Under the pieces are notes generated by a model. It saw only the letters and a list, made by a program, of their open reading frames with translations, was not told the origin of the DNA and did no database searches. The position numbers and the translations under genes were made by a program. Shown here piece by piece: positions 1 through 38,122 of a stretch of DNA of 38,122 nucleotides (the first letter of the stretch is position 1; each line of letters begins with the position of its first letter). Origin of the DNA: Gemmatimonadota bacterium. GTDB lineage: Bacteria > Gemmatimonadota > Gemmatimonadetes > Longimicrobiales > RSA9. The stretch is taken from the NCBI GenBank assembly GCA_019347975.1, contig JAHWKI010000004.1:3879-42000 (forward strand), read 5' to 3'.

Positions 1-112
1 CGCCGCATCACGCCGGTCCGGCGGGTGGATATGGAGACGTTCGAAATTCTCACCGCGGCGGGATCGAGAGCACCGGGAAGGCGAATCGCCCCGCGCGCAT
101 CATCGGGTTCGT

Positions 113-138
113 CCTCCGTGACCTCTGTGACTCCGTGG
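113..138. repeat. Degenerate 9-mer tandem repeat CCTCCGTGA/CCTCTGTGA/CTCCGTGG
   Basis: Direct reading of positions 113-138; minus strand reads CCACGGAGTCACAGAGGTCACGGAGG; lies outside the adjacent CDS. Confidence 0.6.
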
Positions 139-173
139 TGAAATCCGTCTCCCTGTCTCCCGGCTCCCCCCGG

Positions 174-887
174 TCACCGCTCGAACCGGTACCCGACTTT
201 CCAGACCGTATGGATGTGGCGCGGCTCGGATGGGTCGTCCTCGAGCTTCTGGCGGAGCTCGGAGACGTGGGAGTCCACGGTACGCGTAACCACGGCGCCG
301 ATGTGCCCCCAGACGTCGCGGAGGAGATCCTGCCGGGTGAGGACGCGGCCCTCGTTGCGGATCAGCGCCATGAGCAGCGCGTAGGCGCGCGGGGTGAGCT
401 GGACCTCCTCGCCCGACCGGGTGACGCGGCGGGCGGCCGGGTCCACGACGATGGCGCCGAAGCGGATGACGCCGCCGTTCGGACCATCGTGGGGCGGGCC
501 CCCGTCCCGGAGGTCCGGAGAGGTGCGCCGGCGGAGGAGCGCGGCCACACGCTCGAGGAGCTCGAGGAGCCCGAACGGCTTGGTGACGTACTGGTCCGCG
601 TCGAGGCGGAAGCCGCGGACCTTGTCCGCTTCCTCGCCGCGCGCGGTGAGGATCAGGACGGGCCGGTCGAAGCCGTCCGCGCGGAGGGTGCGCAAGACCT
701 GGAAGCCGTCCATCTCCGGAAGCATGATGTCCAGGATCAGGAGGTCCGGCATGGTGCGGCGGGCGGCGTCCACGCCGGCGGTGCCGGTGCCGGCCACCTC
801 GACGTCGTAGCCCTCGAGCTGGAGGTTGTGGCGGATCCCGGCGGCGAGCTCCTCGTTGTCCTCGACGAGGAGAATGCGCGCGGCCAT
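174..887 (-). CDS. OmpR/PhoB-family response regulator (REC + winged-helix DNA-binding domain)
   Basis: MAARILLVEDNEELAAGIRHNLQ...DLLILDIMLPEMDGFQVLRTL...TKPF, then winged helix ...LTPRAYALLMALIRNEGRVLTRQDLLRDVWG...TVDSHVSELRQKLE...GYRFER. Start reset to the ATG at 887. Confidence 0.93.
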   Translation of the reverse strand: MAARILLVEDNEELAAGIRHNLQLEGYDVEVAGTGTAGVDAARRTMPDLLILDIMLPEMDGFQVLRTLRADGFDRPVLILTARGEEADKVRGFRLDADQYVTKPFGLLELLERVAALLRRRTSPDLRDGGPPHDGPNGGVIRFGAIVVDPAARRVTRSGEEVQLTPRAYALLMALIRNEGRVLTRQDLLRDVWGHIGAVVTRTVDSHVSELRQKLEDDPSEPRHIHTVWKVGYRFER

Positions 888-889
888 GG

Positions 890-2584
890 TCAGGCGGCGC
901 CGGCGGCGCCGGCGGTCCGCTCCTGGACGGGGGTGTCCGCCGCGGGTCCATCGGCGAGCCGCCGCGGGGCGGCCGTCACGAGAGCGGGCAGCTCGACGAC
1001 GAACCGCGCGCCGCCCCCATCGCCGTCCTCGACCCAGCACCGCCCGCCCAGCGCGGTGACCAGCGCGCGCACCACGGAGAGCCCGATCCCGCTGCCCACG
1101 ACGACGGTCCCGACGGCGCGCTCGCCGCGGCGGAACGACTGCCAGATGACTTCGCGCTCGGCGGGCGGGACGCCGGGCCCCTCGTCCTCCACGTGGAGCC
1201 GGACCACGGGACCGCCGGGCACCGCGCGAACGGTGATGGTCTGGCCGGCGGGGCCGTACTTGGCGGCGTTGTCCAGGAGGTTGAGCAGGACCTGCCGGAG
1301 GGCGTCCCGGTCCGCCTCGACCTGGAGGTGATCGGCCACGTCGACGCGGATCGTCGCCTGACGCGGGCGGAGCAGCGGCCGGAACTCCTCGACCACCCCG
1401 GCGGCCTCGGTGGCCAGGACGAGGGGCTCCGGCTCCAGGCGCCGGCCGCCCCGCTCCGAACGCGAGAAGTGCAGAACGTTCTCGACCAGGCGCGTGAGAC
1501 GCAGGGTCTCCCGGTCGATCGTCCCCAGCGCCCACGCCCGCTGCTCGTCGTTCTCCGTCCGCCCGAGGCGGAGCGTCTCCACGAACAGGCGGATCTGGGC
1601 CAGCGGGGTCCGCAGCTCGTGCGACACGGACGCGACGAAATCACCGCGCTGCCGCGCCAGCAGCGCGTCGCGACGGAGGTAGGTCACCGCCACCAGCGCG
1701 AGGCCGGCGGACAGGCCGAAGATCACGAGCAGCCACGGAACCTGACTGCGGGGCAGGCCGCCGATGATCAGGCGGTCCGCCACCTCCGGCAGCACGGCCG
1801 CCGTGACGACGCCGCCTCCCAGCACCGCAGGCCAGCTCTCGCGCGCGCCGAGAGCGCCTTCCACCTCCGGCCCCGACGCGTAGAGCACCCTGCCGGACGT
1901 GGTCGAGAGGCTGACGGCCAGCATCCCGGCATTGGAGGCGCCCTCCGTGAGCGCCTCCGGGAGGAGCTGCTGGTCCGCGAAGACCGACGCGAGCGCGCTC
2001 TCGATCCGCGCCGGAGCCAGCTCCACTCCGTACACCACCGTGTCCGTCGCCGAGGTCACCCGGGTCCATGCGAGCAGCGTGGTCTCACCGGCGGACCCCA
2101 CGAGCTCGGTCACGCCGAAGCCGCGCCGAACCCCCTCGGAGGACCGCGCCGCCGCGGCCGCCGCCTTCAGCACCGCCGACCGGTCCGCCTGCTCGGGCGG
2201 CTCACCCACGAACTCCGAAGGGACGCCGTCGCCCGCCAGCCGCACCAGGAACGCGAAATCGCCGCCGAGGGGCTCGCTACAGCCGCAGGTGGTCCGGCGG
2301 CGCGACTCGGCCAGGATGTCCTCGAGGCAGGCCTCCGGCCGGGACGCATCCAGCAGCGCTGTGCGGGTCGGGACCGTCGCCTTTACCCCCGACTCGATGG
2401 CTGCGGCCGCCCTGTCGTTGAAGCTCCACGCGGCGAACGCGCCGTAATCGCGCAGCAGCGACTCGGCCGTGGCGCGGTGCGTCCGCTGCGCCTTCTGCGC
2501 CTGAAACGCTCCCACCCCGGCCACCGCCAGCGCCGCGAGGAGCAGCGCGATCGGCAGGGCGCGTCGGACCTGGTCTGAGATCAT
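890..2584 (-). CDS. Membrane sensor histidine kinase (HisKA + HATPase)
   Basis: H-box VSHELRTPLAQIRLFVETLRLG, N-box LLNLLDNAAKYG, G-boxes DEGPGVP and GSGIGLSVV; N-terminal TM and extracytoplasmic region. Start reset to MISDQVRRALPIALLLAALA. Adjacent to the response regulator. Confidence 0.92.
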   Translation of the reverse strand: MISDQVRRALPIALLLAALAVAGVGAFQAQKAQRTHRATAESLLRDYGAFAAWSFNDRAAAAIESGVKATVPTRTALLDASRPEACLEDILAESRRRTTCGCSEPLGGDFAFLVRLAGDGVPSEFVGEPPEQADRSAVLKAAAAAARSSEGVRRGFGVTELVGSAGETTLLAWTRVTSATDTVVYGVELAPARIESALASVFADQQLLPEALTEGASNAGMLAVSLSTTSGRVLYASGPEVEGALGARESWPAVLGGGVVTAAVLPEVADRLIIGGLPRSQVPWLLVIFGLSAGLALVAVTYLRRDALLARQRGDFVASVSHELRTPLAQIRLFVETLRLGRTENDEQRAWALGTIDRETLRLTRLVENVLHFSRSERGGRRLEPEPLVLATEAAGVVEEFRPLLRPRQATIRVDVADHLQVEADRDALRQVLLNLLDNAAKYGPAGQTITVRAVPGGPVVRLHVEDEGPGVPPAEREVIWQSFRRGERAVGTVVVGSGIGLSVVRALVTALGGRCWVEDGDGGGARFVVELPALVTAAPRRLADGPAADTPVQERTAGAAGAA

Positions 2585-2657
2585 GGTCTCCAAGATTGCA
2601 CCGGCGGCCCCGCGACGTGAAGGGCATTGTGTTCGAAAAGTGTGGAGGATCTGTGAA

Positions 2658-2697
2658 AACAGAACAACAGAACAACAGAACAACAGAACTGCAGAAC
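2658..2697. repeat. Octamer tandem repeat (AACAGAAC)x4 plus one degenerate copy (TGCAGAAC)
   Basis: Units 2658-2665, 2666-2673, 2674-2681, 2682-2689 identical; 2690-2697 TGCAGAAC. In the gap between divergently transcribed genes. Confidence 0.9.
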
Positions 2698-2872
2698 GGA
2701 CCGAATCGAAAAGGAGGAAACAACATCGACATGAAGGGGCGAGGACGCGGAACCGGCTCAGGCTCCCGCGTGACCGCGGCGTTGACTGCACAACGATTCG
2801 GGTACCAAGCGCGTCCAAAGCATCGATTGAAAGCCTGATCGCGTTTCCTTGCCTCTTCCGGACGCTCACGAC

Positions 2873-5443
2873 ATGAAGCTCAGCCGCAGATCACCGACCC
2901 CGCTCCTCACGTCCGTGCTCCTTGCCCTGGTCGGGTTCGGGCCGCTGGCGGGCCAGGCCGGGGACGCGGCGGAGCATGACGCACGGCCGGTGGCCGTGGC
3001 GGTGCGGGCGGAGGGGCCGATCCGGGTGGACGGGCGGCTGGACGAGGGCGTGTGGGACCGGCCGGCGGCGGTGGACGGCTTCACGCAGATCGATCCGGAC
3101 GAGGGGGCGCCGAGCACGCAGCGCACGCGGGTCTGGGTGCTGTACGACGACGACGCGCTCTACATCGGCGCGCGGCTGGACGATGAGGGGGAGGTGATCG
3201 GCCGGCTGGGTCGCCGGGACATGAGCCTCGGGGACAGCGACTGGTTCGGGGTGATGCTGGACAGCTACCACGACCACCGCACCGCGTTCGGGTTCGACGT
3301 GAACCCCGCGGGTGTGAAGCGGGACGAGGTGAAGGTGATCGAGTCGGATGACAATTCGTGGGACCCGGTGTGGGACGTGGCGACGACGGTGGACGAGGGC
3401 GGGTGGACCGTGGAATACAGGATCCCGTTCAGCCAGCTCCGGTTCAGCGCAGCGGAATCGCAGACGTGGGGTGTGCAGTTCGAGCGGATGATCGGCCGGC
3501 GGCGGGAGTACTCCGTGTCGACGTTCATCCCCAAGAGCGCGCAGGGTGGCGTCCCGGGATACGGGCACCTGACGGGGCTGGAGCGGATCGAGCCGGGTCG
3601 CCGGCTGGAGGTGCTGCCGTACGTCGTCGCCCGGAGCGAGCACGTGGACCCGGGGCCGAACCCGTTCCGCACGAGCTCGGAGCAGGGGGCATCGGCGGGC
3701 GTGGACCTGAAGTACCGCGTCACGTCCAACCTGACCCTGGACGCGACGATCAACCCGGATTTCGGACAGGTCGAGGTGGACCCGGCGGTGATCAACCTCG
3801 GGGTGTACGAGACGCGCTTCGACGAGAAGCGGCCGTTCTTCATCGAGGGGAGCGAGATCTTCGACCTGAACACCGGCGGCGGCGGCCAGCTCTTCTACAC
3901 GCGTCGCGTGGGCCGCACGCCGCAGGTCTATCCGCCGAGTCCGCTCGCGGACGTCCCGGCCGCCACCACGATCCTGGGCGCGGCCAAGCTGTCGGGGCGC
4001 TCCGGCGGCGGCTGGTCGGTGGGGATGCTGGAAGCGCTCACGGCCGAGGAGACCGCGCGCTACCGGGTCGCCCCCGGTGGAGAGGACCTGGAGCTCGCGG
4101 CCGAGCCGCTCACCAACTACTTCGTGGGACGGGCGCGGCGGGACCTGCGGGGCGGAGCCAGCGCGGTGGGCGGGCTGGTCACGGCCGTGAACCGGATGAT
4201 GGACGAGCCGGCCGCGGAGGCCTCGCTCCACTCGGCCGCGTACGCGGGGGCGGTGGACTTCCGGCATGACTGGGACCGCCGGCGGTGGTCGCTCACGGGC
4301 GCGCTCACGGTCAGCCACGTCGCCGGAAGCCCCGAGGCGATCACGCGGACGCAGCGGCTGCCGAATCATTACTTCCAGCGGCCGGATGCCGACCATCTGG
4401 ACGTGGACCCGACGGCGACCAGCCTGACGGGGGCATCGGCCTGGGCGCGGGTGGCGCGGCAGGCGGGCGAGCACTGGATCGGCAGCCTCATGGTGGCCAC
4501 GACCACGCCGGAGTACGAGATCAACGACCTGGGGTTCAACTACCGGACGGACCGGCGCGACGCGCAGGCCAACCTGCGCTACCGGGAGAACCAGCCCGGC
4601 GAGGTACTGCGCAACTGGTACATCGACGGGACGGCCCGCTTCGAGGGGAACTGGGACGACCAGCTCATCGCCAACTGGCTCACGCTGGGCGCGTCCGCGC
4701 AGACGCTCGACTACGTCTCCCTCTTCGGCCTGGTCAGCCACTCCCTCCGCGCATACGACGACCGGCTCACCCGCGGCGGGCCCATCGCCGTGAGGCCGGC
4801 GTCCAGCAGCGGCATGCTCCACGTCTCCTCCGATGGCCGGAAGCCGATCCAGGTGATCGGGATGCTGCGCGGGGAGCGGGACGAGTTCGACGGCTGGGGG
4901 CTCGTCGCGAACGCGGCCGTCCGCTGGCGCCCGTCCTCGAGCTGGAGCCTCGGCGTAGGGCCGCGCTTCAGCCGCAACTCGGTCGTGGCGCAGTACGTCA
5001 CCACGGTCCCCGACCCGGCGTACACCGAGACCTACGGCGCCCGCTACATCTTCGCGCCCCTCGACTTCACCGAGCTGGGCCTCGAGACGCGCCTGGACAT
5101 GGCGGTCTCCCCCACCCTGTCCATGGCGCTCTACGCCCAGCCCCTCCTCTCGAGCGGCGACTACGGCGACGCGATGTACCTCGAGAGGCCCGCCACGTAC
5201 GACTTCGCCCCCTACGCCGGCGACGCGCCCGACCGGGACTTCAACGTTCGGAGCCTGCGGGGGAACGCCGTGCTGCGCTGGGAGTGGCGGCGGGGCAGCA
5301 CGCTGTATGTCGCCTGGCAGCAGGCGCGGGAGGGGTACGAGCCGGTGGGCGACTTCCGCTTCCGCCGCGACGCCGACGCGCTGATCGATACGCAGCCGGA
5401 CAACATCTTCGTGGTGAAGGTCAATTACTGGCTGAACCCGTAG
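2873..5443 (+). CDS. DUF5916 / CBM9-like domain outer-membrane-associated protein
   Basis: Signal peptide, then IRVDGRLDEGVWDRPAAVDGFTQIDPDEGAPSTQRTRVWVLYDDDALYIGARLDD (CBM9-like) and a long beta-rich C-terminus with ...NPDFGQVEVDPAVINLGVYETRFDEKRPFFIEGSEIF, typical of DUF5916. Confidence 0.88.
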   Translation: MKLSRRSPTPLLTSVLLALVGFGPLAGQAGDAAEHDARPVAVAVRAEGPIRVDGRLDEGVWDRPAAVDGFTQIDPDEGAPSTQRTRVWVLYDDDALYIGARLDDEGEVIGRLGRRDMSLGDSDWFGVMLDSYHDHRTAFGFDVNPAGVKRDEVKVIESDDNSWDPVWDVATTVDEGGWTVEYRIPFSQLRFSAAESQTWGVQFERMIGRRREYSVSTFIPKSAQGGVPGYGHLTGLERIEPGRRLEVLPYVVARSEHVDPGPNPFRTSSEQGASAGVDLKYRVTSNLTLDATINPDFGQVEVDPAVINLGVYETRFDEKRPFFIEGSEIFDLNTGGGGQLFYTRRVGRTPQVYPPSPLADVPAATTILGAAKLSGRSGGGWSVGMLEALTAEETARYRVAPGGEDLELAAEPLTNYFVGRARRDLRGGASAVGGLVTAVNRMMDEPAAEASLHSAAYAGAVDFRHDWDRRRWSLTGALTVSHVAGSPEAITRTQRLPNHYFQRPDADHLDVDPTATSLTGASAWARVARQAGEHWIGSLMVATTTPEYEINDLGFNYRTDRRDAQANLRYRENQPGEVLRNWYIDGTARFEGNWDDQLIANWLTLGASAQTLDYVSLFGLVSHSLRAYDDRLTRGGPIAVRPASSSGMLHVSSDGRKPIQVIGMLRGERDEFDGWGLVANAAVRWRPSSSWSLGVGPRFSRNSVVAQYVTTVPDPAYTETYGARYIFAPLDFTELGLETRLDMAVSPTLSMALYAQPLLSSGDYGDAMYLERPATYDFAPYAGDAPDRDFNVRSLRGNAVLRWEWRRGSTLYVAWQQAREGYEPVGDFRFRRDADALIDTQPDNIFVVKVNYWLNP

Positions 5444-5495
5444 GCGTACCCGGAGGAAGCTTGCCCGACCGGCCGCAATCCCCCATCTCCGGGAG

Positions 5496-6038
5496 ATGGC
5501 CGATCCTCGCGGGCTGACGCCCGAGGCGCTCGAGATCCTGGTGACCAGGGACCTGCGGAAGGCGGGCTTGCAGGTGGCGCGCGTGCGCCGTCGCGGGCTG
5601 GAGCGGGCGGACGACCGCACCGGCGACTACCGGCTCGACCTCGAGGCGGAGCTCTCCGGGCCGTCGCTCAGGCTGCGGATCGAGGCGCAGCGGCGCTCGG
5701 ATCCGATGGACGCGGCCGACGTGCGTGCCGCGGCGGCCCGGGTCGGGCGGGAGGAGCGTCTCCTGGTCGTCTCCACGGCCGGGTTCACGCGGGATGCGCT
5801 GCCCGCCGCAGCGGACGCGGGGATCACGCTCCTCCGGGCGTCCGACGCGCGGGCGGCGTTCGACGGCAGCGGGTGGGGGCCGGCCGGGCACTACCCGATG
5901 TGGCTTCCCGAGCACGTCCTGGAGCTGGCGGGCCGGGGCCCCTCGGGGGCGGCCGTCTACCGGATGCTGGACGCGGAGTCCGGCGCATCGCTCCTGGCGG
6001 AATCCGGCCCGGCCGGCGGCCGAGCGCCCACCGCCTGA
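5496..6038 (+). CDS. Mrr-like restriction endonuclease-fold protein (small, standalone)
   Basis: LTPEALEILVTRDLRKAGLQVARV...DYRLDLEAE...LRLRIEAQRRSDPMDAADVRAAAARV...RLLVVSTAGFTRDALPAAADAGITLLRA resembles the Mrr core (D...(Q/E)xK-like strand, 'sTaGFT..A...A...gI.L'). Confidence 0.55.
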   Translation: MADPRGLTPEALEILVTRDLRKAGLQVARVRRRGLERADDRTGDYRLDLEAELSGPSLRLRIEAQRRSDPMDAADVRAAAARVGREERLLVVSTAGFTRDALPAAADAGITLLRASDARAAFDGSGWGPAGHYPMWLPEHVLELAGRGPSGAAVYRMLDAESGASLLAESGPAGGRAPTA

Positions 6039-6721
6039 TCGCCGTGGGTGCCGGTGGGCGGGGGCCACGCACCGGCGCCGGCGGGCCGGGTGAGGTCGAC
6101 GGGCGGGTCGTAGACCGTGCTGCCGGGGCCGCGCCCGTCCAGCAGGTGGTCGAGGACCTCGGCCGTCCTTCCGGTCCGCTGGCGGGCCTCCCGGTCCATC
6201 TCGATGATCTCGATCTCCGGCACGTCCTCCCCGTCCGCATCGATGCCATCGCCGCAGGCGGCGAGGGCGAGTCCGGGGGAGGCGAGGAGGGCGGCGAGCA
6301 GGACGGGGAGCCCGGCGCGCGGCCGGCGATCGCCGCGACCGGCCCGGCCGTCCCGGCCCTCCGGCTTGTCATCCGAGGGCGCCCCGGCCGCCAGCCACTC
6401 CCCGAACGTCGGGGCGGCCTCGGCCATGCGCCACTCGTCGAAGATCTCCAGCGCCATCGCCCGCCACGCCCCTTCGCCCCGCCCCTGCTCGAAGCAGCGC
6501 TCCATGAGCCAGCCCTCGAATTCGCCCGGGTCGGGGTCGTCGCGGAGGGTGCCCTCCAGGAGCTTGCGCTTCATGCCGATCCCGATCGCGTCGGCGCCGG
6601 TGTTCCGCTTCCGCCGCCTGCGCCGTCCCTCCGTCGCGTCGAGCGCGTCGAGGAGGGCGCGGCAGACGTCCACGGGGCGGGGACGCGGGTCGGGCGGCGG
6701 GCCGGACCGGCGGTCGCTCAT
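5957..6721 (-). CDS. Uncharacterised protein at the end of the formate dehydrogenase operon; predicted internal TM/lipobox-like segment
   Basis: MSDRRSGPPPDPRPRPVDVCRALLDALDATEGRRRRRKRNTGADAIGIGMKRKLLEGTLRDDPDPGEFEGWLMERCFEQ...GLPVLLAALLASPGLALAACGDG; start overlaps the fdhE stop by 4 nt. Confidence 0.7.
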   Translation of the reverse strand: MSDRRSGPPPDPRPRPVDVCRALLDALDATEGRRRRRKRNTGADAIGIGMKRKLLEGTLRDDPDPGEFEGWLMERCFEQGRGEGAWRAMALEIFDEWRMAEAAPTFGEWLAAGAPSDDKPEGRDGRAGRGDRRPRAGLPVLLAALLASPGLALAACGDGIDADGEDVPEIEIIEMDREARQRTGRTAEVLDHLLDGRGPGSTVYDPPVDLTRPAGAGAWPPPTGTHGDQAVGARPPAGPDSARSDAPDSASSIR

Positions 6722-7626
6722 GCCCACCCGCCCCGGAGCCGGGCCAGCGCCCCATCGGCGGCGACGATACGGACGGCCGGCGCGAAGCCCGGGGCCGCCG
6801 GTGGGGCGAACCCCCGCTCCTGGACCGCGAGGTCCATCTCGATGGTCGCCAGGTCCTCGAGAGGGACGGCCCAGGGGTGGAGCGGCGCCAGCGTCGTCAG
6901 CGTCTTCAGGTAGCCCTGGCACGTCCGGCAGGCGTCCACCCGCCGCCGGTTCTCCTCGCCCTCGGGGGCGAGCGTGACCTGGCGGGCGTGGTCCCGCTCG
7001 TCGCAGAAGGGGCAGACCAGGACGGGCAGCTCCCAGCCGGTGGCGCAGCGGGCGCAGCGCAGGACGCGCCGGCGCTCGAGACCCCGGAGCTCGGCGACCG
7101 CCGGCCAGCCGCCGCACGCCGGGCAGTGCCCCCGGCTCCACCCTGCCGGCAGCTTCGCGGCGAGCGCGGCGGCGCAGCCGCGGAGGAGGGGGAGTGCCGC
7201 GAGGCGCGCGACGGCCACGAAGGCCTGGGGATCGGCGCCGGCGCGCTCCGCGGTCGCCGCGAGCCGATCCGTGTCCTCGGCGGCCGCGGCGGCCAGGAGA
7301 TCGACGGGCTCCACGGCGCGGCCCCGGAGCGGCGCCAGCGACGCGGCACCGGCCCCTGCGGTCGACGCGGCCGCCTTCAGGAGCCCCCGCACCAGACGGC
7401 CGGCCGGGCCGCGGTCCACCGCCACGAACGCCTCGTGGAGGAGGGGCGCGTCGGGGTGGCGGGCGGAGGGGAGCCGGGGGTCGAGAGTGCTCCACACCGG
7501 CTGCTCGGCGGCGTCCAGCGCGCGGGTCAGGACGCGGAGCCACACGTCGGACTCGGGGCGGCGGCGGCGCTCCGCCTCGATGCGCTTGCGGCGCTCCGCG
7601 GCCTGGTCCAGGGTCGTGGTGGTCAT
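6718..7626 (-). CDS. fdhE: Formate dehydrogenase accessory protein FdhE
   Basis: Zinc-binding CxxC series: GHCPACGGWPAVAEL...RRVLRCARCATGWELPVLVCPFCDE...RVDACRTCQGYLKTLTTL; position in FDH operon. Confidence 0.9.
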   Translation of the reverse strand: MTTTTLDQAAERRKRIEAERRRRPESDVWLRVLTRALDAAEQPVWSTLDPRLPSARHPDAPLLHEAFVAVDRGPAGRLVRGLLKAAASTAGAGAASLAPLRGRAVEPVDLLAAAAAEDTDRLAATAERAGADPQAFVAVARLAALPLLRGCAAALAAKLPAGWSRGHCPACGGWPAVAELRGLERRRVLRCARCATGWELPVLVCPFCDERDHARQVTLAPEGEENRRRVDACRTCQGYLKTLTTLAPLHPWAVPLEDLATIEMDLAVQERGFAPPAAPGFAPAVRIVAADGALARLRGGWA

Positions 7627-7892
7627 CGATCCTCCGCGTCCGTCGTCCGGCCGGACAACGGCAGGGGCCCGTCGCAGTCCGGCAGCGTCGTCACGCACGG
7701 GGTGCCGGCGTACATGGCCGCGCCGCGGTGCATCTCGACCAGGGCGTCCCGGTTCCCCGGATCGGCGCCCGCCCCGCCGCCCGTGACCCGCCCGGCCTCG
7801 GGGCTGCCGCACGCGGCCAGGGCGGCGCAGGCGGCCAGCGCGGCCGGTGGGAGGGCGACGCCGCGTCGTCCGATCGGCGGGCGGCGGATCAC
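7623..7892 (-). CDS. Small putative lipoprotein in the FDH operon
   Basis: GTG start: VIRRPPIGRRGVALPPAALAACAALAACGSPEAGRVTGG... with lipobox LAAC; 4-nt overlaps with nrfD stop and fdhE start. Confidence 0.65.
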   Translation of the reverse strand: MIRRPPIGRRGVALPPAALAACAALAACGSPEAGRVTGGGAGADPGNRDALVEMHRGAAMYAGTPCVTTLPDCDGPLPLSGRTTDAEDR

Positions 7893-8869
7893 GGCAGCGT
7901 CTCCCGCACGAGACGAGCGTGCTCGATGCCCTCTGACGCCATGATCACCGCCAGCCGGAGGAGGAATCCGCCCACCAGGACCAGCACCGCGGACGCGACC
8001 TTGCGCTCCGCCGAGAGGCGGGCCAGCCAGACGCCCCTCCGGCCGGCGTCGCGGCGGCCGTACGCATCGAACCACCGGGGGCGCCAGTGGAGGGCGAGCG
8101 GGACGAGGATACCGGCCAGGACCACGCCCACGAGCAGCACGGCGCCCCACCACCCGAGCCAGGCGTCGATGGCGGCGCCCAGGGTGGCGAGGAAGGCGAT
8201 CAGCACCAGGAGCTCGAAGACGAGCACCGCGGCATCGAAGCTGGAGAGCCACTCGATGGTGGCGGTGTGGAAGCGTCGGCGGCCCACGAGGATGAGCGTG
8301 GCGGCGGCGGTGGAGGCGGCGGAGGCAATGAAGAGCATGCCCAGCATCGGGCTGTCGGCCCAGACGGGACGGTTCGTCACCGTCAGGAGCACGCCCGTGT
8401 ATCCGGCGACGAAGAACCCGAAGAAGCCGCCGAGCGCCACCAGCGCCTTCCAGAAGGGGCCGCGGTTGAGCCACGGGAAGGGGCGCAGGCCGAACCGCCT
8501 CTCCGCGGCCGCGGCCCCCAGGGCCGACGCGGTGGCGATGGCGCCGAAGCCCATGAGCCCCCAAGCGCCGAAGGAGATGGGCGAGTAGGACTTGAACGCG
8601 AGCCGGGGGAGATCCTGGTTCAGGAAGAGCATGTGCCAGAAGCGCTCCGGCCGCCCCAGGTCCAGGATCAGCAGGATGCCGCCGATCACGGCGCCGATGG
8701 TGGCGATGTAGAACCCCGCGTGGATCACGGGCCGATCCTCGGCCCGGCCGAACCAGACCAGCAGCGCCGAGATGAAGTACGCCCCGCCGGCGATGCCGCC
8801 GATGAAGAAGTACGGCACGATCCACCAGGTCCAGTCGGGGGCGGCGCTGAAGTAGGTGTCGGGGATCAC
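7889..8869 (-). CDS. nrfD: NrfD/PsrC-family membrane subunit (quinone-interacting anchor)
   Basis: Polytopic; MIPDTYFSAAPDWTWWIVPYFFIGGIAGGAYFISALLVWFGR... typical NrfD N-terminus; overlaps fdhB end by 4 nt. Confidence 0.9.
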   Translation of the reverse strand: MIPDTYFSAAPDWTWWIVPYFFIGGIAGGAYFISALLVWFGRAEDRPVIHAGFYIATIGAVIGGILLILDLGRPERFWHMLFLNQDLPRLAFKSYSPISFGAWGLMGFGAIATASALGAAAAERRFGLRPFPWLNRGPFWKALVALGGFFGFFVAGYTGVLLTVTNRPVWADSPMLGMLFIASAASTAAATLILVGRRRFHTATIEWLSSFDAAVLVFELLVLIAFLATLGAAIDAWLGWWGAVLLVGVVLAGILVPLALHWRPRWFDAYGRRDAGRRGVWLARLSAERKVASAVLVLVGGFLLRLAVIMASEGIEHARLVRETLP

Positions 8870-9684
8870 GGCTCGCCCTCCGCCGGCACCGCCGGCTCGG
8901 AGGCGAGCTCGTCCATGCGGCGCTTGCGGAGCCCGACCACTCCCAGGATCGCCAGGACGGCGGCGCCCACCGCGCCGAAGAAGGAGCTGCCGGCCAGGCG
9001 GGCGCTCGGGAGCTCCGGCTCACGGGGCAGCCCGTACACGTGGGGATCATCCACCAGCAGGAAGAAGGCGTTCAGGCCGCCCAGCGGCCCGTCGGGGTCG
9101 GCACCGTACAGGTAGGCGTCCTCCTGCCCGTCGGCGTGGAGCTGCCGCACCCGCCCGCGCGCCCGTTCCCGCAGCTCCGCCACGGTCCCGAACTGGATGG
9201 AGTCGGTGGGGCACGCCTTGGAGCACGCGGGCTCGAGCCCTTCGCTGATGCGGTCGTAGCACAGCGTGCACTTCTGCGCGGTGCCCGCCACCGGGTTCAC
9301 GTCGATGACGCCGAATGGGCACGCGGCGATGCACGCCCGACAGCCGTTGCACACGTCCGACTGGATGACCACCGTGTCGAACTCCGTCCGTATGATCGCG
9401 CCGGTGGGGCAGACCTCGAGACAGCCGGCCTGGACGCAGTGCTTGCAGACGTCGCTCATCATGAGCCACCGCCCGTCGTAGGGCTGGTCGAACTGCTCGA
9501 TGAACGCGACGTGGCGCCAGTGGATTCCGTCGAGCTTCGCCGTGTTGTCGTAGCTCAGGCCGGTGAGCTGGGGGGCGCCGCCGTCGCGCGCCGGGAGCTG
9601 GTTCCAGCTCTTGCAGGCGACTTCGCACGCCTTGCACCCGATGCAGATCGTGGTGTCGGTGAAGAACCCCATCGCTTCCGCCAT
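8866..9684 (-). CDS. fdhB: Formate dehydrogenase iron-sulfur subunit (4Fe-4S dicluster, C-terminal TM helix)
   Basis: CIGCKACEVACKSWNQ, CKHCVQAGCLEVCPTGAI, CNGCRACIAACPFGVIDV, CTLCYDRISEGLEPACSKACPTDSI; C-terminal TM SSFFGAVGAAVLAILGVVGLRKRR. Confidence 0.94.
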   Translation of the reverse strand: MAEAMGFFTDTTICIGCKACEVACKSWNQLPARDGGAPQLTGLSYDNTAKLDGIHWRHVAFIEQFDQPYDGRWLMMSDVCKHCVQAGCLEVCPTGAIIRTEFDTVVIQSDVCNGCRACIAACPFGVIDVNPVAGTAQKCTLCYDRISEGLEPACSKACPTDSIQFGTVAELRERARGRVRQLHADGQEDAYLYGADPDGPLGGLNAFFLLVDDPHVYGLPREPELPSARLAGSSFFGAVGAAVLAILGVVGLRKRRMDELASEPAVPAEGEP

Positions 9685-9718
9685 GCCCGTCCGTCCCCCT
9701 GCGTCCTGTTTGTTCCTC

Positions 9719-9834
9719 GCGTCTAGGCGTCTAGGCGTCTAGGCGTTTAGGCGTTTAGGCGTCACGCCCCAACGCCCTAACGCCCTAACGCCCCAACGCC
9801 CCAACGCCCCAACGCCCTAACGCCCTAACGCCCC
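9719..9834. repeat. Two octamer tandem arrays in opposite orientation: (GCGTYTAG)x5 at 9719-9758 and (AACGCCCY)x8 at 9771-9834; G-run-rich on the minus (mRNA-sense) strand
   Basis: Direct reading. Minus strand 9842->9767 contains 10 runs of >=3 G separated mostly by 4-5 nt loops (CGTT/CGTTA). Confidence 0.93.
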
Positions 9835-9850
9835 AGCCGCCCAGCCGCCA

Positions 9851-12800
9851 TCACGCCTTCTCCACCTCGCAGACGAATGCCTTCCCCTCATGAATCGACA
9901 CGTTCGGATCGCCCACCAGCGCGGTGAGGGTGTTGACGACATCGCCCCGCACCAGCCCCATCCACCCCCAGTGCCACGGCATCCCCACGTGGTGGATGCG
10001 ACGGCCGTCGATCATCATCGCGCCGATCCGGTCCGTCACCAGCGCCCTGGCCCGGATGCTCCCCCGCGGCGTGCTGATCCGCACCATGTCCAGGCTGTCG
10101 ATCCCCTTCTCCGCGGCCAGCTCCGTGCCCAGCTCGATGAACAGCTCCGGCTGGAGCTCGCTGAGCCACGGCAGCCACCGGCTCATCGCGCCGGCCAGGT
10201 AGTGCTCCGTCAGCCGGTAGGTCGTGATCACGTGCGGGTAGCGCGGGTCTCCCACGCTCGCCAGCGCGTTGTCCGCCTCCCCCCGCCGCCAGAACTTGAA
10301 TACCGGGCTGCTCTGCTGCCCGGCGTAGATGGGGTTCCGTACGGGCGACTCCGCCGGCTCGTAGTGCGTCGGCAGCGGCCCGTCGGCCAGGCCCTTGGCC
10401 ACGTAGAGCCATCCCTTCCCGTCGCTCATCATGATGAACGGGTCGGTCCCGGACAGGGCGTCGAGGCCGATCCCGCCGGGATCGGCGGCGGCGCCCGGCG
10501 CCTTGGTGAGGGCGAAGTCCGGGACGTCGTAGCCGACCCAGCGACCCTCGCTCTCGTCCCACCACACCCACCGCTTCCGCTCGCTCCACGGCCGGCCCGA
10601 CGGGTCGGCGGAGGCGCGGTTGTAGAGGACGCGCCGGTTCGCGGGCCAGGCCCACCCCCACCCCAGGTGCGCGCCCGGGACGCCCGGCGGGTCGGGGCTC
10701 CGGTTGGCCGTGAGGTTCTCGTGAGGCGAAGGGTAGCAGCCGCAGTAGATCCAGGACGCGCAGGTGGTGGAGCCGTCGGCCGCCAGCTCGGCGAAGCCGG
10801 TGAGGTGCCGGTCCGGAGCGCCGGTGTGGTAGCCGTTGATCTCCCGCAGCATCTTCTCCGCGCTCGGCTCCCCCGGCGGGCTGATGGGCTCGTCGGGGTC
10901 GAAGTCCCAGGTCAGGTTGCGGATCCCCTGGTCGCGGGGGAGGAGGCTGTCGGCGTACATGGCCTTGAGCCGCTTCGCCAGCTGGTGGTAGAACCAGGTG
11001 TCGGTCCGACAGTCCCCCGGCGGGTCCTTGGCCTTGTAGTGCCACTGCAGCATGCGCTGCGTGTTGGTGAAGCTTCCGTCGTACTCGGCGATCTGGGTGG
11101 ACGGGAAGAAGAAGACCTCCGTCTCGATGTCCTCCGCGCCCACCTCCCCCGACTCCACCTCCGGCGCGGCGTACCAGTACGTGGCCGTCTCCGTCAGCCA
11201 GTTGTCCTTCACGACGAGCCACTTCAGCTTCCGCAGCCCTTCCCGCTCCACCGTCGCGTTCAGCGACGTGGCGGGGTTCTGGCCCACGCAGAACATCCCC
11301 TCGACCTTGCCGTCCGCCATGGCCGAGAACGTGGCCATGTGGGAATGGTCGCCCAGGATCTTCGGGTGCCAGTCCCAGCCGAAGTCGTTCTCCGGCGTGG
11401 CGGCATCCCCGTACATGGACTTCAGGTAGGAGACCAGGAACTTGGGCTTGTTGGCCCAGTACCCGGACGCGGGGGTCTCCTCCGCCAGGTAGCTCCGGAG
11501 CGTTTCGTGCGGCTTCCGCACCGAGGGCGCGGACATGTAGCCGTGGATGGAGTGATAGAGCGTGGGCACGTCCGTGGAGCCCTGGATCGCCGCGTGGCCC
11601 CGGAGCGCCATGATCCCGCCGCCCGGCCGGCCGAAGTTGCCCAGCAGGAGCTGGAGCAGCGCGCAGCAGCCGATGGTCTGCACGCCGTTCGTGTGCTGCG
11701 TCCACGCCACCGCGTACGCGAACGCCGTGGTGCGGTCCGGACCCGAGTTCTCGAGGATGGCGTCGGCCACCGCGAGGAACTTCTCCCGCGGGCAGCCGGT
11801 CACCCGCTCCACCATCTCGGGCGTGTAGCGGGAGAAGTGGCGCTTCACCAGCTGGAAGACGGTGCGGGGGTGCTCCAGCGTCGGGTCCGTCATGGGGGCG
11901 GGCGGCCGGCCGGCACGCAGCATGGCCTCGAAGCCGCCATCGGAATCAACCTCCCCGGACATGATGGTCTCGGCGGGCCGGCCCACGGAGTAGTCCGGGC
12001 TCTCGCTCCGGCCCGCGTACTGCCAGCTCCGGTCATCGTACTCGCCCAGGAACGCATCGTAGTCCCACACGCCCTCGTCCCGGTACTCCATCAGCCCGGA
12101 GAATACGCCGTCCAGGTCCTCCGTGTCCTCGAACTCCTCGCCGATGAGCGTGGCGGCGTTGGTGTAGGTCGCGACGTACTCACGGAAGAACGGCTCGCGG
12201 TTCCACCGGTCGCTCGCGAGGACGTGGTTGATGAGCCCGCCCAGGAACGCGATGTCGCTCCCCGCCCGGATCGGTGCGTGGATGTCGCACGTGGCGCTGG
12301 TGCGGGTGAAGCGCGGGTCCACGTGGATGAGCGTCGCGCCGTTCATCTTCGCCCGCATGGGCCACCGGTAGGCCACGGGATGGCACTCGGCCATGTTGGA
12401 GCCCATGACGACGAAGCAGTCGCTGTGCTCCAGATTGCGCGGGTAGGTGGTGGCGGCTCCGCGCCCGAGACGTGACCCCAGACCGGGGACGCTAGCGCTG
12501 TGTCATATGCGGGCCTGGTTCTCGATGGGCACCACCCCCATCCCCCGCATCAGCTTCTGCGCGATGTGGTTGAACTCGTTGTCCAGTGTGGCCCCGCCCA
12601 GCGCGAAGACCGACGTCGTGCACATGGCCCGCTTCCCGTCCGGCAGCATCTCGATGAACGTGTCGTCCCGGGTCTCGCCGAACAGCTCGGCGACGCGGTC
12701 CATGGCCCGCTCCAGGTCCCACTCCTCCCACTCCCTCGCCCCGGGCTCCCGGTGCAGCACCTTCGTCGGCCGGTTCGGGTTGTAGTGCAGCTGGTAGATC

Positions 12801-13078
12801 GCCGCGCCCTTCGGGCAGAGCGTCCCGGCATTGTGGGGGCTGCGTGGGTCACCCTCGATGTTCACGATCTCGCCGTCCTTCACGTGGATCAGCGTCGCGC
12901 ACCCCACGGAGCAGAACGGACAGATGCTGGGCACCGTCGTCGTGTCCCGGATCCGCAGCTCCTGCGCACGCGCCCGCGCCGGCCCCAGGTTGGCGCCGAG
13001 ACCGACCAGCCCGCCCAGCGCGGTGGCCGTGCCCGCACCCGTCGACACCCGCAGGAACTCCCGTCGCGTAACGCTCAT
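9851..13078 (-). CDS. fdhA: Formate dehydrogenase catalytic subunit, TAT-exported selenoprotein (Sec at codon 192, UGA at 12503-12505)
   Basis: ORFs 12503..13213(-) and 9851..12406(-) are in one frame (3228 nt = 1076 codons incl. stop), separated only by one TGA. Translation across it: ...MGVVPIENQARI-U-HSASVPGLGSRLGRGAATTYPRNLEHSDCFVVMGSNMAECHPVAYRWPMRAK, matching the FdnG/FdoG pattern NQARx-U-H......GRGA..N...; TAT motif TRREFLRV at the N-terminus; 4Fe-4S CPFCSVGC. Confidence 0.95.
12466..12505 (-). promoter_or_regulatory. Bacterial SECIS-like element directly after the Sec UGA
   Basis: UGA-CACAGCGCUAGCGUCCCC-GGUCU-GGGG: GGUCU apical loop (12484-12480) closed by CCCC (12488-12485)/GGGG (12479-12476), 18 nt after UGA, the same spacing and loop as recalled for E. 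coli fdhF SECIS. Confidence 0.88.
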
Positions 13079-13266
13079 CCGGGCCTCCGGAAAAGAAACG
13101 GGCGGCCGCCATGGGAATGGCGCCGCCCCGTCGCGCACGGCCGCCCGCCGCTGCGGGTGAGGCCGGTCTGTTGTCCGAATTGATTCCACCAGTAATGGCG
13201 AGCGGGCGGCCACGCAAGCTCCGCGCGCGACGCCGCCTCGGCGTCGGAGAACGAGTCGACTTCCTT

Positions 13267-14412
13267 CTACCTCACCGTCTCGCTCGCCTCCACGACCGCC
13301 CTCTCACTCCGCACCACACGATGCAGCCACGCCAGCCACGCCCCGAAGAGCACCATCGCCATCCCCTGGTGGATCACGCCGAGGCTCACCGGGACCAGCA
13401 GCAGGAGCGTCACGATCCCCAGCGCGTACTGGGCGGCCGCCAGCCCGGTGAGCGCGACCGCGTACCGGCGAGAGGACCGGTCCCGTACCCGTCGTACGAC
13501 GAGCGCGGAGAAGCCGGCCACGGCCAGGAGCAGGAGGGTGCCGAGCACTCTGTGCACCCACTGCACGGCCACGGGATTGGCGACGAAGTTCTCCAGGAAT
13601 CCATCCAGGTAGAGCAGCTCGCCGGGGACCAGGCGCCCGCCCATGAGCGGGAACGTCGGGTAGTACTTCCCCGCCTTGAGGCCGGCCACGAAGGCGCCCC
13701 ATACGATCTGCGTGGCGAGCAGGGCACCGACGAGGCCCAGGCCATGGAGGAGGACGCGCCGCTCGCGGGCCTCGAGGACCGGCGCGCCCGCGCCGGGGGT
13801 CAGGTCCCGGATCAGCCATAGCGCCCAGCCGAAGATGAGGAAGGCCAGGGAGAGGTGGGCGGCCAGTCGGTAGTGGCTGACGCTGGGCCGGTCGACCAGG
13901 CCGCTGGCGACCATGAGCCAGCCCAGGACGCCCTGCATGGCGCCGAGGCCGAAGAGGAGGAGGACGCGGCGGAGGAGAGGGCGGTCGAACCAGCCCCGTG
14001 CCCAGAAGAAGAGGAAGGGCACCAGGAAGACGAGGCCGATGCCGCGGGCGAGGAGCCGGTGGAGGTACTCCCAGAAGAAGATGGACTGGAACTCGGCCAG
14101 CGTCATCCCCTGCCGGAGGCGCTGGTACTCGGGGAACCGGCGATAGGCGTCGAACGCCTCCTGCCACTGCGCCTCGCCCAGCGGCGGGATCACGCCCATG
14201 ACCGGGTTCCACTCGACGATCGAGAGCCCCGACAGCGTTAGCCGGGTGATCCCGCCCACCACCATGACGCCGAAGGTCATGGCGGCGATGCTCCACAGCC
14301 AGAGCCGGATGGGGCGGCGCCGCTCCTCCGGGATCTCCGCCCGCCACCGGGCCGCCCCCTTCTCCGCGACGGCCGTCGCCGAGGGCTCCGCCACCCCGCC
14401 CGCGACCTGCAT
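13267..14412 (-). CDS. ctaA: Heme A synthase (CtaA/COX15 family)
   Basis: GVMVVGGITRLTLSGLSIVEWNPVMGVIPPL...FWEYLHRLLARGIG...VSHYRLAAHLSLAF...QWVHRVLGTLLL...VIHQGMAMVLF (conserved His motifs). Confidence 0.93.
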   Translation of the reverse strand: MQVAGGVAEPSATAVAEKGAARWRAEIPEERRRPIRLWLWSIAAMTFGVMVVGGITRLTLSGLSIVEWNPVMGVIPPLGEAQWQEAFDAYRRFPEYQRLRQGMTLAEFQSIFFWEYLHRLLARGIGLVFLVPFLFFWARGWFDRPLLRRVLLLFGLGAMQGVLGWLMVASGLVDRPSVSHYRLAAHLSLAFLIFGWALWLIRDLTPGAGAPVLEARERRVLLHGLGLVGALLATQIVWGAFVAGLKAGKYYPTFPLMGGRLVPGELLYLDGFLENFVANPVAVQWVHRVLGTLLLLAVAGFSALVVRRVRDRSSRRYAVALTGLAAAQYALGIVTLLLLVPVSLGVIHQGMAMVLFGAWLAWLHRVVRSERAVVEASETVR

Positions 14413-14417
14413 GATCG

Positions 14418-15509
14418 TTACTCCGCTGGTGTATCGCTGGGGTTGGGATCGAACGCCGCGAGCAGGTCGGAGAGCTCCGGGGTCTCGTCGAGCAGGGGCA
14501 GCGGATCGACCGGGTCGGTGGCGAGGAACGCGTCGACGACGGCCGGATCGAACTTCTGCCCCTTCTGCTCCGCGATCCAGGAGACGGCCTCTTCGACGGT
14601 CCACGCCTTCTTGTAGGGCCGGTCGTGGATGAGCGCGTCGAAGACGTCCGCGAGGGCGGCGATCCGTCCAGGCAGGGGGATCTCCTCGCCCGCCAGCCCC
14701 GGCGTGTAGCCGGTGCCGTCCCAGTTCTCGTGGTGATAGAGCGCGATCTCCTCCGCCACCTGCAGGACCCGGGTCTCGCTGCCGCTGAGGATGGCTGCGC
14801 CGAGCGTCGTGTGCGTCTTGAGGACGTCCCATTCCTCGAGGGTCAGCTCGCCCGGCTTGAGGAGGATGGCATCCGGGATGCCGATCTTGCCGAGGTCGTG
14901 CAGAGGCGCCGCGCGACGGATCAGCCGGACCTCGTCATCGGGCAGGCCGAGGCGAGCCGCGATGGCGGCGGAGGTCCGCCCGACGCGGTGGGTGTGAGCG
15001 GCCCGGCCGTAATCCCGCAGCTCGGCGGCCATGGCGAGGCGATCGGCGACGGCGAGCTGCGTCACCCGGACCTGCTCGGTCCGCTCCCGGACCCGCTCCT
15101 CGAGGCTGCGATTCAGGTCCCGCGCGTCCAGCAGGTTCTTCACCCGGAGCACCACCTCGACGCGGTCGAAGGGCTTCGCGATGAAATCCTTCGCGCCTTC
15201 CGTGAGCGCCCGCTGCTTCGATTCCGGGGCCAGGTCACCGGAGATCACGAGGATCGGGAAATATTCCGACGGGCCGATCCGGTGCCTCACCTGGCGCATC
15301 ACGCCGAAGCCATCGAGGTGGGGCATCTGCAGGTCGAGGAGGAGGATGTCCGGGGCGAACTCGTTCATCTGCGAGAGCGCACGCCGGGAATCCTGGACGG
15401 CCCGGACCTGCGTGAACCCGGCGTCGGCCAGGATACGCTGGAGGACGCGGAGGTTCGGCTCCTCGTCCTCGACGATCAGCACCCGGTGGTCCGTCAATTG
15501 GTTGGTCAT
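14418..15509 (-). CDS. Response regulator with HD-GYP-type output domain
   Basis: REC ILLLDLQMPHLDGFGVMRQV; HD-GYP AAPLHDLGKIGIPDAILLKPGELTLEEW...YHHENWDGTGYTPGLAGEEIPLPGRIAALADVFDAL (GYP replaced by GYT). Confidence 0.9.
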   Translation of the reverse strand: MTNQLTDHRVLIVEDEEPNLRVLQRILADAGFTQVRAVQDSRRALSQMNEFAPDILLLDLQMPHLDGFGVMRQVRHRIGPSEYFPILVISGDLAPESKQRALTEGAKDFIAKPFDRVEVVLRVKNLLDARDLNRSLEERVRERTEQVRVTQLAVADRLAMAAELRDYGRAAHTHRVGRTSAAIAARLGLPDDEVRLIRRAAPLHDLGKIGIPDAILLKPGELTLEEWDVLKTHTTLGAAILSGSETRVLQVAEEIALYHHENWDGTGYTPGLAGEEIPLPGRIAALADVFDALIHDRPYKKAWTVEEAVSWIAEQKGQKFDPAVVDAFLATDPVDPLPLLDETPELSDLLAAFDPNPSDTPAE

Positions 15510-17425
15510 TCGGTTCCTCCGAGTGAGTCTTCGGCGTGGTTGGCGGTGCTCCCCGTGAGCACCTCATCGATACGGGCGATCAGCTCGCGCTGCCCGAACG
15601 GCTTGGCGATGAGGTTCCTGCGGACCTCCGCGTCAAGCTGCCGGGCGAGAGCGTCGTCGCTATACCCGGACATGAAGAGCGTCCTTGTGATCCCATGCTT
15701 CTCCCGGAGGGCCCGTGCCGTGCCGGGGCCGTTGCCCCGCGGCATGATGACGTCGAGGAGCACCAGGTCCACCGCGCCCCCGGCCTCGTCGGCCCGACGG
15801 AGGGCCGCTTCACCGTCCTGCGCCTCGAGAACGGTGAAGCCGGCGTTCCGCAGCGCCCGCGCCGTCACGGTGCGGATCGCCTCGTCATCTTCGACCACCA
15901 GGATCGTGGCCGACCGCCCGGCGCCGCCCTCGGCCGAGGCGGACGGAGCGGCCCCGGAGCCATGCGGGCCCTCTCCGAGCGGGAGATAGATCCGTACACG
16001 GGTCCCTTTTCCGAGGTCGGACTCGACCCTGATCCGGCCACCGGCCTCGGCGACGATGCCGTGGACGATGCTCAGACCCAGGCCGGTGCCGCGCCCCGCC
16101 TCCTTCGTGGTGAAGAACGGCTCCAGGACCCGGTCCAGCACCGCGGGAGGCATGCCGCTGCCGGTGTCGGCCACCTCGAGCAGGACCCATGCGCCGTCGC
16201 CGCCGAAGGGGTCCTGAACCCGCGCGCCGCGAATCGACACCGTGCCGCCTCCGGGCATCGCGTCACGGGCGTTCAACACCAGGTTCATCAGGACCTGCTC
16301 GAGCTGCCCCCGATCGGCGTAGACCGGCAGGTCCGGTGCGACGTCCACCTCGAAAGCCAGATCCTCGCCGACGATCCGCCGCAGCATCCTCTCCACCCCG
16401 ACGATCACCTCACCCAGGTCCAGGTGCTCGGGATCCACCACCTGCTTGCGGCTCAGGGCCAGCAGCTGGCGCGTCAGGGTGGTGCCCCGATCGGCCGCCA
16501 GCCGGATCTCCGCCGCATCGCTCCGGAGCGTACCCTCTTCAGGCAGATCGTCGAGGAGGAAATCGGCGTAGCCACTGATCGCCGTCAGGATGTTGTTGAA
16601 GTCGTGGGCCACGCCGCCGGCCAGCCGCCCGACGGTCTCCATCTTCTGCGCCTGCCGGCGCTGCTCCTCCAGCTCCGGGCGGTGGCTCACGTCGATGGCG
16701 ATCACCACCGCTCCCGCCACCGCCGAGGAGGGAGCGCGGATCGGGGCCGCGGAGACCTCCAGCTCGATGGCCCCCGAGTCCACCTCCCGACCCAGTCGCT
16801 GGTTATGGATCGATTCGCCGTTCAACGCCCGCTCGATGATCCGTCGGAAGGCCGGGAGCTCCGGAGCGTCCCGCGCGGACCCGTCCTCCGGGCTGCCGAG
16901 GAGCGCGTTTGCCGCGCGGTTCCGGATCCGCGGCCGACCCTCGTGGTCGACCATGACGATCGCGGTCGGCGAGGCGTCGAGCAGCGCCCGGAGCAGCTCA
17001 TCCCGCTCGCTCAGCGCCCGTGTCTCCTCCCGCTGCTCGCGACGGGAGGCTCCCGCCCGCAGCGCGCGCTCCAGTGCCGGCACCAGCCGCGCCAGATTGC
17101 CCCTGACCACGAGATCGTCGGCGCCCGCCTGCAGCGCGGTCACGGCGGCTTCCTCACCGATCGGCTCCGAGATGATGATGAACGGCACGTCGCTGTCGTG
17201 CTCCCGCACCACCGCCAGCGCTTCCGACGCGCCGAATGCCGGGAGCTCGTAGTCCGACAGGACGACGTCCCGGTCCTCCGTCTCCAGCGCCTGCCGCGCC
17301 TCGGATAGCGTCTCCACACGCCGCACGACCGGCTCGTAGCCGCCGGCGCGGAGCTCCCGCAGCACGAGGAGGGCATCCTCTTCGGAGTCCTCGATGAGGA
17401 GCACGCGCAGCCGCCCGGAGGTCAA
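15506..17425 (-). CDS. Hybrid sensor histidine kinase (REC-PAS-HisKA-HATPase-REC)
   Basis: N-terminal REC VLLIEDSEEDALLVLREL; GGVAHDFNNILTAISGYADFLL; N-box LMNLVLNARDAMPGGG; C-terminal REC ILVVEDDEAIRTVTARALRNAGF...LVLLDVIMPRGNG. Confidence 0.92.
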   Translation of the reverse strand: MTSGRLRVLLIEDSEEDALLVLRELRAGGYEPVVRRVETLSEARQALETEDRDVVLSDYELPAFGASEALAVVREHDSDVPFIIISEPIGEEAAVTALQAGADDLVVRGNLARLVPALERALRAGASRREQREETRALSERDELLRALLDASPTAIVMVDHEGRPRIRNRAANALLGSPEDGSARDAPELPAFRRIIERALNGESIHNQRLGREVDSGAIELEVSAAPIRAPSSAVAGAVVIAIDVSHRPELEEQRRQAQKMETVGRLAGGVAHDFNNILTAISGYADFLLDDLPEEGTLRSDAAEIRLAADRGTTLTRQLLALSRKQVVDPEHLDLGEVIVGVERMLRRIVGEDLAFEVDVAPDLPVYADRGQLEQVLMNLVLNARDAMPGGGTVSIRGARVQDPFGGDGAWVLLEVADTGSGMPPAVLDRVLEPFFTTKEAGRGTGLGLSIVHGIVAEAGGRIRVESDLGKGTRVRIYLPLGEGPHGSGAAPSASAEGGAGRSATILVVEDDEAIRTVTARALRNAGFTVLEAQDGEAALRRADEAGGAVDLVLLDVIMPRGNGPGTARALREKHGITRTLFMSGYSDDALARQLDAEVRRNLIAKPFGQRELIARIDEVLTGSTANHAEDSLGGTE

Positions 17426-17889
17426 TGCGGCTCCTCTCGCGACTGCTGGAGGTCCAGATACAGGAAGCGCGTCTTCAGCTGGTTCCAGATCCTCAGCATC
17501 AGCTCGAGCTCGTCGAACGGCTTGTTCACGAAGTCGCGCGCGCCCAGCGCCAGGGCCTTCAGCCGCACATCCCGCGCGGTCTCCGATGTGACGACGACGA
17601 TCGGGAAATATGTGTCCCGGGGGACCACTTCTTTCAGCTCACGCAGCACCTGGAAGCCGTGGAGCTGGGGCATGTTGAGGTCCAGCAGCAGCAGGTCCGG
17701 TTGGACCGCCCTGTACAGACTGGCGGCCTCACGCGCATCGGTGCTCGCCGTCACGTTCCGGTAAACACCTCGCATGAGCATGCGCTGGATGATAGCCAGG
17801 TTCGCCGGCTCGTCATCGATCACCAGGATCCGCGCCCCCTGCAGCCTCACCTTCTGCGGGTCTTCCGGAGGCCATGCGACCGCTGCCAC
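17422..17889 (-). CDS. Single-domain response regulator (REC); start uncertain
   Basis: ILVIDDEPANLAIIQRMLMRGVYRNVTASTDAREAASLYRAVQPDLLLLDLNMPQLHGFQVLREL...NKPFDELELMLRIWNQL; GTG at 17889 chosen, ORF track start is 18033. Confidence 0.8.
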   Translation of the reverse strand: MAAVAWPPEDPQKVRLQGARILVIDDEPANLAIIQRMLMRGVYRNVTASTDAREAASLYRAVQPDLLLLDLNMPQLHGFQVLRELKEVVPRDTYFPIVVVTSETARDVRLKALALGARDFVNKPFDELELMLRIWNQLKTRFLYLDLQQSREEPH

Positions 17890-18100
17890 TACCGTCTCGC
17901 GAGGCGGATGAAGTCCTCCGGGTGCAAGGTTGCAGTGGACGAAAATGATATGAATCCGCCGGAGAGGTTGCAAACACGGGGCCCGATCCGGAGAAGGTGG
18001 GGACCGGCCGCACGTTCTCCGTTCACAGGCCACCCTCGGCCGAAGAGGGCGCGGCGCGGGCTCACCGTCGAGGCGACCCGCGATCGCGAGGTGGGTTCGA

Positions 18101-20521
18101 TCAGTCCTGCCGGAGCGTGACCATCGGCTCTACGCCAGCGGCTTTCCGCGCGGGCATCCAGGAGGCGGTCAGGGCGACGGCCAGCAGAAGGAAGGTGACG
18201 GCCGTGAACGTGAGCGGGTCGGTGGGTCGCACGCCGAAGAGCTGGCTGGTGAGCAGCCGGGTGAGGAGGAGCGCGCCGAGGACGCCGAGCAGGAGGCCGG
18301 GCAGGATGCTCTTCATGGCGTCGCCGAGGACGAGGCGGAGCACGTCGGCCCGGCGTGCGCCGAGGGCCATGCGGACGCCGAGCTCGCGGGTACGCTGGCC
18401 GACCAGGTAGGTGAGGACGCCGTAGATCCCGACGGCCGTGAGGGTGACGGCGACGGCGGCGAACGCGACGAGGAGCAGCATGACGAACCGCCGCGTCGCC
18501 ACCGCCTCGCCGAGCGCCTGGTCGACGGTGCGGACGCGGGCGAGGGGGATCTCAGGGTCGATCCGTCGGAGCAGCGCCCGGACGTCGGGGACGAGGGCCA
18601 GCGGGTCGCCCGTCGTCCGAACGAGGCACTCCATGGTCCGGATCGCGTACTGGCCGGTGGAACGATACGCCTCGGGCCGCACGGGCGCGGTCATGCCGGA
18701 CCTGCGGCTGTCCGCGACGACGCCGACGATCGTGAGCCAGGTGGTCGCCGTGTCCTCCGGGTCGCCCCATGTGAAGCGCCGACCGATCGGATCGTGGTCG
18801 GGGAGGAAGCGCCGGACGAACGCCTCGTTGACGACGGCCACGGGGAGGCCGTCCACCGCGTCCTCCGATCCGAACTCGCGGCCGCGGCGGATGGGAATGC
18901 CCATGGCGGCGAAGAAGCCCGGGTCGACGAAGTCGGATGTGACGGACGTGACCTGCTCCCCGGGCGCGGCCGGCTCTTCGCCCTCGATGGCGACGGGCGC
19001 CATGTTCGGCAGCCGGGAGAGAAGCAGGGTGCTGATGGCCGTGGCGGACCGGACGCCTGGCACGGCCTCCAGGCCCTGCATGAGCTCGCTCCGGAACTCG
19101 CGGATCCGCGGCGCCTCGGGGTAGCGCTCGGAGCCTGGGGAGACGCGGAAGCTGAGGACGCGCTCGGTGGCGAATCCCGGGTCGACGGCCTGGAGGGAGG
19201 CGAAGCTGCGCAGCAGCAGCCCGGCGCCCACCAGCAGGATCAGGGAGAGGGCCACCTCGGCCGTGATGAGGAGCGGTCTGATGCCGGCGGACCGGTCACC
19301 GGAGTTCCCGCGGTCCCCCTCCCGCAGGGCGGTGCCGATGGCGGCGCGCCTCGCCTGGACCGCCGGTACGAGGCCGAAGAGGAAGCCGGTGGCCAGCGCG
19401 AGGAGGGCGCCGAAGGCGACGACCGTTCCGTCCACCCGCACGTCCTCGATGCGGGGGAGGTCCGGGGGGCTCGCGGCGACCAGCGCGGAGGTGCCCCAGG
19501 TGGCCAGCATCACGCCGATCCCGCCGCCGAGCACGGCCAGCACGATGCTCTCGGTCATGGCTTCGCGTGCCAGGCGGCCGCCGCTGGCGCCGAGCGCGGC
19601 GCGGACGGCGAGCTCCCGCTGCCGTCCCGACCCGCGGGCCAGGAGGAGGTTGGCCACGTTGGCGCACGCGATCAGCAGGACGAACCCGACGGCGCCCAGG
19701 AGCACGAGGAGCGCGGGCCGGACATCGCCGATGACGGTGTCCCGGAGCGGCTCGACGAAGACGCCGTTGTCCCCGAGACCCGGGTCGTCCTGCGCCATTC
19801 TGGCCATGATCCCGGTGAGCTCCGCCTGCGCCGCCTCCACCGAAGCGCCGGGCGCGAGGCGGCCGATGACCGACAGCCAGAGCGCGCCGGGGCTGTCCAG
19901 GAGCCCGGCGTTGTCCTCGGTTCGGGCCAGCGGCGTCCAGAACTCCGCGCCATCGGGGTAGCGGAAGCCGGGTGGCATCACGCCGATCACCTCGTAGCTT
20001 CCGCCCAGGCGGATGGAGCGGCCGACCACCCCCGGGTCGGCGCCGAAGTGCCGGGCCCACATCCCGTGGGAGAGGACGACCTGCCGCGGCGCGCCCGCTT
20101 CCGTGTCGGCGGGGGCGATCGCCCGGCCGAGCCGCGGCCGGACGCCGAGCACGCGGAAGAAGTCCCCGCTGACCGTGGCGCCCTGGAGCTGCTCCGCGTC
20201 CCCCTCCCCGGTCAGCGTCGCCACCTGCGAGCCGTACCCGGCCATGGCGTCGTAGGACCGCGCCTCCCGCCACTCCAGGAAGCTGGGGTAGGACGTCACG
20301 TCCCGCTGGATGTCCTCCCGCTGGTTGTTCAGCCACAGCACCGTCAGCCGGTCCGGATCGGCGAACGGGAGCGGGCTCAACAGCACCGCGTTCACCGCGC
20401 TGAAGATCGCCGTGTTCGCGCCGATGCCCAGCGCGAGCGTCAGCGCCGCGGCGGCGGTGAAGCCGCGGGCGCGGAGCAGCGACCGGGCGGCGATCCGTAC
20501 GTCCTTGAGGAGCGATTCCAT
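18101..20521 (-). CDS. ADOP-family ABC transporter permease (MacB_PCD + two FtsX domains)
   Basis: DVRIAARSLLRARGFTAAAALTLALGIGANTAIFSAVNAVLLSPLPFADPDRLTVLW; C-terminus GIYGVLTYLVGQRTRELGVRMALGARRADVLRLVLGDAM. Confidence 0.94.
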   Translation of the reverse strand: MESLLKDVRIAARSLLRARGFTAAAALTLALGIGANTAIFSAVNAVLLSPLPFADPDRLTVLWLNNQREDIQRDVTSYPSFLEWREARSYDAMAGYGSQVATLTGEGDAEQLQGATVSGDFFRVLGVRPRLGRAIAPADTEAGAPRQVVLSHGMWARHFGADPGVVGRSIRLGGSYEVIGVMPPGFRYPDGAEFWTPLARTEDNAGLLDSPGALWLSVIGRLAPGASVEAAQAELTGIMARMAQDDPGLGDNGVFVEPLRDTVIGDVRPALLVLLGAVGFVLLIACANVANLLLARGSGRQRELAVRAALGASGGRLAREAMTESIVLAVLGGGIGVMLATWGTSALVAASPPDLPRIEDVRVDGTVVAFGALLALATGFLFGLVPAVQARRAAIGTALREGDRGNSGDRSAGIRPLLITAEVALSLILLVGAGLLLRSFASLQAVDPGFATERVLSFRVSPGSERYPEAPRIREFRSELMQGLEAVPGVRSATAISTLLLSRLPNMAPVAIEGEEPAAPGEQVTSVTSDFVDPGFFAAMGIPIRRGREFGSEDAVDGLPVAVVNEAFVRRFLPDHDPIGRRFTWGDPEDTATTWLTIVGVVADSRRSGMTAPVRPEAYRSTGQYAIRTMECLVRTTGDPLALVPDVRALLRRIDPEIPLARVRTVDQALGEAVATRRFVMLLLVAFAAVAVTLTAVGIYGVLTYLVGQRTRELGVRMALGARRADVLRLVLGDAMKSILPGLLLGVLGALLLTRLLTSQLFGVRPTDPLTFTAVTFLLLAVALTASWMPARKAAGVEPMVTLRQD

Positions 20522-20716
20522 GGCGGTCGTCTACAGGGGTTGGCGGAGGCGATAGGGAATCCTGACCCAGGAAGAGTCGAGCCGCGCGGGCGCGGGCGGC
20601 GGGAAGTCGTTGTGAGCGCGTAGGATGGGGCGACTTTCAGAGAATCACGCCGGCGCCCGGGCCGCCCGCGATCGGGACAGACCGCTGCCGAAACCGGACA
20701 GTGGCCGGAGCCCGCC

Positions 20717-21424
20717 TCAGCGGTCGATGGCCCTGCCTACCAGCCAGCCCACCCCTGCCGTGGCCGCCGGGAGCGCGAGGAGCTCGAGCAGCGGCTCCCT
20801 GTCGGGGGCGGTGTGGCGCGCCAGCCCCTGTCCCGCAGCCATCCCCAGGAAGGCGCCCCATACCAGGCCGGCGCGGCCGAAATGGTCCGGGTCGAGGGCG
20901 GGGAGCTCCGGCGACCGGTCGTATACTTCGCCGGCGGCGACACCACGGTTGTACCACCAGACGGCGCGGGAGACCGATCCCCTGACGGGTCGCTGCCACC
21001 ACGCGGCCACGTAGAGGGCGACGACACCGGTCAACCCCAGCCCGGCGCTGGTCCAACTCGGGTCTTCCCGTACCCGGCCGGAAACGTAGAAGTGCTCGTA
21101 GAGTGGGAGAAGAGCCACCGTTGCCAGCGCCCCGGCCAGTTGCGACCGTTCGTGGGCGCGGGCGGCGGTCCGGGCGAGGATCGCTGCGGAGTCGCCCGCA
21201 GTTTCGAGGAAGCGAAGGTCGGCGTAGAGGCGGCCGAGTCCGGCCACCCGGTCCGTGCCGGGGCCGCGTAGAACCGACGTGCCCTGTACCCGCAGCCCGC
21301 AGCGCTCGAAGTCGCACGGCTCCGCGCCCTGGGCCCCTGCGGGAGCGGCGGCGGCGAGGAGCAGGAGACCGAGCAGGGTACGCGCGTGGATCTGCAGTGT
21401 CTCGGCGCTTGCAATGGGTGACAT
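20717..21424 (-). CDS. Hypothetical secreted/membrane protein
   Basis: MSPIASAETLQIHARTLLGLLLLAAAAPAGAQG signal peptide, several hydrophobic segments; no family recognised. Confidence 0.65.
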   Translation of the reverse strand: MSPIASAETLQIHARTLLGLLLLAAAAPAGAQGAEPCDFERCGLRVQGTSVLRGPGTDRVAGLGRLYADLRFLETAGDSAAILARTAARAHERSQLAGALATVALLPLYEHFYVSGRVREDPSWTSAGLGLTGVVALYVAAWWQRPVRGSVSRAVWWYNRGVAAGEVYDRSPELPALDPDHFGRAGLVWGAFLGMAAGQGLARHTAPDREPLLELLALPAATAGVGWLVGRAIDR

Positions 21425-21475
21425 GGCCCTCCGGCGGCGGGTGGTCTCCACAAGTGCGGCGGCGGCCCGCGGAGG

Positions 21476-22627
21476 TCAAGGAGGCGGATGGTGGATCCGA
21501 TAGCGGACCAGGTAGGGGACGTCGAGGTCGTCCGTTACCATCGCCCACGCGTGGTCCCGCTCCGCCAGAAGCAGACGGGCCTTCCGCGGCAGCGTCGCGG
21601 CCGCCGTCGGATGGCCGCTCGGGTCGAGGATGAGCCACGTGGCGGTCGGCGCGGAGAGGCTCTCGCGCCGGAGCCACACCCGGCCGTCCGCTCCGAGGAG
21701 GACCTCGGAGATCGGCGGCAGGTACTCCGGCACGCGCACGTGCTCCCGCGCCGTGCCCAGGTCGCTTCTGGGCTCGTCGGCACCCGCGAACCGCGTGGCC
21801 CAGAGGTAATGAATGCTGTCCCGCTGGGCGGTCGTGACGGGGATCCGGTCGTAGCGGAATCGGCGGGCGTAGACCGTATCGCCGGCCGCGTCCACCTTCA
21901 TGACGACGAAGGCGCCCCGATCCTCATCGCCGGGAAACACCTCGACCAGTGCCACCGCCGAGCCGTCCGGGGCGAACGCGCTCTGGTGATCGAGGCCGGC
22001 GAACGGCTGCATGAAGGCGAACACCCGTCCGCCGCCGCTCGCCTGTGCCGTTCCGCGCTCGACGAGCCGCTCCGCCACGACCCGTACGATGTCGCCGTCG
22101 CGACGCATGAGGACCAGGGGGAGCATGGTCGTGCCGAGCCGCAGCAGCGCCTCACCCCAGACCAAGCCTTCGGGCGCGGGCAGGAGCGGGATCGTGGGAC
22201 CCGTCGCGCCGGGAACCTCGGAGGACGCGATCCGCTCGGTGCGGAGGTGCGTCCCATCGAACGTGAAGAGGCTGAGCCGCTGCTGGCGCCGGTCCGCCGC
22301 GAACAGCGTATCCCCCTGGACGCTCAGGTAGCTGACCTGGACGAACTCCCCGGGCCCCTCACCCGCGCGTCCGAACGTCCGGACCAGCTCCCCCGAGCTG
22401 GCATCGAACACCTTCACCGCGGGTGGCCTCTGCTGGACGAACAGCAAACGGCCGTCGGAGCTCAGCGCAGCGGTGTGGATGGCCATCAGCGCCATTGCGC
22501 CGTCCAGCGTCCCAATCCGGAGCTCCTCGACCAGCCGGACCGGCTCCGGCGCCTCCTGGGCCACGATCGCGGCGTCCGCGCGGGGCACGAGGAGGATCAG
22601 CATCGCCGCCACGAATGACACTCTCAT
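21476..22627 (-). CDS. 6-bladed beta-propeller (NHL-like) secreted protein
   Basis: VFDASSGELVRTFGRAGEGPGEFVQVSYLSVQGDTLFAADRRQQRLSLFTFDG; signal peptide MRVSFVAAMLILLVPRADA. Confidence 0.82.
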   Translation of the reverse strand: MRVSFVAAMLILLVPRADAAIVAQEAPEPVRLVEELRIGTLDGAMALMAIHTAALSSDGRLLFVQQRPPAVKVFDASSGELVRTFGRAGEGPGEFVQVSYLSVQGDTLFAADRRQQRLSLFTFDGTHLRTERIASSEVPGATGPTIPLLPAPEGLVWGEALLRLGTTMLPLVLMRRDGDIVRVVAERLVERGTAQASGGGRVFAFMQPFAGLDHQSAFAPDGSAVALVEVFPGDEDRGAFVVMKVDAAGDTVYARRFRYDRIPVTTAQRDSIHYLWATRFAGADEPRSDLGTAREHVRVPEYLPPISEVLLGADGRVWLRRESLSAPTATWLILDPSGHPTAAATLPRKARLLLAERDHAWAMVTDDLDVPYLVRYRIHHPPP

Positions 22628-22713
22628 GCCCCCACGATCGGCCTCGGCGCGGCGCGACGCAATCGCCATCGCCCGCGCTTGCGGACGGCACGCAACGCGA
22701 TTCCATTTCCCCC

Positions 22714-24255
22714 ATGCAAAAAACACCAGCCCTCGTCGCCCCCTCGATCCTCGCCGTGCTCCTCGCCGGCGCCGCTCCCCTCCCTCTGGCCGCCCAGGGC
22801 GCCCGCGCCGAAGCCGAGGCCGTGGCCGCGTGGGTAGAAGCCAACCAGCGGGCGCTGGTCGACGAGCTGGTGGAGCTGCTGTCCATCCCCAACGTGGCCG
22901 CGGACCTGGAGAACATCCGGCGCAACGCGGACTGGCTGGTGTCCGCGCTGGAATCCCGCGGCGTGAAGGCGCGGCTGCTGGAGACCGGCGCCCAGCCGAT
23001 GGTCTACGGCGAGCTCATGACTCCCGGCGCGACGACGACGATCCTCTTCTACTCGCACTACGACGGGCAGCCGGTGGACCCGTCGGCGTGGGTGGGGCAC
23101 GACCCATGGGTGCCGGTGCTGCGGTGGGGCAGCCTGGCGCGCGGAGCGTCCATCATCCCGTGGCCGGCGGACGGGCGGTACGAGGACGACTGGCGGATCT
23201 ACGCCCGGTCGGCGTCGGACGACAAGTCGCCGATCGTGATGCTCCTGGCCGCGCTGGACGCGCTGCGGGCGGCGGGGTCCTCGCCCACGGTGAACGTCAA
23301 GTTCCTGCTGGAGGGGGACGAGGAGGCGGGCTCGGCGCACATCCGCCGGCTGATCCGGGACAACCGGCGGCTGCTGGCGGCGGACCTGGTGATCATGGCG
23401 GACGGGCCGGAGCACCCGTCGGGGCGGCCGACGCTGGTCTACGGAGCGCGCGGAATCACCTCGGCGCGGGTGATCGTCTACGGCCCCGAGCGCCCTCTGC
23501 ACTCGGGGCACTTCGGGAACTGGGCGCCGAACCCCGCCCAGCGGCTGGCCGCGCTGCTGGCGAGCATGAAGGCGCCGGATGGCCGCGTCCTCATCGACGG
23601 GTTCTACGACGATGTAGTTCCTCTCACCGCCGAGGAGACCGCCGCGTTCCGGGCGATCCCGGCGGACGCGCCGGCGGATTACGGCTTCGCGGAGCCGGAG
23701 GGCGGCCCGGGGTCGCTCCGGCTGGAAGCGACCGCGGCGCCGTCGCTGAACGTGCGGGGGATGGCGGCGGGCTGGATCGGTGAATCGGTGCGTACGATCG
23801 TCCCGGACTCCGCGGTGGCGGAGATCGACCTGCGGCTGGTGCCGGACATCGAGCCGGCGGAGCAGGTGGAGCGGCTCCTTCGTCACATCCGCGGGCAGGG
23901 CTACCACCTGGTGGACGCCTCGCCCACCGCGGAGGAGCGGGCGGCCCACCCGTACCTGGCGAGAGTGATTTCCAGGGAGAGCGGCTACCCCGGGATGCGG
24001 ACGCCACTGGCCCACCCCGTCGCCGCGCGGGTGGCTCGCGCGATCGCGGCTTATACCGGCCAGGAGCCGGTGCGGATCCCCATGCTCGGCGGCAGCGTTC
24101 CCGCCGTCTGGTTCCCCGTCGAAGCCGGCATCCCCGTGCTACTGATTCCGACGGTGAACCCGGACAACAACCAGCATTCGCCCAACGAGAACCTGCGGCT
24201 GGGCAACTTCTTCGATGGCATCGTTACGTTCGCCGGAGTGCTCCGGACCCCCTGA
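22714..24255 (+). CDS. M20 family metallopeptidase (secreted)
   Basis: LVELLSIPNVAADLENIRRNADWLVSALESRGVKARLLET...ILFYSHYDGQPVDPSAW...LLEGDEEAGSAHIRRLIRDN...MLGGSVPAVWF; signal peptide. Confidence 0.92.
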   Translation: MQKTPALVAPSILAVLLAGAAPLPLAAQGARAEAEAVAAWVEANQRALVDELVELLSIPNVAADLENIRRNADWLVSALESRGVKARLLETGAQPMVYGELMTPGATTTILFYSHYDGQPVDPSAWVGHDPWVPVLRWGSLARGASIIPWPADGRYEDDWRIYARSASDDKSPIVMLLAALDALRAAGSSPTVNVKFLLEGDEEAGSAHIRRLIRDNRRLLAADLVIMADGPEHPSGRPTLVYGARGITSARVIVYGPERPLHSGHFGNWAPNPAQRLAALLASMKAPDGRVLIDGFYDDVVPLTAEETAAFRAIPADAPADYGFAEPEGGPGSLRLEATAAPSLNVRGMAAGWIGESVRTIVPDSAVAEIDLRLVPDIEPAEQVERLLRHIRGQGYHLVDASPTAEERAAHPYLARVISRESGYPGMRTPLAHPVAARVARAIAAYTGQEPVRIPMLGGSVPAVWFPVEAGIPVLLIPTVNPDNNQHSPNENLRLGNFFDGIVTFAGVLRTP

Positions 24256-24295
24256 CCGCCGCCGCGCCCCGCCGCAGGGAGAGGTCCCGGCAAGC

Positions 24296-24323
24296 GGGAT
24301 CCCCGTGACGAAGCGGGGATCCC
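24296..24323. other. Perfect 10-bp stem inverted repeat between convergent genes (possible bidirectional terminator)
   Basis: GGGATCCCCG (24296-24305) - TGACGAAG - CGGGGATCCC (24314-24323); no T-run follows. Confidence 0.5.
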
Positions 24324-24485
24324 CTTCGCGCATCCGGGATGCGACCCTGGCCCGTCTGGCGTGACCCGTCCACCGTGGACCGGCTGTTCCTTTCACCGGA
24401 TCAGGATGGCCTCCGTGCTTCTGCGAAGACCTCGGGGAACCGCCGGATCACGGCTTTCGGCGCACGCCAGACGGCACACGTTCCC

Positions 24486-25670
24486 CTACCGCGCCTCCTC
24501 CTTCCGCAGCTCCAGCACCGTCACGTGCTGCACGCCGTCCCCGTCGAAGCGCTGCCCCAGCACCCGGTCCTCGCCGATCTCGTACGGCCGGAACCGCGCC
24601 GGCAGCGTAGCGCGCGCCAGCATCCCGCCATGCGGGCCGAAAACGGTCCAGCGCGTCTGCTCGGGGATCGCCCGCCAGGGGAAGTCGTAGTCCATGACCC
24701 AGAGGTTGCCGGCGGCGTCCACCATCAGGTCCACGTACGCCGGCTTCTCTTCCGCCACGGGGACGTCCGCCAACGCCTGCCGCAGCGCCGCCTCCCCTTC
24801 GGGCGGCGTGCGCGTCCGCTCCGCGTAGCCGCGGAAGTACGCCTCCCGGTCCTCCTCGCTCACCGTCCGGTCCGGTCCGGACCAGCGGATCAGACGACGG
24901 AGCGCCAGCCCGCCCCCATCCACCAGCCCGTGCTCCTCCACCTCGTGCTCGCGGCTCGTCCCCACGTAGATCCGGTCCTCGCCCGCCGAGGCCACAGTGC
25001 GCCAGCCGTAGATCGGCCACGCCCGCCCGTCGGTCTCGTTGCCCGGGAACCGCGCCACCGAGTCGGCCCCGGGTTCGCGGGCGCCCACCAGCCAGAGCGA
25101 GATGGGCGCGATCCCCCCTTCCGCGCGGCCGCTCCGGGCCGTTACCACCAGCCGCCCGTCCTCCAGCGCCCCGGCCGGCTCTTCGTTGTAGATGCGCGCG
25201 TGGAACGGCACCGAGCGTCCGAAGGCGAGGCGGTCGCTGAGCACGGTGACGCGGCGATTGCGCGCGTCGTAGACCGCCAGCGAGTCACCGGGGGCGCGCC
25301 AGATCGCACGCGGGTCGCGGTACTCCCCCGGGCCCTCCCCCTCCCGCCCATGCGCGGTGAGGAAGGAGCCCGCCGGGTCGAACAGCCGCAGCTGCCTCGC
25401 GCCCGCGTCCAGCACCACGACCCGCCCGTCCCCGAGCCACAGCGCGTCCTGCAGCCTGAAGAACTGGTACGCCGCGTCTCCCTCGGTGACCCCGATGTCC
25501 AGCAGCGGCTCCGGTCCCGCGGTCCACCGCTCCACCCGCTCCACCGCCTCCGGAGCGTGCTCCACGATCGTCACGCCCGCCGAGTCCCGCACCGTGCCGA
25601 CGTCGGGCCCGCCGCCGCCGCAGCCGGCGAGGAGGACCGCCAGCACCGCCGTGAGCGTCGCCCGCTTCAC
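24486..25670 (-). CDS. 6-bladed beta-propeller lipoprotein
   Basis: GTG start VKRATLTAVLAVLLAGCGGGG (lipobox); VLDAGARQLRLFDPAGSFLTAHGREGEGPGEYRDPRAIW. 4-nt overlap with the upstream gene. Confidence 0.82.
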   Translation of the reverse strand: MKRATLTAVLAVLLAGCGGGGPDVGTVRDSAGVTIVEHAPEAVERVERWTAGPEPLLDIGVTEGDAAYQFFRLQDALWLGDGRVVVLDAGARQLRLFDPAGSFLTAHGREGEGPGEYRDPRAIWRAPGDSLAVYDARNRRVTVLSDRLAFGRSVPFHARIYNEEPAGALEDGRLVVTARSGRAEGGIAPISLWLVGAREPGADSVARFPGNETDGRAWPIYGWRTVASAGEDRIYVGTSREHEVEEHGLVDGGGLALRRLIRWSGPDRTVSEEDREAYFRGYAERTRTPPEGEAALRQALADVPVAEEKPAYVDLMVDAAGNLWVMDYDFPWRAIPEQTRWTVFGPHGGMLARATLPARFRPYEIGEDRVLGQRFDGDGVQHVTVLELRKEEAR

Positions 25671-26935
25671 GCGTCCACGTCCGCGGACGGCCGCAGCGCT
25701 GCGCGGATCACGTGCTGCACCTCCATCGCGTCCGTGACGACCGCCCACAGCGTGTCGCCCCGCACGAGCGGTGGGATCCACGCGTCGACGGCGGCCGGGA
25801 CCAGTGCGGTGGCGGCGTGCCGGCCGGATCGGTCGAAGATGTCGTAGACGGTGCTGTCCTCCCCCGGCGCGGTGAGGCGCACCCAGACCCGCCCCCGGTC
25901 GTCCAGCGAAAGGCCGTGGAGCGGCGGCTTCGTCGATGGGATCCTCGAGTAGTCCAGCACACGCGGATTCGGGACCGACTCCAGGCTCTTCTGCACCGCG
26001 GCGATGGCCGAGTCCCGCTCCGACGGTGTCACCGCGACCGCCGGCCGGCGGCTCTCGAACACCAGGGACGTGTCTCCCGCCGGAGACCAGCGGGCGATCT
26101 CCAGGCCCGGCGTCCCCGCCGCGCTGCTCCAGAAGTCGCCGGACGGGTCCATCGTCTCTCGCGGAACGTTGTAGAAGGGCACCCCCCGGAACGTCCAGCC
26201 GCCCCGTCCCAGCGGGATGCGCCACGCCCCGTCCGGATCCCCTGTCGTAATCGTCTCCGTATACTCGTCGTAGGGGATCGAGTCCACCTGCCTCATTCCC
26301 GGATCGTAGACCCGCAGCATCCGCCAGAATCGGCCTTCACCGTACTGCCCCGAGGACGCCACCAGCGTGCGCCCCACGCTGTCCATCACCGCCCGCCACG
26401 GCCCCCGGCCCCCGTACGAGTGCAGCCGCAGCGGGTGCGACCGTACGAAGCCGCCGTCCGGATCGAACACCGACAGCCGCGCGTTCCCCTGCTCCGCCAC
26501 CCGCAGCAGCCCCTCGTGGTCCACGTGCACCCCCTGCGACCCGCGCAGCTCCCCCGGGCCCGCACCCTCGCCGCCGAACGTCCGCAGGTGGGCTCCGTCA
26601 CGGCCGAACAGCCGGACCTCCTCCGCCTGTCCATCCGCCACCGCGATCCGGCCATCCGGCAGCACCGCCAGCGAACGGATCAGCCCGAACGAGGCCGGAC
26701 CCGGCCCGTACACCGTTCCGATCCGCAGCTCCTCCTCCGCCACCAGCGTGGGAGACGCGCCCTCCGCCGGCGGCACGTTCACGACCCGCACAGCACCGCT
26801 GGCGAGGGTGTCGACCTCCACCCGCCACGACGAGCCGCCCTCGGCGCCGTCGCCGCACCCCACGCCGAGCAGGAGGAGGAAGGGAGTGGAACGCCGGTGC
26901 ATGCAGGCTCCCGGACGCACGGACGAGCGTCGCAT
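25667..26935 (-). CDS. 6-bladed beta-propeller protein; start 26935 or 26902
   Basis: VADGQAEEVRLFGRDGAHLRTFGGEGAGPGELRGSQGVHVDHEGLLRVAEQGNARLSVFDPDGGFVRS; N-terminus MHRRSTPFLLLLGVGCGDG. Confidence 0.82.
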   Translation of the reverse strand: MRRSSVRPGACMHRRSTPFLLLLGVGCGDGAEGGSSWRVEVDTLASGAVRVVNVPPAEGASPTLVAEEELRIGTVYGPGPASFGLIRSLAVLPDGRIAVADGQAEEVRLFGRDGAHLRTFGGEGAGPGELRGSQGVHVDHEGLLRVAEQGNARLSVFDPDGGFVRSHPLRLHSYGGRGPWRAVMDSVGRTLVASSGQYGEGRFWRMLRVYDPGMRQVDSIPYDEYTETITTGDPDGAWRIPLGRGGWTFRGVPFYNVPRETMDPSGDFWSSAAGTPGLEIARWSPAGDTSLVFESRRPAVAVTPSERDSAIAAVQKSLESVPNPRVLDYSRIPSTKPPLHGLSLDDRGRVWVRLTAPGEDSTVYDIFDRSGRHAATALVPAAVDAWIPPLVRGDTLWAVVTDAMEVQHVIRAALRPSADVDA

Positions 26936-26967
26936 CGGATTCTCCGGGGACGTGGGAAAGGGTGCGA

Positions 26968-27054
26968 TCAGCGATCGTCCTCCCGCGCGGTGAACCAGAT
27001 CACCGCCGCCGCGCCGATCACCAGAACCAGCCACGCAAAAGGCTGCAGGACCAT
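26968..27054 (-). CDS. Candidate 28-aa single-TM microprotein
   Basis: Manual translation of minus strand: MVLQPFAWLVLVIGAAAVIWFTAREDDR*; not in the supplied track (too short). No strong Shine-Dalgarno seen. Confidence 0.35.
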   Translation of the reverse strand: MVLQPFAWLVLVIGAAAVIWFTAREDDR

Positions 27055-27121
27055 GCCGCCAAGATCGGCCGATCCGCTCCAGGAGACAACGTCGACGCCA
27101 CCCTTGCATCGGCGTCCCCAA

Positions 27122-27158
27122 TGCTACTATCGTAGCACCCTGCTGCTTTCGTAGCAGC
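27122..27158. promoter_or_regulatory. Two tandem dyads, candidate BlaI/MecI-type operators
   Basis: TGCTAC-TATC-GTAGCA (27122-27137) and GCTGCT-TTCGT-AGCAGC (27142-27158), 29 nt upstream of the blaI-like start. Confidence 0.7.
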
Positions 27159-27186
27159 CAACCCATCGCAGACGGAGGCGGTCGAA

Positions 27187-27576
27187 ATGAGTCGGAGTCC
27201 CTACCTGGATGTGAGCCGGCGGGAGCGGCAGATCATGGACGCGGTGTACCGGCTGGGGCGGGCGAGCGTGGGAGAAGTCCGGAGCGAGATGCCGGACCCG
27301 CCGTCGTATTCGGCGGTTCGGGCGATGCTGGGGAAGCTGGAGGCGAAGGGGCTGCTGACGCACGAGCAGGAGGGGCCGCGCTACGTGTACCTGGCGACGC
27401 TGCCGGCGTCGGAGGCGCGGGAGACGGCGCTGCTGCGGATGGTGCGGACGTTCTTCGAGGGGTCGGCGGCGCGGGCGGCGGCGGCGATGCTGGAGCTGGA
27501 AGAGGATGAGCTGACGGACGCGGAGCTGGACGAGCTGGCGGCGCGGATCGACGAGGCCAGGAAGAGGGGGCGCTGA
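27187..27576 (+). CDS. BlaI/MecI/CopY family transcriptional regulator
   Basis: LDVSRRERQIMDAVYRLGRASVGEVRSEMPDPPSYSAVRAMLGKLEAKGLLTHEQEGPRYVYLATLPASEARETALLRMVRTFFEGSAARAAAAML. Confidence 0.95.
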   Translation: MSRSPYLDVSRRERQIMDAVYRLGRASVGEVRSEMPDPPSYSAVRAMLGKLEAKGLLTHEQEGPRYVYLATLPASEARETALLRMVRTFFEGSAARAAAAMLELEEDELTDAELDELAARIDEARKRGR

Positions 27577-30245
27577 TGGGCATCGAGATGGCGGAAATCG
27601 GGGGGATGATGCCGGAGCTGGCGGGGATGGCGGTGCGCGGGGTGGTCCTGCTCGGGGTGGCGGGGCTGCTGACGCTGGGGCTGCGCCGATCGACGGCGGC
27701 GCTCCGCCACCTGGTGTGGACGGCGGCGCTGGCCGGTGTGCTGGCGCTCCCGGTGCTCGGCGCGGTGGTCCCGCGGATGGGTGTCGCGTTCCCCGTACTC
27801 CCGCCCGGCGCGTCGCCGGAAGTGGCGTCGGCTGCCACATCTCCGGCCGCCGCGGTCGACGCGGTCGACGCGGGTGTCGCGCCCCTCGGCGTCGGCGAGG
27901 GACAGGTGGTCGGCGCAGCGGGGGCGAGCACTGCGGCCCGGGGCGGAGCCGGGGGCCTGGCGGAGGGGCGCGGCGACGCCCCAGCCATGGCCGCGGCCAC
28001 GGGAGCGGGCCACGGCGGGGTGTCGGCCACCGCCGGGATCGAAGGGAGCGCGGGGGTCGCGGCGACGGCGGATTCGCGTTCGGTCGCCGCGTGGCTGGTC
28101 GGCCTCTGGATGGCCGGTGTGCTGGCGCTGCTGCTGCCGCTGACCGCGGGGTGGATAGGAGTCCGTCGGCTGGAGAAGCGGTCGGCGCCGTTCGGGGATT
28201 CGCGGGTCCGTCACCTGGGCACGCGCGCCGGGCTGCGGATCGACCTGAAGCGCGAGTTCCGGCTCCTGATGGGGCCGCCGGGGACGATGCCGATGACGTG
28301 GGGGATCCGGCGGCCGGTGGTGGTGCTTCCGCCGGAGGCCGCGCGGTGGCCGGCGTCGCGGCTGGAGGCGGTGCTGCTGCACGAGCTGGCGCACGTGAGG
28401 CGGCGCGACTGCCTGACGCAGCTACTGGCCGAGCTGGTCCGGGCGCTCCACTGGTTCGACCCGCTGGCGTGGGTGGCCGCGCGACGGCTGCGGGTGGAGC
28501 GGGAGCACGCGTGTGACGACGTGGCGCTGGCGGGCGGCGCCCGGCCGTCCAGCTACGCCGGGGAGCTGCTGGGGCTGGCGAGAGGATACCGCGCGTCACG
28601 GTCGACGACGCTCGCGGCGGTGGCGATGGCGCGCCCCGGGCAGCTTTCCGACCGGCTGCTGGCGGTGCTGGATGAAACGCGCCGCCGGGGCTCGATCGGC
28701 CGTGCCGCGATGGTGCGGACCGCGGGTGTCGTGGGCGCGCTGGCGCTGGTCCTCTCGGCGGCCGCACCGGCGGCTGAGGCCGGAGCGCCGCCGGGCGCGG
28801 CGGAGGCCCTCGGGGCCGTCGCCGGCCCGGACTCGCCCGAGGTCGAGGCGCGGTGGGTCTTCGCGGGCGAGCCCGCCCAGTCGGCGGCCACCCTCACGGA
28901 TCCGGGCACGACGGCCATGCCCGATCCGGCGCTCCTCCAGGACCCCAGCTGCTCCGCCGCCCGGGACGATTGGCAGAACGTGCAGCACCAGTCGAACGAC
29001 GACCATTCGACGATCCGGATGAGCCGCCCCGGCTGCGATCTGGAGGTGCTGCTCGAGGGCGATGTCACGCTCGACCTGGAGGGCATGGCGCTCAGCAGGC
29101 TGGGCCCGGACGCGCGCATCCGGATCGAGGAGGACGACGGGCGGACGGAACGGTATCTGGAGATCCGTCCGGGCCCGGGCGGCGCGCCGACGTACGAGTA
29201 CCGGGTGAACCGCCGGGAGGCGGCCTTCGACGGTCAGGCGCAGGCGTGGTACCGATCCGTGCTGCTCCAGCTCTTCCGGCGGTCCGGCTTCGCCGCGGAG
29301 GAGCGGGTCCGCGCCATACTCGCGCGCGGCGGCGTGGACGCGGTGCTCGCGGAGATGGACAACCTGGACTCGGACTTCGTGCAGGCGAAGTACTTCCGCG
29401 AGCTGGTGCGTCAGGCGGAGCTGAGCGAGGCGCAGTACCGGACCGTGATCCGGACGGCCGTCCGTCACGTGGAGTCGGACCACTACCTGTCGGAGATCCT
29501 CAGGGGGGTGGTGGAGCACCAGCCCCTTACCGCGCGGCTCCTCGACGATTACGTGGCCGCATCGCTGGCGCTGGGCTCCGACCACTACCGCACGGGCGCT
29601 CTGAAGGACGTGATCCGGTCGGGGCGGCTGAGCGGCGCGCAGGTCGCGGCGGTGCTGGAGTCCGCGGGCGAGATGAAGTCGGACCACTACAAGAGCGAGC
29701 TGCTCACGGATGTCGCGGACCGGTACGCGCTGGAGCCGGCGTTCCGCCCGGCGTACCTGCGGGCCGCGGCCGCCATGTCCTCGGACCACTACCGGACGCA
29801 AGTGCTGACGCGGCTCCTTCAGCGGCCGGACCTCTCGTCGGCCGAGCGGGCGGAGGTGGTCGCGGCGGCGGGGATGATCGGATCGGACCACTACCGGACG
29901 GAGGTCCTGCGCAAGGTGGCGGACCTCGGCCTGTCGGACCCGAACCTCCAGCGGGCGTACTTCCACGCGCTGAGGGGGATCGAGTCGGACCATTACGCGC
30001 TGCAGGCGCTGCGCGGGCTGGTGTCGCAGGAGCGGCTGCCCGCGGACCTGCTGCGTGCAGTGCTGGATGCCGCGCCCGAGATGGACTCGGACCACTACCT
30101 GTCGCAGCTGCTCGTGGAGATCGCCGGCCGGTTCGCCCTGGACGGCGCCACCCGCGAGGCGTTCCTCCGCGCCATGGATGGCATCGAGTCCCGGCACTAC
30201 CGCGGCCAGGTGGCGGACGCGCTGCTCCGGGCGGAGCGGCCGTGA
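27576..30245 (+). CDS. M56-family (BlaR1-like) integral membrane metallopeptidase with C-terminal 34-aa 'SDHY' repeats
   Basis: LEAVLLHELAHVRRRDCLTQLLAELVRALHWFDPLAWVAARRLRVEREHACDDVAL (HExxH and EREHACDD); TM near residue 380; start overlaps blaI stop (TGATG). Confidence 0.93.
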   Translation: MGIEMAEIGGMMPELAGMAVRGVVLLGVAGLLTLGLRRSTAALRHLVWTAALAGVLALPVLGAVVPRMGVAFPVLPPGASPEVASAATSPAAAVDAVDAGVAPLGVGEGQVVGAAGASTAARGGAGGLAEGRGDAPAMAAATGAGHGGVSATAGIEGSAGVAATADSRSVAAWLVGLWMAGVLALLLPLTAGWIGVRRLEKRSAPFGDSRVRHLGTRAGLRIDLKREFRLLMGPPGTMPMTWGIRRPVVVLPPEAARWPASRLEAVLLHELAHVRRRDCLTQLLAELVRALHWFDPLAWVAARRLRVEREHACDDVALAGGARPSSYAGELLGLARGYRASRSTTLAAVAMARPGQLSDRLLAVLDETRRRGSIGRAAMVRTAGVVGALALVLSAAAPAAEAGAPPGAAEALGAVAGPDSPEVEARWVFAGEPAQSAATLTDPGTTAMPDPALLQDPSCSAARDDWQNVQHQSNDDHSTIRMSRPGCDLEVLLEGDVTLDLEGMALSRLGPDARIRIEEDDGRTERYLEIRPGPGGAPTYEYRVNRREAAFDGQAQAWYRSVLLQLFRRSGFAAEERVRAILARGGVDAVLAEMDNLDSDFVQAKYFRELVRQAELSEAQYRTVIRTAVRHVESDHYLSEILRGVVEHQPLTARLLDDYVAASLALGSDHYRTGALKDVIRSGRLSGAQVAAVLESAGEMKSDHYKSELLTDVADRYALEPAFRPAYLRAAAAMSSDHYRTQVLTRLLQRPDLSSAERAEVVAAAGMIGSDHYRTEVLRKVADLGLSDPNLQRAYFHALRGIESDHYALQALRGLVSQERLPADLLRAVLDAAPEMDSDHYLSQLLVEIAGRFALDGATREAFLRAMDGIESRHYRGQVADALLRAERP
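29370..30242 (+). repeat. Intragenic run of SDHY repeats, 34 aa (102 nt) period
   Basis: SDHY codons start at 29475, 29577, 29679, 29781, 29883, 29985, 30087 and SRHY at 30189: constant 102-nt spacing; a degenerate SDF copy starts at 29370. Confidence 0.95.
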
Positions 30246-30308
30246 GATCGCCGCCCCGGATCACCCGGACCTTGACGGCGCGCACGGTCCGAGCGCATCA
30301 TTGAGGCC

Positions 30309-30392
30309 ATGACCCAGCGCGTCAGCCGTTTCTACGCCTATCGCTTTTATGCGCCCCGCGACGCGGGCCGTGAGCGGAGGCGTATGCGCTGA
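30309..30392 (+). CDS. Leader peptide, Phe/Tyr-rich (attenuator)
   Basis: Manual translation: MTQRVSRFYAYRFYAPRDAGRERRRMR*; five aromatic codons in seven (FYAYRFY); followed by an intrinsic terminator before aroF. Too short for the ORF track. Confidence 0.82.
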   Translation: MTQRVSRFYAYRFYAPRDAGRERRRMR

Positions 30393-30418
30393 TCGAAGCG
30401 CGACGAACCTGGCGCACG

Positions 30419-30453
30419 GCGGCCCGCGGACCTTCCGCGGGCCGCTTTTTTTT
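30419..30453 (+). terminator. Intrinsic terminator / attenuator
   Basis: GCGGCCCGCGG (30419-30429) ACCTT CCGCGGGCCGC (30435-30445) followed by TTTTTTTT (30446-30453). Confidence 0.95.
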
Positions 30454-30473
30454 CATCCTGTACGAAGCGAGCA

Positions 30474-31520
30474 ATGATCATCGTGACAAAGCCTGGCATC
30501 ACCGAGCCCGAGCTGGAGCGCATCCGAGAGCGGGTGGAGGCGGCGGGGCTCCGGACCCACCTGTCCCGCGGCGAGCAGCGGGTGATCGTGGGGTGCATCG
30601 GCGACGAGGCCGCCCTGCGGGAAGTTCCCCTCCTGAGCCTGCCGGGTGTCGAGTCCGTGACGCCCGTCCTGAAGCCGTACAAGCTGGCCGCCCGGGAGTT
30701 CGCGGCCGCCCCGACCCGCGTCCGCGTCGGTGACGCCGTGGGAACCACCATCGGCGGCCGGGACCTCGTCGTGATCGCCGGGCCGTGCTCGGTGGAGGGG
30801 GAGCCCATGCTGCTCGAGAGCGCCCGCCGCGCCGCCGCCGCCGGCGCCCGGGTCCTCCGGGGCGGCGCCTTCAAGCCGCGCACCTCGCCGTACGCATTCC
30901 GGGGACTCGAGGAGGAGGGGCTCCGGCTCCTGTCTCGCGCCCGGGCGGCGACCGGCCTGCCGGTGGTCACGGAGGTCATGGACACCCGGCACGTCGAGCT
31001 CGTGGCGGAGCACGCCGACGTCCTGCAGGTCGGCGCGCGCAACATGCAGAACTTCGCGCTCCTGTCCGAGCTCGGCCGCGTGCGCAGGCCGGTGCTCCTG
31101 AAGCGCGGCCTCTCCGCCACCATAACCGAGCTGCTCATGGCCGCCGAGTACATCATGGCGCTGGGGAACGGGGACGTGATCCTCTGCGAACGGGGGATCC
31201 GGACGTTCGAGACCGCGACCCGCAACACGCTGGACGTGGCGGCGATCCCGGTCCTGAAGCGCGAGACCCACCTCCCGGTCATCGTGGACCCGAGCCACGC
31301 GGCCGGTCGCGCCGACCTGGTCGCGCCGCTGGCGTTCGCCGCCATCGCCGCCGGAGCGGACGGTCTGATGGTCGAGATCCACCCCGACCCCCGCACCGCC
31401 CTCTCCGACGGGGACCAGTCCCTCGACCTCGACGCGTTCGATACCCTCATGGCCGACCTGGTGCCGTTCGCCGCGGCCGTCGGACGCGGGCTCCCGGCCC
31501 CGGCACGGGCGGTGGCTTGA
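30474..31520 (+). CDS. aroF: 3-deoxy-7-phosphoheptulonate (DAHP) synthase with N-terminal ferredoxin-like domain
   Basis: MIIVTKPGITEPELERIRERVEAAGLRTHLSRGEQRVIVGCIGD...VIAGPCSVEGEPMLLESARRAAAAGARVLRGGAFKPRTSPYAFRGLEEEGLRLL...DPSHAAGRADLVAPLA. Confidence 0.96.
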   Translation: MIIVTKPGITEPELERIRERVEAAGLRTHLSRGEQRVIVGCIGDEAALREVPLLSLPGVESVTPVLKPYKLAAREFAAAPTRVRVGDAVGTTIGGRDLVVIAGPCSVEGEPMLLESARRAAAAGARVLRGGAFKPRTSPYAFRGLEEEGLRLLSRARAATGLPVVTEVMDTRHVELVAEHADVLQVGARNMQNFALLSELGRVRRPVLLKRGLSATITELLMAAEYIMALGNGDVILCERGIRTFETATRNTLDVAAIPVLKRETHLPVIVDPSHAAGRADLVAPLAFAAIAAGADGLMVEIHPDPRTALSDGDQSLDLDAFDTLMADLVPFAAAVGRGLPAPARAVA

Positions 31521-31789
31521 CCCGGTCGATCGAAGCGCTCCGCCGGGAGGTGGAGCGGGTCGACCGTGAGATCGTGAGGCTCGTCGCCGAGCGGGTCGCG
31601 CTCGCGCGGGAGATCGGCGCCGCGAAGCAGGCGCAGGACCGCGCGCCGCTGGACGCCGGCCGGGAGGCGGCGGTCGTGCGGAACGGCGCCGCCCTCGGAC
31701 GCGAGGCCGGGCTCGACCCCGAGGACGCCCGGGACCTCTTCTGGCTGCTGATCGGAATCTGCCGCCGGGCGCAGGTAGAAAACGCGTGA
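31517..31789 (+). CDS. Chorismate mutase (AroQ/type II)
   Basis: TTG start: LTRSIEALRREVERVDREIVRLVAERVALAREIGAAKQAQDRAPLDAGREAAVVRNGAALGREAGLDPEDARDLFWLLIGICRRAQ; 4-nt overlaps on both sides. Confidence 0.88.
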   Translation: MTRSIEALRREVERVDREIVRLVAERVALAREIGAAKQAQDRAPLDAGREAAVVRNGAALGREAGLDPEDARDLFWLLIGICRRAQVENA

Positions 31790-32640
31790 GCGGCGGCGCC
31801 GACACCGCCCCGGGTGCATTCGCGATCGTGGGGCTGGGGCTCATCGGCGGCTCCATGGCCCGCGACCTCGCGGCCGTGGGCGTTCCCGTGGTGGGGGTGG
31901 ACCGCGACCCCCACGCCCGGGCCGCGGCCAGCGCCGCGGGCGTGCTGCGGCAGGCGCTCGGTCCCGAGGAGCCGCTCCCGACCGACGTCGAGGTCGTCGT
32001 GCTCGCCCTTCCGGTGCCGGCGATCCCCGGCGCCGTCCGAAGCATGGCGGCCAAACCGGCGGCCGGTGAGCGCGCCCCGGTCATCACGGACGTCGGGAGC
32101 ACCAAGCGGTCCGCTCTGGCCGCCGCGGCGGAGGCGGGTCTCGCGCACCGGTTCGTCGGCTGCCACCCCATGGCCGGAGACCACAGGAGCGGCTGGGCGG
32201 CCTCGCGAGGCGGTCTCTTCAAGGACGCGCGGGTGTGGATCTGCGCCGGCGCCGCCTCGCCCGAAGCCGTGGCCCGCGTCGCTGCCCTCTGGACGGCGCT
32301 GGGAGCCCGGCCGGAGCCCATCGACGCGGCGACCCACGACCGTCTGGTCGGCCTGTCGAGCCACCTGCCGCAGGCCGTCGCCTCCGCGCTCGCGGGGGCG
32401 CTCCGAGACCGGCGGGTCGCGCGCGACGCGCTGGGGCGCGGCGGCGCGGACACGACGCGCCTCGCGGCCAGCGACCCCGACCTGTGGGCGGGAATCCTCC
32501 TGGACAACGCGGACGAGATCGTGTTGGGGCTGGAGACGATCGAGAGCCGCCTCCTCGACCTCGGGGAGGCACTCCGCCGCGGGGACGCGGCCGCGGTCAC
32601 CAGCTGGCTCCGCCACGCCGCGGAGTGGGCGGCTCGCTAG
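31786..32640 (+). CDS. tyrA: Prephenate dehydrogenase
   Basis: GTG start; FAIVGLGLIGGSMARDLAAVGVPVVGVDRDP...ITDVGSTKRSALAAAAE...RFVGCHPMAGDHRSGWAASRGGLFKDARVWI. Confidence 0.93.
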   Translation: MSGGADTAPGAFAIVGLGLIGGSMARDLAAVGVPVVGVDRDPHARAAASAAGVLRQALGPEEPLPTDVEVVVLALPVPAIPGAVRSMAAKPAAGERAPVITDVGSTKRSALAAAAEAGLAHRFVGCHPMAGDHRSGWAASRGGLFKDARVWICAGAASPEAVARVAALWTALGARPEPIDAATHDRLVGLSSHLPQAVASALAGALRDRRVARDALGRGGADTTRLAASDPDLWAGILLDNADEIVLGLETIESRLLDLGEALRRGDAAAVTSWLRHAAEWAAR

Positions 32641-33143
32641 GCGGCCAGGATCCGGCGCAGCGGCTCGAGGGCCGGGTCGTCGTAATCCAGGACGCGCTCT
32701 TCGGGCAGCGGATCCGTCGGGTGCTCCCGGGTGACGTCCGCCATGACGCCGCGGAGCAGCACGGGCTCGCCGTCCTCGTCGGCCACCACGCGCACGATGT
32801 CCTTGAGCCAGAGCCGGCGGCCGTCCGTGGTGACGGCGCGGTAGAGGAACGCGTGGTTCCGGCTGTCCTTCGTGGCCGTGAGGCAGAAGGTGGTGCACCA
32901 GTCCCGATCCCTGTGGTCGACCAGCACCTCCTGCCAGAAACCGGGCTCCGTCCACCGCTCCAGGGGATAGCCGAAGATCCGCTCCGCGCGCTCGCTGACG
33001 TACGTGAAGGTCCAGGTCTTCGGGTCCATTTCCCACACGACGCTGTCGAGGTCCTGCAGCGCCTCGACGAAGCGCTGCTGAGTGTTTCCGCCGGGAACGA
33101 CGGGTTCTCCGGAGCCGCGGTCCGGACTCGGGTTGCTGCGCAT
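32637..33143 (-). CDS. PAS domain protein
   Basis: DLDSVVWEMDPKTWTFTYVSERAERIFGYPLERWTEPGFWQEVLVDHRDRDWCTTFC...YRAVTTDGRRLWLKDIVRVVADEDGEPVLLRGVMADVT (PAS fold + PAC). Confidence 0.83.
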   Translation of the reverse strand: MRSNPSPDRGSGEPVVPGGNTQQRFVEALQDLDSVVWEMDPKTWTFTYVSERAERIFGYPLERWTEPGFWQEVLVDHRDRDWCTTFCLTATKDSRNHAFLYRAVTTDGRRLWLKDIVRVVADEDGEPVLLRGVMADVTREHPTDPLPEERVLDYDDPALEPLRRILAA

Positions 33144-33289
33144 CAGTCGTAGCTCTAAGTCGTTGCGTCGCAGGGTTCTGGGACAGGGTTCTCGGCGGTG
33201 GAAGGAGCAAGAACTCGGCCACTCAGCCGCCCGGCGCGCGCCCCGGAGCGGGGGCCGGGTGGCGACCGGTCGCGGTCTTCGACGCGGCT

Positions 33290-33625
33290 CTATTTCTTCG
33301 CCCGTCGCGCCACGGCCACGGCATCGGCCACCCACGCCTCCAGCTCGGTGGGCTCCTCGAGAACCTCCCCGGGCAACTGCCAGTACCCGCGCATGGGGCG
33401 GGCCGGGTCGTCGTAGGGCAGGAAGGGCCCCATGCCGCGCGCCTCGAACGCCGGACGGGTCTCGTCGTCGACCTTGAAGTACAGGAGGTCGTCGGCCATG
33501 ATCGCGAAGAAGAGCCCCTCGGCGTACACGCCGACGCCGCCGAACATGGCGCGGTGTGTGATGGTGGCGCGGCTGGCGCGGCGGAGCTGTTCGAGGACGA
33601 AGTCGCGAAAATCTGTGGTGACCAT
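33290..33625 (-). CDS. TfoX/Sxy N-terminal domain protein
   Basis: TTDFRDFVLEQLRRASRATITHRAMFGGVGVYAEGLFFAIMADDLLYFKVDDETRPAFEARGMGPF. Confidence 0.9.
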   Translation of the reverse strand: MVTTDFRDFVLEQLRRASRATITHRAMFGGVGVYAEGLFFAIMADDLLYFKVDDETRPAFEARGMGPFLPYDDPARPMRGYWQLPGEVLEEPTELEAWVADAVAVARRAKK

Positions 33626-33703
33626 ACCGGCCTTTCCCCATTCGGCTCAAGGTTTTCGCGCCGCCCTTCACAAGCCGCGTCCGTGCGCGCAATTTCCTGC
33701 ACA

Positions 33704-34801
33704 ATGACCGATGAGCGCCAGGGCCCGACGTCGGGCGGAGGGAAGCCGGGCTCGCGGCCGCCGGCGTCGCGCCGCGGTCGCCGCGGGCTGGCGACGCGTC
33801 CGAGGCATCCGGACCGGCCCTGCCTGAACTGCGGCGATCCCACGCCGGGGGAGTACTGCCCGAGGTGCGGGCAGCGGAAGGTGGACGTCCAGGTCTCGGT
33901 CCGGGCGATGCTGATGGACGTGCTGGAGGACCAGTTCATCGTCGGCCATCGGCTTCCGCGGACGCTGAAGGCGCTCCTGCTCCACCCGGGCTTCCTGACG
34001 ACCGAGCACCTCAACGGGCGGATCGTGCGCTACATCGCGCCGTTCCGGCTGTACCTGGTGAGCAGCCTGCTGTTCTTCCTGCTCCTGTCGCTCACGGGGC
34101 TGCAGATGATCGAGCGGGAGTTCGGGACCGGTGACCGGGTGCGTGGTGCCGCCGCCGACTCCACGGCGCTGGCCCGGGTCGACTCGCTGCTCGCGGACAC
34201 CACGCTCGCCGAAGGGATGCGGCCGGCGCTCGCCATCGGGAGGGACACCCTTCTGAGCCGGCTGGCCCGCGCGGACTCCATCGTGGTCACGCGGCGGGCG
34301 GATCGGGGGAACTGGGCGGCGAACGCCACGGTCAACACCCCGTTCCCGCAGGTGGACACCATCCTGAAGGAGCGGCTGCTGACGCTGGGCGCCATGGAGC
34401 CGCAGGACGCCGTCCGGACCGTGGCCCGGGAGTTCCTCGGCTACGTCCCGACCGTGATGTTCATCCTGCTGCCCATCTTCGGGCTGGTCCTGAAGCTCCT
34501 CTACATCAGGCGGCGCCGGTACTACGCGGAGCACTTCGTCTTCCTGCTGCACACCCACGCCTTCGTATTCGCCATCTTCTCGGTGCTGCTGATCCTCCGG
34601 GAGCTGGAGTGGCTGAACGGCTGGCTGGTGACCGGGCTGCTCGGCTGGACCGTCGTATACGTCTACCTGGCCCTGAAGCGGGTCTACGGTCAGGGCTGGC
34701 TCAAGACCTTCCTCAAGTACTGGGTGCTCGGCTGGACGTATTTCTGGATCCTGGCGGTCACGATCCCGGTGGCGGTGATCGGCACGGTGCTGCTGCTCTG
34801 A
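33704..34801 (+). CDS. DUF3667 membrane protein with N-terminal zinc ribbon
   Basis: CLNCGDPTPGEYCPRCGQRKVDVQVSVRAMLMDVLEDQF...LPRTLKALLLHPGFLTTEHLNGRIVRYIAPFRLYLVSSLLFFLLLS. Confidence 0.88.
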   Translation: MTDERQGPTSGGGKPGSRPPASRRGRRGLATRPRHPDRPCLNCGDPTPGEYCPRCGQRKVDVQVSVRAMLMDVLEDQFIVGHRLPRTLKALLLHPGFLTTEHLNGRIVRYIAPFRLYLVSSLLFFLLLSLTGLQMIEREFGTGDRVRGAAADSTALARVDSLLADTTLAEGMRPALAIGRDTLLSRLARADSIVVTRRADRGNWAANATVNTPFPQVDTILKERLLTLGAMEPQDAVRTVAREFLGYVPTVMFILLPIFGLVLKLLYIRRRRYYAEHFVFLLHTHAFVFAIFSVLLILRELEWLNGWLVTGLLGWTVVYVYLALKRVYGQGWLKTFLKYWVLGWTYFWILAVTIPVAVIGTVLLL

Positions 34802-34820
34802 GCGCGGCGGGGCGCTCCGG

Positions 34821-35960
34821 CTAGCCGCGGCGCAGGTCCTTCAGCGCATAGCGCGTATCCCGCCATTCGATCCCGCCCGACCGGAGCGTGGACCACGTGG
34901 CGCTCCACACGATCCAGAGCAGGAATAGCGATCCCAGGGGGTAGGTGAAGGCGACCCAGCGCGCGATGCCGTGGGCGCGCGCTGCGTCCCAGGTGCTCAG
35001 GACGCCGATCAGCACGATGGCGATGTTCAGCCGCAGCACCATCCCGTCGGTGAGCGCCAGCGCCGCCACGGGCCAGAACACGAAGATGATGGGCAGGATC
35101 GTGCCCGCGACCACCGGGGCCAGCCGATAGTCCAGCACCGCGAAGGAGTTCTTCCGGAGCCCGCGTGCCATGGCGCGAAGGGATGCGTACCAGTCGACGA
35201 GCACGGTGTAGCGGCCGATCGCCGCGGCCTGGCGATGCCCGGCCTCCTTGAGGCGCCGGCCCAGACGGACGTCGTCATCGGGGCGGAGCGCCACCGAGGC
35301 GTGACCGCCGATGGCGCGGTACGACTCCGCCCGGATCAGGTTGAACGCGCCGATCCCGATGTGGTGGCGGCTCTTCGGGTCCCGCGCCTTCCACGGCTTG
35401 AAGAAGGTGCCGAAGAGGACGAGGAACACGGCCAGCGTCATGGTAGCCCAGGGCCCGCCTACACGGATCCTCGGTGCGACCGCCAGGTGGTCGAGACCCT
35501 GCCGCTCCAGGAGACCCACGGCCCTCGCCAGCGCGTCCGGGCGCATCATGACGTCCGCGTCCGTGAACAGGAGGAGCTCGCCCCGGGCGACCTCGGCGCC
35601 CCGCTGCAGCGCGTGGTTCTTCCCCAGCCAGCCGACGGGCAGCCGATCGACGTGGAGGACCCGGAGCGGCGGTCGCCCGTACCCTGCCCTGGCGGCGCGC
35701 TCGGACTCGCGGCGCCAGCGGTCGGCCGTGCGGTCGAGAATGGCGGCGGTCCGATCGGTGGATCGGTCGTCGACGACGATCACCTCGAAGTCCGGGTAGT
35801 CCTGCGCCAGCATGGTCCCGACCGCGGCCTCCAGCTGCCGCTCCTCGTTGCGGGCGGGCACGATGATGGAGACCGAGCGGGCCATCTCCGGGGCCACGGG
35901 GGCGCTCCCCTTGAGCGTCGGGAGCGAGCGGAGCCCGAACGCGGCCTGGAACGCGAGCAC
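34821..35960 (-). CDS. Family 2 glycosyltransferase, membrane (HpnB/CrtQ-like); true start may lie upstream at a non-ATG codon
   Basis: VSIIVPARNEERQLEAAVGTMLAQDYPDFEVIVVDDRSTDRTAAIL...LLFTDADVMMRPDAL...RPDDDVRLGRRLKEAGHRQ; C-terminal TM helices. Frame remains open upstream with a TM-like HVFLLVLATATLLGSLVLAFQ. Confidence 0.88.
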   Translation of the reverse strand: MLAFQAAFGLRSLPTLKGSAPVAPEMARSVSIIVPARNEERQLEAAVGTMLAQDYPDFEVIVVDDRSTDRTAAILDRTADRWRRESERAARAGYGRPPLRVLHVDRLPVGWLGKNHALQRGAEVARGELLLFTDADVMMRPDALARAVGLLERQGLDHLAVAPRIRVGGPWATMTLAVFLVLFGTFFKPWKARDPKSRHHIGIGAFNLIRAESYRAIGGHASVALRPDDDVRLGRRLKEAGHRQAAAIGRYTVLVDWYASLRAMARGLRKNSFAVLDYRLAPVVAGTILPIIFVFWPVAALALTDGMVLRLNIAIVLIGVLSTWDAARAHGIARWVAFTYPLGSLFLLWIVWSATWSTLRSGGIEWRDTRYALKDLRRG

Positions 35961-36033
35961 GAGGCTGCCCAGGAGGGTGGCGGTCGCGAGGACCAGGAGG
36001 AAAACGTGAATGGGTGCTGCTTTCCGCCGTCGC

Positions 36034-36432
36034 TTACGGCTCCCCGGGCCGGCGCGCGCGCCGGCCCACGGCGGATCCGTGGAGCAGCAGCAGCGCGCCG
36101 AAGATGAGAACGCCGGAAGGGTAGACGATCCACCAGTCCTGGAACAGCTCCCTGCCGCCGACGATCCCCGCCGTCGCCAGGTCCCAGACCAGCGTCCAGC
36201 CGAGCAGCCAGGGGAGCAGCTTCCGCCACGACCGTACGACCTCGCCGGCGGACCGGATCTTCATGGCGGGGAACCAGAAGCCCAGGGCGAGGACCGCGGC
36301 GTGAACGGCGTAGACGGGTGGGAATGCGGTCAGGTCCCCCGGGCTCGCCAGGAAGTAGAGGCCGAGGAGCGTGGCGCCGAGGATCGAGGCGGCGACAGCG
36401 CGAGGTCCGCGCTTCCGGGCCAGCTCGATCAC
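36034..36432 (-). CDS. Small membrane protein of unknown function
   Basis: GTG start VIELARKRGPRAVAASILGATLLGLYFLASPGDLTAFPPVYAVHAAVLALGFWFPAMKI...; overlaps the upstream GT2 stop by 4 nt. Confidence 0.7.
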   Translation of the reverse strand: MIELARKRGPRAVAASILGATLLGLYFLASPGDLTAFPPVYAVHAAVLALGFWFPAMKIRSAGEVVRSWRKLLPWLLGWTLVWDLATAGIVGGRELFQDWWIVYPSGVLIFGALLLLHGSAVGRRARRPGEP

Positions 36433-37106
36433 CCGCCCCTCGCGGCCTGCCGCGCCTTTCGGACCATGCGAAAGAACTGGACGACGTGGTCGATGGGGCT
36501 GATGTGGCTCCCCTTCCCCTCGTAGATCGTGCGGATCGGCACCCAGGCCATGGGCCAGTTCCGGCGCAGGCAGGTCAGGACCATGTCCACCTCGAACTCG
36601 AACCCCGCCTCCCCGCTCTCGTCCATGGACTCGACCAGGCGCCGGCTCAGCAGCCGGTACCCCGACTGGTTGTCCGGGATGTCGATCCCCACCGCCCGGG
36701 AGAGCGACCACCGCCCGATGGTGTTGGACATCCGCCGCACGAACGGCATCTCCGAGAAGCTGCGGGCTCCGATGGTCAGGTCGGGCTTCGCCTGCTTCCA
36801 CTCCGCCAGGAACTTCGGGATCTCCGCCGGGTCGTGCTGCCCGTCCGCGTCCAGGGTGAGGACGGCGTCGTAGCCGTGCTCGAGGGCGTGGGCGAAACCC
36901 CGCTTCAGCGCCGCGCCCTTCCCCTGGTTCGGCTCCTGCCGCAGCACTTCCGCGCCGGCGGCCCGGGCGGCGCCGGACGTGTCGTCCTTCGACCCGTCAT
37001 CGATGACCAGGACCGGCAGGTGCTTCTTCGCGCCACGGATGACATCGGGAACGAGGTGCGCGGCCTCGTACGCCGGGATCATGGCCAGGATGCGGTCGTC
37101 AGCCAT
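36429..37106 (-). CDS. Family 2 glycosyltransferase, polyprenyl-phosphate sugar synthase-like
   Basis: ILAMIPAYEAAHLVPDVIRGAKKHLPVLVIDDGSKDDTSGAARAAGAEVLRQEPNQGKGAALKRGFAHALEHGYDAVLTLDADGQHDP. Confidence 0.9.
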   Translation of the reverse strand: MADDRILAMIPAYEAAHLVPDVIRGAKKHLPVLVIDDGSKDDTSGAARAAGAEVLRQEPNQGKGAALKRGFAHALEHGYDAVLTLDADGQHDPAEIPKFLAEWKQAKPDLTIGARSFSEMPFVRRMSNTIGRWSLSRAVGIDIPDNQSGYRLLSRRLVESMDESGEAGFEFEVDMVLTCLRRNWPMAWVPIRTIYEGKGSHISPIDHVVQFFRMVRKARQAARGG

Positions 37107-37199
37107 GGACCTCTTTCGTGTCGGGGGTCATGATCGCGCTCCGGGATGTGGTTCGCCGCCGGGCGGGTGCAATCTCCGCGCCGGCCGCGGGCCGCGTCG

Positions 37200-38122
37200 T
37201 CAGGAGGCGACGGTCGCCTCCCGCCCGCTCCCCCACCGCCGGGCGATGTAGCCGTCCAGGATCTCCAAGAACTCCTCGACGAGCCGGTCCCCCTTGAGCG
37301 TCGTGTACAGCTCGCCGTCCACGTAGACCGGCGCCTTGGGCTCCTCGAACGTGCCCGGGAGGCTGATCCCGATGTCCGCGTGCTTCGACTCTCCGGGGCC
37401 GTTCACCACGCACCCCATGACCGCCAGCTTCAGCTCCTCCACGCCCGGGTAGCGGGTGCGCCACTCCGGCATCATGTCCCGCGTGTACGCCTGGATGTCC
37501 TCCGCCATCTTCTGGAAGAACGTGCTCGTGGTCCGGCCGCACCCCGGGCAGGACGTGACCTGCGGCGCGAAGCTCCGGATCCCCATGGACTGGAGCACCT
37601 GCTGCGCGACCCGCACCTCCTCCGCCCGGTCCCCGCCCGGCCGCGGCGTCAGCGACACGCGGATCGTGTCCCCGATCCCCTCCTGCAGCAGGATGCTGAG
37701 CCCGGCGGTCGTGGCGACGACGCCCTTGGTCCCCATCCCCGCCTCCGTGAGGCCCAGGTGGAGCGGGTAGTCGCACCGCGCCGCCAGCTTCCGGTAGACC
37801 TCGACCAGGTCCTGCACCCCGCTCACCTTCGCCGAGATGATGATCCGGTCGTGACCCAGGCCCGTCTCCTCCGCCAGCGCCGCGGACCGCAGCGCCGACT
37901 CGATCATCGCCTCGATCATGACCGTCCGCGCGTCCAGCGGCTCCGCGCTCCGGGCGTTCGCGTCCATCATCTCCGTCAGGAGCTGCTGGTCCAGCGACCC
38001 CCAGTTCACCCCGATGCGGACCGGCTTCCCGTGCTCCACCGCCAGACGGACGATCGTCTGGAAGTTCTCGTCCCGCCGCTTCGCGCCCACGTTCCCCGGG
38101 TTGATCCGGTACTTCGCCAGCG
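37200..38122 (-). CDS. ispG: 4-hydroxy-3-methylbut-2-enyl diphosphate synthase, 5' part outside window
   Basis: Frame open to the window edge; [15 protein letters not shown]...[45 protein letters not shown]...ITSCPGCGR-like [12 protein letters not shown]...[27 protein letters not shown]. Confidence 0.96.

Follow-up and report, generated by a model that had tools for sequence, protein, structure and literature searches.

Does the pair of facing octamer arrays in the gap between an fdhA-like and an fdhB-like gene of a Gemmatimonadota bacterium belong to this operon, as a device that sets the output of its two genes, or is it one copy of something that the genome carries elsewhere? The window, the whole 38,122-nucleotide stretch that was analysed, is 3879–42000 of contig C129 in a 3.6 Mb draft genome (G000) of 360 contigs that is 87% complete. 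The closest homologues of its fdhB lie in soil Gemmatimonadetes MAGs.

The arrays between fdhA and fdhB

The two genes and the elements between them are laid out as follows, in window coordinates.

8866–9684, minus strand: fdhB-like iron-sulfur subunit, 272 aa (Pfam Fer4_11, 1.3e-24; Fer4_7, 4.3e-16)
9678–9684, minus strand: ATGGCGG where fdhB now starts, the second member of a 7-bp direct repeat (sequence)
9685–9718, minus strand: spacer from the array to fdhB (sequence and inference)
9719–9763, plus strand: first array, GCGTYTAG x5.6, whose mRNA-strand 3' arm is CTAAACGC/CTAGACGC (Tandem Repeats Finder)
9764–9835, plus strand: second, facing array, ACGCCCYA x9, whose mRNA-strand 5' arm is GGGCGTTR (Tandem Repeats Finder)
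9832–9849, plus strand: degenerate octamers CCCAGCCG x2.2, extending the array to the fdhA stop codon (Tandem Repeats Finder, period 8; sequence)
9845–9851, minus strand: ATGGCGG overlapping the fdhA stop (TGATGGCGG) (sequence)
9851–13213, minus strand: fdhA-like molybdopterin subunit, stop at 9851–9853 (Pfam Molybdop_Fe4S4, Molybdopterin, Molydop_binding)

To judge by its sequence, the fdhA-like gene is that of a selenocysteine formate dehydrogenase. It has an in-frame TGA at 12503–12505 (minus strand), in the translated context ENQARI*HS, and this TGA is kept in most of the readable relatives.

The gap from the fdhA stop to the fdhB start measures 166 nt (9685–9850) and is mostly filled by 5.6 and 9 facing octamer units. 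Tandem Repeats Finder gives the first array as GCGTCTAG x5.6 at period 8 with 94% matches and the second as ACGCCCCA x9.0, again at period 8, with 93% matches, which confirms the original prediction of facing octamer arrays in this gap; accurate too was its description of the mRNA (minus) strand, which carries ten G-runs of 3–4 with loops of mostly 4–5 nt. Identity at shift 8 is at least 85% in 60 windows of 45 nt, with a maximum of 0.97, and the highest value in 30 Markov surrogates is 0.65; among periods 5 to 14, none other than 8 exceeds 0.75 self-identity in the window. A chance origin of the period-8 arrays at fdh is excluded. Their exact unit number may be a product of assembly, because the draft has 360 contigs and such arrays lie at several contig ends. 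In the spacer, AGGGGGA at 9694–9700, 9 nt 5' of the fdhB ATG, resembles a Shine-Dalgarno sequence.

Hairpin and G-quadruplex in the transcript

Folded as RNA, the mRNA-sense strand of the gap reaches -87.8 kcal/mol, the value for 200 dinucleotide shuffles being -62.9 (sd 3.3). The model result is one long, near-continuous hairpin, in which the predicted stem consists of 7-bp helices in series with one single mismatch per octamer between helices, and G-U pairs bridge the differences between the two octamer words; the opposite strand folds to only -57.2 kcal/mol. The imperfect long hairpin proposed earlier for the RNA is thus supported by folding. Its proposed counterpart, the G-quadruplex, fares less well. 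With quadruplexes permitted the model reaches -90.0 kcal/mol, the long stem unchanged and the quadruplexes in the flanks, and for the arrays alone the fold does not change. Because the predicted hairpin survives when quadruplexes are allowed, the quadruplex reading is disfavoured for the RNA and was rejected as its main structure. The best G4Hunter score in the gap is 2.04, but many GC-rich places of the window also exceed 1.2.

A regulatory RNA element in the fdh operon, with a hairpin or G-quadruplex under selection for its control of the fdhA:fdhB ratio, would suit the site between two subunit genes, the presence of the ten G-runs and an mRNA-strand hairpin that the model makes 29 kcal/mol more stable than that of the other strand. 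This explanation is nevertheless unlikely, given that the feature is absent from all 15 relatives compared, that the same arrays stand at unrelated junctions, and that the folded main stem contains no G-quadruplex. A general preference for the sense strand is likewise missing from the six elements folded, for which the energies (sense/antisense, kcal/mol) are -82/-54 for the fdh arrays, -51/-82 for the element on contig C260, -92/-98 on C331, -32/-27 on C269, -27/-18 on C125 and -84/-83 on C258. Selection for a hairpin on the sense strand was accordingly rejected, and a common selected RNA function is argued against by the lack of consistent bias. As to other signals, no intrinsic terminator is found in 9550–10000, where the stem is without a following T run; no sigma-70-type promoter was found in the fdhA–fdhB gap, and a known structured RNA was rejected in the window for want of an Rfam match at gathering score.

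Dispersal in the genome and the junction in relatives

Searched with GGCGTNNNGGCGTNNNGGCGT, the whole draft genome returned 66 matches, against 5 for the reversed pattern. Arrays of the word GGCGTNNN occupy about 15 places, spread over 14 contigs (C9, C30, C40, C110, C125, C129, C179, C258, C260, C269, C300, C317 twice, C331 and C342), matches on C56 and C108 being omitted from this count as probable chance or coding. The true number of sites is probably higher, since four arrays are cut off by the end of a contig and another adjoins a stretch of N. All of the roughly 15 sites lie outside coding-like open reading frames under a GC3-based model; on C300 an open frame crosses the array only because the contig ends, the probable start codon being about 60 nt further in. 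Several arrays abut a gene end: the array touches or overlaps a stop codon at fdh and on C260, C317, C331 and C342, lies 6 nt past the stop on C258, and ends directly at a start codon on C260 and C317. Each of the six complete pairs (C129, C260, C269, C331, C125, C258) is convergent, the GCGT arm preceding the ACGC arm. When the sites of the genome are compared, the octamers are the only shared letters seen, with no common spacer or end sequence. A second octamer, CAGAACNN, gives 41 matches and none for its control, at about 18 places, one of which is the array of five AACAGAAC octamers at 2658–2697 of the window.

The fdh feature is, with reasonable probability, one copy of a dispersed, lineage-private intergenic repeat, built of tandem octamers with a GGCGT core and arranged in convergent pairs. 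The exact form GGCGTTNGGGCGTTNGGGCGTT has 23 matches in this genome and none in 149 other sampled genomes of the phylum. In all 15 relatives the distance from the fdhA stop to the following ATG is between -4 and +2 nt, with no insert at the junction. The block is therefore a lineage-specific gain that splits a junction at which the genes of the relatives overlap or lie within 2 nt of each other, and sequence comparison shows that it was gained at fdh since the split from the sampled relatives. The earlier proposal that the arrays act as a switch of the fdh operon in particular is not supported, given the same arrays at about 15 unrelated junctions, the outcome of the genome search for these octamers, and given relatives without an insert.

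Insertion of the whole block as a single unit is a possible origin. The block is flanked by a 7-bp direct repeat, ATGGCGG, at 9845–9851 and 9678–9684, a single case in GC-rich DNA. In the relative L049 the fdhA–fdhB junction is AAGGCGTGATGGCGGGCG, with the same ATGGCGG letters as at the fdhA stop here, and its letters AAGGCGTGATGGCGG are those that precede the array here. The repeat can be read as a target duplication or, just as well, as what is left of the native start codon together with a new start; the copy at 9845–9851 is thus possibly such a relic or the left copy of a 7-bp duplication. A MITE- or REPIN-like element that inserted between fdhA and fdhB with a 7-bp duplication of ATGGCGG, its arms growing later by slippage, would explain the empty site in relatives, the direct repeat on both sides of the block, the match between TGATGGCGG of the fdhA stop region and the native junction of L049, and the fixed convergent polarity. 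It could also draw on genus g13, where a multicopy core of about 190 bp sits between such arrays and Y1_Tnp genes occur in 8 of 10 genomes (none in G039; G049 lay outside the search). Such an origin is doubtful all the same: no Y1_Tnp gene (RAYT family, PF01797) was found in the 87% complete genome that carries the fdh copy, so that spread driven by RAYT was rejected, and the sites of this genome share octamers only, with no common spacer or ends.

For the favoured reading, a dispersed tandem repeat, a plausible course of events can be sketched. Replication slippage would alter array length, and the opposed arms may be extruded, as a single long hairpin where DNA or RNA is single-stranded or as a cruciform. 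At fdh, the hairpin would uncouple translation of fdhB from that of fdhA, whereas in relatives the stop and start codons overlap or touch; fdhB would then start from its own AGGGGGA. The stem may in addition, in the manner of REP hairpins, protect the fdhA mRNA against 3' exonucleases, and a shift in the A:B ratio could follow as a side effect.

Other words in other lineages and in described repeat systems

Arrays of period 7 to 10 are not common everywhere, given that Tandem Repeats Finder detects only four at the 80 loci around fdhB homologues. Where facing arrays do occur in relatives, their words, of 6–8 nt, are unrelated to the one at fdh. In the rpsN–rpsH gap the fdh genome has GGGCGTTA arrays facing ACGCC arrays, G003 has GGGATT/GGGAGT units opposite ACTCCC units, and G006 has CCAAGNG-type units opposite CTTGG units; in G009 and G001 the gap is short and without arrays. 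Beside the homologue of the C260 gene, G001 carries ACAGTTG-type heptamers opposite CAACTGT. When facing arrays were sought at every period, codon periodicity at 6 and 9 drowned the signal; confined to periods 7, 8, 10 and 11, the search yielded 9 inverted and 3 direct pairs, the sample being one in which such sites were enriched. Further pairs seen in relatives are GGGAAGA-type heptamers that face their complement on either side of about 11 copies of CGGCGAAT (L243 of G045, 9060–9285) and the facing hexamer arrays TACGTG and ACACGT, of about 12 and 7 copies (L199 of G001, 2942–3094). Directly 5' of rpsH, a hairpin CCTACAAGTCCGG ... CCGGATACTATAGGAG is conserved in L183 (about 1420–1500), L185, L188, L189 and L190 and is possibly an S8 autoregulation site; in L183, L185 and L189 it matches no Rfam family up to E 0.1.

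In genus g13 (family f3) there are hundreds of AGTGCGTG-type octamer arrays, surrounding a multicopy core of about 190 bp, and nearby array pairs in G027 are convergent in 5 of 5 cases among the matches listed. At L173–L176 of G027, facing octamers enclose the core TGTCATCCTGAG ... GAAGGATCTA and its inverse, about 190 bp, of which G027 and G025 hold dozens of copies. At one orthologous site the first arm has about 9 units in G027 and 2–3 in G025, and in G039 it is of a different word (GGGGAAC) with the second arm kept. Length and word thus both turn over, and complementarity of the arms is not always preserved. The suggestion of a hypervariable repeat gains support from this orthologous site, at which two species of another genus differ, with 9 and 2–3 units.

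The different words in the rpsN–rpsH gap of G000, G003 and G006, and the arm replaced by another word in G039, are also what would be expected of purely local slippage, in which a chance octamer is amplified in place at each junction, palindrome-guided strand switching yields the facing arm and nothing spreads. This is the least probable of the explanations considered, and very improbable in itself: for a single genome to have the same private word at about 15 junctions, and a second word, CAGAACNN, at about 18 places, spread or homogenisation between sites is required.

Lineage-typical tandem 7-mers of intergenic DNA are familiar from heterocystous cyanobacteria as STRR heptamers. The closest described system is that of the GGGAATC repeats of Xanthomonas; the fdh octamers are arranged in a similar way, with a different word and unit length. 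The Xanthomonas heptamers (GGGAATC/GGGANTN) form about 185 arrays and 70–75 convergent inverted pairs per genome (Rehm et al. 2015, PMC4692102). About 90% of these arrays are intergenic, near or overlapping stop codons, with lengths that vary between species, and G4-capable arrays coincide with the start or end of a transcript more often than controls do (PMC4692102). Common to both systems are a short G-rich tandem word, in two or more units, with a fixed core and variable letters, dispersal through the genome, an intergenic position and convergent pairs near stop codons (all six complete pairs here). The differences lie in the unit, 8 nt here (GGCGTNNN, core GGCGT) and 7 nt in GGGANTN; in number, about 15 sites against about 185 arrays; in the arms, which here often differ in their variable letters, and in relatives that use other words; and in the modelled fold, which here favours a hairpin over a G-quadruplex although the quadruplex motif is present. 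The TAACTGA heptamers of marine Beggiatoaceae are likewise a dispersed, mostly intergenic tandem word, but there the units, 2–6 to a set, run in the same direction, a single inverted case being the exception in the genome (PMC4679880), whereas facing pairs are usual here. REP/REPIN sequences with RAYT transposases (PMC3116915) share the intergenic position, the inverted arrangement, the capacity to form hairpins and the many copies per genome; the present repeat differs in its tandem octamers, which have no single palindromic consensus, in spacers that differ between sites, and in the lack of a detected Y1_Tnp gene. A literature search found no report of such repeats in Gemmatimonadetes, with subscription journals largely outside its coverage.

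Tentatively, tandem-word hairpins may form a class of their own in Gemmatimonadetes: the architecture, facing arrays at gene junctions, would be shared, and each lineage would have its own word of 6–8 letters, sometimes at the same junction as another lineage. This would imply a shared, undescribed process by which one word comes to be spread and homogenised within a genome and is exchanged for another between lineages. What appeared to be an operon-specific switch becomes one copy of a fast-changing genomic repeat, whose lineage-specific arrival split an fdhA–fdhB junction that is coupled in relatives; such arrays should consequently not be taken as conserved regulation of the adjoining gene. 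Lineage-private words and the reuse of gene gaps also make the origin, spread and turnover of intergenic tandem words testable through sister strains. Of wider interest is the lineage-specific turnover of words within a shared architecture.
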